NCBI GenBank assembly: GCA_015654835.1
Contig: JAATGG010000046.1
Location: 1-57,276 of the forward strand
Origin: Terriglobales bacterium
GTDB taxonomy: Bacteria > Acidobacteriota > Terriglobia > Terriglobales > Acidobacteriaceae
DNA: 57,276 nucleotides
Reading direction: 5' to 3'
Shown here: positions 1 to 57,276 of the stretch, piece after piece
How the letters are laid out: every line of letters starts with the position of its first letter
How positions within the stretch are numbered: the first letter of the stretch is position 1
Program-made: the position numbers and the translations under genes
The notes under the pieces: model-generated
Database searches by the model: none
Seen by the model: only the letters and a program-made list of their open reading frames with translations
Told to the model about the DNA's origin: nothing

Positions 1-319
1 AAAGGTGGAAACCAAAGCCGCGACCTCAGCGGAACTGCGTCGACGCCGAACGATAGGAGAAGAAATGACTGACTGGTTCATGCCTCCAGTCAATCACCTT
101 CATGCCCCCATGGAAAGGATGGCTTTCCCCGGAGCAATACGGTCAACCCGCAGCCGCCGTCCCGCTGCGGCTAGCCGGTGGGTCCGCGCCAAAATCAAGA
201 AGGTCTGTAAATGGCTCCATTCAGGATTAAGCATGTGATCTATGTTATTCGACCTGCGTATTTTTGCAAGCAGATCGCTATTATTCCGGCCTTGGCGCAG
301 GAGTCTTACCTATATGTAA
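1..319. other. No recognisable gene
   Basis: A 77-codon open frame (5-238, plus) is Arg-rich, low in complexity and matches nothing I recognise; I do not call it a gene. The rest shows no RNA, repeat or clear promoter. Confidence 0.4.
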
Positions 320-715
320 TTGCACTTGAGTACCGTGAGAAATGCTTTCGGTTCACATAGTGCTCAGTTGATTGGTGGAGACCACTTTTCACGAGGCGAG
401 AAGCAGATTGAATCAGCGGATGGCGATATCGTCGGATACAGCCACAAAAAAGATGGAGCTGTCGGGTTACTGATTTCTAGTGACTATGCCAGCCGGTATT
501 CATCCTTTCATTGCGATGGTACGAGAATCGAGCACCCCTTGGATATCTTCTCTCCCAGCGCGTGTGGGTTCTATGACTCTGGCGCTATGTATGTCTCCAG
601 GAATAGAACCAAGAGCGATGGCGTTTTCACTCTCGAATCGCACAGAGGGACAGTCAAGCTGAATGGTGGAAGCGCTGCCTTGCTGCAATTGATCGGCCCA
701 GAAGCTGGCATGTAA
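320..715 (+). CDS. Hypothetical protein, 131 aa
   Basis: I do not recognise this protein. It opens at a TTG without a strong ribosome binding site. The sequence is of mixed composition, has no signal peptide or membrane segment, and is Ser/Gly-rich, with a central stretch that could form beta strands (SDYASRYSSFHCDG). It stands alone, more than 290 bases from the next gene, which is on the other strand. It could be a decayed gene or a chance open frame; its length and unbiased composition give only modest support. Confidence 0.3.
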   Translation: MHLSTVRNAFGSHSAQLIGGDHFSRGEKQIESADGDIVGYSHKKDGAVGLLISSDYASRYSSFHCDGTRIEHPLDIFSPSACGFYDSGAMYVSRNRTKSDGVFTLESHRGTVKLNGGSAALLQLIGPEAGM

Positions 716-1007
716 CAGCCATCCACAACTTTGCCGGATGATGATTCCATGTCCCGTGCCTCCTCAGCCGTTGAACCAAGGACTGAGGAAGCCGGGGTGA
801 CAGATGCATCGCTCTCAATACCTATGAGGTGGATGACTACTCGAAGATCGATCAGAAGTTAGCTATTCCTCGAAGTAAGGATGCATGCCGGAAAAACATT
901 TCTCACAAGACTGCCAGCGGACTTTGAGATGGAAGTCCAACGGATGAAAGAAAGCGCGGAGACGGCTGCCGTTTATGGCGGTACTCCGCGTCCATCTGGA
1001 AAATGCC
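716..1007. other. Intergenic region, nothing recognised
   Basis: Gap between the hypothetical ORF and the end of the convergent peroxidase gene. Short open frames on both strands have no recognisable motifs, and I saw no terminator with a T-tract. Confidence 0.4.
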
Positions 1008-1559
1008 TTAATGCACAAGGGCGGACTCGATCGCAACGGTGACTTGGGGTGAATCCGGAGTGACTGCCGGTTCAAAACGCGCTACAGGCTTGCCGTTACG
1101 ATCGAACAGAAATTTGGTGAAGTTCCACTTGATATCGCCACCGATCTTCGGATTGATCGTACTATCCGTGAGGAACGCGTAGAGAGGCGCCTTGTCCGGA
1201 CCTAGCACCGAAATTTTGGACATCATCGGGAACGACACGTTGTATTTGGTGCTGCAGAATTTCTTGATTTCTTCATTGGTACCCGGTTCCTGGCCGCCAA
1301 AGTTGTTGGCCGGAATGCCAACGATTACCAGACCGCGATCTTTATACTTCTCGTAGAGTGATTCGAGGCCGGCATACTGCGGAGTATATCCACATTTGCT
1401 GGCAACGTTCACCAGCAAGAGCACTTTTCCATGATAGCTGCGTAATCTGGTTGGCTGCCCATCGATGGATCTTAGAGTAAAGTCATAGACACTCTTGGTG
1501 GTTGCCGCGATAGAGATGAGTGCCAAGGACAGAAAGAGAACGAAAGACAACTTGCGCAC
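1008..1559 (-). CDS. Glutathione peroxidase family protein with signal peptide
   Basis: Thiol peroxidase of the GPx family, expected to reduce hydrogen or lipid peroxides in the envelope. Residues 1-20 form a signal peptide (MRKLSFVLFLSLALISIA). The mature part has the family landmarks: peroxidatic Cys56 in NVASKCGYTPQ, Gln90 in NNFGGQEPG, Cys102 as a likely resolving cysteine (as in thioredoxin-dependent GPx), and Trp145 in IKWNFTKF. The peroxidatic position is Cys, not selenocysteine. The GTG start is set by a perfect AGGAGG five bases upstream. The gene is monocistronic and transcribed away from the two-component locus. Family assignment is secure; export is inferred from the leader. Confidence 0.93.
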   Translation of the reverse strand: MRKLSFVLFLSLALISIAATTKSVYDFTLRSIDGQPTRLRSYHGKVLLLVNVASKCGYTPQYAGLESLYEKYKDRGLVIVGIPANNFGGQEPGTNEEIKKFCSTKYNVSFPMMSKISVLGPDKAPLYAFLTDSTINPKIGGDIKWNFTKFLFDRNGKPVARFEPAVTPDSPQVTVAIESALVH

Positions 1560-1876
1560 AAAGTCCTCCTGAAACAGCGGTGAGTCTTACGGAAGGAAAC
1601 GCAGTTGGACGAGACAACTAGTTGCTTCGTCCAACCCCGACAACTATTCCAGATTCCGATCTCTCCAAACAGCGTACCAGATCCGCGAAGCGATCAAGGA
1701 GTGTACGCTCTACATCGCTATCAGGGATAGAGATGCCCAAACAGTAGGAGAAATCGAACCGCTCTTTGGGTAGGCCGTCTCGGCACGATGCATTTGGCGC
1801 TCCAACGTTGTGTGGGCTGCAGGCATTTGACCCTTTGCCACTGCACTTAAAGTGCCGACGCATCTGGATCCCGGGC
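1560..1876. other. Intergenic region upstream of the peroxidase
   Basis: Should hold the peroxidase promoter on the minus strand. An 81-codon minus-strand open frame (1618-1863) shows no family I recognise and is probably not a gene. The region ends at the first copy of the 91-base dispersed element. Confidence 0.35.
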
Positions 1877-1967
1877 CGCTACCTAACATCGACATCACTG
1901 TTGCTCACAGTGACAGCAATCTCGATGTGCGTCACACTTATTGTAACGTTGAGCAGTCCCTATTGAC
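1877..1967 (+). repeat. 91-base dispersed element, copy A
   Basis: This stretch aligns without gaps to 8150-8240 and 19680-19770. All three share CTAACA near the start and the 15-base block ATCACTGTTGCTCAC. In this copy the palindrome TCACTGT-TGCTC-ACAGTGA is perfect (7-base arms). Differences between copies are spread over all three codon positions, so the conservation is of DNA, not of a peptide. It lies upstream of the LysR remnant and histidine kinase. Operator or transcript element is the likeliest reading; a decayed mobile repeat is the alternative. Confidence 0.7.
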
Positions 1968-2010
1968 CTTACAGCGCCGGCATTGATGTGAGAATCGACT
2001 ACTCTCGTTA

Positions 2011-2367
2011 TTGATCACAGCATTCGGAGCCATTCTGGGGACGAATGTGTGGAAGCTGGAGAACGAGAGGGAGACTTTTCGTCTGAAGGTGTTTCGCGCG
2101 GTTCCAACTCACTTCGATCCCGGCCGAGCGGTCGAGGAGCTATTACTGACACAGCCGGCAGTCACCCAGCAAGTCAGTGCTCATGAGGGGAACTGCGGAG
2201 TACTTTTCTTTGATCGCAGCGCCGGCAGGATCCAATGCTTAGTGCTTCCAAAGCAAGAACGACAAGAGAGATTAAGGATTACATCGGAACCCGCAGGATT
2301 GGAGAGCGCAATGCAAGCCATTGCCATGCACGGGGAAACGGAGACCTTTCGTGGGAACTTTGGCTGA
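2011..2367 (+). pseudogene. LysR-type regulator remnant (DNA-binding domain only)
   Basis: Residues from about 20 to 75 follow the N-terminal winged helix-turn-helix of LysR regulators: FRLKVFRAVPTHF, then AVEELLLTQPAVTQQV, then FFDRSAGRIQ. Several core positions are damaged (for example HEGNCGVLF where ALEEDLGVPLF is expected). The effector-binding domain is missing altogether, and the open frame runs into the start of the histidine kinase in another frame. A functional LysR protein is about 300 residues; this is 118. I read it as a truncated, decaying regulator whose 3' part was replaced by the kinase gene. Confidence 0.7.
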
Positions 2368-4087
2368 ACTCAAAGGCTACGCACTGGCTCTTGGGCTGTG
2401 CGTCGTTGCTGTTCCAATTGCAATTCACTATGACATTCCATCCTCGTGCTTCCTGTTGGCGGCAATGTTGAGTTGCCTGTTTGGCGGAAGGAAGCCAAGC
2501 ATCCTTGCTGTCATCGTTCTCGCGATTGCCTTCTCCTTTTTCGTCCTCCCGCCTAAACATTACCTCGGAATTGCCCCTGAATCGCTCGTGCGCTTTATAG
2601 CGTTCGTTGGGGCAATGCTGCTTGCGACAGAACTCATCCATGCAAAACGCCGTTCAGATCTAGCACGGCTTGAGCGGGAGAAAGAGTTTCGCATGATGGC
2701 GGAAACGTGCCCCGACTGTATCCTCATTATCGATGCGAGTCAGACGATCCAGTTCGCAAATCCTGCCACCGCTGCGATCTTCGGCTATTCGGTGGAGGAG
2801 GTACTGAGCAAGTCACCATCGTTTCTTATCGAGGACCTGGACCTTGCACAGGAGCCAGTTGGCGAGTTTACTGCCCGCACTAAGCAAGGAGGCGTCATTG
2901 ACCTTGATGCTACTTGTGGAAGGTTCGGTGACAAGACTACGGTCTTCTTGCGCAACATCACCGACCGCAAGCACGCCGAGCGAGAACTCGCGCACAGCGA
3001 AGAAACTCTTCGCCTCACCCTCGACACAATTCCGGTGATGGCTTACACGCGGTCCGCAGACGGGAATGTCGACTATGCGGACCGCCACGCTTCTGAATAC
3101 TTCGGGAACACCCGACAGGAACTGCGCGCCGGAGCATGGATTGAGTCTCTTCACCCGGAGGAAAGAGATTTCATTTTACGTCGCATTCACGAAAGCTCCG
3201 CGGCGGAGCAGGGCTACGTGATGGAGTATCGGCGTAAGGGCTTTGACGGAGTCTATCGATGGTTTCAGACTCGCGTCGAACCGTTGAAGGACTCCGAAGG
3301 TCGTTTGATACGCTGGTACGGGATTCTAATCGACATTGACGATCGTCGACGGATGGAAGATATGCTGCGGCAAACCGAAGCAAAGCTCTCACGAGCCGCG
3401 CAGATGGCCACCGCCGCAGAACTGTCTGCATCAATTGTTCACGAGATCAGTCAGCCCATTGCCGCAATGGTGACGAATGGACAAGCTTGCGTGCGCTGGC
3501 TCAACGCGAGTCCACCCAACCTTGCCAACGGTGTAATGGCGGCCGAACGCATTGTGCGCGACGGCAAGGACGCCAGGGAGATCATCAAGGGACTGCGCAC
3601 TCTCTTCAAGAGATCCGCCCCCCAGAAGATCGCGCTGAGCCTGCGTGAGATTGCGGATGAAGTTGTTTTGCTCAAGCGCAGCCAGTTGCAGCGGGAAGGC
3701 GCCAGCCTCGATATGCTGATTCCCAGCGAGCTACCAACGATCCTCGGTGATCGCACACAGATACAACAGGTTCTGCTGAACCTGGTGTCAAATGCACTTG
3801 ACGCGGTGCGCGCCAACGCTGATCGGCCCAAAGCGCTGACCGTCCGATCTACCGCCAGCAATGGATCGGTGATGGTCGAGGTGACGGACAACGGCGAAGG
3901 ACTTGCGGACGCAGACAGGGTTTTTGAGACGTTCTACACTACAAAAGGCGACGGGATGGGAATGGGACTGTCGATCTCCAAATCCATCATTGAAGCGCAT
4001 GGTGGTCGCCTGTGGGCTTTGAACGCAAAACCGTGTGGAGCAATTTTTTCGTTTTCCCTTCCTTGTACCGATGCCTCAGTCAACTAA
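2351..4087 (+). CDS. Membrane PAS-domain sensor histidine kinase (DUF4118, FixL-like)
   Basis: Autophosphorylating sensor kinase. Residues 10-95 form a DUF4118/KdpD-type membrane segment with about four hydrophobic helices; two PAS domains follow (about 110-195 and 210-325), then HisKA with His364 in SIVHEISQPIAAM and a HATPase_c domain (N-box LLNLVSNALDA, DNGEGL, GMGMGLSISKSIIEAHGG). The H-box and its surroundings resemble FixL/NodV-class kinases. I choose GTG 2351 because GGAG lies seven bases upstream; an in-frame TTG exists at 2321. It converges on the FixJ/NodW-like regulator at 4148-4759, its likely partner; the receiver at 4910 is a second candidate. The signal sensed is unknown; no haem-binding histidine was identified in the PAS domains. 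Confidence 0.88.
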   Translation: MGTLAELKGYALALGLCVVAVPIAIHYDIPSSCFLLAAMLSCLFGGRKPSILAVIVLAIAFSFFVLPPKHYLGIAPESLVRFIAFVGAMLLATELIHAKRRSDLARLEREKEFRMMAETCPDCILIIDASQTIQFANPATAAIFGYSVEEVLSKSPSFLIEDLDLAQEPVGEFTARTKQGGVIDLDATCGRFGDKTTVFLRNITDRKHAERELAHSEETLRLTLDTIPVMAYTRSADGNVDYADRHASEYFGNTRQELRAGAWIESLHPEERDFILRRIHESSAAEQGYVMEYRRKGFDGVYRWFQTRVEPLKDSEGRLIRWYGILIDIDDRRRMEDMLRQTEAKLSRAAQMATAAELSASIVHEISQPIAAMVTNGQACVRWLNASPPNLANGVMAAERIVRDGKDAREIIKGLRTLFKRSAPQKIALSLREIADEVVLLKRSQLQREGASLDMLIPSELPTILGDRTQIQQVLLNLVSNALDAVRANADRPKALTVRSTASNGSVMVEVTDNGEGLADADRVFETFYTTKGDGMGMGLSISKSIIEAHGGRLWALNAKPCGAIFSFSLPCTDASVN

Positions 4088-4147
4088 TCGCACTGCAAAA
4101 ACTGGCGAGGTAGGCAGGTAGAGCACGCCACGCAAACAAGCCCCAGG

Positions 4148-4759
4148 CTATTGAATCCCAAGCTTCGTTGCTTTCTTCACGAGATCAGCAAGTGATTCGG
4201 CCGCCATCTTGCGCATAATATGCCCTCTCTGAACGCGTACGGTGATTTCGCTTTTCCCCAACTCCGCCGCGGTCTGCTTGTTGAGCAAGCCGGCGACGAT
4301 CAGCGGCAGTACCTCTCTTTCCCGGAGCGTAAGAGACTCGTAATGCCGTCGCAGATCGCGCATCTCCGCCTTCTTCACGCGCGAGGCGCGATCCAGCTCG
4401 AATGCCTTTCGAATTGCTTGCAAAATCTCACCCTCATCGAACGGCTTGACAAGAAACTCTGCGGCACCGGCCTTCATCGCTTTCACTGAGGAAGGAATGT
4501 CGCCGTGCCCGCTGAGGAAGATAATGGGAGGCGCATCCGTGCAGGATATTTCCTCCTGAAGCTCAAGACCGCTCATGCCTGGCAAATCAAGATCGAGGAT
4601 CAGGCACGAGGCCGCGTCCTGACGCCGAAAGGCGAGATATTGAGCGGGGCTCTCGAAAGAAACAGAAGTGATGCCCTCAGAATCAAGAAGGCTTGCAAGC
4701 GCCTCTCGAATGCGATAATCGTCATCCAGAATATAGACAACGGACTGCTCCACTCCCAT
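4148..4759 (-). CDS. FixJ/NodW-like response regulator (receiver plus LuxR HTH)
   Basis: Transcription factor activated by phosphorylation. Receiver domain 5-120: acidic LDDD at 11-14, phosphoacceptor Asp56 in [12 protein letters not shown], conserved Lys in VKPFDEGE. LuxR-type helix-turn-helix 140-195 ([26 protein letters not shown], then [16 protein letters not shown]). The reading frame stays open for 30 codons upstream, but ATG 4759 is preceded by AGGTG and starts directly at the receiver, so I use it. It is divergent from the single-domain receiver at 4910 and convergent with the histidine kinase. A FixL/FixJ-like pair is inferred from this arrangement and the kinase subtype. Confidence 0.9.
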
Positions 4760-4843
4760 ACCGTTCACCTGTAGATTCGTGTTCTTGCCACACCTTCTAT
4801 CATTATGCCAGCAGGAACACACAAGTCTGCCGTTGATCACTAT

Positions 4844-4862
4844 ATACAAAGCGATAATTGCT
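4844..4862 (+). promoter_or_regulatory. Shared 19-base motif upstream of the single-domain receiver
   Basis: ATACAAAGCGATAATTGCT lies 48 bases before GTG 4910 and in the divergent region with the FixJ-like gene. The same motif, with one difference, occurs at 5597-5615 before dps. Probably a binding site for a common regulator or a shared promoter element (GATAAT resembles a -10 box, though no well-spaced -35 is seen). Confidence 0.5.
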
Positions 4863-4909
4863 CTGCGCAGAGAGGCCGCATAGGCTAACAGGAGCGGAGG
4901 AGTTGTCCG

Positions 4910-5329
4910 GTGGCGTCTCGAACAAAGGATCTCATTGTAGCCGTTGTTGACGACGATCCCCGGATTCGTGAGTCAATTGAGGACCTTCTTTCTTCCGCGG
5001 GGTTCACCGCTTGCATTTTCAGTTCTGCGGAGATGGTCGTCGACTCCAACGCTCTCGCAACATTGTGCTGCCTCATTACCGATGTGCGGATGCCAGGAAT
5101 GGATGGATGGGAGTTGCAACGCATCACGGCGCGCAGGTTTCCCGAGCTCCCAGTCATTTTCATCACAGCTCATCAGGACGATATTGGTTATCGGCAGGCT
5201 ATCGATCTGGGTGCGTTTGGGGTTCTCTACAAGCCATTCGACGGGGAAGAGCTGCTGCTTATGGTCGAAGCCGCATGCAAGGGCTACTCGCAGTCCGGCC
5301 AGCTCCCGGATGGTCTGTCTTCACACTGA
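4910..5329 (+). CDS. Single-domain response regulator (CheY/FixJ-receiver type)
   Basis: Stand-alone receiver domain of 139 residues. Acidic pocket VVDDD at 13-16, phosphoacceptor Asp58 in [15 protein letters not shown], Thr in VIFITAH, Lys in [11 protein letters not shown]. Only a short tail follows, with no DNA-binding or enzymatic domain, so it acts by protein contact or as a phosphate sink. GTG start with GGAGGAG upstream. In sequence it is closer to FixJ/NodW receivers than to CheY (DVRMPGMDG). It sits between a FixJ-like regulator and dps and shares an upstream motif with dps, suggesting a stress- or oxygen-related signalling locus. Confidence 0.9.
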
Positions 5330-5596
5330 ATCGAGCAATAAACTCGAACGCGGAGTGGCTTTGCAGTTCTGACTCTCTCTCTCGGCTGGCCACTGCCCTC
5401 CGATGCCTGGAATTCTCAACTGTGCTCCTGCTACTGCATCAAGGCCTTCTCTGAAACCGATCAAACTGAATATCTCAGAAGCTCTGGCGAGCGGCGGCTC
5501 AATTGCAGTCTTCGCTGGTTAGCGGCGCGCAATGTGGGAGACGATCAGATGTCTCACACGGGTCCGACACCATCGATTCGCTGTAACTCCACTTCG

Positions 5597-5615
5597 ATAC
5601 AAAGAGATAATTGCT
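5597..5615 (+). promoter_or_regulatory. Shared 19-base motif upstream of dps
   Basis: ATACAAAGAGATAATTGCT, identical in 18 of 19 bases to 4844-4862. It ends 65 bases before the dps start and overlaps the left edge of a plausible promoter. Confidence 0.5.
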
Positions 5616-5639
5616 GTCCTGCATAAGTATCGCTATCTT
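5611..5639 (+). promoter_or_regulatory. Candidate sigma-70 promoter of dps
   Basis: TTGCTG (5611-5616) and TATCTT (5634-5639) are separated by 17 bases and lie about 42 bases upstream of the dps start codon. Match to consensus is moderate (4 of 6 each). Confidence 0.35.
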
Positions 5640-5680
5640 CAAACGTGTTGAGGCATTCGCCGAGACGAGAGGAGATTAGC

Positions 5681-6199
5681 ATGACTTCACGGCATGAATT
5701 GGAACTACAGCGGATAGCGCCCATTGCTACGCCATCAGAGATTCCGAACAAGTCGGTCAAAGACATCTCTGGAGCCTTAAACGCGCTCCTAGCTGACATA
5801 TTCGCACTCTATCTGAAGACCAAGAATTTCCATTGGCACATGAGCGGTCCGCATTTTCGCGACTATCACCTACTGCTCGACGAGCAGGGCGCGCAGATCT
5901 TCGCCATCACAGACGACATTGCCGAGCGAGTCCGCAAGATCGGCGGAACGACAATCCACTCTATTGGGGAAATCTCACGACTGCAACGCGTTGCCGACAA
6001 CGATGTCGCTTATGTGTCGCCCGAAGACATGCTCAGCGAACTGCATGAAGACAATAAAGATCTCGTCTTACGTATGCGCTCCGTACACACTCTGACCGGC
6101 GAGGAAGGCGACGTAGCCACCACCAGCCTGCTTGAAACCTGGATTGATGAAGCGGAGCGGCGTGCGTGGTTCCTGTTTGAGGCCACGCGAACCCGGTAA
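5681..6199 (+). CDS. dps: Dps-family ferritin-like DNA-protection protein
   Basis: Miniferritin that oxidises and stores iron and protects DNA in starvation and oxidative stress, as a dodecamer in the cytoplasm. The ferroxidase signature is intact: KTKNFHWHMSGPHFRDYHLLLDE, then DDIAERVRKIGG, giving the intersubunit His/Asp/Glu ligands; a long C-terminal helix follows (LLETWIDEAERRAWFLFEATRTR). Length (172 residues) is normal. The frame is open 12 codons earlier, but ATG 5681 has GAGGAGA just upstream. It shares a 19-base upstream motif with the receiver gene at 4910, which suggests control by the neighbouring two-component system. Confidence 0.93.
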   Translation: MTSRHELELQRIAPIATPSEIPNKSVKDISGALNALLADIFALYLKTKNFHWHMSGPHFRDYHLLLDEQGAQIFAITDDIAERVRKIGGTTIHSIGEISRLQRVADNDVAYVSPEDMLSELHEDNKDLVLRMRSVHTLTGEEGDVATTSLLETWIDEAERRAWFLFEATRTR

Positions 6200-6413
6200 T
6201 CGCTACACACTGCGCCGTTACAGTGCGAATGCGGAGCAATTGCACTTGGCAGCCCTTTCGGAACTGATGAGCGAAGGCGTCGGATTCTCTGCCGGCGGCG
6301 TATTTACAAAACACATTCTCCGAGAACTCACACTCCCCAAAGGGAGTGCGGATAAACCAGGGCGCACAGCGGCACACACTGCGGCTGTCTCTCCGAACTC
6401 AAAGGAGACAAAA

Positions 6414-7043
6414 ATGAGAAGCACGAATCCTTGGCGGAGCCAAGCCGGGACAAATGATGGCTACGCGGCGGTCGATGACTTTCAAGAGTTGTTTGAGAGC
6501 GAAATGCGGGATCTATATCGCCTGGCGTTTCTCATGATTGCAGACGGCCGGAAGGCGGAAGAGTGCCTGATCGCCGCTTTAGACGATTGCATATCTGGCA
6601 CCTCCGTACCTAAGAAATGGGTCGGATCCTGGGCTCGCCGCGTGGTGATCAGGAATGCAATCCGCATTGTCGCTGGACCTGAAGAGGACCCATCTATCGT
6701 AATTTCCGGTTCAGGAACAATTTCAATTGACGGGGAGTCACAGGAGATTCCGGCAGATGCGTTTGCGGAGTTCGCGCCAGTCCTGTCGCTGAAGGCTTTT
6801 GAACGAGTCGTATTCGTGCTATGCATCCTTGAACGGTATCGCATTCTTGATTGTGCGTTACTGCTAGGTCGATCGCAGCAAGACGTTCTAGAGGCTCAAA
6901 GCCAAGCTGTAGAGCAGGTCGCCGCGCGCAAGCCCTATGCGCCGCGCAATACGATAGTCCACAAAACATCCGCAAGATTGTGTTTCGGAGAGAACGAAGA
7001 GCGAGGAGAACCCGATGATTCCTGCGTCACACTTCTTAATTGA
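6414..7043 (+). CDS. Sigma-70-like regulatory protein, probably degenerate
   Basis: 210-residue protein with faint similarity to ECF sigma factors: residues 25-70 (DDFQELFESEMRDLYRLAFLMIADGRKAEECLIAALDDC) look like region 2.1-2.2, and 130-165 (FERVVFVLCILERYRILDCALLLGRSQQDVLEAQSQAVEQV) like a region 4 helix-turn-helix. The usual region 2.3-2.4 residues are poorly kept, so DNA melting is doubtful. ATG 6414 is preceded by AAAGGAGAC. It overlaps the DedA-like gene by 29 bases, so the two are probably translated together. Similar short sigma-like proteins are frequent in Acidobacteriota; function unknown. Confidence 0.65.
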   Translation: MRSTNPWRSQAGTNDGYAAVDDFQELFESEMRDLYRLAFLMIADGRKAEECLIAALDDCISGTSVPKKWVGSWARRVVIRNAIRIVAGPEEDPSIVISGSGTISIDGESQEIPADAFAEFAPVLSLKAFERVVFVLCILERYRILDCALLLGRSQQDVLEAQSQAVEQVAARKPYAPRNTIVHKTSARLCFGENEERGEPDDSCVTLLN

Positions 7044-7941
7044 CCACCCCGTAGGAATGCTGGTTACTTCGATCCTGTGCGGACAGTTGGGTCTGCCAGT
7101 ACCAGCCGTGCCGTCATTACTGCTGATCGGCTCGCTCGCAAGTATGGGACGCTCAAATCTCACGCTATCAATCTGTGTGATCCTTGCGACGTGCCTTGCC
7201 GCCGATACCGTCGCGTACGAAATCGGGCGTTCGCGGGCATCACGACATGCACATACAATGAACCCTGCACGGCGTTCAACTTTTTGGACTCTCCGCATCA
7301 CGGAACTCTTTGGACGTCATCAAGTCGTGGCGGTGTCGCTCACGAGGTTCCTACCTGGACCAAACATCGTCTCCGCCCTTGCCGGGTTCTCCGGCATGCC
7401 GAGAACGCGATTCCTTCTGTTGGACGCCATTACATCGCTGCTCTGGGCAGGCGGATATATCGCAACCGGTTATCTGTTCCGAGCACAACTGGAAGACGTC
7501 ATTATTTCCGTCTCCAGATGGTCTGGAGTGTGGTCTGCAGTGTTCCTACTGAGCGCGCTCGCAGTCAATGCGGCAGTTCAGCGCCACCGCCGAGGCCTAC
7601 CCCTACAGCACAGATTCGCGACTCGGGCAACGACAGCAATTCGCTTGGAAGCGTCATTGGTTTGCGCGCAGCCCGTCTCCATCAGCAGAGGCATCCCGAG
7701 CGAACAAGCAACCTGCGAAGCCCCTCCCCTTGGCCTGCGCGACGACAGAGCGAGGACCATGCGCCACAGCCTTGGCGTCGTCGAGAACGTACAAAACGCC
7801 AAGCTGACACACGGTCAACGAGTCGATGCCCTTTCTACTCTGGTCTGTAAGAGGAGAATAACTGCATCGCCGCCTGGGCATATGCGATGGAGGACCCTCG
7901 CATGTCCTTTGCGGCATGCTCGACGGGATTTGCGAGATTAG
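7015..7941 (+). CDS. DedA-family membrane protein with unusual C-terminal tail
   Basis: Residues 1-190 match the DedA/SNARE-associated family: several hydrophobic helices, GLPVPAVPSLLLIGSLA near the N-terminus, and RFLPGPNIVSALAGFSGMPRTRFLLLDAITSLLWAGGY, the family's conserved arginine/re-entrant region. DedA proteins affect envelope homeostasis and lipid-carrier flipping. From about residue 195 the sequence becomes Arg/Ser-rich and resembles no domain (RHRRGLPLQHRFATRATT onward). In related proteins a rhodanese domain often follows here, so the tail may be a frameshifted or decayed remnant. Overlaps the upstream sigma-like gene. Confidence 0.75.
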   Translation: MIPASHFLIDHPVGMLVTSILCGQLGLPVPAVPSLLLIGSLASMGRSNLTLSICVILATCLAADTVAYEIGRSRASRHAHTMNPARRSTFWTLRITELFGRHQVVAVSLTRFLPGPNIVSALAGFSGMPRTRFLLLDAITSLLWAGGYIATGYLFRAQLEDVIISVSRWSGVWSAVFLLSALAVNAAVQRHRRGLPLQHRFATRATTAIRLEASLVCAQPVSISRGIPSEQATCEAPPLGLRDDRARTMRHSLGVVENVQNAKLTHGQRVDALSTLVCKRRITASPPGHMRWRTLACPLRHARRDLRD

Positions 7942-8149
7942 TCCGAGGCAGTCCTGACGGGACACGGTCATGAGGTTTCAAACCGTGCGCGTCAGACTGA
8001 TCAATTGTCGTCTACTCTGCTTTGCGCAATCATTTTTGCAAGTCTACGTGGCCGACTGCATAAAAAGGTCGTGTCCTGTCCGAATGACGGGTTCGGTCAG
8101 CTTCAGTATGAGTAATTTGGAATTAACCCACGCATTTGAATGCCGCAAT

Positions 8150-8240
8150 CGTCAACTAACAGCAAGATCACTGTTGCTCACAGGGACAGTGCCGTCAAAA
8201 TGCGTCAGAATCATCCTAACGTCAAGTAGTCTCTATGGCT
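8150..8240 (+). repeat. 91-base dispersed element, copy B
   Basis: Gap-free match to 1877-1967 and 19680-19770. The palindrome reads TCACTGT-TGCTC-ACAGGGA (one mismatch). It lies 340 bases upstream of asrA in the same orientation. A 96-codon open frame (7970-8260) that crosses it is best explained by the element itself. Confidence 0.7.
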
Positions 8241-8579
8241 CTTGGCATCTCTTGAGTTAATGCAAAACGGCTGAATCAGATGACTACCGGCACAAAGACC
8301 GGGCACACCATGTTCCGCCTTGAGCAGTTGCGATTCGCTTCACTCTCACAACCGCTGTAATGCCGAATAAGAATTTCTAATGTGATTTCAGCACTGAAAG
8401 GTACAACCTGGTGGCTATAAAGTCACGGAGATCATGAGAGAGTAACACGATCAAGATCTAATACAGCCGATCGGCCAACGTTGCGCTAGCTGTGTACTCG
8501 ATCTAGGGCAAGAGGATTCTCATATGCGCCTTTTCATCTTCTTTGAAGACGCAAGCTAAACCGGAAGGAAAGCGGGTTT
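8241..8579. other. Leader region of the asr operon
   Basis: 340 bases without a gene between the dispersed element and asrA. I see no FNR-type palindrome (TTGAT-N4-ATCAA) and no convincing -35/-10 pair. GGAAGGAAAGCGG just before 8580 serves as the asrA ribosome binding site. Confidence 0.4.
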
Positions 8580-9635
8580 ATGGAAAATACCAGCACCTAT
8601 CATCTTCAGGCCGACGAACTCGATGCTCTCTTTGCCCACTTGGAAGAACAATACCTCGTCTATGCACCTGTACGGATACCCTCTGGAGGGCGGTACGCTC
8701 AAACGGACTCCGTTCTGTATCGGCCGGTGCATCGTTACGAAGACATCGAGTACCGAGAACGCTCGACCTATCCGATGAAGGAAGTCCTTACTCCCATTAC
8801 CCAGACGCTTTTTTATTTTACGGAAGATCAATATCAAGAAAGCAAGCCCCCAGCAAAAGATCTCCTGATATTCGGACGTGCCTGCGACATCAATGCCATT
8901 CGCATTCAAGATCAGATCTATTTGCTAAACGGCGGTGTTGAAGATCCCTTCTACAAACGCGTCCGGGACCGGGCCAAATTTGTACTGATGGAATGCGCGC
9001 AGCAGTTTGAAGGTTGTTTCTGTTGCAGTGTCGGCGCCAATGTGACCGATATGCATGCCATGGCTTTTTCGTTTGGTGAACGGGATGCTCAAATCGAAGT
9101 GTCAGACGAAGCGTTCCGAGATTATTTCAGTCAAGCCAAGCCTTCGGATTATTCCATTCGCTTTCCAGAAGAAAACGAACTCAAGGTGAATTATCCGGTG
9201 ATTGACCGCATGGACATGGCTAACCGCTTAAAAGATCATCCGATGTGGAGAGAGTTCGATGATCGCTGCATCGCCTGCGGCTCCTGCACCGTTGCCTGCA
9301 GCACCTGCACATGCTTTGAGAGCACCGACATTGTCTATACTCAGAACGCACATATCGGCGAACGGCGCCGCACCTGCTCCTCCTGCATGGTGGGTGGATT
9401 CGATCAGATGGCAGGTGGCCAATGCTTTCGCAACAAAACCTCTGAAAAGTACCGCTACAAAATCCTGCATAAAGTGTATGGGCACGACGCGCGGTTCCAC
9501 ACAGGCCCCATGTGCGTTGGCTGTGGACGCTGCTCGGCCAGATGTCCGGAGCTCATCAGCTATCCGGCCACGCTGAACAAACTCTCCAGGGCCATTGAGG
9601 AAATTCAGCCGGAGGAGGTAGCGCATCATGCTTGA
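8580..9635 (+). CDS. asrA: Anaerobic sulfite reductase subunit A
   Basis: Iron-sulfur electron-transfer subunit of the NADH-dependent dissimilatory-type sulfite reductase AsrABC, which makes sulfide in the cytoplasm. 351 residues, the usual length. The N-terminal domain includes DLLIFGRACDINAIRIQDQIYL and ECAQQFEGCFCCSVG. The C-terminal part carries two ferredoxin-type [4Fe-4S] motifs: CIACGSCTVACSTCTC at about 231-246 and CVGCGRCSARCP at about 314-325. Ribosome binding site GGAAGG. First gene of a tight three-gene operon (8-base overlap with asrB). AsrABC is best known from Clostridia and Enterobacteria; its presence here suggests acquisition by transfer. Confidence 0.96.
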   Translation: MENTSTYHLQADELDALFAHLEEQYLVYAPVRIPSGGRYAQTDSVLYRPVHRYEDIEYRERSTYPMKEVLTPITQTLFYFTEDQYQESKPPAKDLLIFGRACDINAIRIQDQIYLLNGGVEDPFYKRVRDRAKFVLMECAQQFEGCFCCSVGANVTDMHAMAFSFGERDAQIEVSDEAFRDYFSQAKPSDYSIRFPEENELKVNYPVIDRMDMANRLKDHPMWREFDDRCIACGSCTVACSTCTCFESTDIVYTQNAHIGERRRTCSSCMVGGFDQMAGGQCFRNKTSEKYRYKILHKVYGHDARFHTGPMCVGCGRCSARCPELISYPATLNKLSRAIEEIQPEEVAHHA

Positions 9636-10428
9636 AAATCCGATCAAACCGCATGCATGCGAAATTTTGGACATTCTGCCGCAGACGGAAACGGAATGGA
9701 CGTTTCGGGTGGCGAACGATCGCCCTGTCCGACATGGCCAGTTTATGCAGCTTTCGCTTCCCCGCATTGGAGAAGCACCGATCTCGGCCAGCGGCTTCGG
9801 AAGCGGATACGTCGACTTCACCATTCGGAAAGTGGGGAAGGTCACCGACGGCCTTTTCAGCCTCCAGAAGGGGGACTCCATTTTCTTACGCGGCTGCTAC
9901 GGAAATGGCTGGCCTCTGGAACGGTTCCGCAACAAACATGTCGTCATCATTGCAGGAGGCACCGGCGTTTCCGCGGTGAAAAGTCTGGTCGACATGATGT
10001 ATAACGACCAGAGCTATGCCAAAGATCTCCATTTAATCTTCGGCTTCAAAAATACATGCAGCGTTTTATTTTCCGATGATCTTCTTCGATGGAAGAATGC
10101 CGCCAGCTTTCATGCTACTTACACACTTGACGCTGAAGAAGCAGAAGGCTGGCAAAAAGGGCTGGTGACCGATTTTCTTGGAAGCATCCCGTTCGCTTCC
10201 TTTGGGGGTGATTATGAATGCATCGTGGTCGGTCCGCCCATCATGATGAAATTCACGGGCTTGGGGCTTCTGACAAGTGGTGTGCCGGAAGACCACATCT
10301 GGATGTCCTTTGAACGAAAAATGTCCTGCGCCATCGGGAAATGCGGCCACTGCCGTATCGACGAAACGTATGTCTGTCTGGACGGCCCGGTTTTCAACTA
10401 CACAATCGGCAGAAGCTTGGTGGATTAG
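9628..10428 (+). CDS. asrB: Anaerobic sulfite reductase subunit B (NADH:FAD/Fe-S)
   Basis: Flavin subunit that takes electrons from NAD(P)H and passes them to AsrA/AsrC; related to dihydroorotate dehydrogenase PyrK and ferredoxin-NADP reductases. FAD-binding barrel at 1-95, nucleotide-binding fold with GGTGVSAVKSLVDMMY at about 112-127, and a C-terminal [2Fe-2S] motif CAIGKCGHCRIDETYVC (C-x4-C-x2-C-x8-C). 266 residues, full length. Starts at ATG 9628 inside the end of asrA, with GGAGGAGG upstream, so translation is coupled. Confidence 0.96.
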   Translation: MLENPIKPHACEILDILPQTETEWTFRVANDRPVRHGQFMQLSLPRIGEAPISASGFGSGYVDFTIRKVGKVTDGLFSLQKGDSIFLRGCYGNGWPLERFRNKHVVIIAGGTGVSAVKSLVDMMYNDQSYAKDLHLIFGFKNTCSVLFSDDLLRWKNAASFHATYTLDAEEAEGWQKGLVTDFLGSIPFASFGGDYECIVVGPPIMMKFTGLGLLTSGVPEDHIWMSFERKMSCAIGKCGHCRIDETYVCLDGPVFNYTIGRSLVD

Positions 10429-10440
10429 GAGGCACTCACC

Positions 10441-11466
10441 GTGGTGGAAGACTGCAATATCAAACAAATGCAGAACAACTGTTACCGTCAATCCAAAGTG
10501 CCCGATGAATTCATGCTCCAGTTGCGAGTGCCAGGTGCTTTGATTGATGCAAAGTGGCTGGATGTGATTCAGCATATCTGCCAGACGTGGGGAAACGGTT
10601 CGTTTCACCTTGGCACGCGGCAGACCCTGAATGCGCCGGGCATTAAGGCCCAGAACATTCCTTCCGTAAACGACTACATTGAGCCATATCTGAAGGCCGT
10701 TGAATGCGATTTGTGCAATGTACAAATGGAAACCAGGAACGGTTATCCCTATATCGCACCGCGCAATATCATGGCTTGCATCGGCAGCGTACATTGCATC
10801 AATGCGAATATAAACACACAGAATATCTCCCACAAGCTGGAGAAGGAGATTTATCCCAATCCGTACCATATCAAGATTTCGGTTTCCGGCTGTCCGAACG
10901 ATTGTGCGAAGGCGCATTTTCAGGATTTAGGCATCGTCGGCTGCACAAGGCCTATCTACGACATGGATCGCTGCATCGGCTGCGGAGCGTGTGTGAGGAA
11001 ATGCGAGAAAGCGGCCACCCGTGTTCTTTCGCTGAATGACAAGCATAAAGTGAGCAAAGATGCTTGTTGCTGCGTAGGCTGCGGAGAATGCGTGACCGCC
11101 TGTCCGACCGGCGCATGGAAACGGCCCAATAGAATCTTCTACCGGATCATTCTGGGAGGACGGACGGGCAAGCAGTGTCCCCGCATGGGGAAGCTGTTCG
11201 CCAACTGGCTGACGGAAGATAGTCTGCTCGGCATGATGAGAAACTGGCCGAAATTTTCCGATTGGGTGCTTGGGGGAAAACCTGTCTACATTCACGGCGG
11301 CCACTTAATCGACCGCGCGGGCTATCAGCGCTTCAAAGAGTTTATGCTTGACGGTGTTACGCTCAATCCGGAAGCAATCATTGCGGAAAGCGTGAACTGG
11401 GCGGAAACGGAATATCGCAGCAATATTCACGTTAAGCCTCTAAGCAAGCATCAGACAGTGAAGTAG
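10441..11466 (+). CDS. asrC: Anaerobic sulfite reductase subunit C (sirohaem catalytic subunit)
   Basis: Catalytic subunit that reduces sulfite to sulfide by six electrons. The sirohaem/[4Fe-4S] cysteines are all present: CIGSVHC (C-x5-C) and SGCPNDC (C-x3-C), placed about 35 residues apart as in the nitrite/sulfite reductase family. Two extra ferredoxin motifs follow (CIGCGACVRKC and CVGCGECVTACP), typical of AsrC. GTG start 10441 with GGAGG twelve bases upstream; GTG 10444 is an alternative. 341 residues, full length. Last gene of the operon; no sirohaem synthase is nearby. Confidence 0.96.
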   Translation: MVEDCNIKQMQNNCYRQSKVPDEFMLQLRVPGALIDAKWLDVIQHICQTWGNGSFHLGTRQTLNAPGIKAQNIPSVNDYIEPYLKAVECDLCNVQMETRNGYPYIAPRNIMACIGSVHCINANINTQNISHKLEKEIYPNPYHIKISVSGCPNDCAKAHFQDLGIVGCTRPIYDMDRCIGCGACVRKCEKAATRVLSLNDKHKVSKDACCCVGCGECVTACPTGAWKRPNRIFYRIILGGRTGKQCPRMGKLFANWLTEDSLLGMMRNWPKFSDWVLGGKPVYIHGGHLIDRAGYQRFKEFMLDGVTLNPEAIIAESVNWAETEYRSNIHVKPLSKHQTVK

Positions 11467-11593
11467 GAAAGAAGCCGTCAGATTGAGCGAAGTTATTCAC
11501 ATCGCCAAGATGCTTCCTGGCGTTCCGCCGCTTCAACGTGTTTTCAGCAGATGCGCTTTTTCATACAAATCCAGTCAAGGGGGAGCAGAAGTA

Positions 11594-12547
11594 ATGCTCA
11601 ATCGTCGCAATTTCGTCCTAGCAGGTGGCGCATCCGTGCTCGCTTCAAGCATGCCGCTCACATCCGAAGTCCATGGACAAGCTGTTTTGCCCGCAACGCA
11701 GTCTGACGGGGGATTCTGGCCAGATGGCGCTCGCATGGTCATTTCCATATCCATGCAAATGGAGGCTGGCGCCGAACCGTCCAGTGGAACTGAAAGCCCT
11801 ATGCCACGGATCGATCCGAAATATCCTGATCTGCCAGCGACCAAATGGTACGACTACGGTTTCAAAGAGGGGATCCCGCGACTTCTCGACATGTTTGATC
11901 GCCATCATGTGAAGGTGACATCGCACATGGTCGGTGCCGCTGTTGAAATGCATCCAGAACTGGCCAGGGAAATCGTGCAGCGTGGGCACGAAGCGTCGGG
12001 GCACGGTCAAACATGGACACCGCAGTTCTCTATGACACCCGAAGAAGAGCGGAAGGGGTATGAAGAGTCAATCGCTACGATTGAGCGGGTCACCGGGACA
12101 AGGCCGGTGGGTTTCAATGCCTTCTGGTTACGAGGCACCCCCCATACCCTGGAGATTCTCCAGGATTTGGGTTTTATCTATCACATTGATGATGTGAGCC
12201 GCGATGAACCGTTCCTCGTCAACGTCCGAAATAAGCCATTCGCCGTCGTGCCCTACACGCTGCACATGAATGACATCGTGAATTATGAGAGCCGTTATTT
12301 CAGCACCGACGATTACGCCTCTGACCTGAAACGCGAGTTCGACATGCTTTACTCCGAGTCCTCGAAGCGCCGCCGCATGATGTCTGTGAGCGCTCATGAC
12401 CGCATTGCAGGAAGGCCGTCACGGACGAAGGTGCTTGAGGAGTTCATCGAGTATGCGCAGAGCAAGTCTGGTGTTACTTTTATGAGGAAAGACGCGATCG
12501 CCCGGTATGCACTCGACAGTCCACTGACTATACGAGAAGGCATCTGA
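11594..12547 (+). CDS. Tat-exported polysaccharide deacetylase-like protein
   Basis: NodB/PuuE-like deacetylase fold with a twin-arginine leader (MLNRRNFVLAGGASVLASSM), so exported folded. Family landmarks: HHVKVTSHMVGAAVEMHPELAREIVQRGHEASGHGQTW (metal-binding histidines), RPVGFNAFWLRGTPHTLEILQDLGF and YHIDDVSRDEPF. The first motif, usually an Asp-containing DDG or DYE, reads ISISMQMEAGAE here, so the catalytic base is uncertain. The frame is open 37 codons further upstream, but ATG 11594 starts at the Tat signal and follows GGGGGAG. It may be co-transcribed with the Old Yellow Enzyme gene 60 bases downstream. Confidence 0.85.
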   Translation: MLNRRNFVLAGGASVLASSMPLTSEVHGQAVLPATQSDGGFWPDGARMVISISMQMEAGAEPSSGTESPMPRIDPKYPDLPATKWYDYGFKEGIPRLLDMFDRHHVKVTSHMVGAAVEMHPELAREIVQRGHEASGHGQTWTPQFSMTPEEERKGYEESIATIERVTGTRPVGFNAFWLRGTPHTLEILQDLGFIYHIDDVSRDEPFLVNVRNKPFAVVPYTLHMNDIVNYESRYFSTDDYASDLKREFDMLYSESSKRRRMMSVSAHDRIAGRPSRTKVLEEFIEYAQSKSGVTFMRKDAIARYALDSPLTIREGI

Positions 12548-12607
12548 ATCGGCTTACCCATCACAAAACAGCATCTCAACGAAAACAATCAAGAGGGAGT
12601 GTAAGAA

Positions 12608-13729
12608 ATGAGTTCGGCTTTGTTCTCTGAAATCAATATCGGTGGGTTACAACTGCCGAATCGAATTGTCGTCTCACCGATGTGCCAGTACAGCGCGAAC
12701 GACGGATGCGCAACAGACTGGCACCTGATGCACCTTATGCAACTTGCGATATCGGGCGCAGGGCTGATCGTCATGGAGGTCGCAGCTACAGAGCGCGTAG
12801 GCCGTGTCACGCATGGCTGTATCGGCCTCTACAATGACGCGAATGAAGTGGCGCTAGCGCGCGTGCTTGCTGCTGCAAAACATGTCCAGGCGAAGGGCAC
12901 CCGCTGGGGCATTCAGATTGGACATGCCGGCCGGAAAGCGTCCGCGCAGCGTCCGTGGGAAGGCCGTGAGGCTCTCACTCCCGAGGAAGATCCTTGGATC
13001 ACTGAAGCACCTTCGGCGCTGCCGTTCCGCGAGGGCTGGCCTGTACCTCGGGAGTTGGCAGAGAGTGATTTCGCCCGCATCCGTCAAGGCTTTGTTCAGG
13101 CCGCCGAAAGGGCCGTTCGTCTTGGATTCGACGTGGTTGAGGTGCATGCGGCTCATGGCTATCTGTTGCACCAATTCCTCTCGCCAATCTCTAATCAACG
13201 CAAAGACCAGTATGGTGGATCATTGGAGAACAGAATGCGGTTTCCTCTGGAGGTCGCCCAGGCTGTAAAGGAGGTTCTACCAGACAACGTCGTCCTTGGA
13301 ATCAGAATCACGGGCTCCGACTGGCTCGACAACGGCATCGTCATTGAGGAAACTGTGGAGTTAGCCAATAAGCTGAAGAATATCGGCGTTGGTTATGTCT
13401 GCGTCAGTTCGGGTGGAATTGCCCCAGCTCGGATCCCGCACAATCTGGATTATCAGATTGTGCTGGCAGAAAAAGTGAAAGCAGCAACCGGTGTACCGAC
13501 CCGTGCGGTAGGTTTAATTGCTGATGCCAAACAAGCTGAACAGATTATTAGCTCTGGACAGGCCGATTTGGTCGCCATTGCACGCGCCTTTCTCGATGAT
13601 CCTCGCTGGCCTTGGCATGCGGCGGCGGAACTTGGAGTCCCCGAGAAGATCGACTATCCCGGTCCTTACGAACGCTGCAAACCGGCACTGTGGTCACGCT
13701 ATCAAGCCGCTCACCCCAGTTCACGATAG
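12608..13729 (+). CDS. Old Yellow Enzyme family NADH:flavin oxidoreductase (YqjM/XenA-like)
   Basis: FMN-dependent TIM-barrel ene-reductase that reduces activated C=C bonds or nitro compounds with NAD(P)H. Diagnostic of the YqjM class: Cys26 in PMCQYSA (redox-tuning cysteine), GIQIGHAGRKAS, EVHAAHGYLLHQFLSPISN (active-site histidines and the loop), GGSLENRMRFPLEV, and AVGLIADAKQAEQI with DLVAIARAFLDDP for FMN phosphate. 373 residues, normal length. ATG 12608 follows GAGGGAG. Transcription ends at the strong terminator at 13830. Physiological substrate unknown; a detoxification role is usual. Confidence 0.94.
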   Translation: MSSALFSEINIGGLQLPNRIVVSPMCQYSANDGCATDWHLMHLMQLAISGAGLIVMEVAATERVGRVTHGCIGLYNDANEVALARVLAAAKHVQAKGTRWGIQIGHAGRKASAQRPWEGREALTPEEDPWITEAPSALPFREGWPVPRELAESDFARIRQGFVQAAERAVRLGFDVVEVHAAHGYLLHQFLSPISNQRKDQYGGSLENRMRFPLEVAQAVKEVLPDNVVLGIRITGSDWLDNGIVIEETVELANKLKNIGVGYVCVSSGGIAPARIPHNLDYQIVLAEKVKAATGVPTRAVGLIADAKQAEQIISSGQADLVAIARAFLDDPRWPWHAAAELGVPEKIDYPGPYERCKPALWSRYQAAHPSSR

Positions 13730-13767
13730 ACAGCGGCCCAAGCAAGAAAGTTTGAAACCGGCGAGAT

Positions 13768-13790
13768 GCCTGGGGCTCACGTCCCCAGGC
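13768..13790 (+). other. Hairpin after the Old Yellow Enzyme gene
   Basis: GCCTGGGG-CTCACGT-CCCCAGGC, a perfect eight-base stem. No T-tract follows; it may pause or stabilise the transcript end. Confidence 0.5.
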
Positions 13791-13829
13791 GCCTCGTGAT
13801 AGCTGAGCAGGTACATCCCGCACCTCCCA

Positions 13830-13877
13830 AGATCGCCAATACTATGCTCACAAGCCCAGCATTGGCGATCTGTTTTT
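13830..13877 (+). terminator. Rho-independent terminator
   Basis: Perfect 11-base stem AGATCGCCAAT (13830-13840) and ATTGGCGATCT (13861-13871) with a 20-base loop, followed by GTTTTTAT. Ends the deacetylase/Old Yellow Enzyme unit. Confidence 0.8.
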
Positions 13878-13939
13878 ATCTTGAATCGGATCACTCGAAG
13901 CGCTAAGGGCCCTACGCCACCTAGAGCCTATTATGAAGT

Positions 13940-14225
13940 TCATGCGAGTTGTTTAAACATGTTTGCGATCATGAGGCATGCGAAGGCAACGTAATGAAAC
14001 CCCTTGAGCATTGTGTCGAGCCACTCGTAGTCGCGCACGAAACGGCGGAAAGGAGCAGCCCAGACGAAGCTTCTCTTGACCACCCAACGGTGCGGCAGCA
14101 GAACGAAGCCGCGTTTGGTCCGGTGTAGCCCTGATCGACGTAAGCCACCTCGACCTGGGCGCGATCGCCCTGATCAGCCGTGGTCATCGACAGCGCAAGC
14201 AGATAACCCAGCGTCCCGACTTCCC
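13940..14225 (-). mobile_element. IS5-family transposase remnant
   Basis: The minus strand encodes fragments of an IS5 transposase C-terminus: DQGDRAQV joined directly to EVAYVDQGYTG (an internal deletion), then, in another frame, the DDE-domain end with RWVVKRSFVWAAPFRRFVRDYEWL and KGFHYVAFACLMIANMFKQLA. At least one frameshift and one deletion are visible and the N-terminal half is missing. No terminal inverted repeats were found. It is inactive and marks past IS insertion in this region. Confidence 0.8.
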
Positions 14226-14692
14226 CCCGGCTTGCTATCCTTCCAGCCTCTGGATAAGAATGCACGACCAAATGCCGGGACTAAACAGCTAGTGCTCGAT
14301 ATGAGCCTGAGATGATGTCGGTGGCCAGATCCTGTGATGTGGGTCGTCTCATCAGTCTTGGCAGACCGACCTCGCAATCTTTGGGCGTTAGTTGAAGAGG
14401 TATCGCAATGTGCACAAGCCTGATGATTATGAGAACCTCTGCGTGAGTTTGCATGCCTTTGCATCCTGGTACTGATCTTTTGTGTAAGGCAAGCGTTAGA
14501 AATCTGCCAATCGACGGGTCCCGGCGATTGGCCACCTGGTACCGCGGACCATTCAAGTCGGCTTCACTTCCGGCGGGCGGCAGTGAAGCCTTGACCGGGC
14601 ACGTAAAGGAGTAGCTTAGCTACTGTGAGCATCCGTAGGAGTGGTGCTCAATATTGGTTAATCTATTGCGTTGTGCACCGCTCTGCAATATA
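14226..14692. other. Gene-poor stretch beyond the IS remnant
   Basis: No convincing gene on either strand; short open frames lack family motifs. Probably decayed DNA associated with the IS insertion. Confidence 0.4.
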
Positions 14693-15832
14693 TCAAGCCA
14701 GTTCAGCACTCTCGTAAATTGCGTCTCGAACCTCGACAGGGAATCTTCCGGATAGTCCCTCAACCGCAGTGTTCGTCAGGCTGACGGCTGCCAGCCTTTG
14801 GCTTGGATCAACAAACCAGGAATGCCCGTAGACGCCGCCCCACGTAAACGTACCTGCGGATTGTGGAGTTGAAGCCGCTATTGGCTCCGTAATCACCGAC
14901 ATCCCAAATCCAAACGCTCTTCCCGGCCCGGGGCCCAGTCCGTCTGTCTGATCCGTGGTCATCATCTTGCACAACTCTGCGCCAAGAATCGACTCTCCAT
15001 CCATACGAAGCATTTCAAGAAAACGCATGAAATCTCGTGCCGTTCCTACCATTCCGCATCCTCCTGAAGCATAGGAATGCGGATTGAGTGCCCTGTTTGG
15101 AGAGAACTGTATCGAGCCCAGGCCAAATGGCACAGCATGGAGATCCCCCATACGAACCGGACGCGGAATGCAATCTGCATATGGAACTACCAGTCGCGCA
15201 GGATCCTTGACGGTGAATCCCGTGTCCTTTATCGCCAGCGGGTCCGTTACGTATCTGGCGACCGCATCGGGAAGGGGGCAGCAACAAGCGCGGCTGATTA
15301 CTTCTCCCAGCACATCGCTTGCGATGGAGTACCCCCAGGAACTGCCGGGTTGGTATGACAGGGGAACTGACGATATCCTTTGGAGATTTTCCGCAATCGA
15401 CAATCCCGGTTGATCGAGGCCATCGGACACATTTGCCATATGGTATGGCCCTTTCTGGTCTTCGAGAAAGGCGTAGCTGAGCCCAGCCGTATGGTTGAGG
15501 AGCTGCCGTACGGTAATCTCCGGTGTGGCACCATTGGGCATCTTCGGGCAGAACTCGGGAATCCAGCGTGCAACCGGGTCGTCGATCCTGAGCTTGCCTC
15601 GCTCGATTGTAGCGAGTGCGGTCGCCGCTACGATTGGCTTTGACAACGATGAGAGACGAAATATGTCGCCTGCGCGCATTGCGACGCCGGCTTCACGGTC
15701 ATTCAGTCCCGCACACTTCTCATAAACGACCTTGCCATCATGTGAAACAAGAACGGCTACTCCAACAATTCTCTGCTCAGCAATCACGCGATCGATCACA
15801 CTGTCGAGATTAGCCCTTAATGTCTTTGCCAT
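14693..15832 (-). CDS. Serine hydrolase, class C beta-lactamase family (esterase/peptidase-like)
   Basis: Penicillin-binding-protein-like serine hydrolase of the EstB/beta-lactamase (COG1680) family. Catalytic SxxK: Ser62-Leu-Ser-Lys65 in RLSSLSKP. The YxN-like element is WGYSIASDVLGEVI, and a VYGHSWFVDP stretch takes the place of the KTG/HxG motif. VRQLLNHTAGLSYAFLED is the family's conserved helix. There is no signal peptide, so it is probably a cytoplasmic esterase and not a true beta-lactamase. The ATG at 15832 (MAKTLRANLD) is the likely start; the frame extends 11 codons further. It stands alone on the minus strand. Confidence 0.88.
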   Translation of the reverse strand: MAKTLRANLDSVIDRVIAEQRIVGVAVLVSHDGKVVYEKCAGLNDREAGVAMRAGDIFRLSSLSKPIVAATALATIERGKLRIDDPVARWIPEFCPKMPNGATPEITVRQLLNHTAGLSYAFLEDQKGPYHMANVSDGLDQPGLSIAENLQRISSVPLSYQPGSSWGYSIASDVLGEVISRACCCPLPDAVARYVTDPLAIKDTGFTVKDPARLVVPYADCIPRPVRMGDLHAVPFGLGSIQFSPNRALNPHSYASGGCGMVGTARDFMRFLEMLRMDGESILGAELCKMMTTDQTDGLGPGPGRAFGFGMSVITEPIAASTPQSAGTFTWGGVYGHSWFVDPSQRLAAVSLTNTAVEGLSGRFPVEVRDAIYESAELA

Positions 15833-15999
15833 GGTCAGCCTATGATCTTCAACCGCACGATGCACTTGTTAGCGCAAGAGATGCCGCCTTCACCAGCGCT
15901 CTGCCCTCTGGTTTATGTCTGTTGCCCGCCAATGCCATGTCGGCGTTGGCCGGAGGTCCATCTGCAAGCCAGGGAAGTCGTCCGATCCGCCATCAGGCA

Positions 16000-16962
16000 T
16001 TACTCGGCATAAAACTGCGTGATTTGCTCAAAGCGGCTTTGCACCAGCGTTGAATCCATCGGCGAATAGGAGTACAGGACTTCTGCCCCTCTGCGGATCT
16101 CAAGATGATACGGCTGTTTCATCTTCTGAGTCAGGTGGTACCAGGTAACCAATTCAGCGAGGTCATCATACCAATTGCTGCTGCCATAGAGCGACACAAA
16201 GGGTGTCTTACGCAGAGCATCATAGATGTTCTGCGCTTCGTTCATGTTCCGAATTTTTCCACCGCGATAGTGAATGTCTTCGAGAAGAGCAGTGCGGTAT
16301 TGAGGAACTGGAGTTGTCCTGTCACTCCAAACACCGCTCGTAAACGGCCCTCCATTCGAACCCGCCGGAATACTATTTGAATCCTTGATCATGCCCAAGC
16401 TGCCATCTACGACATGTGTGGCCTCGTGCAGAAGCGCATAAATGATCGCGTCCAGTTTTCCCCCATCGATATAGACATTCATAGCCGAACCCGCAGCATC
16501 GAAACAAGTTCTCTCCTTCTGCGTAAGGATTTCAGAGATGTTCTCCTGAAGGATTCCCGCTCTGAATATGATGTCAAACACTTCGTAGGGCTCGCCTGGG
16601 TTGACGGTAACTGTGAGCGCTGTATTCGGCATCCCGTCTGCGAAGCTTATCGACCGCAACCGTGTGCTCAACACCCGCCGATGGAGGGGGGTGAGTGCAG
16701 AAAACGCAGCCAGGACTTGGCGCCTTTCCTCAGGCGTAAGGTCATGAGCTGTCGGTCGTGGCGCTCCCTCATCCGTGAACATCTTGATGAATCTCGGGGA
16801 AGGAGGCCCGATGCGCGACTCCAGAGAAGATGTTGGATCGATGCCGTAGCGCTGTAGCGTCTCGGCACGTTGAAGGGGCATCTGCCCGTGAGAAGTACTC
16901 GAAATTGAACAGACAAAAAGAAGAAGAACTACCGAATAGAATCCTGTCTTGAATGCGTTCAT
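16000..16962 (-). CDS. Secreted protein with HExxH metallopeptidase-like motif
   Basis: I do not recognise a named family. Residues 1-26 form a signal peptide ending near SHGQ. The middle has AIIYALLHEATHVVDGSLG, an HExxH zinc site followed by an Asp, with a possible third ligand further on in DDLAELVTWYH (Glu on a helix, as in gluzincins). This suggests a periplasmic or secreted zinc metallopeptidase. The N-terminal half (RRQVLAAFSALTPLHRRVLSTRLRSISF) is probably helical. I use ATG 16962, which begins the signal peptide. Flanked by unrelated genes; probably monocistronic. Confidence 0.8.
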   Translation of the reverse strand: MNAFKTGFYSVVLLLFVCSISSTSHGQMPLQRAETLQRYGIDPTSSLESRIGPPSPRFIKMFTDEGAPRPTAHDLTPEERRQVLAAFSALTPLHRRVLSTRLRSISFADGMPNTALTVTVNPGEPYEVFDIIFRAGILQENISEILTQKERTCFDAAGSAMNVYIDGGKLDAIIYALLHEATHVVDGSLGMIKDSNSIPAGSNGGPFTSGVWSDRTTPVPQYRTALLEDIHYRGGKIRNMNEAQNIYDALRKTPFVSLYGSSNWYDDLAELVTWYHLTQKMKQPYHLEIRRGAEVLYSYSPMDSTLVQSRFEQITQFYAE

Positions 16963-17078
16963 CGTTCGTTTCCTTAGCTGCTTTGCTAGTTGTGGACTGC
17001 AGAGAACCGGCCTGTGCAATCAACATTGGAAGAAAATAGCCCCCGGAGCGGACATAATTCTCGTTCCGGGGACAAGCC

Positions 17079-17247
17079 TTATTGTACTTCCGAAAATTTC
17101 AGAAGATCGGAGATCTCCATGTTCTTGAGCAGTTTTCTTCGAACTCGGTCTGCCACGCCACTTACAATCTCTGCGCCATCGTCAGCCGGGTCGATATGCG
17201 CGTGAAGCGGTCGTGTTCCGGACGGCATGTCGACGACCTTAGGGGGG
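17079..17247 (-). pseudogene. C-terminal fragment of a short-chain dehydrogenase
   Basis: The minus strand encodes VVDMPSGTRPLHAHIDPADDGAEIVSGVADRVRRKLL, the C-terminal segment of SDR oxidoreductases (compare GKRPFRVHIDPxxDGAExVxxVADRVR). The rest of that gene is missing on this strand. The N-terminal start of an SDR lies head-to-head at 17254 on the plus strand. Confidence 0.65.
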
Positions 17248-17253
17248 TCTTTT

Positions 17254-17379
17254 GTGCAACAGGCAATCGTAATCACGGGTGCTTCGAGCGGCTTCGACGC
17301 TCTAGCGGCAAGGGAACTGGCAAAAGCAGGCTATACCGATTATCCGAACGCCAACGGTGATCATGTCAGGCTCGCTTGA
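17254..17379 (+). pseudogene. N-terminal fragment of a short-chain dehydrogenase
   Basis: A 41-codon piece reads AIVITGASSGFDALAARELAKAGYT, the Rossmann TGxxxGxG start of an SDR (last Gly replaced by Asp), then stops. It is the complementary piece to the C-terminal fragment on the other strand just upstream; together they suggest one SDR gene broken by deletion and inversion. Confidence 0.65.
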
Positions 17380-18059
17380 GAAAAGGTCTATTAAAAACGG
17401 GCAGACAGAGGGGACACGAACCGGTATAAAGGTACTGCTTTTAGGCGCGACAGGGCTTGTTGGGCGAAATGTTCTTCAACTCGCTCTGCGAGACCAACGT
17501 GTCTGGCAAATCATTGCGCCAACTCGCCACCGTCTTGGTCCTCACTCGAAACTGTTCAATCCGGTAGCACAGGAGCTAGCCACTTTGGTGGAGGAAGCCG
17601 CAGCTCACTCCATCGACTCGATGATATCCGCCGTCGGCGGCAACAATCGGCAAGCCTGGATCCAAGCAAGCCTTTTATCAGGTCGATTACGTGCTTCCGA
17701 TGATATTTGCCAAAGCCGCGTTTCAGGCAAACGCTCTTGCATGCGCTTTCGTCTCGTCTCCTAGCGCTTCCTTGTCGATTCCGTTGTTCTACTGCCGGAC
17801 CAAAGGCGAGCTCGAGCGGGACATGCGGAGCACAAGGTTCCGATCGCTCACGATTGTTCGCCCTGAAATGGTCGGGGGCCATCGAGAAGAAGTCCGTCTG
17901 GCAGAACGAATTGTATTTCCAATAGCGACATTTCTGCGGCCTGTTTTGCCAAAAGGATTGTGGATCAATCCTGTTTCCAGTATTGCGGGAGCGCTTCTTG
18001 ATGCCGTCATTGCGCGCGAAGATCGCTTGAGGGTACTGACTTCCAGCAACCCGGTATGA
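17357..18059 (+). pseudogene. Frameshifted NAD(P)-binding (atypical SDR/HTATIP2-like) gene
   Basis: Two overlapping frames make one protein. The first has the dinucleotide site KVLLLGATGLVGRNVLQLAL and runs to about 17650. There the homologous reading moves to the other frame (KPGSKQAFYQVDYVLPM), which continues as ANALACAFVSSPSAS, FYCRTKGELERDMRSTRFRSLTIVRPEMVGG and ends at 18059. One extra base near 17650 would explain it. Family: NAD(P)H-binding epimerase-like proteins of about 215 residues. Could be a sequencing error, but other lesions nearby favour real decay. Confidence 0.8.
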
Positions 18060-18121
18060 ATGGTCGTTGTGTTCTCACAGCTGAGACAGGTCGCCCAATT
18101 GGCGGCGAAACGTGAAAACTA

Positions 18122-18168
18122 AGTGTAGGCAACATCTACCTAACAGCGAGACCACAGGTCCCTACACT
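18122..18168 (+). terminator. Hairpin, possible terminator
   Basis: AGTGTAGG (18122-18129) pairs perfectly with CCTACACT (18161-18168); a T/C-rich run follows (CTTTATCCCTCTTA). The loop contains CTACCTAACAGCGAGA, which resembles the beginning of the 91-base dispersed element, so this may be a partial copy instead. Confidence 0.35.
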
Positions 18169-18272
18169 CTTTATCCCTCTTAGTCCTGCGATGATCGCTG
18201 TGTATTCCTACGACCGCCTGGCAACAAGCGCATTCGACGGCCCGCACAAACAGACACCACAAGGAGGAACGC

Positions 18273-19466
18273 ATGAAATTCTTGTTTGAAGATCCGTCAT
18301 TTTCTTTCGAGACGCTGAGGGCAATGGGTTTTGCGGTCGACGGCGGAGCCGACCTTGCAGACGTTCTCGTCACTGCATCCGCAATTGGCGAAGGAGACGA
18401 AGTTAGTTGGCTTCGCGAATGGAAGAACACAGCTCAAAGGATTCATCGAATCGCTGAAGAGTGCCTCGCGAAGGGACACAGAGTGAGCGCACGGGAAGCC
18501 TTTTTGCGTGCCTCAAATTATTACCGGACCGCGGAATTCTATCTCCGAGAAGATCCAAACAATACGCCCGATGTGCTCGCGTTGTCTAGATCTTCCCGCG
18601 AGACTTTCCTCAAAGCTACGCAACTAATGGACACCCCCGTCGAAGAGGTGCTGATTCCTTACGAGGGGACGACGCTGCCAGCGTATATTTTTAAGGTCGA
18701 TGACAGCGGGCAACCGCGTCCAACGGTTATCTATAACAACGGATTCGATTCGACCCGGGAGGAGGCCTATTGCGCGGTTGCTGCTACGTCCTTAAGACGT
18801 GGCTACAACGTTCTTGCTTTCGACGGCCCTGGACAGGGTTCAGCTTTGCGCGAGCAAGGCTTGGTATTTCGATCGGATTGGGAGCAGGTCGTCACTCCTG
18901 TGCTCGACTACGCCATCTTGCGTCCAGAGGTGGCAAACGACAGAATTATCATGTTCGGCTACAGTCTGGGAGCCTTGCTCATTGCGCGTGCAGCAGCTTT
19001 CGATCCTCGTCCGGCAGCGCTGATCTTGGACGATGGCATGATTGACTTCTTTGAGGCGAATGTAACGGGCATGCCGCCTTTCATGGTTGAGTGGCTCACG
19101 CAAAAACAGGATGAAGCATTCATTCCGGTTGCCCATATGCTGATGTCCCGATCGACTGCGATTCGGTGGTCATTGCAGAATGGTGTTTGGACATTCGGCT
19201 CAGCTTCCGTAGCCGAATACTTGCGGAAGACTTCCGAATACACGTTGAAGGGAATTCTCGAGAGAATCACTACCCCGACGCTCATTCTTGATGCCGCAGA
19301 TGATTATTATCTGAAAGGCCAGCCACAACAGGTCGCAAGTGGCCTCACGTGCCCCAACACACTAATTACCTTAACGCCAGAGGAAGGCGCCGCGGAACAC
19401 TGCCATATGGGGGCAATGAGACGCCTTCATCAGGTCATGTTTGATTGGCTCGACAAACTCATGTAG
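18273..19466 (+). CDS. Alpha/beta hydrolase with N-terminal helical domain (DUF1100/DHPON hydrolase-like)
   Basis: Cytoplasmic alpha/beta hydrolase of the prolyl-oligopeptidase-like group that includes 2,6-dihydroxypseudooxynicotine hydrolase. Residues 1-125 form a helical domain; the hydrolase core starts near 126 (IPYEGTTLPAYIF). Nucleophile Ser231 in GYSLGA, acid Asp in LILDAADDYY (about 345), His in GAAEHCHMGA (about 380); the oxyanion region is YNNGFDS. 397 residues, complete. AAGGAGGAACGC before the ATG is a strong ribosome binding site. Monocistronic, closed by a hairpin. Substrate unknown; C-C or ester hydrolysis of aromatic compounds is known for relatives. Confidence 0.9.
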   Translation: MKFLFEDPSFSFETLRAMGFAVDGGADLADVLVTASAIGEGDEVSWLREWKNTAQRIHRIAEECLAKGHRVSAREAFLRASNYYRTAEFYLREDPNNTPDVLALSRSSRETFLKATQLMDTPVEEVLIPYEGTTLPAYIFKVDDSGQPRPTVIYNNGFDSTREEAYCAVAATSLRRGYNVLAFDGPGQGSALREQGLVFRSDWEQVVTPVLDYAILRPEVANDRIIMFGYSLGALLIARAAAFDPRPAALILDDGMIDFFEANVTGMPPFMVEWLTQKQDEAFIPVAHMLMSRSTAIRWSLQNGVWTFGSASVAEYLRKTSEYTLKGILERITTPTLILDAADDYYLKGQPQQVASGLTCPNTLITLTPEEGAAEHCHMGAMRRLHQVMFDWLDKLM

Positions 19467-19477
19467 TGAATTGCCCG

Positions 19478-19513
19478 GGACGAGTGTCGCATTCTGTGAT
19501 GGGACACTCGTCC
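19478..19513 (+). terminator. Hairpin downstream of the alpha/beta hydrolase
   Basis: GGACGAGTGTC (19478-19488) pairs perfectly with GACACTCGTCC (19503-19513) around a 14-base loop. No T-tract, so an imperfect terminator or processing site. Confidence 0.45.
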
Positions 19514-19679
19514 TCCGAGGTAAGTATGGATTGCCACGCGAGCATATCGAAGGATTTTGGCCCCAGGGCAGAACAGAGTTCCCAAGAGAGACTTGAGACG
19601 TGTTTTGGGAAAGCGTGCTGGTTTTCGACACAAGCCTTCGCTTGAATATTCCATACGCCCAAGTGTCAGTACCCGTTCC

Positions 19680-19770
19680 CGTTACCTAACAGCAAGATCA
19701 CTGTTGCTCACCGTGACAGAGCTTTCGATACGCGTCAAGATTGCAGTAATGTCGAATAGTCTCTGTGGAC
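19680..19770 (+). repeat. 91-base dispersed element, copy C
   Basis: Gap-free match to 1877-1967 and 8150-8240, with palindrome TCACTGT-TGCTC-ACCGTGA (one mismatch). It lies 198 bases upstream of the pseudo-receiver that opens the sigma/HgdB/radical SAM/activase operon, in the same orientation as the other copies. The ~500-base gap 19467-19967 otherwise holds only the hairpin described above. Confidence 0.7.
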
Positions 19771-19967
19771 CTTCAGCACCAATATTGATGCGGAGATCTC
19801 TTTTGCTCTCACCCATCACAACATGTGACGCGTGAGTTTCGACACAAACCAGGCAACTGGTGTAGAGGCCATGCCACATGACGTGGGTAGAGAGCATGCG
19901 CGGCCTTTTCGCCATCAGAGATGGTTGAGATTACAGCGGGCGTTCTTCAACAGATTGAAGGTGTGCC

Positions 19968-20396
19968 ATGAGAAAAATTCTTCACGTACTATCCGTTGGG
20001 TCCGCGGATGCAAGTATGTTTGTCCGAGATGCACTCCTTGAGCGACAGAAATGCCGGCTGGCAAGTGCAACCTGCCTTCGAGAACTGTTCTCGATTGCGA
20101 AGGAGGAGAAAATTGAGATCGCAGTTCTGCACCAGAACCTCTCTCCCGCCGAGTTTCGTGAAACTGCAGGCTACATTCGCAAGAGGTGGCCCGCGGCAAA
20201 GATCCTTGTTGTGTGCTGCATGACAACAGATTTTCTTGAGGACCCACTGTACGATGAGCGGGCCACTCCAGGACTATCGCAGCAATCTCTTCTTTCGAAG
20301 ATCGAATGTCTAGCGGACACATCCGCATCGATGACGGTGGAAGCAAAGAATTGGCACGGCATTACCGTTAGAGATCGAAAAGGAAACCTGCCGTGA
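19968..20396 (+). CDS. Pseudo-receiver (CheY-like) protein lacking the phosphoacceptor
   Basis: 142 residues with a receiver-like alternation of strands and helices: KILHVLSVG, VRDALLERQKCRLASAT, EIAVLHQNLSPAEF, AAKILVVCCM. Where receivers have the phosphorylated Asp (strand 3 end) it has His-Gln, and the N-terminal acidic pair is missing, so it cannot be phosphorylated in the usual way. The C-terminal third is not receiver-like. Plausibly a protein-interaction module. It precedes the ECF sigma gene by about 50 bases and is probably its operon partner; a regulatory (anti- or co-sigma) role is only inference. Confidence 0.65.
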   Translation: MRKILHVLSVGSADASMFVRDALLERQKCRLASATCLRELFSIAKEEKIEIAVLHQNLSPAEFRETAGYIRKRWPAAKILVVCCMTTDFLEDPLYDERATPGLSQQSLLSKIECLADTSASMTVEAKNWHGITVRDRKGNLP

Positions 20397-20444
20397 ATGC
20401 ATGGATGCAGGCATTTCAGTTTCGGTCTTTGCGAGGAGGACACG

Positions 20445-21170
20445 TTGACGTTTACTGGAATGAAAGGCGTAGTAGATTTCGCATCGGCCCCAAAGTCCGT
20501 CCCGGCGCATCCCCAGCAGTTAGCTGATCTGTGCGCCTGGACAGAAGATCAATTAGTGGCTTCGGCGCAGAGGGGATGCCGCTCCGCATTCGATGAACTG
20601 TTTGTGCGGTATAAGCGCGTCGTGTACGGAGCTGCGCGCCGCTATGCGGACTCCTGCGACGAAGCAGAAGACTTGGTACAAGAAACCATGTTGCGCGCGT
20701 TTCGGAATATAGAGAAATTCCGTGGCCAAGCGCGGTTCTCCTCCTGGCTGGTCGCGATTGCCGTCAATGCCGGCATCTCGGCAAAACGCAAGGCTGGGCG
20801 TGCGAAATGGGTATATCTGGACGACCCACGAAAAGCGAAGGACAACGGCGTCGCTTTCGTTCTGGCTGACCGCCGAGCGACACCGGAACAAGTGTGCATT
20901 CGAAGGGAGCACAAAAAATTGTTGGCAGACAAGATTCGCCAGCTTCACCCCAAATATCGCGTTGTTCTGCAGGGGATGGACCTGGCGGGATCATCGATTC
21001 ACATCACGGCGTCTTCCTTGGGAATCACGGATGGCGCGGCAAAATCGCGCCTCTATCGTGCACGCCATATGCTCACAGATGCCCTGCAAACGTACACAAC
21101 TAAGAAGTTTGTACGGAAGGATGCCGCTCATCCACTGGAGTCCCCTCATCGGCAGAGTAGATTTCTATGA
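20445..21170 (+). CDS. ECF-type RNA polymerase sigma factor
   Basis: Alternative sigma factor. Region 2: AFDELFVRYKRVVYGAARRYADSCDEAEDLVQETMLRAFRNIEKFRGQARFSSWLVAIAVNAGI, with all hallmarks of sub-regions 2.1-2.4. Region 4: LHPKYRVVLQGMDLAGSSIHITASSLGITDGAAKSRLYRARHML. The TTG start at 20445 has GAGGAGG five to six bases upstream; ATG 20460 is the next candidate and the frame is open back to 20397. It overlaps the HgdB-like gene by four bases (ATGA), so the two are translationally coupled. No anti-sigma gene is visible. It may drive its own operon. Confidence 0.92.
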   Translation: MTFTGMKGVVDFASAPKSVPAHPQQLADLCAWTEDQLVASAQRGCRSAFDELFVRYKRVVYGAARRYADSCDEAEDLVQETMLRAFRNIEKFRGQARFSSWLVAIAVNAGISAKRKAGRAKWVYLDDPRKAKDNGVAFVLADRRATPEQVCIRREHKKLLADKIRQLHPKYRVVLQGMDLAGSSIHITASSLGITDGAAKSRLYRARHMLTDALQTYTTKKFVRKDAAHPLESPHRQSRFL

Positions 21171-22936
21171 ATGGAGTCTCAGCACCACACCAAATACCTG
21201 ACGAAAGGTATTCGTGCGACAATCTGCGCGCACCACTGATCCCACACGAAGCGGCCTTCTCCGCCGCCGAGCGTGCCACGGTAACGATCCTTTTTGGCGG
21301 TCTTACCTGGAAGCACGAGCGGCTCATTGAAGGTCTCCTTGCCGGAGCAGGCTATCTGTGCCAGAAGCTACCGGAGACCGATCGGGCAGCACATGAACTG
21401 GGCAAGGAATTCTGCGCCAGCGGCCTCTGCAATCCTGTTTACTTCACCGTCGGCAATCTCATCCGTTTCCTCGAAGAGAAGCACAAGGCAGGCCTTCCCC
21501 GCGAAGAAATCGTTTGCCGCTTCGTCTACTTCACGGCGGCCTGTGGTGGCCCTTGCCGCTTCGGCATGTACGAATCAGAGTTCCGCGTGGCCCTGAATGC
21601 TGCCGGCTACGTGGGCTTCCGCGTGCTCTCTTTCTCGCAGGACCACGGCATCCGTGCCTCCACTGGCCATAGCGGCCTCCAGTTCTCCGTCGACTTCGGT
21701 ATGAACGCGCTGCACTCGTTCATCCTGGGCGATCTCCTGAACTCCACTCAGCACCGGCTCAGACCGTACGAAGTCAGAGCCGGCGCGACCGATCAGGCTA
21801 TCGCACGTATGACCGAAATGATCGCGCAGCACTTCGCAGCGCACAGTGCGTTCGAGCTTCGCGGGCACGTGCCGGCCTTTCTGCTGCCTCGCGACACCTC
21901 TCGGGCCTACCGCATCCCCAACACCCTCGGGAAAGTCTGGTCGCATTTGTACGGCCACGCGCTCACCGGTGTTCTACCCGCGGCAGCCAACGAACTCCTG
22001 ACCGTTGAGGTGGACTGGCTGCGCGTGCGCCCGGTAGTCAAGGTCATCGGAGAGTTCTGGGCACAGATGACCGAGAGCGATGGCAATTTTCGCATGCTTG
22101 AGTTCCTTGAAAAGGAAGGCACGGAGGCGTCGATCGAACCCGTCAGCACCTGGCTGCTCTACATGCTGCATCAGCGCAAAGCGCGCGTCGCCTTTAGCCA
22201 GCAAATGGCTGCTTACGCAGCACCATGGACTTCTCCTGTCAAAGCCCTCGCCGTACGCGCTGCGGCATGGGCCAAGCAGACGGGCCTTTCCCTCGGCACC
22301 GGGATTTACCGCCGTCATTTCCGCCGTCTGGCCCGTCTGCTCGGATTACCCGAACAATTGTTGGTATCGCAGAAGACACTCTCAACATTGGCGGCACCCT
22401 ATTACAGTACCTTCCTGCGCGGCGGTGAAGGGCACCTGGAAGTGGGCAAAACCCTCTATTACACGCAGCACAAAGTATGCCATCTGGTTCTGGCGTTAAA
22501 GCCCTTCGGCTGCCTGCCCTCCGTGCAATCGGACGCTGTGCAGGCATCGCTCGTCGAGCGGTTTCCCGAGGTCAGCTTCCTCTCCATCGAAACCTCTGCT
22601 GACGGCGAGATTCACGCCTACAGTCGTGTACAGATGGCGCTGTCAGAAGCCCGAGCGAAGGCCACGACGGAGTTCGCGCAAGCTCTCCACAAGGCCCGGC
22701 ACTCACTCGATGAAATTCGAGAGTTTGTCGCAGCGCATGCGGAACTGCGCCACCCACTCTTCCCGATTCCACGCCACGCGGGCGTGGTTTCTACTGCCGC
22801 CAACTTCTTGTTGTATACGGACCAACTCATGTCTGCCCACCTTACGAACGGTGCTGTGCTGCATTCCCGGCGAGATCCTCGGCTTCAGGAGGCAGTAATA
22901 CAGCATGTTCATCCCACACAGGAGACTGAATCTTGA
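21167..22936 (+). CDS. HgdB/BcrB-like (COG3581, 2-hydroxyacyl-CoA dehydratase/double-cubane type) protein
   Basis: 589-residue protein of the group that in other bacteria forms the C-terminal part of very large 'CoA-activase plus DUF2229' proteins. Family features: GKEFCASGLCNPVYFTVGNLI (Cys83, Cys88), RFVYFTAACGGPCRFGMYESEFR (Cys126, Cys130), then SFSQDHGI. These cysteines are likely cluster ligands. Related enzymes are the iron-sulfur dehydratases/reductases HgdAB and BcrBC and the double-cubane cluster proteins that reduce small molecules after ATP-driven activation. The partner activase is three genes down (24528). Starts within the sigma gene and overlaps the radical SAM gene by four bases. 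Substrate unknown. Confidence 0.8.
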   Translation: MNGVSAPHQIPDERYSCDNLRAPLIPHEAAFSAAERATVTILFGGLTWKHERLIEGLLAGAGYLCQKLPETDRAAHELGKEFCASGLCNPVYFTVGNLIRFLEEKHKAGLPREEIVCRFVYFTAACGGPCRFGMYESEFRVALNAAGYVGFRVLSFSQDHGIRASTGHSGLQFSVDFGMNALHSFILGDLLNSTQHRLRPYEVRAGATDQAIARMTEMIAQHFAAHSAFELRGHVPAFLLPRDTSRAYRIPNTLGKVWSHLYGHALTGVLPAAANELLTVEVDWLRVRPVVKVIGEFWAQMTESDGNFRMLEFLEKEGTEASIEPVSTWLLYMLHQRKARVAFSQQMAAYAAPWTSPVKALAVRAAAWAKQTGLSLGTGIYRRHFRRLARLLGLPEQLLVSQKTLSTLAAPYYSTFLRGGEGHLEVGKTLYYTQHKVCHLVLALKPFGCLPSVQSDAVQASLVERFPEVSFLSIETSADGEIHAYSRVQMALSEARAKATTEFAQALHKARHSLDEIREFVAAHAELRHPLFPIPRHAGVVSTAANFLLYTDQLMSAHLTNGAVLHSRRDPRLQEAVIQHVHPTQETES

Positions 22937-24222
22937 GCGATCTACCCAGGCTGTCCACCGAATCCGGCTCCGCTTATCGCATCAATGACGCCATCAATGA
23001 CGAGTTGATGAGCGGTAGCCGGTCGCAAGTTCCGCCTCCACCCGGCGGAGTGCGGCAAACCCTGCCTGAGCCGGTCTTTCCGCAAAAGCCCAACTTGTAC
23101 ACGGCCCACGACGAATCCTACTTACCCAAGAATGGCAAGCGCCACTGGACCGTTCCGCAGATCTACCACGCGATGCGGGGCTGGATGTTTCCCTATTTTC
23201 ACTCGCGTCTTCAGAGCGGAGAATTCCATCCCATCATCACCTACCTCTTTAACGAGTGGAAATGCAACCTCGATTGCAACTACTGCTGGGCCTACGATAA
23301 CCGCGTCAATGGCATGACCGAGGACATTGCCAAGCGTTCCATCGATTGGTTGCACTCGACAACCTGCCGTGTGCTTGCGCTCATGGGTGGCGAAGTGTTG
23401 CTGCGTCCCCAGTTCGCGCACAAGGTCATCTACTACGCGGCCAAGCGAGGCTTCTGGGTTTATTTGCCTACAAACGGCCGCCTCATGAAACCAGATATCA
23501 TCGATCGCATTGCCGATGCCGGCGTTGCCACCGTGAACCTGGCCGTCGATGCCTGGGACATAAAGCCAGGGCTACCCAAGGCAATGGTTCCCATTCGCCA
23601 GGGCTTCAATCACCTCGTGCGCAAGCAGTACAAATACGGCTACTCCGTGTTCCTCAACATCAATATTTGCCGCAACAACCTGAAGGACGTGCGCATGTTG
23701 ACCGAGCTCGCACATGACAACGGAATCGCCACCGACTACCACATCTGCGAGTCGCCCATGTTGGAACATGGCGACTTCAGGCATCTGGAGGACAACCCGG
23801 TCTTCATCCGCCCCGAGGATCATGCGGCTATCGGCGAACTCATCGACTGGTTGATCGAAAAGCAGAACTCCGGCTGGCAGATGGTCAACTCCGTCCAGCG
23901 CCTCGCCGAGATGAAGAAGTTCATGAACAAGGAACTAGAAGAGTGGGGCTGCCGCGCCGGTCAGAACAGCATCATCATCCGCACGGACGGAACGCTCGCG
24001 CCATGCTTTCCCATGTATTCCACAAATCATGACTGGGGAACCATTGAAGCACCGCGGATGGAGCCGAATCAGCTGAAGGCCATGAAATATGCTTGCGAGG
24101 CAAACTGTTTCTCCACGCTCAACCACATTCTCGCCTTCTGCTACAACGACACCCGCGTCATTCATTGGTTGTTCAAGCAGGCGCTGCACGGCTTCCAGGG
24201 AGTACGCGGCAACATGGAGTAG
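22933..24222 (+). CDS. Radical SAM/SPASM-like protein
   Basis: S-adenosylmethionine radical enzyme. CxxxCxxC at Cys111, Cys115, Cys118 (CNLDCNYCW) binds the [4Fe-4S] cluster; MGGEVLLRP is the SAM-binding GGE motif. The C-terminus has SPASM-like auxiliary cluster cysteines: CRAGQNSIIIRTDGTLAPC, then CEANC and a further Cys in LAFCYND. The N-terminal 100 residues are Pro-rich and specific. TTG start with GGAGA upstream, overlapping the previous stop by four bases. Within a reductase/activase operon it may mature a cofactor or modify a peptide or the partner protein. No precursor peptide is obvious except the small frame at 24248. Confidence 0.88.
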   Translation: MSDLPRLSTESGSAYRINDAINDELMSGSRSQVPPPPGGVRQTLPEPVFPQKPNLYTAHDESYLPKNGKRHWTVPQIYHAMRGWMFPYFHSRLQSGEFHPIITYLFNEWKCNLDCNYCWAYDNRVNGMTEDIAKRSIDWLHSTTCRVLALMGGEVLLRPQFAHKVIYYAAKRGFWVYLPTNGRLMKPDIIDRIADAGVATVNLAVDAWDIKPGLPKAMVPIRQGFNHLVRKQYKYGYSVFLNINICRNNLKDVRMLTELAHDNGIATDYHICESPMLEHGDFRHLEDNPVFIRPEDHAAIGELIDWLIEKQNSGWQMVNSVQRLAEMKKFMNKELEEWGCRAGQNSIIIRTDGTLAPCFPMYSTNHDWGTIEAPRMEPNQLKAMKYACEANCFSTLNHILAFCYNDTRVIHWLFKQALHGFQGVRGNME

Positions 24223-24247
24223 GCATTGAATCGCCGAGGATCTGCAT

Positions 24248-24445
24248 ATGAAGAAGGGCTACCAGTATCTTCTCTCTCAACTGCTGGATCTTCCCGGCAC
24301 TCGCTTCGTAGCCGGACAACTACACAGAATGATTCGAGCACTCATACACGGCTGCTTGACAATAATCTATCTGGCATGCTTTTTGATACTGCATTTTTCT
24401 CTGCTGAATCTAACCAGATCGCACATACGACGCTTGCGGGAGTGA
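24248..24445 (+). CDS. Possible small membrane protein, 65 aa
   Basis: Short open frame between the radical SAM and activase genes. Residues 30-55 (MIRALIHGCLTIIYLACFLILHFSLL) form one strongly hydrophobic helix with a basic tail. The ATG lies 26 bases after the preceding stop; GAGGAT is a weak ribosome binding site. It could be a single-pass membrane subunit, a radical SAM substrate, or nothing. Low confidence because nothing recognisable supports it. Confidence 0.3.
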   Translation: MKKGYQYLLSQLLDLPGTRFVAGQLHRMIRALIHGCLTIIYLACFLILHFSLLNLTRSHIRRLRE

Positions 24446-24527
24446 TGGCATCGGTGTGGGCTTAGCATCAGTTCGAATAGCTCAAAGATGTTTATATGCG
24501 CGGAATCGCCTGAGGAGGAAGGAAATC

Positions 24528-27500
24528 ATGCAGCAGTTCTTTGCGGGACTCGACGTTGGTTCAACGACTGTGAAAACCGTTGTGTGTTCCGCGAATGACA
24601 GAAGAATCCTCTTTCACAAATACGTGCGCCACGAAAGTCATCAGGCGGAGACAGTCTTTGATTCCGTTCGGGAGATAAAGCGGGAACTCAGTATTTCAGA
24701 CGAGAATCTGTGCGTGTTTATGACTGGAAGCGGAGGCCATCGTCTTGCCGAACCACTTGGGGCACGTTTCGTCCAGGAAGTAGCCGCAGTCAGTTCTGCG
24801 GTCGAAACCGGTTTTCCCGATGTACGCTCCGTCATCGAACTCGGCGGACAGGACGCCAAGATGATCTTCTTCCAGGAGAGCGGCGATGGCAGCCGCATGA
24901 AGAAGATTGCCACCATGAACGACAAGTGCGCCGGAGGAACCGGTGTTGTGATCGAGAAGATCGCCGCCAAACTGCATATTTCCTCCCATGACCTGCACAC
25001 GCAGAGCTATGACTATGTGCAGGTGTACCCCATTGCCGGCAAGTGTGGTGTATTTGCCGAAACCGACATTACCGGTCTGCAAAAACAGGGGGTTCCACCC
25101 GACCAGTTGATGGCCTCGCTGTTCCAGGCGGTCGTGCTACAGAACCTGAGCGTACTCACACGCGGCCACACGCTGCGGCCCAAAGTGTTTCTGCTCGGCG
25201 GTCCGAATGCTTTCTTCCCTGGCCTGCAAGCCGCGTGGCGAAAAGGTCTGCTCGATCTGTGGACGCGAAAGAATATTGCCATCCCCTCCGCAATTCCTCC
25301 AGAGGAACTCGTCGTCATCCCGCCAATGGCGGAGTACTTTGCCGCAGTAGGCGCGATTCAATTCGGCGCTGCGGAGCAAGACAATACCGTCCAGTACAAA
25401 GGCACCTATGCACTGGAAGAGTACATTCGCAGGCAGGATCTTTCGGCCAGGTGCCCGGAGGAACCGGGCAGCCTGCGCGGAAGCCTGGATGAGTTCGAGC
25501 ACTTTCGCAAGACCTATTCCCTGCCCTCTCCTGTGCTCCCGCGGTCGTGCTCCAACAGTGGTGTTTTTATAGGTTTGGATGGCGGCTCGACTTCCACCAA
25601 AGCCGTCGCACTCTCCGAGGATGGCGAAGTCATCGCCAGCTCCTACAGGCTCTCCCAGACCGATCCGATCTCGGATGCAGTCGCCGTTCTGCGCGAACTC
25701 AGAGATGAGCTATTGCAGGCCGGCTTATCGACTCAGGTTCTGGGACTCGGAACTACTGGATACTCCAAGGGCTTGCTTGCCAAGGCGCTCTCCGCGGATG
25801 TGGCCCTGGTGGAAACCGTGGCTCACGCGCAGTCATCCCTTCGCGTCTTTCCCGATGCGGACGCCATCATCGATGTCGGCGGCCAGGACATCAAGATCAT
25901 CGTACTGCGAGACGGAACGGTCAAAGACTTCAAACTGAACACGCAGTGTTCGGCGGGCAATGGATACTTTCTGCAGGCTGCCGCCGAGTCCATTGGCATT
26001 CCCGTTGAGGATTTTGCCGATGCAGCCTTTCGCGCACACCGGATGCCCGAGTTCAGCTATGGCTGCGCTGTCTTTCTGCAGTCGGACATCGTAAACTTTC
26101 AGCGGCAGGGATGGAAGCCCGAAGAGATCCTTGCCGGACTGGCCGCCGTGCTGCCCAAGAATATCTTTCTCTATGTCGCCGGAGTATCCAACGTAGCGGC
26201 GCTGGGCCGGCGCTTCGTGTTGCAGGGCGGAACGCAAAGAAACCTCGCCGTCGTAAAAGCCGAACTGGACTTCATCCGGAAGCACTACCATGGCGACGGA
26301 GAGCCCGAGGTGTTCGTGCACCCTCACTGCTGCGAGGCCGGCGCGATCGGCGCAGCACTGGAAGCGATCGATCTCTGGAAGTCCGGCCACTCAACCGTCT
26401 TCCGTGGTTTTCAGGCACTCGATGTCCTTCGCTATGCTGCCCGCCGCGACGAAACTACGCGCTGCCATTTCTGCGCCAACCGCTGTCTGCGAACCTTCGT
26501 CGAACTGACGTCGGAGACCGCTGCTGCCGATATTCCCAGGCGTATCATCGTCGCCACGTGTGAGCGTGGCGAGGCCGAAGATGCAAGCACGGCCAAAACA
26601 ATCAGCACGGTCTGGGCTGGCCTGCGGCAGAGTTCCCCCAACTACGTGCAATTGGCCGCGGAACAAGCGTGGCAATCGATGTCGCCAGAGTCCACGCACA
26701 CCGCCGCGCCGCGCCGCGCGCTCCTACCTTTCTTGAAGAACGGCCTGCTCGAAAGGCAGGACCAACGCAGCCGTATGCACATCGGCATTCCACGCGCGCT
26801 CAATCTCTTCACTTACGCGCCGCTCTTCTCCGCCTATTTCGAAAGCCTCGGCGTGCCGTCCACAAACCTGCACTACTCGCACTTCACGAATCCCGGGCGC
26901 TACCAGGAAGCTGCCGGTTTTTCTGCCGTCGATCCGTGCTTCCCCTCCAAAGTCTCCACAGCCCACGTCTTCGATCTGCTGCAACAGTCTAAACAGTGCC
27001 ACCTTGACGCCATCTTCTTCCCCATGTTTGACGTGCTGGCGACGCAGCTCGACAACTGCTCTGGATCGAGCGCATGTCCCTCCGGATCGGCCACACCGGA
27101 AGCAGTCAAGGCGAACTTCTCTCGCGCCGTGGACTGGTTCCGCGAAGCACACGTGCGGTACCTGAACCCGATACTTGATCTTGCGGACCGCGACTTATTC
27201 ACCTATCAGATGTTCGCCTGCTGGAAAGACCTGCTGCATCTCGACTGGGCAGAACATACACGCGCCGTCGGCATCGCCTTCAGCCTTTGGGAGACCTTCG
27301 AGGCCCGCTTCCGCCAGCGTGCCAGCCTCACGCTCAACGAACTGGAGCACAGCGGAAACATCGGACTTGTGATGCTTGGCCGCCCGTATCATCACGATCC
27401 CGGATTGAACCAGGGAATCCTTGAAGAATTAAACCGCCTTGGCTACCCGATCTTCTCGCAGAATCTACTTCCACTCGGCGCAGACCTGCTTGCGCGCCTG

Positions 27501-27983
27501 TTCGGCGCCGAGGTCGACGCGGGCGTCATCCGCTCGCCCCTCGATATATCCGACGTATGGAAGAGCACCTTTTCCGCCAGTTCCAACCAAAAGATCTGGG
27601 CGGCCAAGTTCGTGGCGCGTCATCCGAACCTCATTTCGGTGGAGCTGTCAAACTTCAAGTGCGGTCATGACGCTTTCATCAGCCGCGTGATCGAACAGGT
27701 CATCGAGCAATCCGGCAAGCCGCATTTTTCCTTCCGCGATTTGGACGAAAACCGTCCACTGGCCTCGATCCGCATTCGCATCGAAACCATGCATTACTTT
27801 CTTCGCCACTATCGTGAACGATTACAGGCGTTTACATCCGCTCGGCTCAGTATCGGCCGTACGGAACTGTCGGCAACACGTTGCAGTGCGGTATCAACGC
27901 AACAGAACACCAATTGCTCTCATCGAATGGAAATAGCGCGACCGATGTGTCGGAGTTGTATTGAGAAACAGCGACCGGCATGA
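24528..27983 (+). CDS. Double CoA-activase/DUF2229 fusion (BadF/BcrA/HgdC type), 1151 aa
   Basis: ATP-driven electron activator for 2-hydroxyacyl-CoA dehydratase or double-cubane type enzymes. Two ASKHA ATPase domains: 4-280 (GLDVGSTTVK; cluster cysteines Cys134 in NDKCAGGTG and Cys173 in AGKCGVFAE) and 345-610 (GLDGGSTSTK; Cys474 in NTQCSAGNG and Cys513 in YGCAVFLQSD). A Cys-rich linker follows (CHFCANRCLRTF, about 652-663). Residues about 752-1090 are DUF2229/HgdB-like (MHIGIPRALNLFTYAPLFSAYFESLGVP; GRPYHHDPGLNQGI; FKCGHDA). In many bacteria this is fused to the COG3581 part; here that part is separate at 21167. ATG 24528 follows GAGGAGGAAGG. Soluble, oxygen-sensitive activity expected. Confidence 0.88.
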   Translation: MQQFFAGLDVGSTTVKTVVCSANDRRILFHKYVRHESHQAETVFDSVREIKRELSISDENLCVFMTGSGGHRLAEPLGARFVQEVAAVSSAVETGFPDVRSVIELGGQDAKMIFFQESGDGSRMKKIATMNDKCAGGTGVVIEKIAAKLHISSHDLHTQSYDYVQVYPIAGKCGVFAETDITGLQKQGVPPDQLMASLFQAVVLQNLSVLTRGHTLRPKVFLLGGPNAFFPGLQAAWRKGLLDLWTRKNIAIPSAIPPEELVVIPPMAEYFAAVGAIQFGAAEQDNTVQYKGTYALEEYIRRQDLSARCPEEPGSLRGSLDEFEHFRKTYSLPSPVLPRSCSNSGVFIGLDGGSTSTKAVALSEDGEVIASSYRLSQTDPISDAVAVLRELRDELLQAGLSTQVLGLGTTGYSKGLLAKALSADVALVETVAHAQSSLRVFPDADAIIDVGGQDIKIIVLRDGTVKDFKLNTQCSAGNGYFLQAAAESIGIPVEDFADAAFRAHRMPEFSYGCAVFLQSDIVNFQRQGWKPEEILAGLAAVLPKNIFLYVAGVSNVAALGRRFVLQGGTQRNLAVVKAELDFIRKHYHGDGEPEVFVHPHCCEAGAIGAALEAIDLWKSGHSTVFRGFQALDVLRYAARRDETTRCHFCANRCLRTFVELTSETAAADIPRRIIVATCERGEAEDASTAKTISTVWAGLRQSSPNYVQLAAEQAWQSMSPESTHTAAPRRALLPFLKNGLLERQDQRSRMHIGIPRALNLFTYAPLFSAYFESLGVPSTNLHYSHFTNPGRYQEAAGFSAVDPCFPSKVSTAHVFDLLQQSKQCHLDAIFFPMFDVLATQLDNCSGSSACPSGSATPEAVKANFSRAVDWFREAHVRYLNPILDLADRDLFTYQMFACWKDLLHLDWAEHTRAVGIAFSLWETFEARFRQRASLTLNELEHSGNIGLVMLGRPYHHDPGLNQGILEELNRLGYPIFSQNLLPLGADLLARLFGAEVDAGVIRSPLDISDVWKSTFSASSNQKIWAAKFVARHPNLISVELSNFKCGHDAFISRVIEQVIEQSGKPHFSFRDLDENRPLASIRIRIETMHYFLRHYRERLQAFTSARLSIGRTELSATRCSAVSTQQNTNCSHRMEIARPMCRSCIEKQRPA

Positions 27984-28076
27984 CGACTTCGATTAGGCAC
28001 CGTCAACAGCTCCAAGTACAGGTCTCTGAAAGAGAAAAGGTGAATGAATATGGCATGATCGAAAGATTCTGCAGCA

Positions 28077-30596
28077 GTGCTGAAGAGCGTTCCAGGTGCG
28101 GAAGATCTAGTCGAATTGGCACTGGATATGCGGTGGTCCTGGAGCCATGCTTCCGACAAGTTGTGGGGGCAAATTGATCCGGAGCTGTGGGAGATTACGC
28201 ATAACCCATGGGTCGTTTTCCAGACAGCCTCTCCCGCCAAGCTCAATCAGTTGCTCAGCGAGAAGGGCTTCCGCAAGGAAGTAAATCGCCTTCGGACCAA
28301 TCAAGCAAGAGAAAGCAATCCTGTAGCGGGAAGCGACACTGAAGCTTGGTTTCAGAAGTCCCATCCAGATTCCAAGCTGAAAACTGTAGCGTACTTCAGC
28401 ATGGAATTTGGCTTGAGCGAAGCTTTGCCAATCTACTCAGGTGGGCTCGGCAATGTAGCAGGCGATCAACTAAAATCGGCCAGCGACCTTGGGGTCCCAG
28501 TCGTTGGTGTCGGACTCCTCTATCAGCAGGGGTACTTCCGCCAGGTCATCGGAGCAGACGGTTCGCAGAGGGCAGTCTATCCGTATAACGATCCCTCGCA
28601 GTTGCCGATCCTTCCGCTCCGGGACAGTGCAGGTGAATGGCTCCGTGTTCGGGTCCAACTGCCGGGATACGCGGTGTGGGTGCGTACCTGGGAAGTCAAG
28701 GTAGGGCGGGTCCGCCTTTTGCTTCTGGACAGCAACGATCCGGCCAATCCTCCCGTACATCGCGGCATTACGAGCGAGCTGTACGGCGGTGGAACGGAAA
28801 TGCGCCTTCAACAGGAAATTATTCTTGGCATCATCGGTTACCGCATGCTCCACCTGCTTGGCATCGCACCGGATGTATGCCATCTGAACGAAGGCCACGC
28901 CGGATTCGCTGTTTGGGAACGGGCGCGCGTTTTCATGGAAAAGACAGGGCTTCCCTTCGATGTGGCTCTCCTCGCAACCCGCGCCGGCAACCTCTTCACC
29001 ACACACACACCAGTCGATGCAGGAATCGATCGATTCCCGGCACCCATGATTGAACATTATCTTCGCTGGTATGCCACGCAAATCCTTCACATTGATGTCA
29101 ATGACCTGCTGGCGATGGGAAAACTGAATCCAGCCGATCCAAATGAGCCGTTCAATATGGCTTATCTGGGTATCCGGGGATGCGGAGCGGTAAACGGCGT
29201 CAGCCAGTTGCATGCTCAGGTGAGCCGAAAGATGTTCAGCAACCTGTTCCCGCGGTGGCCGCTCGAAGAGGTCCCCGTATCATGCGTCACCAATGGCGTA
29301 CATGTTCCAAGCTGGGATTCAGGCGAGTCGGATGCCCTTTGGCATAAAGCTTGTGGCTCGGATCGATGGAGACAGGACCTCGATGAAATCGAATCGCAAA
29401 TCCGCACTGCCTCAGATAATGACCTCTGGAAAATGCGCTGTGCCAACCGGAGTCATCTGGTCGACTCGGTGAGAATCAGGAACAAGAGGCAGGAAAGTTC
29501 CATAGGAACCTGGGTGGCCACTGAAGATAAAGAGAAGCATCTTTTCGATCCAAACGTGTTGACGCTGGGCTTTGCCCGCCGTTTCGCAACTTACAAGCGC
29601 CCCAATCTCCTGCTTCACGACCCGGAACGGCTGATCCGGATACTGACAAACGCCAGCCAGCCAGTGCAGTTGGTCGTCGCCGGCAAAGCCCATCCGCAAG
29701 ATCACGACGGCCAGGCCATGATTCAACAATGGGTTCAGTTCTCCCGCCGAAAGGAAGTCAACGGCCGGGTAGTATTCCTGAGCGACTACGATATGAGCCT
29801 GGCGGAAGAGCTCGTGCAAGGTGTCGACGTTTGGATCAATACTCCGCGTCGCCCTTGGGAAGCGTGTGGCACAAGTGGAATGAAGGTTCTCGTGAATGGT
29901 GGACTCAACCTTTCCTCTCTCGATGGCTGGTGGGCGGAAGCCTACGACCCGGCCCTTGGTTGGGCGGTAGGAGATCACCAGGGCAGCGCCGATGAAGCCG
30001 CGCAGGATGCCGCGGAAGCAAACCAACTGTATTCCTTGCTGGAAAACACAGTTATTCCTCTCTACTATCGTCGCGAGAGCAATGGGATACCGGTTTCCTG
30101 GGTGGCCATGATGCGCGAAAGCATGGCTCGGCTCACCGGTCAATACTCGGCGAACCGAAGCGTGCGTGAGTATACGGAGAGCTATTATCTCCCCGCCGCA
30201 GAGGCATACGACAAACGAACAGGCAATAATGGTGATTTCGCCGTTCAACTTCACGCAAAACAAACCGCCTTGCGAACACACTGGCAGGAGATTCATTTTC
30301 GCGAATTCGCCACGAGCAGCGACGAACATGGAACCTCCTTTCGAGCTCACATTTATCTCGGAGCTGTCCGTCCTGAGCATATTAGGGTTGAACTATTCGC
30401 CGACAATCCTGGCAGCGCGCCGTTCATTGCGGAAATGTGCAGGACCAGCGAGCTAGTTGGCATTGCGGGTGGTTTTGTCTTTGAAGCAAGGGTGTCCACA
30501 GGTAGACCGCCGAGCGACTATACTGCCCGCATCGTCCCTGCTCTCGAAACATTGGCGGTACCACTGGAGGAAACTCAAATACGATGGCAGAGATGA
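28077..30596 (+). CDS. glgP: Alpha-glucan (glycogen) phosphorylase, Thermotoga AgpA-type
   Basis: Releases glucose-1-phosphate from glycogen or maltodextrin. Bears the N-terminal DUF3417 (LALDMRWSWSHASDKLW) that marks the short GT35 subfamily. Catalytic region: TKYFSMEFGLSEALPIYSGGLGNVAGDQLK-type motif (as AYFSMEFGLSEALPIY), NEGHAGFAVWERA, FARRFATYKRPNLLL, and PRRPWEACGTSGMKVLVNGGL with the PLP lysine. 839 residues, full length. An ATG at 28044 with AAAGG upstream opens the same frame but meets TGA after four codons (28056), so translation must start at GTG 28077, which lacks a good ribosome binding site. No other glycogen genes adjoin. Confidence 0.92.
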   Translation: MLKSVPGAEDLVELALDMRWSWSHASDKLWGQIDPELWEITHNPWVVFQTASPAKLNQLLSEKGFRKEVNRLRTNQARESNPVAGSDTEAWFQKSHPDSKLKTVAYFSMEFGLSEALPIYSGGLGNVAGDQLKSASDLGVPVVGVGLLYQQGYFRQVIGADGSQRAVYPYNDPSQLPILPLRDSAGEWLRVRVQLPGYAVWVRTWEVKVGRVRLLLLDSNDPANPPVHRGITSELYGGGTEMRLQQEIILGIIGYRMLHLLGIAPDVCHLNEGHAGFAVWERARVFMEKTGLPFDVALLATRAGNLFTTHTPVDAGIDRFPAPMIEHYLRWYATQILHIDVNDLLAMGKLNPADPNEPFNMAYLGIRGCGAVNGVSQLHAQVSRKMFSNLFPRWPLEEVPVSCVTNGVHVPSWDSGESDALWHKACGSDRWRQDLDEIESQIRTASDNDLWKMRCANRSHLVDSVRIRNKRQESSIGTWVATEDKEKHLFDPNVLTLGFARRFATYKRPNLLLHDPERLIRILTNASQPVQLVVAGKAHPQDHDGQAMIQQWVQFSRRKEVNGRVVFLSDYDMSLAEELVQGVDVWINTPRRPWEACGTSGMKVLVNGGLNLSSLDGWWAEAYDPALGWAVGDHQGSADEAAQDAAEANQLYSLLENTVIPLYYRRESNGIPVSWVAMMRESMARLTGQYSANRSVREYTESYYLPAAEAYDKRTGNNGDFAVQLHAKQTALRTHWQEIHFREFATSSDEHGTSFRAHIYLGAVRPEHIRVELFADNPGSAPFIAEMCRTSELVGIAGGFVFEARVSTGRPPSDYTARIVPALETLAVPLEETQIRWQR

Positions 30597-30646
30597 ACTT
30601 GAGTTGATGCGCCGATCGACGACAAAGGGTGGAGGCGACGACTCAG

Positions 30647-30892
30647 ATGAAATGGCCGTGGCGGTTACGGCTGCATATGCGGCTGCTGGTGGCGGGACTG
30701 TCCGTTGCAACCGGGGCGTTGGCGCAATCACCTGCGCCAACGCCCGATCTCAATCGTATTGTGACTCGCATGGAACATGCGGGAATGCGCCCAGCAAAGG
30801 TTATTTCACAATACCGCTCGCGTCGTCATTACACAGTCGAATACCGTGGCTTACGTCGTCAGGCCTTCATTGAAAGCGCAGTATCAGCTTGA
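30647..30892 (+). pseudogene. Truncated outer-membrane lipoprotein-sorting-like protein
   Basis: 81 codons: signal peptide (LRLHMRLLVAGLSVATGALAQ) followed by LNRIVTRMEHAGMRPAKVISQYRSRRHYTVEYRGL. This matches the beginning of acidobacterial lipoprotein-sorting (LolA/MucB-like fold) proteins, which are about 250 residues. It stops 15 residues later, so three quarters of the gene is missing. The 3' end faces the patatin gene. Ribosome binding site GGAGG ten bases upstream of the ATG. Confidence 0.5.
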
Positions 30893-30916
30893 CCATCCGA
30901 AAGCCCGCCTGCAATC

Positions 30917-33259
30917 CTAAAACAGCTTGCCAAGCGTAAAGAATATCTTCCGCCGTCCTGCATCGCCTGCCGATCCAGCGAAAGTGATCACCCCAAAGGG
31001 CGTCGAGGCAACGATACCGCCCACCATGTCTTGTCGCATAAACGTCCTCTGTTCTGGAGACCATATTTCACCCGCTTCATACGCGCTTGCAATATAAAGC
31101 CCTTGGCCGAGCCCGGATGGGAGAGTAGCAACTTTGCGCAGATAGCCTCCCCTAACATACACATCATCTGTTCCACGATACTCGTCCACGGATGATGCAG
31201 ACAGCGCCAGCGGCCCACCAAGCGTAAACCGATATGGTTGAGCGACATTTCTTCTGAAATATGTATCCGCCAATACCCGGAATCCAAACACATTATTCTG
31301 GCCTGCCTGGAGAGATCTCGACACGTTGAGCCTAAATATGGGAGCGCTTTCGTCTTGGACACCATGGAAGAGACGCCCCGCTGAGACATCCAGACGCCCT
31401 CCCCGTGGTGAGACCGCTCCGGTCACTGCGCTATCATACGCAAAATGGATGATTCCACTCCGTGCAGTTCCTGATAGATTCTGAGTTTGATCTGAGCCGG
31501 ACACCAGTTCCCAGCGGGTGGCTTCTGTCTTCCACTGGGCGCTCAACTGTGCGTACCGGTTAAATGTGCAGCCAAAGTCCAGCGTTCCACCCGCCTCTTG
31601 CTGAAAACGCTCGGATATTCGTTTCTGGTCCTGCCACATATAAACAGGCTGTCTTGTGATGGCGATGCCGGGTTGAACGAACAGGCACGGGAGAGGCATT
31701 CGCCGATAATACTCAATGGCGCCGTGCGATAGAAATCCGGCGCGTATATCTGCACGTAACTCCGAACCATACCCTCCGAAATCCTGCTGTACATACCTGA
31801 AGTCGATCGTGCTCCTGGTTATATTTGAGGTCACGGCCATCACGTCACCCCCGACAAGTAGGAATGGCGGTCCATTTCTTGGCTTCGATAGATGGACGAT
31901 TACGCCGTCTGCGGGAACGGTCGGATCAGACCCAACACCTTCAACAGCATTGTCGGCCGTGTGGAATGTCTCGAACCAGGCGGTGTGACTGCCGTTTCCC
32001 TGCACGCGATTCAACGCGCGCTCGATTTGTTGTGGTTTGATCGGCTTGTCCATCAGCCCGGAAAGATTCCGCTCAACATCTGAACGAACAGGCTCTGTGC
32101 CACCTTCGATTCGCGCATTTAAGAGGGCCTCCGGTGCTGCGGCAATTCGCTCCCTCCGCGCCTCAAGATGCTTCTTCCAATCAATCTCCGATAGTCTGTA
32201 TCGAAGCAACCCGTTTCTCACCTGTTCCGCCGAACTGTATCCAATAGCAATGAGTTCAGCTGCTCTCGAATAGTCCGCTGGAGTGAACTTAGCAGTTTCG
32301 GCCGTCACCACAACATCGGCGTTCGCCATTCCAGCGTGCTCTGATTTAGCGATCGCTGCGGAAAATGCGCGGGAGAGCACTCCCAAAATTGAGTTGAGGT
32401 CGGCATCGCTTAGTTTGGCGCCCTCCAGGTGGACAGCGATAACCACATCGGCCCCAAGATCGTTTCTTGCAACACCGGTGGGCAGGTTATCCAGAATGCC
32501 GCCGTCGACTAAATAATGATCGTGGTCTTGAACTGGAGAGAATATACCCGGAATCGAAATCGATGCGCGAATTGCTCTCGACATCGGGCCGTTTTTAAAG
32601 ACAACTGGCTCAAGCGTATTCAGATCGGTCGCAACGCATCTGAAAGGAATTGGCAGCTGGTCGTAGTCGTCCTCACTATCTGCGTAGTTCTTGAATGTCT
32701 CGGTAAGTAGGCCATTCAGAGCTGTATCGGAAAGCAGCGCGTTTCGGGCACTAATACCGCCCTTTAATCCGAGGGTCACGGCCTGCGGAAGATCATGCCT
32801 GTCCTGTCGTCTCCTGTAGCTGAGTTGACTATAGGACGTTTGTAGTGTAAACACTTCAGGGAAATTGGCTTGGAGTACCAACGACTTGATTTGAGCTGGG
32901 GACATGCCGGAGGCATAGAGACCACCGATCAAAGCTCCCATACTGGTTCCTGCAACCCTGTCGACAGGAATATGGTTTTCTTCGAGCCACAACAATACGC
33001 CTATATGGGCCAGACCGAGCGCACCGCCACCTTCCAGTACAAGGCCCACAACGGGTCGCCCTTCGGGCGTGATCTTCGGAAAGCGGTCCGATACGGTTGA
33101 AGCGGTTTCTATGACCGCAGATCCATTCCGACGCTCAATATCCCGCGGGGTCGAGGCTCTTACCTGTGAGTACACAGTGTGAGTTGCAACGAGAGCACAG
33201 ATGGCCATTGCCACATGCTTTGAGTTGCGCCTCCAGAAGGAAGTGAGAAGGGACATCAA
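30917..33259 (-). CDS. Patatin-like phospholipase with C-terminal surface-antigen (BamA/D15) barrel
   Basis: 780-residue outer-membrane protein. Residues 1-35 contain a signal peptide; patatin domain about 70-360 with glycine-rich oxyanion loop (LVLEGGGALGLAHIGVL), nucleophile Ser106 in GTSMG and catalytic Asp252 in VDGGILDNLP, the Ser-Asp dyad of patatins. A POTRA-like stretch (about 390-450) precedes a C-terminal beta-barrel ending in KIFFTLGKLF (terminal aromatic residue, typical for BAM recognition). This layout is that of PlpD/RssA-NTE type proteins (type Vd autotransporters). Monocistronic; only 57 bases from the truncated gene on the other strand. Confidence 0.92.
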   Translation of the reverse strand: MMSLLTSFWRRNSKHVAMAICALVATHTVYSQVRASTPRDIERRNGSAVIETASTVSDRFPKITPEGRPVVGLVLEGGGALGLAHIGVLLWLEENHIPVDRVAGTSMGALIGGLYASGMSPAQIKSLVLQANFPEVFTLQTSYSQLSYRRRQDRHDLPQAVTLGLKGGISARNALLSDTALNGLLTETFKNYADSEDDYDQLPIPFRCVATDLNTLEPVVFKNGPMSRAIRASISIPGIFSPVQDHDHYLVDGGILDNLPTGVARNDLGADVVIAVHLEGAKLSDADLNSILGVLSRAFSAAIAKSEHAGMANADVVVTAETAKFTPADYSRAAELIAIGYSSAEQVRNGLLRYRLSEIDWKKHLEARRERIAAAPEALLNARIEGGTEPVRSDVERNLSGLMDKPIKPQQIERALNRVQGNGSHTAWFETFHTADNAVEGVGSDPTVPADGVIVHLSKPRNGPPFLLVGGDVMAVTSNITRSTIDFRYVQQDFGGYGSELRADIRAGFLSHGAIEYYRRMPLPCLFVQPGIAITRQPVYMWQDQKRISERFQQEAGGTLDFGCTFNRYAQLSAQWKTEATRWELVSGSDQTQNLSGTARSGIIHFAYDSAVTGAVSPRGGRLDVSAGRLFHGVQDESAPIFRLNVSRSLQAGQNNVFGFRVLADTYFRRNVAQPYRFTLGGPLALSASSVDEYRGTDDVYVRGGYLRKVATLPSGLGQGLYIASAYEAGEIWSPEQRTFMRQDMVGGIVASTPFGVITFAGSAGDAGRRKIFFTLGKLF

Positions 33260-33398
33260 ATACCTCGCAATTCACAGAGCGCTACAGCTTTCTGTACAGT
33301 GGACCATCGACCGTTGGAATTGTGTATATGATTTTCATTGATACACGAAGCAGGAATCGCGTGCTTCGTGTTGTCGGTAACCACGACAGGCTGGGTCT

Positions 33399-33848
33399 TC
33401 AGATGAGGAACAATCGCAACGTGTCCAGAGGCTTCTCCGGTTGTTCTTCTGGGACATAATGCCCACAATCGTCGAAAATAGCGACGCGCAAATCATCAGC
33501 TACGCGTTGAATTTCATTTTCCATTAAGTAGCCAAGTCCGCTCGCGCCGCCGATTACTAGTACAGGTAGCATAGCCGATCCATGCGCCAATATCGTGTCC
33601 AACGAATTGACAGTCGGTAGCGTTGAGCGTATCAAGAACAGCCTTCACATGCATGGCGACGGATGCCACACCATAACCACGAGACGGTTCCTCGCCTGCT
33701 CCAAGTCCAGGCAGATCCACCGCAATGACATAGTGCCACCTTCCACAACATGGGCTGTGGAGCCTTGCGCATCTACAATCCGGTGCTGGAAGATCTCTTT
33801 CAGGCCAAATGTGTCAAGCGACATCGTCATCTCTCCATGAGCAGCCAT
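33399..33848 (-). pseudogene. Broken alpha/beta hydrolase gene
   Basis: Three frames on the minus strand carry pieces of one hydrolase: FQHRIVDAQGSTAHVVEGG (start), then DLPGLGAGEEPSRGYGVASVAMHVKAVLDTLN with FVGHDIGAWIGYA (nucleophile elbow G-H-D-I-G, Asp nucleophile as in epoxide hydrolases), then PVLVIGGASGLG and VAIFDDCGHYVPEEQPE (catalytic His). The central cap domain is deleted and at least two frameshifts separate the parts. It lies at the 3' end of the efflux operon. Confidence 0.75.
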
Positions 33849-33869
33849 ATCCTCATTTCCTTCGACTAT

Positions 33870-35036
33870 TCATGCCCTACCCTGCGCATCTGTCTTCATT
33901 TTGTTGCACACCGCCGTGTATCCCCATATCCCGGTCAGGATGCACAGCACAACAAGCATTGTCAGATGCGGATAGAGTGAAGATGCAGGAGCTCCTACCA
34001 GAGCGGATTTTCGGATCAGGCAATTCATGTGGAATAGCGGTGTCAGAAATGCAATTCGCTGGATGGCTACGGGCGCCGCATAATAGGGCCACGTAAACCC
34101 GGACAACGTGAACATGACGACGGACATAAACATGTGAATCTGTGTACAGAGAACAGCCGACTTGCATAGATATGCGTATATGTACGCAATAAAAATCTGG
34201 CTGACGACAAACACTGTAAGGGCAACGAGGAGAACAAAGACGTTCCCGCGATAGGGGGCGCCAAACAGTATAAACGGCAACGCGATGGCACAATAGGCAA
34301 CAGGCAATGCCAACGCTGCCGTCGCGGCAACTTTCGAAGCGAATACCATCGCATTGCTTAAACGTATTCCTGGGAATGCTCGGCTCAGTTGATCTGCGCT
34401 GTCGAGCTCAAGCGCAACACCGCAGCCCATGCGGGTCACCGACTGGATCGCGATGCAGACAAGCCCCATAAGGATAAAGAAGCTGTAGTTCGACGTAGGG
34501 TTGAAGAGCAGGCGTATGGCCGGCTGAAGGGGCATCGCAGAGATGCCTGCCGCCTCAACGGGCATTCCTGAAGTCTCTAACCCAATCCTATCGATACCGA
34601 CTTGGTAAGTAGCTAGCACTGAGCGAACGCCATTCGCTACCGATCCTGCGATCAGGATATTGCTCGCGTCCGACACGACTCCAATGCGTGGCTGCTTTCC
34701 GGCGAGCATATCGCGTTCGAACTGAGGCGGAAAGAAGATACACGCATACGCGATTTCGCGGCGGACCAAAGGCAACAGATCGTCCGTGGAATTTACCCAA
34801 CCGACGATTTTCACGTTCTCGGACGCATTGAGCGCGGTCGTAAGATCGCGTGACAGGTGAGAATGATCCTGGTCCACAATAACGATTGGCACTTGCTTCG
34901 TCCGGCCATTCCAATACACGCCGCCAAACAGAACGGCATAAAAGAATGGCCCGCCAAGCAGCAACACAACGATTCGGCGATCCCCAAGGATTCGCTTCAA
35001 TTCGCGGAGACAGAGACGAAACCACAGGTTAGGCAT
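33870..35036 (-). CDS. ABC-2 type transporter permease (YhhJ/DrrB-like), second copy
   Basis: Inner-membrane permease, 388 residues: one N-terminal helix (VLLLGGPFFYAVLFGGVYWNG), a large periplasmic domain of about 150 residues (VPIVIVDQDHSHLSRDLTTALNASE), then five to six membrane helices. This is the ABC2_membrane_3 layout of YhhJ/YbhS-type exporters. Its start overlaps the end of the first permease by eight bases. No ATP-binding subunit is encoded beside it. Substrate probably a drug or hydrophobic compound, by analogy with YbhFSR/YhiI systems. Confidence 0.88.
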   Translation of the reverse strand: MPNLWFRLCLRELKRILGDRRIVVLLLGGPFFYAVLFGGVYWNGRTKQVPIVIVDQDHSHLSRDLTTALNASENVKIVGWVNSTDDLLPLVRREIAYACIFFPPQFERDMLAGKQPRIGVVSDASNILIAGSVANGVRSVLATYQVGIDRIGLETSGMPVEAAGISAMPLQPAIRLLFNPTSNYSFFILMGLVCIAIQSVTRMGCGVALELDSADQLSRAFPGIRLSNAMVFASKVAATAALALPVAYCAIALPFILFGAPYRGNVFVLLVALTVFVVSQIFIAYIYAYLCKSAVLCTQIHMFMSVVMFTLSGFTWPYYAAPVAIQRIAFLTPLFHMNCLIRKSALVGAPASSLYPHLTMLVVLCILTGIWGYTAVCNKMKTDAQGRA

Positions 35037-36213
35037 CGGTCACCGTTCCTTCGGTGCCGGCTTTCAGGATTTGTCTTGTTCCCCGCCATGCGAGCACGAA
35101 GGCCAGAATGCTCCATGCGGTGAGTCCGGCCAACTGATTTCCGCAATCGGCAAGCGTTCCCCCCATGAGCGTGATCTTCCTCAGCATAAATGCGCCAGAG
35201 TTCATAGGCAGGCCATAAGCCAGTATCCGCATAGCTTTCGGCATTGCAAAAATCGGCCACGTATAGCCGGACGCGAGAAAGTTGGGCAGCGTAAGGATGG
35301 CGCAGATCTCTGTTGCATAAAGAGAATCCCGGATGAGGCACGACAGGCCGAACCCCAGGGTGACTAGCATACCGACAAACCATGCCAGAACCAGCCAGAA
35401 GGACAGATCGTTATCTGCGAGCGGAGCTCCGAAGAACCAATGCGGCAAATGTACGACAGTGACCGATACCAGAAAGGCGATGCAAAAATACGGCAGCAAC
35501 TTTCCGAGCAATGCAGCCCATGCGCTTTTCGTCACCTCGTGGAGATACGGAGCGCGTGAGCCGGAGTATTCCGATTCGCCGGCACGGATGGCAACCAGAA
35601 GCCCCGCTAGTTGCACAGCGACATAGGCGAGGCCTGCCACCATAAAATTCAGGTAGTTTGCATTGAACGCCGGATTGAACCACATGCGGGTTCCGATGTC
35701 GAAGGGCACAGCTCTGGGCAATGCGGAATCCTTTGGAACTCCGTTGACTGCTTCAATCACATGCAGTTCCGCTCCAACAGAGAATGTTGCAAGGATCGCA
35801 CTGGCAGAGCCGGCCTCGGCGCTACCGGCAAGATAGTTCGAATTGTCTATCAGAACCTGCACACGTGCAGACTGCCTGGACATGAGCGTGCGCTCCAGTC
35901 CTTTCGGGAAAACGAAAAAGACGTGAGCGCGGTCGTTGGCTACCCAGGCTGGGAACTCCTCTGCCGACCCGGCATAACCACCAAACGAGTAGGTCTCGCT
36001 CGCTAGTATTCCCCTGGTTAGTTCGCGTGATAGCCGGGAGTGATCCTGGTCTACGATCGCTATAGGAACGTGGAGCACTTTCTTCGGCGAATACATGGTG
36101 CCGAGCGCAATCACAAATAGAATCGGCGCAACGATGACAAGCACGATGTACTTTGGCTCAAGGCGAAGCCATTGCCATTCCCGCTCTGCCACGTTCAAGA
36201 TCGAGCGGATCAA
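35029..36213 (-). CDS. ABC-2 type transporter permease (YhhJ/YbhR-like), first copy
   Basis: 394 residues with the same layout as its neighbour: N-terminal helix (YIVLVIVAPILFVIALG), periplasmic domain opening VPIAIVDQDHSRLSRELTRGIL, then membrane helices. The two share the IVDQDHS-x-LSR signature and clearly arose by duplication; they probably form a heterodimer. Start overlaps the end of the HlyD gene by four bases. Confidence 0.88.
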   Translation of the reverse strand: MIRSILNVAEREWQWLRLEPKYIVLVIVAPILFVIALGTMYSPKKVLHVPIAIVDQDHSRLSRELTRGILASETYSFGGYAGSAEEFPAWVANDRAHVFFVFPKGLERTLMSRQSARVQVLIDNSNYLAGSAEAGSASAILATFSVGAELHVIEAVNGVPKDSALPRAVPFDIGTRMWFNPAFNANYLNFMVAGLAYVAVQLAGLLVAIRAGESEYSGSRAPYLHEVTKSAWAALLGKLLPYFCIAFLVSVTVVHLPHWFFGAPLADNDLSFWLVLAWFVGMLVTLGFGLSCLIRDSLYATEICAILTLPNFLASGYTWPIFAMPKAMRILAYGLPMNSGAFMLRKITLMGGTLADCGNQLAGLTAWSILAFVLAWRGTRQILKAGTEGTVTDA

Positions 36214-37316
36214 TTCTCACCCTCGGGGAGCATAACGCGGGCCGTCATCCCATTACGAAAGCGGCTATCGTCGTTGAGTTTGATGACAAGCTGGATGCCG
36301 CGCACGTCGTAAGATCCCTGCTCATTTGTCGCGCGCTTCGTCGCAAAGTCCGCCGACTGGGAAATGCGAATCAGTCTTCCTGAGATCTCCTGATTGGCAA
36401 GAGCCGGAATGATGACCTTGATCTCGTGCCCCAGTTGAAGACGCCCGAATTTCGATTCGTCGACATAGACCTTCACTTTAAAATCATTGGCGCGGACGAT
36501 GGTCAGCATGGGGAACCCAGGTGCAACCATCTCTCCCCCATTGGAAATTTTCTCCGACACATAGCCATACACGGGCGAGACGATCTGCGTTTCCGCTTGC
36601 AAGGCCACTGCTTCGTTCATCTGGCCGTGCGCAGCCTGAGCCTGCTGCGCGACTGCAGATTGCTCCTGCTGGCGCAAGTTCACCTGAAGGGATGCGTCCT
36701 TTGCCAACTGGAGAGCCGATCCGGCAGCCTTCACGCTCTCCTTTGCCTGTTGGAGTTTGGATTCGGCAGCTCCGAGTTGGGCTTTTGCTGCAAGGTAACG
36801 ATATTCGTAATCCTGTTCGGTTTGCTCGGGGATCACTCCATCCGCAAACAGACCTTTGAAGCGCCTGTAGGTGTCGGATTGCGTCTTGAAATTCGCCTTG
36901 GCCTGATTCAGTCCTTCCTCGGCTTGACGAATGTCTTCCTGGTGCGCGTTGTATTGTGATTGCACTTCCTTGAGTTGGTCGGTATAGGTGAGCTGCTGCA
37001 GTTTCAGGGCGATTCCAGCCTGCGAGACGCGGGACAGGGTCGACTGATATGCAGCCGTCGACTGCTCTACTTTCGCGTCGATCTCACGGGATTCCAGGAT
37101 CGCAAGCGAATCACCGGGCTTAACCGGCATGCCTTCGTCCACCAAAAGCTTTTGAATGCGCCCTGGGACCTTCGAGGAAATACTGATCTCGTCACATTCT
37201 ATGGTGCCGTCAACAATGGCCTGCGCAGGTCTATGAGTGGCATGGCGAATAATGACGACAGCTACGATGACGATAAGAAGTGCAATGGCAGCCGTTGCAA
37301 TCCACTTTTTCTTCAT
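36210..37316 (-). CDS. HlyD-family membrane-fusion (adaptor) protein
   Basis: Periplasmic adaptor linking the inner-membrane exporter to TolC. 368 residues: N-terminal anchor (WIATAAIALLIVIVAVVII), lipoyl half-motif GRIQKLLVDEGMPVKPGDSLAIL, a long coiled-coil hairpin at about 80-210 (Gln/Ala-rich, with many KxxQQA repeats), second lipoyl half and beta-barrel (FKVKVYVDESKFGRLQLGHEIKVIIP). It resembles EmrA/YhiI. Overlaps the TolC gene upstream and the permease downstream by four bases each. Confidence 0.92.
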   Translation of the reverse strand: MKKKWIATAAIALLIVIVAVVIIRHATHRPAQAIVDGTIECDEISISSKVPGRIQKLLVDEGMPVKPGDSLAILESREIDAKVEQSTAAYQSTLSRVSQAGIALKLQQLTYTDQLKEVQSQYNAHQEDIRQAEEGLNQAKANFKTQSDTYRRFKGLFADGVIPEQTEQDYEYRYLAAKAQLGAAESKLQQAKESVKAAGSALQLAKDASLQVNLRQQEQSAVAQQAQAAHGQMNEAVALQAETQIVSPVYGYVSEKISNGGEMVAPGFPMLTIVRANDFKVKVYVDESKFGRLQLGHEIKVIIPALANQEISGRLIRISQSADFATKRATNEQGSYDVRGIQLVIKLNDDSRFRNGMTARVMLPEGEN

Positions 37317-38677
37317 TTCTGAATCCTCGCGGCAACCTCAGCGATGTCGCCCTGGTAACGGTGCATGCTGAGATAAGACAGGTTCATCTCATAGAGGGCC
37401 TGCTGAATGTTGATTTGTGACGCGGTGAGAGAGACGTTCGCATCGAGCACTTCGAGACTGGTGCCAGTGCCGACCTCAAAGCGCTTCCCGGCCAGACGGA
37501 GACTTTCAGCGGCGAGTTGTGCTGCCTTTTGGGCTGACGCCAGTTCGCTTCGTTGCGACTGTAGCTCCAGATAACAACTTCGTACTGCAAGCCGTATCTG
37601 TTCCTCCGAATGGTGATATTCAAATTCCGAGCTATGAAGCTGCGAACGCGCTTCCTGGACACGCGCCCGTCGCTCCCCACCGTCAAATAGTTCAAGCGTT
37701 ACCCGAGCGCCTGCGAACCACGTCGGGTCCGTTTGAGCGAGCTTGTTCGTCACGAGTTCACGGCCGGCTACCGCGGTTACCTGGGGGAGGTAATCTGCCT
37801 CTTGCACGCGTATTGCACTGCGATCCGCCACGAGTTTTTGGTTGAGCGCCTTGAGGATCGGACTTGACTGAACCGCTGCGTTCATGGCCTGATTCAGGTC
37901 CACCGCATCGGTAATTTCAAAGAGATGGCCGTTGATCTCTACCGGTACGGAATCCTCGAGAGCCAGAGACGTGCGGAGAGCGGCTCCAGCGAGCTCACTC
38001 TGGTTGGTTGCCTCTGTTAGGCGCTTCTCCTGCTCCGCAACGGCGGTCTCTGCGCGGATCACGTCGTATTTTGCCGCGGTGCCCTGACGGAAAGCGGACT
38101 GAGCGTGCTCCAGGTGTTCCTTATAAGCCTGAAGCGCGCTCTCGTTCAGCTTCACTACTTCCCGGGTCAACAGCACAGACAGATAGCTCCGCTCGGCCGT
38201 CAACACGACATCATTGTCCGTGTCGTCGGCTACAGCAACAGCAGCTTTTGCCCCTGCGTTCGCTTCCCGGATCGCGTTCGTAATCTTGCCACCCGTGAAT
38301 AGTGGAACTCCACCGGCCAGATCTACATGCAGATTGTCCTGCGGAGCCACGGGAGTTGTCAGCGAACTCAGCCCCAGAACCGGCACGAGATTGGACGGAA
38401 TCGGAGAATGAATTTCGATCGGATCATTAAAGCGGAGGTACTGACTCTGAAAGTCAATCCGTCCCCAGCGCATGCTCGCTGTCTTTTTTGCCACTGCGGC
38501 GGCCGTCTTTGCATCCTGATGCGCTTCTTTAGAAGTCCAATTACGGCTCATTGCCAAAGTCGCTACAGAGGACATGTCGAGATTCATCGCCGGCTGCGCA
38601 AGGCCTCCGGAAGCAGAGACCGCGAGCAGAATCCACCCGAATAGTCCCGCCATACGGAATGACTTTGCTGTCTGCAT
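37313..38677 (-). CDS. TolC-family outer-membrane efflux protein
   Basis: Outer-membrane channel of the tripartite exporter. From ATG 38677 it begins MQTAKSFRMAGLFGWILLAVSASGGLAQ, a signal peptide; two OEP repeats follow, with helical stretches such as LTREVVKLNESALQAYKEHLEHAQSAFRQGTAAKYDVIRAET and AAQLAAESLRLAGKRFEVGTGTSLEVLDANVSLTASQINIQQA. About 454 residues, normal length. The frame is open 60 codons further upstream (to TTG 38857), without a leader-like sequence, so I prefer the internal ATG. First gene of the efflux operon, possibly co-transcribed with the pseudo-receiver upstream. Confidence 0.9.
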   Translation of the reverse strand: MQTAKSFRMAGLFGWILLAVSASGGLAQPAMNLDMSSVATLAMSRNWTSKEAHQDAKTAAAVAKKTASMRWGRIDFQSQYLRFNDPIEIHSPIPSNLVPVLGLSSLTTPVAPQDNLHVDLAGGVPLFTGGKITNAIREANAGAKAAVAVADDTDNDVVLTAERSYLSVLLTREVVKLNESALQAYKEHLEHAQSAFRQGTAAKYDVIRAETAVAEQEKRLTEATNQSELAGAALRTSLALEDSVPVEINGHLFEITDAVDLNQAMNAAVQSSPILKALNQKLVADRSAIRVQEADYLPQVTAVAGRELVTNKLAQTDPTWFAGARVTLELFDGGERRARVQEARSQLHSSEFEYHHSEEQIRLAVRSCYLELQSQRSELASAQKAAQLAAESLRLAGKRFEVGTGTSLEVLDANVSLTASQINIQQALYEMNLSYLSMHRYQGDIAEVAARIQK

Positions 38678-38973
38678 CCGGTTGCAGTGTGACGTGGGGA
38701 GCCATTTCGCAAATAGATACGGACCGCTGCTGGTCGGATGATTGGCGAGGCAATCTATTGCGTGAGCGTGGTGGCGCTTTAATTTGCCGGTTTTCGGTGT
38801 CAACAAGGCAACCTCTTTGTGTGGGGACTGAACAAAAGATTTCATCGTCAGTTCCAATGCAGCAAATCGGAACAGTTTAAAGACTGCTCGTCCTCACATC
38901 GACTCGCTGTTCTGTTTCAGGAACTACGTTAAGAGCAAGATCGAGCTTAAGAAATGCAGGATCAAGCAATCGT

Positions 38974-39384
38974 TCAGCCGTCTTGGGGCTTGTTCGAAGA
39001 GCGTTCCGCAAAGTTCTTTGCTGCCCTTGAGACCGCGTCACAAATCGTTTCTCTATCAAACGGGACCGGCAATATGTCAAAGCCTCCTGCTTCGAGAACT
39101 CCGGACCACAGCTCAAAACTGTCAGTCTCGGTGTAAACAAGGATCGATGGGCGATGGCTGAAGAAAGAGAGTTCTCTCCATACCGTCCACCAGTTGTTGG
39201 CCGGCAATTCGGCCGGAATCAGTGCTACGTGAAACACGTCCAGATCCCCCACCCCACTCGACAATTTGCCTGCGCTATCAACAAACCTTAGCGAGACGCC
39301 TAAAGGCGCCAAATCGCTTTCAAGAGCCTCTTTCATCTGCTCGGGCACCAACGCAAGTATGTTGATTTTTTCCCGCTTCTGCAT
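38974..39384 (-). CDS. Pseudo-receiver domain protein
   Basis: 136 residues with a CheY-like fold pattern: KINILALVP, MKEALESDLAPLGVSLRFVD, VFHVALIPAELPANNWWTVWREL, SILVYTE, GGFDILPVPFDRETICDAVSRAA. The strand-3 phosphoacceptor Asp is replaced (IPAELP), the N-terminal acidic pair is absent, and the KPF lysine of loop 5 is Val (PVPF). It keeps the general shape but cannot be phosphorylated normally. ATG 39384 is preceded by GGTGAAG. It is divergent from the TPR protein and runs toward the efflux operon, which it may help regulate. Confidence 0.7.
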   Translation of the reverse strand: MQKREKINILALVPEQMKEALESDLAPLGVSLRFVDSAGKLSSGVGDLDVFHVALIPAELPANNWWTVWRELSFFSHRPSILVYTETDSFELWSGVLEAGGFDILPVPFDRETICDAVSRAAKNFAERSSNKPQDG

Positions 39385-39441
39385 CGCATCTTCACCAGAC
39401 ACAATTGTCCCGCAAATGTCGCCACATGTAACGGTGATCAA

Positions 39442-39459
39442 CTGTTAGATGACTGTTAC
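39442..39459 (+). promoter_or_regulatory. Pho-box-like direct repeat between divergent genes
   Basis: CTGTTAG-ATGA-CTGTTAC, two seven-base half-sites 11 bases apart, the geometry bound by PhoB/OmpR-type winged-helix regulators (PhoB consensus half-site CTGTCAT). Seventeen bases around it recur at 48603-48619. It lies between the pseudo-receiver and TPR-protein starts. Confidence 0.45.
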
Positions 39460-39524
39460 GTGCTGCATACGCGCCGCGTTTCTGGACGTAAACTATCGTT
39501 AGTACTGGTTTTTCGCGGCGCGCG

Positions 39525-41417
39525 ATGGCCGCGGCGACGTCAACGGACGACACGTATGGAAAGGCTCGCTCAACTGTGATTCCCTCAAAGACTGCGATTC
39601 GGAAGGAGCTTAAGAAACTGCTGGATAGTCCTCTGTTTGGACAGTCGGAACGCCTTGCCCGGTTCCTTAATTTCACAGTTGACCACGCTGTCAATGAGAG
39701 TAAAGACGTCCTCAAAGAATTCCTTATTGGAACCGAAGTCTATGATCGCAGACCCCCCTATCACCCAAGCCGCGACTCGATTGTGCGCACTGAAGCGCGG
39801 CGACTCAGAAGCAAACTGAAGGAATATTACGAGACCGAAGGAAAGAATGATCCGGTTCTCATTTATTATCGTCCCGGAAGCTATGTCCCGGTGTTTCGAT
39901 CAAACACTTGCGACGATCGAAAGAAAGCTCTGGCAACTGCTCGCCCCCCCGATCGAGTGATCACCGTTGCTGTCCTTCCATTTCAGGATGGATCAGGTAC
40001 GGAGATCTCTGCAACGTTTGCACTCGGAATTACGGATGAGGTCCAGCACAAAGTGATGCATACACCAGGCTTTCGCGTTGTCGCGGCTAGTTCCATAACG
40101 CAACTCGGACCACAATCCACGGATCTGCCTACCTTGGTCAGCAGATTTGACATCGAATGGACAATCGATGGAACCGTCCGGGTTTCAGACAAGCAAATCC
40201 GTGTGACAGCGAGGCTCGTTTCAGCGGAAGGCATCGAAGTCTCCTCGCAGAGGTTCCAGGCTGAAGCACGTATGGAGGATTTGTTCGACATCCAGGAGAA
40301 GATCGCATCGGCTCTGGTAAGCCGAATCTCTCCTCAGCGATCGAATGTGACGAGGTACTGGCCGTCACCGACGGCATCCAACCCGGGACATGACATCGCC
40401 ACGTACTACGCCGGGTTGATGTCAGCAGAGGCGCTGCTTGATCAGGGGATATCGTCGCAACTTCCTGCCGCCCTCGAGAAGTTTAAAACCATGGTGAAGC
40501 AATTCCCTGAATGTGCTCGCACGCAATGCGGAATCGCTCAATGCTATTTACGAATGTCTCAACGCGGAATACCGAACTCTGCGATGTTGGTCTCGGAAGC
40601 CCGGACTGCGGCCATGAAGGCTGTCCAACTCGCTCCTCAAATGATGGGGGGGCACTCTGCGCTGGCGACCGCGCTCGCGATGGAATTGAAATGGGATGAG
40701 TCCGAGCACACTTTTCGCCAGGCAGTTGCACTCGGCGTTCATCATGGAACTTATCGCCAATTTGGACTATTTTTGACGGCGACAGGGCGATTCGATGAGG
40801 GAGGAGAATATCTTGCGCAAGCCAATGAGATCGATCCATTCTCCTATATACAAAAGATATCGATGGCGCGGTATTTCTACCACAGCAGACGCTATCAAGA
40901 AGGCCTGGAGTATCTGTCAACACCTTGTGTTTACGGCCCTTCTCCCATCGAGTCCTCTGCATTCCTTGCGTTTATTTATGCCGCTTCAGGAAACACGGAC
41001 GCAGCGCACGAACTCGCTCAAAGTTTGCAGCGTAGCGCAACCCTCACTCCTCTGTTGATCAGCGCGGTCGCGGAACTTTATGCGCTATGCGGAGATACGG
41101 CCGGGGCGCAGATACTTATCGATGAGTATGAGTTGTTCAATCCCTCAGTGCCGCTTAGCAACGTCCGCAGGGCATGTGTTGCTTTAGCCCTTAATGACTC
41201 GGCGTCGGTTCTGTGCTATCTGCAGAGAGCACTTCAGGAACACGAGGCTGAATTGGTGTGGTTCGTTACGGATCCGCGTTTTGATAGGCTCGCGTCCCAC
41301 GGTCAAATCCAGGAACTCTTGAACGTCGTCTCGGGAAATGCCGAAGTTCTCAATAGATTAAGTTCGCAAAAGGTTCTTTCTCTGGAGTCAAATTCGCTCC
41401 ACTCGCAGAAGCAATAG
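39525..41417 (+). CDS. TolB-like/TPR protein with acidobacterial N-terminal domain
   Basis: 630 residues. Residues 20-120 are a helical domain highly typical of Acidobacteriota (KKLLDSPLFGQSERLARFLNFTVDHAV, EFLIGTEVYDRRPPYHPSRDSIVRTEARRLRSKLKEYYETEG, PVLIYYRPGSYVPVF). Residues about 140-265 form a TolB-N-like adenylate-cyclase-associated domain (VAVLPFQDGSGTEISATFALGITDEVQHKVMHTPGFRVVA). About 285-600 contain several tetratricopeptide repeats. There is no transmembrane helix, so it is probably a cytoplasmic scaffold or regulator. Function unknown. Divergent from the pseudo-receiver across a Pho-box-like site. Confidence 0.85.
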   Translation: MAAATSTDDTYGKARSTVIPSKTAIRKELKKLLDSPLFGQSERLARFLNFTVDHAVNESKDVLKEFLIGTEVYDRRPPYHPSRDSIVRTEARRLRSKLKEYYETEGKNDPVLIYYRPGSYVPVFRSNTCDDRKKALATARPPDRVITVAVLPFQDGSGTEISATFALGITDEVQHKVMHTPGFRVVAASSITQLGPQSTDLPTLVSRFDIEWTIDGTVRVSDKQIRVTARLVSAEGIEVSSQRFQAEARMEDLFDIQEKIASALVSRISPQRSNVTRYWPSPTASNPGHDIATYYAGLMSAEALLDQGISSQLPAALEKFKTMVKQFPECARTQCGIAQCYLRMSQRGIPNSAMLVSEARTAAMKAVQLAPQMMGGHSALATALAMELKWDESEHTFRQAVALGVHHGTYRQFGLFLTATGRFDEGGEYLAQANEIDPFSYIQKISMARYFYHSRRYQEGLEYLSTPCVYGPSPIESSAFLAFIYAASGNTDAAHELAQSLQRSATLTPLLISAVAELYALCGDTAGAQILIDEYELFNPSVPLSNVRRACVALALNDSASVLCYLQRALQEHEAELVWFVTDPRFDRLASHGQIQELLNVVSGNAEVLNRLSSQKVLSLESNSLHSQKQ

Positions 41418-41884
41418 ACATAGGGCCGCAACAACTATCAACGGCTTTGGATATGGCGATTTCACATCATGCCATCTTCGTATCCAATTGTTGTCGGAGG
41501 ACGCAGCTGACTACACTTCCTACTTTGCCTGGGGAGATATGGACGACTCTACTTCAATTCAGTGAGATTCACATCGTTTGCGGACGTAACTCCGATCGTC
41601 GCGAATATCTTCCGGAGGAACCTGAAGGGCGCGGCGAATAGCCGGTTGGATGAGAAGAAGGCGTTCTGCCGTGCAAGACATTTGGTTGTTCCTCTTTCAT
41701 TGGATCCGCTGGCAGGAATTGTGCGACTCTCAGTCCGCGAATCCCTAACCTTCATACGCAGGCTTTAACCAGATTCAACCTTTCCAAGATTCATCCTGAA
41801 ACGCAGATTACCGTTTATGTGCCGATCACACCGCCACGCGCGGTGACAACCCCGAAATGACCAACCGTGAAAGAGAGTAAAGCC
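41418..41884. other. Gene-poor stretch upstream of the chemoreceptor
   Basis: Open frames of 64-68 codons (41447-41641 and 41562-41768, plus) have no recognisable family. The region should contain the chemoreceptor promoter; none is clear. Confidence 0.35.
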
Positions 41885-43591
41885 ATGTTTGCATTCCGTG
41901 ATCTTCCCATTGCCCGTAAACTGATGTTGGCATTCGGACTCGTATGCGTCTTCTGCATCGGACTGGGAATCTATACGTTCGTTACGTTCCATAAGATCCG
42001 GACACGTAATCTTATGGTCAGCAAACACTCCGTTCCTGCTGTGATCGACCTGGCAAACATTCGAGAAGGGATCGATCTTACTCGCAGGTGGGATATTTCC
42101 CTGATGCTGTGCCGGACGCCTGCATGCGTGGCGAAACGCATTGACGAGCGCCAGAATGCGATCTCCAGTTATCAGGCAGCTTTGCGACTATATGAGCCGT
42201 TAATCCGTGATTCCGAAGAGCGTGACAACTATGAGAAGTTCACAGGGGAGTTTAATCAATATCTCGAGATCAGCAACCGCGCCAGCGCATTGTTCCTTGG
42301 CGGCAAGATTGCGGATGCGCTGGATCTGATCACAGCGGGCTCCACCCTTGCTTTGGTCAACAATGCATTCGAGATAATAGAAGCAGACTTCGAGCGCAAC
42401 TCAAAAAGCAACCTCGACAGCGCCCAAATTGCTACAGACACCAGTAGCAGAGCTATCTGGATTAATGCAGCAGTCACGATCATGCTCGTCGCGCTTTGCG
42501 TGCTCACCGGATACAAGCTGACGCAGATGATTGCTCCGCCGCTGCAGGCCGCCACAGCCGCTTTGGAACGTGTAGCCCAAAAAGACCTCACCGTACATGT
42601 CGATGAGGCGGGAAGCGATGAGATAGGCCGTTTGTCGGCAGCGCTGAACAGTAGCGTTGCCTCCATCCGAAGCGTGCTCCAATCGGTCGTCCAAGGCATG
42701 GACTCGTTATCCACCACGACCACCGAGATCAGTTCGCTCTCGGTGCAGACAGCGGGCAATGCGAATATGCAATCCAGCCAAACCAACCAGATTGCCGCCG
42801 CCGCAGAGGAGATGAATGCAACCATAGGGGAGATCAGCCACAACGCAGAAAGTGCCACCAAGGCCAGCCGTAATTCGGCGGAAAGAGCCGATCAAGGAAA
42901 TGCAGTGATGCGGGCTGCGGCCGAGACGATGGAGGCAATTGTCACCGCTACGAGTTCCGTCTCGGAAAAGATGACTTCGCTCGCCTATCGTACCGAAGAG
43001 ATCGGCAAAGTGGTGAGCGTAATTCAAGAAATCAGCGAGCAGACCAATCTGCTGGCTCTCAATGCTGCCATCGAGGCCGCTCGCGCAGGTGAACACGGCC
43101 GCGGCTTTGCCGTCGTAGCTGGCGAGGTTCGCCGCCTGGCTGAGCGCACCAAGGGAGCTACCGAGGAGATTGCAGGCACCATCCGCAGTATCCAGGAAGA
43201 GACACGGGCGACCCTTCATATGATGGAACAGAGTCAGACGGCGGTGGAGGCAGGCAGAAGCGAAACCCTGCATGCTCGCCAAAGTCTGGAGGCCATCATC
43301 AAGTCTTCGAAGGAAGTGGAACAGCAGGTCAATCTGATCGCGACGGCAGCGACCGAGCAATCCGCCGCGGCTGGCGAAGTCTCTGAGTCGGCTAACCACA
43401 TCTCACAGTTAGCTGGCGAGAACCGGCGGAGCGCAGAGGAAGCCGTTGGATCTCTCAAGAATCTCGCTGCTCTGGCGAGCGACTTGGACGGTGTCATCCG
43501 GCAATTCAATCTGGGGGATGAGCAACATCCTTCCACTGCCTTGACCTCAGGACACCGGTCGGCATTCCAGAGCATGCTGCGCACGGCATGA
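41885..43591 (+). CDS. Methyl-accepting chemotaxis protein
   Basis: Transmembrane chemoreceptor, 568 residues. Membrane helix at about 12-32, periplasmic four-helix-bundle (4HB_MCP) sensor at 35-185, second helix at about 192-214, HAMP at 215-268, then the cytoplasmic signalling helix hairpin. The tip is the canonical [41 protein letters not shown], needed for CheA/CheW contact. Methylation helices are Glu/Gln/Ala-rich. ATG 41885 ([15 protein letters not shown]) is favoured over GTG 41867. No other chemotaxis genes are nearby, so it must signal to a distant array. Ligand unknown. Confidence 0.95.
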
Positions 43592-43686
43592 CACAGAGTG
43601 CTTCAACGCGCTCAAGGAATAGAAATCCACCTTCAACGCTCCAGAAGATCGGAGCGCTGGAGTAAACTTCAGGGGGGAGAGCCTCA

Positions 43687-44100
43687 GTGCTAAGGTGCGT
43701 AGCGTGGATTCTTGCATTTGTCATGTTTTCTGGAGCTTCCGCTCAAATGACTTTCGCGTCCTCCGTCGAACAGGACGCCCAGCGGGCGACCAAAGTGAAA
43801 TTGCAGCTCGATAGTTTTGTTCCAGGCACGGTGATCAAAGTCAAACTCAAGGACCACCGGAAGATCGAAGGAGAGTTGGTGGCTCGTTCCGAAGAGAGTT
43901 TTCAACTCAACGCGCCGGAGTTTACAGAGGTGAGCTACACCGAAGTCAAGTCCATTGCCGAACCGGACGGGCAAGTCGGCACAGGTGGAACTTCTAACCA
44001 CCCAGCGAGGCATCACGGTCATTTCGTCCGAAACGCTGTAATTGCCTTTGCGGTAGTGTTTGGTTTGACAGTTCTGCTTGTGGCCACCAATAAATCGTGA
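43687..44100 (+). CDS. Small envelope protein with Sm-like fold
   Basis: 137 residues. Signal peptide 1-22 (ILAFVMFSGASAQMTFAS), then an Sm/LSM-like beta-barrel pattern (GTVIKVKLKDHRKIEGELVARSEESFQLN, VSYTEVKSI) and a C-terminal membrane helix (NAVIAFAVVFGLTVLLVAT). Such proteins are common in Acidobacteriota and have no assigned function. GTG start with GGGGGGAG seven bases upstream. It follows the chemoreceptor by 95 bases and may be co-transcribed. Confidence 0.7.
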   Translation: MLRCVAWILAFVMFSGASAQMTFASSVEQDAQRATKVKLQLDSFVPGTVIKVKLKDHRKIEGELVARSEESFQLNAPEFTEVSYTEVKSIAEPDGQVGTGGTSNHPARHHGHFVRNAVIAFAVVFGLTVLLVATNKS

Positions 44101-44831
44101 TGGCCGTGACATAAGAGCGCGGCACTCAGCGGAGCGGCACCAGATCACCACCACTGACAAGTAGTGCTATCGGTGCACTGCTAAGATAGGGACTATTTCT
44201 CTTGAGGAAGAGATCTCCGGTTTCTGGTCGCAACACCCCGACCACTCCCGGGTTCCGTTTCGTTGACGCCTATGGCAGTGTGCATCATCCGTAGGGCAGC
44301 TTACAAAATTGCATCTTCTGCTTGTAGCATCGCACGGGCGACAGCGAGAATCTTCGACATATTGCCGATGCACGCCGCAACAGGCCGATGTTCCGCCGTT
44401 CCGCACAGCTCGAAATAAAGTATGCTGCCTCCAGTAAACGGCGTGTGACTACAGGAAGCCTTGACTTCCACGCATCCCTGCTAGCCATAAGCCATTTCAG
44501 AACAGGGCTATGCCAGCAGCTCAAGTGCGCGAAAGCCCACAGGGGTACGCTCTACGGTAAAGTTCACCGCCCCCCCCCAGGTTTGCGGAGCCCCTGCCCC
44601 TCTGCAAAACGTGAATACTCCCAGAATTAGGTCCATGTAAGGTGGCTGAAAAATGATGCCTCGCTCCTGCATGGTCCTCGTGGCGGTCACTTCGACGCTT
44701 TTTGGACTCCAAGGATTCAGTTTGCTGGCGTAGGCAAAGCGACCGCCGCCGCGGGCTGTCCCACTCCTATCGACCTTGAGAATATCCAGATCAGCAGTGC
44801 TCGCGACGAAACAAATGGAACTGCGGTCTAT
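44101..44831. other. 730-base stretch without a supportable gene
   Basis: Open frames of 60-80 codons on both strands overlap each other and show no family I can name. A run of nine C at 44570-44578 is the only striking sequence. Probably decayed DNA. Confidence 0.4.
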
Positions 44832-45362
44832 CTAGGGCATCCGGGTTTGCAACTTGATTCTTCTTCCATCAACGACGAACTCTCCGTAGCCGTGATGGTG
44901 GATCGTCTTCGGATTCTTCTGTGTCGCATCAACCCAGGCTTTGACTACTTCGAGAATGAAAAGATTGTATTGGTTGACAAGCCGTGTATTGGCGATTTTG
45001 CATTCGAGATTCGCAAAACACTCGGCGACGAGAGGCGCTGCAACACATTTGGCTGGAACTGCCATCAATCCGAATCGCTTGAACTTGTCTACGTCCTGGC
45101 CGGAGCAACTGCCAATACTCACAACCTTACGCGCCAGTTTGCGCGACGGAATGGCGATGACACACTCTTTGGTAGATCGCAATGCGGCAAAGCTGTAGTC
45201 GACGTTGCTGACAATGCAAGCAACCAGCGGAGGCGTGAACTCAACCATCATGTGCCAGGACATTGCCATGACGTTGGCGCGGCCTTTGATCGCCGTAGTC
45301 AAAAGAACCACCGGTCCGGGTTCAAGCAGTTGGTAGACCTTCGATAGCGGTAAGTCTCTCAT
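44832..45362 (-). CDS. Flavin reductase family protein (DIM6/NTAB-like)
   Basis: FMN-binding split-barrel protein, 176 residues: YQLLEPGPVVLLTTAIKGRANVMAMSWHMMVEFTPPLVACIVSNVDYS is the characteristic FMN-binding start, and ALRSTKECVIAIPSRKLARKVVSIG plus LVNQYNLFILEVVKAWVD complete the family. It may supply reduced flavin or bind FMN/haem-like ligands. Upstream a 72-codon frame overlaps its start by four bases. Divergent from the TetR regulator about 480 bases away, which could control it. Confidence 0.88.
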   Translation of the reverse strand: MRDLPLSKVYQLLEPGPVVLLTTAIKGRANVMAMSWHMMVEFTPPLVACIVSNVDYSFAALRSTKECVIAIPSRKLARKVVSIGSCSGQDVDKFKRFGLMAVPAKCVAAPLVAECFANLECKIANTRLVNQYNLFILEVVKAWVDATQKNPKTIHHHGYGEFVVDGRRIKLQTRMP

Positions 45363-45577
45363 GCAGCCTGACGCTCCTCGACCTGGAGAATCAATAAGAA
45401 ATCAACGTAGTCCATTGTAGTCGCCCCACGGAAATGCTGGTCGGAATTTTCAAAGCCTGGTTTTCGTAATAGAGTGACCGGGGCTGGCGGCCAACGAGGC
45501 TGCATCATTGGCGAATATCTGCGCACCCTGCAACGCTCGCGAAACCGAGACGTAAACGAAGCGATCATTTTCGGCAC
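45359..45577 (-). CDS. Possible small protein coupled to the flavin reductase
   Basis: A 72-codon open frame whose stop overlaps the flavin reductase ATG (ATGA). I recognise no family; the end MDYVDFLLILQVEERQAA looks protein-like, while the first half is Arg/Pro-rich and does not. It may be the 3' remnant of a longer gene left of the operon. Confidence 0.3.
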   Translation of the reverse strand: MPKMIASFTSRFRERCRVRRYSPMMQPRWPPAPVTLLRKPGFENSDQHFRGATTMDYVDFLLILQVEERQAA

Positions 45578-45832
45578 CGCCCAGCATGCTCCTTAATCTG
45601 GAGCGGGGCACGGGCCAGATGAGCGACACCGCTGCGCAACTCTGGCACCGCGACTCGTTGCACGACTCGCCAGCTTTCTTAGGAAGGCGTCACCAGCGCA
45701 TAGTAATTACATTACGAGCGGGTGTGGAACAACATAAAGAAGAGCAGCGAAAAATGAGCGGCGCTCGGCGGCTGTGTCCAGAGCGGATCTGCTTGCATCC
45801 AGGCTGAAATAGCCCACGGCGACATCGTTCGT

Positions 45833-45883
45833 CCACGGCATGACGAACGGTGTTCTTGACGAACACTGTTCGTTATGCCGTGG
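45833..45883 (+). promoter_or_regulatory. 51-base palindrome at the TetR start (probable operator)
   Basis: Two 23-base arms (45833-45855 and 45861-45883) with 21 matching positions surround TTGAC. The inner half-sites are ACGAACGGTGTTC and GAACACTGTTCGT, and the outer ones CCACGGCAT and ATGCCGTGG. It ends one base before ATG 45885. Size and position suit a TetR operator for autorepression; as RNA it would also form a strong hairpin over the start codon. Confidence 0.7.
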
Positions 45884-45884
45884 T

Positions 45885-46625
45885 ATGTACATGAAGAAAG
45901 AAAGCGCTCGCCCCATCATCAGCCGGCGAAGCCGTCCTGCGAAGACTCCTCTCAGCCGAGACGTCATCGTGTCGTCGGCATTGGAGATTCTGGATCGGGA
46001 CGGTCTGGCCGGATTGAGCCTCCGCCGCGTGGCTGCTGCCTTGGATACCGGCGCGGCGTCGCTTTACGTCTACCTGACCAACCTGGACGAGTTGCACGCG
46101 CTCATGCTCGATGAGGCATTGGCAACAGTTCAATTGCCTAAAAGCCGCAGGCTTTCGTGGCGCGACCGGTTGAAGGCATTCCTGCTCTCGTATCTTCATG
46201 TCCTCTATAATCGGCGCGGACTTGCGCAACTCGCGTTGTCGACGATCTCCTCAGGCCCCCGCACACTGCTTATCTGGGAACGATTGCTTGGCTTGCTAAA
46301 AGAGGGCGACGTCGAGGATGCCAAGGCCGCGTGGGGTGTGGATCTGCTGACGTTGTATGTTACGGCCATCGCAGCAGAGAAGAGCAATTGGCGCGAAAGC
46401 GGCGAGGGACCGGGGCGGGTGAAAGACGCACTGCTCTCCGCCTCCGTCGAAGAATTCCCGCTCGTAGTCGCCTTCAGGGAAGCATTGCTGTCTGGCGACG
46501 CCGAAGCTCGCCTCGACTGGGCACTGGACATCATCATCGACGGCATTGTCGGCGGACGGCTCCCGGCAGCTTCCTCCGCAGTGCCCCGTCCGACCCAAAG
46601 GCGTGGTACTCGGAGCAAACCATGA
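45885..46625 (+). CDS. TetR-family transcriptional regulator (TetR_C-like)
   Basis: 246 residues. N-terminal helix-turn-helix at about 24-68: LSRDVIVSSALEILDRDGLAGLSLRRVAAALDTGAASLYVYLTNLDELHALMLDEAL. The C-terminal ligand domain is helical and resembles TetR_C (RLKAFLLSYLHVLYNRRGLAQLALST, DVEDAKAAWGVDLLTLYVTAIAAEKS). Start codons ATG 45885 and ATG 45891 are both possible; the frame is open to 45840, but that would place the operator inside the gene. The palindrome directly upstream suggests autoregulation, and the divergent flavin reductase is a possible target. Confidence 0.92.
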   Translation: MYMKKESARPIISRRSRPAKTPLSRDVIVSSALEILDRDGLAGLSLRRVAAALDTGAASLYVYLTNLDELHALMLDEALATVQLPKSRRLSWRDRLKAFLLSYLHVLYNRRGLAQLALSTISSGPRTLLIWERLLGLLKEGDVEDAKAAWGVDLLTLYVTAIAAEKSNWRESGEGPGRVKDALLSASVEEFPLVVAFREALLSGDAEARLDWALDIIIDGIVGGRLPAASSAVPRPTQRRGTRSKP

Positions 46626-46826
46626 CACCGCCTAAGTGGGTGGGGAGGGTCGAAGTTCGTTGCGCAAAATAAGACACCGAACCGCAGATCTTTCGACTAC
46701 GTTTGCCGTGAAATGCGCGTCAAACTTCGCTTACGATGACAGAGCTTTTCGTTCATCGAATAAACAACTCAGGACGCTCGGACAGCACAAGTCTTTCAAA
46801 GTTTCACACACAAAGGATAATTTCTC

Positions 46827-47464
46827 ATGTCGAATACACAGTTGCCCATGCAAGACGAAAAATCAGCGCAGGCTGGCTTTTCGAAAATTTACGCTGAATC
46901 CAACCCTCCCTGGGATATCGGTAAACCCCAGCCACCCTTCATCGCGGTTGCCGACCAGGTTGTAGGTCCCATACTCGATTCCGGGTGTGGCACGGGCGGC
47001 ACGTCTCTGTACTTTGCCGCTCGCGGCGAACAGGTCATAGGAATCGATTTTGTCGAAGAAGCGATCCGGCGGGCTCGCGTCAAAGCCGATGAGCGCGATC
47101 TGCATGTAGAGTTCCTGGTCAAGGATGCCATGACATTGGGCACCTGAGACAAGCGCTTTGCCAGTGTGATCGACAGCGGCCTGTTTCATATCTACAAGGG
47201 AAACGAACAGAGACGGTATGTGCAAGGACTGGCGCACGTCCTCAAGCCGGGCGGACGGCTCTTCCTGTTCAGTTTCAACGATGACCCATCGTGGCCCGGC
47301 GGTGGTGTATCCAAGCAGGCATTGTACGACGCTTTCGCCGATGGTTGGGAGATTGAATCGCTGGAATTAACAGGGGCGAGGTCAACCCTGCATACGAGGC
47401 AGAGTTTCCGGGGAAACTCACAAACATGAAAATGTGGTTCGCGGTCATTCGCAGGAAAGAATAA
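46827..47464 (+). pseudogene. SAM-dependent methyltransferase inactivated by nonsense and frameshift mutations
   Basis: Class I methyltransferase: YAESNPPWDIGKPQPPF, motif I ILDSGCGTGGTSLYFA, GIDFVEEAIRRARVKA, then TGA at 47145-47147 in the same frame just before DKRFASVIDSGLFHIYKG (family members have Trp here, so TGG to TGA is likely). A second lesion near 47375 moves the true C-terminus (NPAYEAEFPGK, MWFAVIRRKE) into another frame that ends at 47464. Two independent defects make a sequencing error unlikely. The intact protein would be about 210 residues. Confidence 0.85.
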
Positions 47465-47978
47465 GTCATTGCAGTTTTTCCCCACGCTGTTCACTTGCTA
47501 GAGCCAGAGATAGACACTGGACAGCATGCAAAATGCACATCGTATCTCCTGTTGATCCAGTTCTGCTATGGCTTTGGAAATCTTCAGCCCTGAGACATCT
47601 GCGAGAGATGACTGAGTGAAAAAACTCAGTCGTATCAAATGGTCTTGCGGGTCACTCTCGAAGTACCACTGTCGACCGAATTTGATATCAAGATCGAGGG
47701 TGACGGACGCTGGTCCGATCCGCCGCAGAACGGAAACGAAGCCCAGACATGGCATGATGCGCCGTGCGTAGGAGTGACTGGCCGAGAGCGTTCTTGACCC
47801 CTGGTCGCTTGGATTACGGCAATACACAGCATCATGAGCCAGACTATGGCTGCAAGTTTTCCCCTTGATTTTCCCCTTGATTTAGTTGGCTCTGCAATAA
47901 AGGGGAAACACTCTGCTGGCTACTGTATTTCAATGGTGCTCTCTGAATTTCGCACTCGACTGAACCCTCTACCTCAAA
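47465..47978. other. Gene-poor stretch
   Basis: A minus-strand frame of 109 codons (47498-47827) has no recognisable family and I leave it uncalled. A short tandem duplication of TTTTCCCCTTGA is seen near 47855-47880. Confidence 0.35.
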
Positions 47979-48413
47979 TCAGTGAACGCCGAGGACGTTG
48001 CAAGGCGCCCCTTGAGCGAGTTCGTAAACAGTGCTCCATAGCCTCGCGATATGGAGGCTTCGTTGATGAAGACCAATCACCAGGAGGTCTGCTTTCTCCT
48101 TGCGCAGGAAGTCGATGATCGCCCCGACCTCGCCGCCTTCGACAATGTGGCTGGTGATTTCGATGCCCTGACTTTGGGCGACAGCGCGGGCTTTTTCCCG
48201 TAAACACGCATATGATTTTTCGCGGTCATCCATCAGAACTCGCGAGAATTCCGGATCGGCAGCTCCTGCATAGGCTGTATAGGCAGGAAGGTCCGCAACA
48301 ACCGTGATCGTCTTCAGTTCCGCGCCAAGGTGTTTGGCAAGTCGAATAGCAGCAGTGAGCGCTCGTTCAGCCTCTGGAGACTCGTTGTAGGCTACGGCAA
48401 TCTTTCTGAACAT
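47979..48413 (-). CDS. Universal stress protein, UspA family
   Basis: 144 residues from ATG 48413 (MFRKIAVAYNESPEAERALTAAIRLAKHLGAELKTITV), the standard Usp opening; ADLLVIGLHQRSLHIARLWSTVYELAQGAPCNVLGVH is the standard end. The glycine-rich ATP loop (G-2x-G-9x-G-S/T) is not conserved, so it probably belongs to the non-ATP-binding UspA class. The frame is open 31 codons upstream, but without Usp homology. It sits on the minus strand just left of the ThiC fragment and tRNA scar. Confidence 0.88.
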   Translation of the reverse strand: MFRKIAVAYNESPEAERALTAAIRLAKHLGAELKTITVVADLPAYTAYAGAADPEFSRVLMDDREKSYACLREKARAVAQSQGIEITSHIVEGGEVGAIIDFLRKEKADLLVIGLHQRSLHIARLWSTVYELAQGAPCNVLGVH

Positions 48414-48604
48414 AAAAGTCCTATCTGCGAGGTGCGTGACGGTAAGTTTGCTAAGGGCTTCAGAGACATTCGGGAATGGCGTCGCTGAGTCCTCAACCCT
48501 GATCATGCAGGCAACTGAGGCTCTCTCCAGCCGTCATTATTCTTGTCATCTAAACTCGCACACACTAGGTTCGCAGGTTTTCTCGAAAAACACAGCGTAG
48601 GTAA

Positions 48605-48893
<289 letters not shown>

Positions 48894-49099
48894 TCCTTCA
48901 GGGCATTGATCTTAAAAATATCTTATTTTGAAATCTATGCTATCCTGAGCAAATTCCAGGCAGCGGAAAGTGCCCCCCCCCCAAGCCGACAAAGAGTCCT
49001 CGGCCTCCAGGCTGGCTATCCCCAGAAAATAAAAGTCGTTATCTAGCCCGTGCCCCACTCCGATTTATGGACTCTTTCTCACGTTGAGGCGGCAGTGCG
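48894..49099. other. Short intergenic region right of the tRNA scar
   Basis: AT-rich at 48905-48950, with a run of ten C at 48973-48982. No gene is seen; the sugar transferase gene ends just to the right. Confidence 0.4.
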
Positions 49100-50617
49100 T
49101 TAAGATCCAGTTCCCGCAAACACTACGCCAACCGTCCGCAAGATGATCTTCAAATCCAGCCAGATGCTCCAGTTTTCGATGTACGTCACGTCCAGAGAAA
49201 TGTAGCTGTCGAACGACGGATCTCGTCGCCCCTGAACCTGCCACAAACCGGTAATCCCGGGCGTCACATCGAGACGGCGCAGGTGGCTCAGCTTATATTG
49301 CTTCACTTCGCTCGCGATGGGCGGACGAGGCCCAACCACGCTCATATCGCCACGCAGGACATTGAAGAACTGAGGCAGCTCATCCAGCGAATACTTGCGC
49401 AGGATCCGGCCCACCCTGGTGATGCGCGGATCATTCGTGATCTTGAACAGGACGCCTTCCCGCTCATTCATGTGCATGATGTCCGCGCGCCGTTTCTCCG
49501 CGTCACGAACCATCGTGCGGAATTTAATGCAGCGGAACACCCGCCCTTTTTTCCCGATCCGCTCCGAGGAGTAGAACACCGGCCCATGGGAATCCAGCTT
49601 GACCGCAATAGCGATCACCAACAACACCGGGGAAAGGAGCAGCAACGCAAGACTTGAAAATGTGATGTCCAGGACGCGCTTCAGGACCAAACCGACCTCC
49701 GGCACATGACCGCGATGCAAAGGAATCGTCGGAAACTGCCCAACGTACTCGATCTGGCTGTTCCAGGCGAGTCCATCATACATGTCGGGGACCATGCGCA
49801 GGTCGACACTGTGCGTGCGTGCCTTCTCCAGCACGTCCTGGATCACTCCGCGCTCACAGGGAGTCGTAAAGAATATCTCGTCTACGAATTGTTTGCGGGC
49901 ATTCTGGAAAAGCGTATCCAGGTTGCCGACCACATCTCCCGAAGAAGCGGTAAAGCTCGAACCGCCTCCAGGGAAATCGATAAACCCCTTAAAGGTATAG
50001 CCGAGGTGCTTGATGCTCTCCAGATGATGACGGAGCGCGTGCGCCTCCGGGCCAGTACCCACAATCAGTACATTGCGCGTGCCTAGGCCCCGGTCGAACC
50101 GGCGATAGAGCGAAATTCGATATAAAAAGCGGCGCACGCTCAACAGGATGGCGACAGCGCCCACCGTAATCAGCACGATGCTGCGGGGAATATCTTCAGC
50201 GTGAATCAGGTAGAGAGCCCCCGTCAGCAAAAGGCCTGACGTAAAGCAAGCCTGCAAACTCAGTCTCTGTTCGTTGAGAAAGCTGGTCAGCCGCGTAGGC
50301 GTATAGAGGTGCAGCCGCCGGCTGGTGACGATGAGCGTGACAGTGAAGCCACACAACAAAGCCAACAGAATTTCCATGGAGCGGCCATAAATCAGGGTGC
50401 CATGCCAAAACCCTCTGGCCCCCGCCACAGGCCCCGTATGCAATTCAAAAAGAGTAGCAAATCCCGCAACCAGAAGAATCGTTAGAGCATCCACAGCCAT
50501 CCAAAGTTTGGCTGCACCTCGCGAGCTACGCGGAGAGCCGCCCGTCGCCCCTCCTACCCATTCGGGAGAGGACGATACGGACGCAGAGACTCTTTGCCAG
50601 AATTCTGATGTCGCCAT
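49100..50617 (-). CDS. Exopolysaccharide polyprenyl glycosylphosphotransferase (WcaJ/WbaP-like)
   Basis: Inner-membrane enzyme that transfers a sugar-1-phosphate onto undecaprenyl phosphate, the first step of exopolysaccharide or O-unit assembly. 505 residues: four N-terminal helices (about 40-165), a CoA-binding-like domain (NVLIVGTGPEAHALRHHLES), a further helix (LDITFSSLALLLLSPVLLVIAIAV), then the catalytic domain with SERIGKKGRVFRCIKFRTM, KYSLDELPQFFNVLRGDMSVVGPRPP and DVTPGITGLWQVQGR. ATG 50617 (MATSEFWQR) is preferred; the frame is open 11 codons further. First gene in the compact right-hand region. Confidence 0.94.
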   Translation of the reverse strand: MATSEFWQRVSASVSSSPEWVGGATGGSPRSSRGAAKLWMAVDALTILLVAGFATLFELHTGPVAGARGFWHGTLIYGRSMEILLALLCGFTVTLIVTSRRLHLYTPTRLTSFLNEQRLSLQACFTSGLLLTGALYLIHAEDIPRSIVLITVGAVAILLSVRRFLYRISLYRRFDRGLGTRNVLIVGTGPEAHALRHHLESIKHLGYTFKGFIDFPGGGSSFTASSGDVVGNLDTLFQNARKQFVDEIFFTTPCERGVIQDVLEKARTHSVDLRMVPDMYDGLAWNSQIEYVGQFPTIPLHRGHVPEVGLVLKRVLDITFSSLALLLLSPVLLVIAIAVKLDSHGPVFYSSERIGKKGRVFRCIKFRTMVRDAEKRRADIMHMNEREGVLFKITNDPRITRVGRILRKYSLDELPQFFNVLRGDMSVVGPRPPIASEVKQYKLSHLRRLDVTPGITGLWQVQGRRDPSFDSYISLDVTYIENWSIWLDLKIILRTVGVVFAGTGS

Positions 50618-51174
50618 ATATATTTCGCAGACCTCAAACGTACCAGGCACAGAAAGCAGAGGGGATCTTTCGACGAAAAAATCTGCGTCAGCAGAAAGAA
50701 CCTGCTCTCAGTCCCTGCCTAGTATGAAGCTCGCTGATGATCGCGAGTTGCATATCAACATGCAATCCGCCTTCTCGTTGCAAGAGCGGTGCCTATGGTT
50801 CCTATCTTGGCCCGCCTCATATTCTTTCACGGTCTTCTACTACCGTAACCAGGCAACAAGTGCTAAATACAAGTAATCAATGGCTCGTAGCAAATCTTCG
50901 GGCCGGGGGGATTCGAGTTATAGGCAAATCGCAGACAGTCTTTTCACTCTCATGGGCCAACCGTCTGCGCGTTCGATAACTCCACGCAAGAAAGTGATGA
51001 GATGCCAGCGATTATACCTCGCGGGCCCCAAATCCTCTAGAGTCTGTCTCTTCGCTCTCGTCCGTATTTCCTTCCAATGATGCCTTCCAGGCAAGCAGAG
51101 TAACCTAAGCATCACTCGCCGTCCCGAAACGCAACCATCATTCTAGCGCGCTGGTGTTACTAGTTGATAAGGGT
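50618..51174. other. 557-base intergenic region
   Basis: Lies between the sugar transferase start and the mlaF end, both on the minus strand. It must contain the sugar transferase promoter. Open frames within it (for example 50880-51080, plus) show no family features. Confidence 0.4.
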
Positions 51175-52071
51175 TTATCGCAATGGCAATCGATACGCAT
51201 CCAGGGTAAGAAATTGCTGGATATGCGGATCGGCGGACGCCACAAACTCGCTCAATGGCCCGAAGAATCGTGCCCGTCCCTGATCGAGAAACAGTACCAG
51301 ATCGGCCAACCGCTCGGCAAAGCGCATATCGTGCGTGACCACAATGCTGGTAAATCCCAACTGCCGTTTGAGCCTCTGAATAATCCCGCCCAGACGCCGG
51401 GCGATAATCGGGTCCACCATGGTAGTCGGCTCGTCGTAGAGCACGACCTCCGGCTGCGCCGCCAAGGCCCGGGCAATGGCCACGGCGCGCCGGCGACCTG
51501 TCGACAAGCTAGCCGGCAGGTTATCGGCAACATCTTCGGCTCCCACCAGGCCGATCAACTGGTTCACGATTTGCTGCACCTGATCCTCGGCCAAGCCGCC
51601 CCGTTCCCGCAATGGGAATGCGATATTTTCGCGCACACTCAGCGAGTCGAACAGCGCGCCGTTCTGAAAAACCATCGTGATGCGCTTGCGGATCTCCTGC
51701 ATACCGTCTTCGTTGAGACCGGTGATTTCCCTGCCTTCGACACAGATCGATCCGGAGTCCGCATGAAGAAAGCCCATCAGCAGACGTAACGACACCGATT
51801 TGCCGACCCCGCTGCGGCCAAGAATGCAGAGAGTTTGCCCACGATTCACCGAGAAGCTCACGTCCTCCAAAACCGGCCGGCCGTCGAAGGAAATATACAC
51901 ATGGCTGAACACGATAATGGGCTCGGGAACAGCCTGCGGTACGGTCTCCGGCGGCTCATGTTCGCCGCTTGAATTGCCGGTCAGCGTCTCGGACAGTTCC
52001 GGACTGAGAGGCTCGGAAACCTCCGGCGTAAGGTCTTCGGGAAGCTCGGGAGTGTGAGAGGAATCAGCCAT
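51175..52071 (-). CDS. mlaF: ABC transporter ATP-binding protein, MlaF/Ttg2A type
   Basis: ATPase of the phospholipid (Mla) or solvent-resistance importer/exporter. Walker A GRSGVGKS, Q-loop MVFQNGALFDSLSVRENIAFPL (typical for MlaF), signature LSTGRRRAVAIARAL (Thr in place of the second residue of LSGG), Walker B VVLYDEPTTMVDP, and a switch His in VVTHDMRFAERLAD. The first 45 residues are an unusual acidic, Pro/Ser/Glu-rich extension with repeats (PEDLTPEVSEPLSPELSETL). Start ATG 52071 overlaps the mobA stop (TGATG); GTG 52074 is an alternative. No MlaE or MlaD gene lies beside it. Confidence 0.9.
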   Translation of the reverse strand: MADSSHTPELPEDLTPEVSEPLSPELSETLTGNSSGEHEPPETVPQAVPEPIIVFSHVYISFDGRPVLEDVSFSVNRGQTLCILGRSGVGKSVSLRLLMGFLHADSGSICVEGREITGLNEDGMQEIRKRITMVFQNGALFDSLSVRENIAFPLRERGGLAEDQVQQIVNQLIGLVGAEDVADNLPASLSTGRRRAVAIARALAAQPEVVLYDEPTTMVDPIIARRLGGIIQRLKRQLGFTSIVVTHDMRFAERLADLVLFLDQGRARFFGPLSEFVASADPHIQQFLTLDAYRLPLR

Positions 52072-52742
52072 CACCGTGCAACCAGCTTACGCGATGAAGC
52101 CCGATAAAATGTCTCGGCGCGGCGAAGTTCATCCGGCGCGTTGACGTTCATGAACCAGCAGACCGCCGGCAAACCGGCTGGGTCGGCTATTTTGCCCGAT
52201 TGAACCAACGACTCGACCGGCAAAATGCTCAGGGGCTTCCCCAAACTCATGGCCGCTGTCTGAAATGCGGAGAGGCAGCGCAAATGCCCAGCTTGCAGTT
52301 CCTCATCGAGCAGCGGCGCCGCAGCCCGGTCGATCACTACCGGGAACGTCTGCGGAAACCCGTTCACTGAGACGAGAGTCGCAGCCGCTTCCGTGATCCC
52401 CGCGTGCCACAGCAAATAGCCAATCAACGAAGACGGCAGCAACGGCAGATCGACCGGCAAAAAGACCGCCCGGCGCGCAGAACTTGCCCCCATCGCCGCA
52501 CAAATCCCGCTGAGCGGCCCACGGGGATCTGAATCTTCGATCACCGGGGCAAAGCTTTCAAGCGCCGACCGCGCCCCGGCAATCGCCACCGATAACCCCG
52601 CGCCCCACAGCACTTCGAGAGCGTGGACAATGAGTGGCTCGCCCGCAAACGGCGTCAATGCTTTGTCCTGCCCCATGCGGCTGGAAAGGCCGCCGGCCAA
52701 GACAAAACCGGCAGCCTCCAAATCGCTTTGCGGCAACCTCAA
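52071..52742 (-). CDS. mobA: Molybdenum cofactor guanylyltransferase
   Basis: Transfers GMP from GTP to molybdopterin to make the bis-MGD cofactor. 223 residues; nucleotide-binding signature VLAGGLSSRMGQDKAL at 13-28, then SDPRGPLSGICAAM and the metal-binding LPVDLPLLP segment. The C-terminal part is divergent but of normal length. Overlaps the peptidase stop by four bases and mlaF by one, so it is the middle gene of a coupled operon. Which molybdoenzymes it serves is not shown here. Confidence 0.9.
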   Translation of the reverse strand: MRLPQSDLEAAGFVLAGGLSSRMGQDKALTPFAGEPLIVHALEVLWGAGLSVAIAGARSALESFAPVIEDSDPRGPLSGICAAMGASSARRAVFLPVDLPLLPSSLIGYLLWHAGITEAAATLVSVNGFPQTFPVVIDRAAAPLLDEELQAGHLRCLSAFQTAAMSLGKPLSILPVESLVQSGKIADPAGLPAVCWFMNVNAPDELRRAETFYRASSRKLVAR

Positions 52743-54112
52743 CGAGCCGCCTCCTCCAAAAAGAGGATGAGCGATTCGATGCCCAGCTCGAAGTTCTTCA
52801 AATGGAATTTCTCGTTCGGCGCGTGCAGGTTATCGTCCGGCAAGCCAAAGCCCATCATCACGCTGGGAATGCCCAGGTGCTGCGCAAAGTCGCCGACAAT
52901 CGGGATCGAGCCGCCCGACCGGATGAACACCGTATCCTTCTTCCATACCTCGTGAAGAGCTCTCGTGGCTGCCTGAATATAGGGATTGTTGACAGGAATC
53001 AGGCAGGGATCTCCCGAGTGAATCAGCCGGACCTCTACGTCCACTCCCGGCGGCACGATCTTTTCGACATAGCTCTTGTATTGGGCAAAGGCCTTGGCCG
53101 GCGTCATGCCGGGAACCAGGCGCATCGAGACTTTGGCCTGCGCCTTGGCTGGAATCACCGTCTTCGCTCCGGCTCCCGTAAAACCGCCGGGGATGCCGTG
53201 CACATCCAGCGTCGGCCGCGCCCAGGTGCGCTCCAGCACGCTGAAGCCCGCCTCACCCACCAGTTGCCGAGCGCCCACCTCGCTGATGCGATAGTGCTCT
53301 TCATCGAAGGGCAGGCTGTGCCACGCCTGCAGTTCTTCCGGGCTGGGTGGAATGATGTCCTCATAGAAGCCGGGGATCAGAATATGGCCGTGTTCGTCCT
53401 TGAGCCGCGCCAGAATCTGCGCCAGCGCGAAAAATGGGTTGGGCGCCGCTCCGCCATACATTCCGGAGTGCAGGTCGGTATGGGCCCCGCGCACCTCGAT
53501 CTCGGTATAGATCATCCCCCGCAGCCCCACGCACAACGTCGGCAAGCCCGGGGCAAACATCTCGGTGTCGGAAATCAGCGCAAAGTCAGCCTTGAGTTCG
53601 GGTGGCTTCGAAGCAACAAAGCCCGCGATTCCCTCCCCTCCGATCTCCTCTTCGCCTTCCAGCAGAACCCGCACGTTCAAAGGCAGCGAGCCCCGGGTCA
53701 TCAATAGCGACTCCAGGGCCTTTACATGCATGTAAACCTGGCCCTTGTCGTCCACGGCGCCGCGGGCATACAGGTTACCGTCCCGCTCTACGGGCTCGAA
53801 AGGCGGCGTGTGCCACTCGTCCACTGGGTCGGGCGGCTGCACGTCGTAGTGTCCATAGGTCAGCACCGTGGGCTTGCCCTCGGCGTGCAGCCAGTCGGCA
53901 TACACCAGGGGGTGCCCCGCGGTCTCGATCAGTCGCACATTTTCCATGCCGATCCGCGAAAGTTCGGCAGCCAGCACCTCGGCGGCAAAATGACAGTCTC
54001 CCGCGTGCTCGGGCAGTGTAGAAACCGAGGGAATACGCAACAAAGCCTTCAGTTCTTCCAAAAAGCGAGGGTGATTCTGGCGTGCAAATGCAATGGCGGA
54101 CAAAGACGACAT
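52739..54112 (-). CDS. M20-family metallopeptidase (dipeptidase, DapE/CNDP-like)
   Basis: Di-zinc peptidase, 457 residues. Metal and catalytic residues: YGHYDVQPPDPVDEW (His, catalytic Asp), YARGAVDDKGQ (bridging Asp), LLEGEEEIGGEG (general-base Glu and ligand Glu), LISDTEMFA (Asp ligand), and LHAPNEKF (last His). A lid/dimerisation domain sits at about 200-365. No signal peptide, so a cytoplasmic dipeptidase. ATG 54112 has GGGAGC upstream; the frame opens 14 codons earlier. First gene of the peptidase-mobA-mlaF operon. Confidence 0.94.
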   Translation of the reverse strand: MSSLSAIAFARQNHPRFLEELKALLRIPSVSTLPEHAGDCHFAAEVLAAELSRIGMENVRLIETAGHPLVYADWLHAEGKPTVLTYGHYDVQPPDPVDEWHTPPFEPVERDGNLYARGAVDDKGQVYMHVKALESLLMTRGSLPLNVRVLLEGEEEIGGEGIAGFVASKPPELKADFALISDTEMFAPGLPTLCVGLRGMIYTEIEVRGAHTDLHSGMYGGAAPNPFFALAQILARLKDEHGHILIPGFYEDIIPPSPEELQAWHSLPFDEEHYRISEVGARQLVGEAGFSVLERTWARPTLDVHGIPGGFTGAGAKTVIPAKAQAKVSMRLVPGMTPAKAFAQYKSYVEKIVPPGVDVEVRLIHSGDPCLIPVNNPYIQAATRALHEVWKKDTVFIRSGGSIPIVGDFAQHLGIPSVMMGFGLPDDNLHAPNEKFHLKNFELGIESLILFLEEAAR

Positions 54113-54205
54113 CGAAGCGCTCCCGTAGAATTTTGATTTTCGCAGTCCAAACAAAAGTATAGGTGTTCAGGCGCAGTTCAGTCCGCGAGTAAGAAAGGGC
54201 CAACT

Positions 54206-54998
54206 TTGTCGAAATGTAAGAATCGGTTCCTGGCGCGCATTTTCCGTCTTCTCAGCCTTTTTGCCGTTCCATTCCTTACCCTGGGCGCAACCACCGCCCT
54301 GTCCCAGGTCCGCGCCCTTCCGGAGAATCCCTCCTACAGCCGGCTCAATACCTTCGGAATCTTTACGGCATACTCGAACGATTCCAGCCATATCCTGCTG
54401 GGCGATGCTGAGAAGCGCAGGCTGCTGCAGATTGGCGTCTCCTACAGCCGCCGTCTGTTCCTCAACCGTGTTGTGAATTGGCAGTACGATGGCGAACTGA
54501 TTCCGGTGGCGCTCGAAAGCGACCCGCTGGGCCGCGCTGTGGTCACCGAGACGGCTCCGGATGCGGCGACCACTTCGTTCGGGTACACTTCCCCGATCTT
54601 CTGCGCACCTTACACGGTGCCGTATAGCTACACAGGTCTCGGCGGCGTTACGTATAGCGGAACAGAAACCAGCTTCTGCAAGGGGCGCCGTTGGACCGTC
54701 GGCGAAGCCATGTCGCCGGCCGGCTTGCAGGGTAACTTTCTTCCTCGCCGCAAATTGCAGCCATTTCTCGTCGGCCACGGCGGGTATATCTATTCCACCC
54801 ATCCCATTCTCGTGGACGATGCCGGCTCTTTCAATTTCACCTTCGATTTTGGGGCAGGTCTGGAGATTTATCGGGCGAAAACCCGATCCGTTCGCCTCCA
54901 ATACCGCTACCACCACATCTCGAATCGCGACACGGCCAAAACGAATCCCGGCATCGACAACGGACTCTTTTCAGGTTACCTACGCCTTCGGCCGCTAA
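54206..54998 (+). CDS. PagL-like lipid A deacylase/acyloxyacyl hydrolase family protein with apparent frameshift
   Basis: Outer-membrane beta-barrel of the PagL/acyloxyacyl hydrolase family. Signal peptide 1-33 (FLARIFRLLSLFAVPFLTLGATTALSQ); the PagL catalytic motif HxSN is present in YRYHHISNRDTAKTNPGID. In the annotated frame the protein should end with the last strand QVTYAFGR, but an extra T in the run 54968-54971 puts that ending in another frame (stop 54998). Unshifted, the frame runs on to 55414, antisense through the rhodanese gene, which is clearly not protein-like. Either a sequencing error in TTTT or a recent mutation that removes the last strand. Confidence 0.75.
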
Positions 54999-55012
54999 GA
55001 GCGATTCGCTCT
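54998..55012. terminator. Small hairpin between convergent genes
   Basis: AGAGCG-ATT-CGCTCT, a perfect six-base stem between the deacylase stop and the rhodanese stop. It may serve as a bidirectional terminator; no T-tract on either side. Confidence 0.4.
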
Positions 55013-55334
55013 AATAGCGGGCGACCGCGTTATCTACCTCCGCCGACCACGCGTCGATGCCGCCGCGCAGTGACTGCGCCTGCTCGAAGCCCTGGTTGCG
55101 TAGCCATACCGTTACATTCAGCGACCGCATTCCGTGGTGGCACAGCACCACCAGCCGCTCTTCGGGGTCCAGTTCCTGGTGGGCGCGCGCGGGAACATCG
55201 CCCATCGGGATCAACACACTGTTGTCAATGTGCGCCGTTTCAAACTCCCAGGGTTCGCGTACATCGATCAGGCGGGCTTTGTTGTCGTGAAGAAGAGCTG
55301 CGGCTTCCGTCGGGGAAATCTCGTAGTCCAGCAT
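55011..55334 (-). CDS. Rhodanese-domain sulfurtransferase
   Basis: Single rhodanese domain of 107 residues (GlpE/PspE-like, cytoplasmic). RLIDVREPWEFETAHIDNSVLIPMGDVPAR is the CH2A motif region; the active-site loop is VVLCHHGMRS with persulfide-forming Cys65; LRGGIDAWSAEVD closes the domain. Natural sulfur donor and acceptor unknown. Convergent with the deacylase gene and divergent from the ABC-F gene. Confidence 0.92.
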   Translation of the reverse strand: MLDYEISPTEAAALLHDNKARLIDVREPWEFETAHIDNSVLIPMGDVPARAHQELDPEERLVVLCHHGMRSLNVTVWLRNQGFEQAQSLRGGIDAWSAEVDNAVARY

Positions 55335-55424
55335 ATTTTCAGTCTACGGCCTTTCCCCTCATCGTTGGAACGCCCCCGGGCCGCCTCAGCGCACCGGATG
55401 CCCGAACACAGTAATCTGGAAGAG

Positions 55425-57275
55425 ATGCCACCGATTCTGAATGTACAATCCGTCAGCAAAACTTTTGGTGCGACTCCCCTTTTCCGCGATATTTCGCTCA
55501 CCGTCGACGAAGGCGACCGCATCGGCCTCATCGGTCCCAATGGCGCCGGCAAATCCACGCTGCTGGCGGTGCTGGCCGGCCAGGTCGAACCGGATACAGG
55601 CGAACTGGCAGTCCGCAAACGAGCCCGCGCCGCCTATGTTCCCCAGGACTCCCGTTTCACCGCCGGCCTTTCCATCCGCCAGGTGCTGGAGCAGGCCCTG
55701 GCCGCTGCCCACGTCAACGAGTCCGAGCGCGAAGGCCGTCTGCGTGAGCTGGCCGGCCGCGCTGGATTCGCCAGCCTGGACGCCGAGGCCGCAGCGCTCT
55801 CGGGCGGCTGGCGCAAGCGGCTGGCCATTACCGAAGCCCTGGTCGGCGAGCCCGACGTTCTGCTGCTCGACGAACCCACGAACCATCTCGACCTGGCTGG
55901 CATTGAATGGCTTGAGGAGCTGCTCGCCTCCTCGCCGTTCGCGGCTGTCACCGTGAGCCACGACCGCTATTTTCTGGAGTCCACGTCCAGCGAGATCATC
56001 GAGCTCAACCGCATCTATGCGGAGGGCCTGCTCCGCGTGAAAGGCAACTTCAGCCGTTTCCTCGAAGAGCGACAAGCTCACCTGGAGTCGCAAAGCCGCC
56101 AGCAGGAGAGCCTGCGCAACCAGGTCCGCACCGAGATCGAGTGGCTGCGCCGCGGTCCCAAGGCCCGCACCACCAAGTCCAAAGCCCGCATCGACAGCGC
56201 CAACGCCATGATCGGCCAGCTTGCGGCCATGGACACCCGCACCACCGTCAACTCCGCCGGCATCGACTTTGCCGCCAGCCAGCGCAAGACCAAGCGCCTG
56301 GTGGAATTCGAAGGCGTGGCCTGCGACGTCCCGGGCGGCGAGGTGCCGGACGAGCCCGGCAAATTCCTCCCCGAGCGGCGGCTGTTTGCCGATCTCAACT
56401 TCATTCTGACCGCGGGCATGAAAGTGGGACTCGTCGGCCCCAACGGCAGCGGCAAAACCACCCTGCTCCGTATGCTTCGCGGAGAACTCGCGCCGGCCGA
56501 AGGCAGCATCCGCCGCGCCGAAGCCCTGCGGCTGGTCTACTTCAGCCAGATGCGCGAGCTCGACGAAAGCCTGACCTTGCGCCGCGCCCTCGCCCCCGAA
56601 GGCGATGCCGTCATTCACGAGGGACGCACCGTGCACGTGGCCAGTTGGGCTGCGCGCTTCCTGTTCACCGGCGAGCAGTTGAACCAGCCGGTCAAAAATC
56701 TCAGCGGTGGCGAGCGCGCCCGCGTCCTCATTGCCCGCCTCATGCTGGAGCCGGCAGACGTTCTGCTGCTCGACGAGCCGACCAACGATCTCGACATTCC
56801 CACGCTCGAAATCCTCGAAGAAAATCTTCTGGAATTTCCCGGCGCGCTGATCCTGGTGACACACGACCGTTATCTGCTCAACCGCGTTTCGACCATTGTG
56901 CTTGGACTCGACGGCCAAGGCAAGATCGGCCAATTCGCCGATTATGCGCAGTGGGAAACATGGCTTGAAGAGCAGCAAAATCCCGCGCCCGCCAAGCAAA
57001 ATCCCAAGAGCGGCGCAAAATCCGGTGCGGCAGAGACCGGCACAGGTTCGAAGAAAAAGCTCTCGTACCTTGAAGCCCGCGAGTTCGCCACCATCGAGCA
57101 CCGCGTCGAGGAGTCCGACGCCCGCCTTGCCACGGCGCGCGATCATGTCGAGAGCCCCGCGGTAGCAACCGATGCAACCGCTCTGCAAGCGGCATTACAA
57201 GAGCTTGACGCGGCACAGGAAGAAAACGATACCCTCTATGCCCGCTGGGCCGAGTTGACCGAAAAGGCCGGCTGA
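55425..57275 (+). CDS. ABC-F family ATPase (Uup-like)
   Basis: Soluble tandem ABC ATPase of the ABC-F group, acting on ribosomes (translation factor or antibiotic protection). Domain 1: Walker A GPNGAGKST, signature LSGGWRKRL, Walker B VLLLDEPTNHLDL. Linker of about 80 residues with the charged coiled coil (RQAHLESQSRQQESLRNQVRTEIEWLRRGPKARTTKSKAR), typical of Uup/EttA. Domain 2: GPNGSGKTT, LSGGERARVL, VLLLDEPTNDLDI. C-terminal coiled coil (LSYLEAREFATIEHRVEESDARL) as in Uup. About 616 residues. I choose ATG 55425, where homology starts; ATG 55398 is equally open. The stop lies one base before the window end. Confidence 0.94.
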   Translation: MPPILNVQSVSKTFGATPLFRDISLTVDEGDRIGLIGPNGAGKSTLLAVLAGQVEPDTGELAVRKRARAAYVPQDSRFTAGLSIRQVLEQALAAAHVNESEREGRLRELAGRAGFASLDAEAAALSGGWRKRLAITEALVGEPDVLLLDEPTNHLDLAGIEWLEELLASSPFAAVTVSHDRYFLESTSSEIIELNRIYAEGLLRVKGNFSRFLEERQAHLESQSRQQESLRNQVRTEIEWLRRGPKARTTKSKARIDSANAMIGQLAAMDTRTTVNSAGIDFAASQRKTKRLVEFEGVACDVPGGEVPDEPGKFLPERRLFADLNFILTAGMKVGLVGPNGSGKTTLLRMLRGELAPAEGSIRRAEALRLVYFSQMRELDESLTLRRALAPEGDAVIHEGRTVHVASWAARFLFTGEQLNQPVKNLSGGERARVLIARLMLEPADVLLLDEPTNDLDIPTLEILEENLLEFPGALILVTHDRYLLNRVSTIVLGLDGQGKIGQFADYAQWETWLEEQQNPAPAKQNPKSGAKSGAAETGTGSKKKLSYLEAREFATIEHRVEESDARLATARDHVESPAVATDATALQAALQELDAAQEENDTLYARWAELTEKAG

Positions 57276-57276
57276 T

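Follow-up and report, generated by a model that had tools for sequence, protein, structure and literature searches.

In the family Acidobacteriaceae, a radical SAM gene is genuinely associated with the genes for a two-protein reductase: it occurs in 65 of the 300 family genomes sampled, and in 62 of these 65 the gene for the HgdB-like reductase subunit is also present. The association is seen here in an operon on contig JAATGG010000046.1 from the draft genome of a Terriglobales bacterium (the window, i.e. the whole stretch of 57,276 nucleotides analysed). Judged by its architecture, the reductase pair may be an ether-lipid reductase, a split enzyme resembling PlsA/PlsR and Ger, with the radical SAM protein as a lipid-tailoring enzyme; this is our leading reading, held at about even odds.

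The operon and its second copy

The five genes of the operon are as follows.

19968-20396, + strand: receiver-like protein, 142 aa; Response_reg match below the Pfam cut-off, homologue in the second operon copy, lineage-specific
20397-21170, + strand: ECF-type sigma factor, 257 aa; Sigma70_r2 (E 3e-19) and Sigma70_r4_2 (E 6e-7) in Pfam, lineage-specific
21167-22936, + strand: predicted HgdB/COG3581-like reductase subunit (PlsR-like, 'Red2'), 589 aa; fold and conserved cysteines C88, C130 and C449
22933-24222, + strand: radical SAM protein, 429 aa; Radical_SAM (E 2e-15) in Pfam
24528-27983, + strand: double activase with DUF2229 (PlsA-like, 'Act1-Act2-Red1'), 1151 aa; two BcrAD_BadFG stretches and DUF2229 in Pfam

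The coordinates and the junctions, as read from the sequence, bear out the five same-strand genes with ATGA and TTGA overlaps described in the first-pass annotation: the stop of the receiver-like gene is followed without a gap by the ATG of the sigma gene, the sigma/HgdB-like junction is an ATGA overlap, and the HgdB-like/radical SAM junction is a TTGA overlap. The activase gene does not overlap its neighbour, with 305 nt lying between the radical SAM stop and the activase start at ATG 24528 (an alternative GTG at 24456 would add 24 residues). Rfam gave no match in the window.

The draft genome holds the five genes a second time, in identical order, on a different contig (G000:C53), which rules out a chance arrangement. 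The two copies share 84% identity in the radical SAM protein, 74% in the HgdB-like subunit, 73% in the activase and 45% in the sigma factor. The C53 operon and the window contig likely come from one genome, since their tetranucleotide profiles correlate at 0.96 (the bin contig C51 gives 0.977 and three others 0.83-0.95) and their GC contents are similar (56 versus 55%); co-binned contamination as the origin of the C53 operon is thus disfavoured. A pairwise alignment of the two operon upstream regions revealed no clear shared promoter.

The two regulatory genes stand apart from the rest. The receiver-like protein matches Response_reg only at E 0.092 (13.4 bits, under the cut-off of 30.2) and, on our reading of its sequence, has a His at the position of the phospho-acceptor Asp of receivers; its counterpart in the C53 operon (112 bits) is itself without a Pfam match. 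Among the matches listed from the 300 family genomes, the closest relative of the window sigma factor is that of the C53 operon (154 bits), and the next one (121 bits), like the other matches listed, does not adjoin an HgdB-like gene. None of the fetched neighbourhoods of other genomes has a sigma gene adjoining the HgdB-like gene, and the ECF sigma factor and an Asp-less receiver-like protein were seen only with the window operon and its C53 copy; in five other genomes a sigma-54 activator gene occupies the corresponding place. On the sigma matches listed and the HgdB-like neighbourhoods fetched, we reject the sigma factor as a conserved partner, and the earlier proposal that it controls the system as one of its parts is not sustained. 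We take these two regulators to switch the operon locally, outside the core.

The reductase pair compared with known systems

The two activase (ASKHA) domains, each with a cysteine pair, and the DUF2229 part attributed to the 1151-aa protein at first pass are confirmed jointly by Pfam and the cysteine alignment. The activase pairs, C134/C173 and C474/C513, are retained in 71 of 71 aligned sets; further cysteines lie in the linker (C646/C649/C653/C678) and in DUF2229 (C804/C850/C1045). For the reductase pair as a whole, the cluster ligand cysteines are retained in 69-71 of 71 aligned homologue sets, i.e. the key cysteines have not been lost.

Pfam finds nothing over a cut-off in the 589-aa protein, and a profile of the HgdB-like proteins retrieved no relevant match from the PDB sequences. 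Its AlphaFold2 model (mean pLDDT 85) gave a Foldseek search whose first six rows are DCCP, BzdNO and MbdNO, with a best E of 0.0057 and none below 0.001. By predicted fold the protein is thus HgdB/COG3581-like, and it is the modelled fold, not Pfam, that bears out the suggestion that the COG3581-like part is encoded by a separate gene. The genes for the HgdB-like protein and the activase occur together in all 56 of the 56 window-class loci examined.

This set of parts recalls PlsA/PlsR and Ger, which are described as converting the esters of phospholipids reductively into vinyl or alkyl ethers in bacteria. Two PF01869 domains plus DUF2229 are present and conserved in 71 aligned sets, and the alignment and the fold provide the second, HgdB-like reductase part with cluster cysteines. 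PlsA/PlsR of Clostridium perfringens (CPE1195/CPE1194) is likewise reported to be encoded by two genes, which together supply a pair of activase domains, DUF2229 and a second reductase part of the HgdB type and are said to be fused in lactic acid bacteria. The window system differs in having the reductase gene upstream of the activase gene, a radical SAM partner, a longer (589-aa) subunit and a separate position in the tree. Ger (glycerol ester reductase; Tmari_0479 of Thermotoga maritima and its counterpart in D. alkenivorans), here taken by description, shares the two activation domains, a feature that the literature ties to alkyl rather than vinyl ethers; the Ger proteins of both species are, however, described as single PlsA-like proteins, whereas the window enzyme is split. 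Solibacter usitatus, also an acidobacterium with a PlsA-like reductase, has PlsAR homologues proposed to form the ether bonds of brGDGTs, and the accounts available mention no radical SAM neighbour of the kind found in the window.

The window activase is 27.6-29.8% identical over 94-96% to, and matches in its cysteines, the PlsA-type proteins of Collinsella, Haliovirga, Acetoanaerobium and Fusobacterium, themselves without experimental validation. The HgdB-like subunit is only about 21-25% identical to its counterparts over 35-79%; relative to the 404-aa Fusobacterium subunit, it is extended at the C-terminus and carries insertions at roughly 205-285 and 330-400. In a midpoint-rooted tree built without a validated Ger or PlsA sequence, the window class forms a separate, long-branched acidobacterial clade.

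The long branch also suits a different reading, namely that the pair is an ATP-driven reductase for some other substrate (a small molecule or thioester), like DCCP, benzoyl-CoA reductases or 2-hydroxyacyl-CoA dehydratases, with the radical SAM enzyme making or modifying that substrate. Indeed, DCCP and benzoyl-CoA reductases are the top fold matches of the 589-aa protein, and the activase and the two-domain cluster-binding fold are common to DCCP/DCCP-R, benzoyl-CoA reductase, HgdABC and the window pair. Those systems, however, act on other substrates with a separate, single-domain activase, while the window protein is a fused double activase with DUF2229, as in PlsA and Ger. Moreover, the 25 window proteins scanned with Pfam include no acyl-CoA pathway gene, as the first-pass annotation had held for the vicinity, and no recurrent extra enzyme was seen in the reductase neighbourhoods. 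These features do not match the 2-hydroxyacyl-CoA dehydratase/benzoyl-CoA reductase class, and we consider the broader other-substrate reading possible, if somewhat unlikely.

The radical SAM protein and its association with the reductase

The radical SAM protein carries the motif CxxxCxxC at 111-118 and predicted auxiliary cluster cysteines C340, C358, C388 and C392, and C246 is also invariant; the four C-terminal cysteines are invariant across the family. With the lipid radical SAM enzymes Tes, Grs and Gms (the latter two compared by description), it has the radical SAM core in common. Gms has a SPASM domain with two auxiliary clusters, and the four C-terminal cysteines of the window family are too few to ligate two clusters fully. 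Tes (7tol) was the second of 25 PDB sequences retrieved by the family profile (E 2.5e-9), a match confined to the core and not far from those of CteB and viperin; the Tes model NF045702 is not among the best 25 NCBIfam models for the protein, and we reject its identity as Tes. Structure searches with its model returned generic fold matches that leave its reaction unspecified. In a plasmid collection, its relatives appear in five records, none with more than 80% coverage.

The HgdB-like gene is present in 92 of the 300 family genomes. The two genes lie on one strand and no more than 600 bp apart at 38 loci in 37 genomes, with 19 loci for each gene order; named relatives belong to Acidobacteriaceae such as Edaphobacter, Granulicella and Terracidiphilus. 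The association is thus conserved and not accidental to this genome. Inheritance of one ancestral gene order with no functional tie could be suspected, as the window's family is the only one in which the genes were seen side by side and the Fisher tests ignore kinship. We regard this as highly improbable, given the two gene orders, the looser arrangements (at loci L160-L165 the radical SAM gene is a few genes off or on the opposite strand), the occurrence of the gene in 35 of 79 genera sampled, and co-occurrence where the genes are unlinked (e.g. G073, G318 and G339).

The dependence is one-sided. Good-quality family genomes divide into 50 with both genes, one with the radical SAM gene only, 19 with the HgdB-like gene only and 138 with neither, so that 19 of 69 carrying the HgdB-like gene do without the radical SAM gene; outside the family, it is missing from 14 of 19 genomes having the window-class reductase pair. 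This bears on the initial idea that the radical SAM protein matures a cofactor, peptide or partner. Its auxiliary-cluster architecture does resemble that of the peptide maturases SkfB, CteB, SuiB and anSME, and the tight gene linkage is compatible with a maturase whose target is a cluster, a peptide or the reductase and not a lipid. Nevertheless, because the pair often occurs without the radical SAM gene and so does not need it, we judge a maturase unlikely, and the one-sided dependence points to tailoring rather than to obligatory maturation. Nor do the neighbourhoods contain a recurrent small precursor-like gene, except for one encoding a 94-104 aa protein. This protein, which has no Pfam match, is found near eight loci, and at several of these the radical SAM gene is missing.

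A possible role in ether-lipid synthesis

Of the original interpretation, the dedicated ATP-driven reductive system, supported by the architecture and the intact cluster ligands, and the radical SAM partner stand, while the sigma factor drops out as a system part. The substrate, left unnamed there, can be narrowed to a candidate phospholipid ester, because two PF01869 domains, DUF2229 and an HgdB-like part constitute the architecture described for PlsA/PlsR and Ger. The analysis itself establishes the genes and their domains, the retained ligands, the predicted fold, the operon duplication and the conserved linkage among the three core genes; we infer the lipid substrate from the architecture, the electron path from homologues and the radical SAM reaction from the one-sided dependence. 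If the ether-lipid reading is correct, the activase/DUF2229 and HgdB-like proteins would be the two pieces of a single enzyme that works in the manner of PlsA/PlsR and Ger. One [4Fe-4S] cluster would be held jointly by the two activase domains (2+2 Cys), and ATP would drive very-low-potential electrons from the activase into a pseudo-dimer of DUF2229 and the HgdB-like protein, in which either half would carry a cluster with three cysteines. There, reduction of the acyl ester of a glycerolipid would pass through a hemiacetal and end in an ether of the vinyl or alkyl type. The substrate of the radical SAM enzyme would be this ether lipid or an intermediate, on which it might, for example, form a C-C bond along the chain, as Tes and Gms do, or handle the vinyl ether.

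The lipids of the family provide a mixed context. Acidobacteriaceae are reported to be rich in iso-diabolic acid and to include a brGDGT maker, and the route to ether bonds in soil Acidobacteria is described as still open. Acidisarcina polymorpha SBC82, the one cultured strain identified and a strain with a complete genome, carries all three core genes, at about 2.05 Mb of its chromosome; in the table published for its acid hydrolysate, iso-diabolic acid appears but ether lipids do not, which counts against the ether-lipid reading, together with the separate long branch and a comparison set free of validated Ger or PlsA proteins, and in favour of another substrate. Paralogues of the DUF2229 system may also have other substrates. 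In the literature searched, plsA and ger are nowhere mentioned with a radical SAM gene next to them, which falls short of proving that no such report is in print.

More speculatively, the three genes could form a compact acidobacterial ether-lipid module, in which a split Ger-type reductase and a new chain-modifying radical SAM enzyme (coupling, cross-linking or vinyl-ether handling) supply the missing steps of brGDGT synthesis in Acidobacteriaceae under local, perhaps oxygen-responsive, regulators (an ECF sigma factor here, sigma-54 activators elsewhere); we think it quite unlikely that this full scenario is right. The three-gene set is in any case a testable candidate for part of the unsolved bacterial synthesis of tetraether lipids, the branched forms of which are widely used paleoclimate proxies, and, being defined, duplicated here and present in a cultured strain, it is open to expression and deletion. 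Should the radical SAM enzyme act on lipid chains, it would define a new family of lipid radical SAM enzymes, and should the pair have some other substrate, it would add a new branch to the ATP-driven reductases.

In the window's draft genome, no protein exceeds the curated Tes cut-off (NF045702, 450 bits; best E 2.7e-16). With no strong Tes-like protein, tail coupling is not seen there, which counts against the ether-lipid reading. In favour of that reading, among the 24 Tes-positive genomes (over the same cut-off), the radical SAM gene is present in 15 (p 7e-6, kinship ignored) and the HgdB-like gene in 14 (p 0.004, likewise).

A conserved three-gene system in a duplicated operon

The genes for the HgdB-like protein, the radical SAM protein and the double activase constitute a real, conserved system, the reductase part of which is a split PlsA/Ger-like enzyme with ether lipids as its most likely product. 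The first-pass annotation had called the substrate unknown; the PlsA/Ger architecture narrows it to a putative phospholipid ester. In the accessible portions of the literature searched, no earlier description of a radical SAM partner of such a reductase was found. The five plus-strand genes at 19968-27983 are present as originally claimed, and so, when read, are their overlapping junctions, except that the radical SAM and activase genes lie 305 nt apart.

Genes within 19968-27983, in order
First, + strand: receiver-like protein, 142 aa (gene call and domain search)
Second, + strand: ECF sigma factor (domain search)
Third, + strand: HgdB-like protein, 589 aa (gene call)
Fourth, + strand: radical SAM protein, 429 aa (domain search)
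Fifth, + strand: double activase with DUF2229, 1151 aa (domain search)

The draft genome (4.7 Mb, completeness 91.65%, contamination 4.41%) contains the five-gene set a second time, in identical order, on contig C53, with identities to the window copy of 84% (radical SAM), 74% (HgdB-like), 73% (activase) and 45% (sigma). The composition of the two contigs fits a single genome, a co-binned relative being the possible alternative in a draft bin. An alpha-glucan phosphorylase gene (28077-30596, + strand, in the window) lies 3' of both copies, with one LolA-like gene intervening on C53. A third HgdB-like fragment, possibly a decayed relative, occurs at G000:C51:11903-12088 (- strand; loci L003/L005) in a 146-aa frame with 42% identity over 62 residues, and by our own reading adjoins a CRP/FNR-like gene. 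Elsewhere in the window, a tandem trio at 8580-11466 (+ strand) with Fer4_22, NAD-binding/DHODB Fe-S and NIR_SIR+Fer4 domains has what we take to be the layout of anaerobic sulfite reductase AsrABC, which suggests an organism capable of anaerobic or low-oxygen life.

The radical SAM partner and local control

Among 300 sampled genomes of the window's family, taken to be the Acidobacteriaceae (cut-offs E <= 1e-40 for radical SAM, E <= 1e-20 for HgdB-like), radical SAM was found in 65 and HgdB-like in 92, and 62 of the 65 carry both (Fisher p 3e-37, kinship ignored), showing the association to be conserved; the search scores the best few candidates per genome, so that some absences may be misses. 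In 37 genomes the two genes lie less than 600 bp apart on the same strand, at 38 loci (the window's genome counting twice), with HgdB-like first in 19 and radical SAM first in 19; in others the radical SAM gene is a few genes off or on the opposite strand (L160-L165), or unlinked. Among the loci examined, those with a radical SAM gene adjoining all belong to this family. Outside it, 19 of 23 genomes searched have a pair of the window's class (window-class), five of these 19 encoding radical SAM on other contigs; the four with related pairs or fused forms yielded none. By our own reading, the 120 listed radical SAM and 120 listed activase relatives have seven same-sized contigs in common.

The dependence is one-sided: of 208 good-quality family genomes, 50 have both genes, 19 HgdB-like alone, one (G348) radical SAM alone and 138 neither. 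Because HgdB-like often occurs without radical SAM and the reverse is rare, we take the radical SAM protein to be a tailoring enzyme that acts after the pair, and not an obligate maturase; the initial suggestion had been that it matures a cofactor, peptide or partner. Fragmented radical SAM and HgdB-like genes, with a stop, at G550:C7:12552-15360 suggest loss of the module in that genome.

The sigma factor had also been regarded as part of the system. In the neighbourhoods and the family search, however, sigma and receiver-like genes stand, among the matches listed, only beside the two operon copies of the window's genome, and the ECF sigma factor is a local addition. Five other genomes (L051, L157, L158, L159, L177) have, divergent from the radical SAM gene, a neighbour belonging to one and the same cluster; a domain scan identifies two of these five cluster members, and a homologue beside the activase in L047, as GAF-sigma-54 activators. 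The core is thus constant, whereas local control varies by lineage.

Affinities of the reductase pair

Those relatives that carry names belong to the Acidobacteria, mostly Acidobacteriaceae, Terracidiphilus, Edaphobacter and Granulicella, from which we infer that the window's family is the Acidobacteriaceae; a Hydrogenedentota MAG has an HgdB-like relative with 40% identity. Of 297 sampled genomes of the phylum, 23 carry the HgdB-like gene at full length (E 1e-110 or better); in another two it is truncated at a contig end. The activase gene accompanies the HgdB-like gene in all 56 window-class loci examined, some of which have the radical SAM gene interposed. Near these genes, eight loci (L143, L146, L148, L149, L166, L059, L062, L063) encode a protein of 94-104 aa with no Pfam match, found both with and without a radical SAM gene nearby.

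According to the parts of the cited papers available to us, PlsA comprises Act1, Act2, Red1 and Red2, which C. perfringens divides between two genes, plsA and plsR (PMC12838417; PMC8788747). Anaerobic expression in E. coli of its homologue Ger, which has two activation domains, gives alkyl ethers at sn-1 and some at sn-2 (PMC11150832; PMC13274423). Tmari_0479 is a candidate Ger of T. maritima (PMC8788747), and PlsAR homologues had earlier been put forward as the source of ether bonds in Solibacter usitatus, an acidobacterium (PMC10087280). The window pair has an architecture identical to that of PlsA/PlsR and, like Ger, two activation domains; T. maritima gave a DUF2229 match in the control set. 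Over 94-96% coverage, PlsA-type proteins from Collinsella, Haliovirga, Acetoanaerobium and Fusobacterium (the last likewise split) are 27.6-29.8% identical to the activase and retain its cysteines; the HgdB-like part is far more distant from PlsA-type proteins.

In a midpoint-rooted tree of 67 rows (four truncated rows excluded), for which the program warned of long branches, the window's clade (50 acidobacterial rows) has full support and a long branch and, with three three-piece relatives, stands opposite the fused PlsA-type proteins. Since this clade is separate and long-branched, the root is a midpoint only, and the comparison used published descriptions and PlsA-type relatives in place of validated Ger/PlsA sequences, we consider that the pair would work like PlsA/Ger and is probably a divergent branch, and do not claim its identity as Ger. 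A second acidobacterial split group (L073-L078), with activases of about 1015-1068 aa, lies farther off in the same tree, well apart from the window's clade; both groups coexist in some genomes, e.g. G073, G121 and G265. Residues 357-391 of the HgdB-like protein form a cationic amphipathic helix (net charge +8, moment 0.62; a single calculation, without control) that could suit a membrane surface.

Lipid evidence

In Acidisarcina polymorpha SBC82 (G358) the genes for the radical SAM protein, the HgdB-like protein and the activase are consecutive, yet the acid-hydrolysate table for this strain, in the portion of the source available, gives 30.7% iso-diabolic acid and does not list ether lipids (PMC6252331). 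The system is either conditional or makes a product other than an ether lipid. The response to oxygen varies with the species: at 1% oxygen, Edaphobacter aggregans is described, in the part of the report consulted, as producing more brGDGT, and S. usitatus less per cell (PMC13274423). Most of the 300 family genomes have a match to the Tes model near 320 bits, below the Tes cut-off and, among the rows listed, commonly some 700 aa long; this Tes-like protein may be the maker of the family's common iso-diabolic acid.
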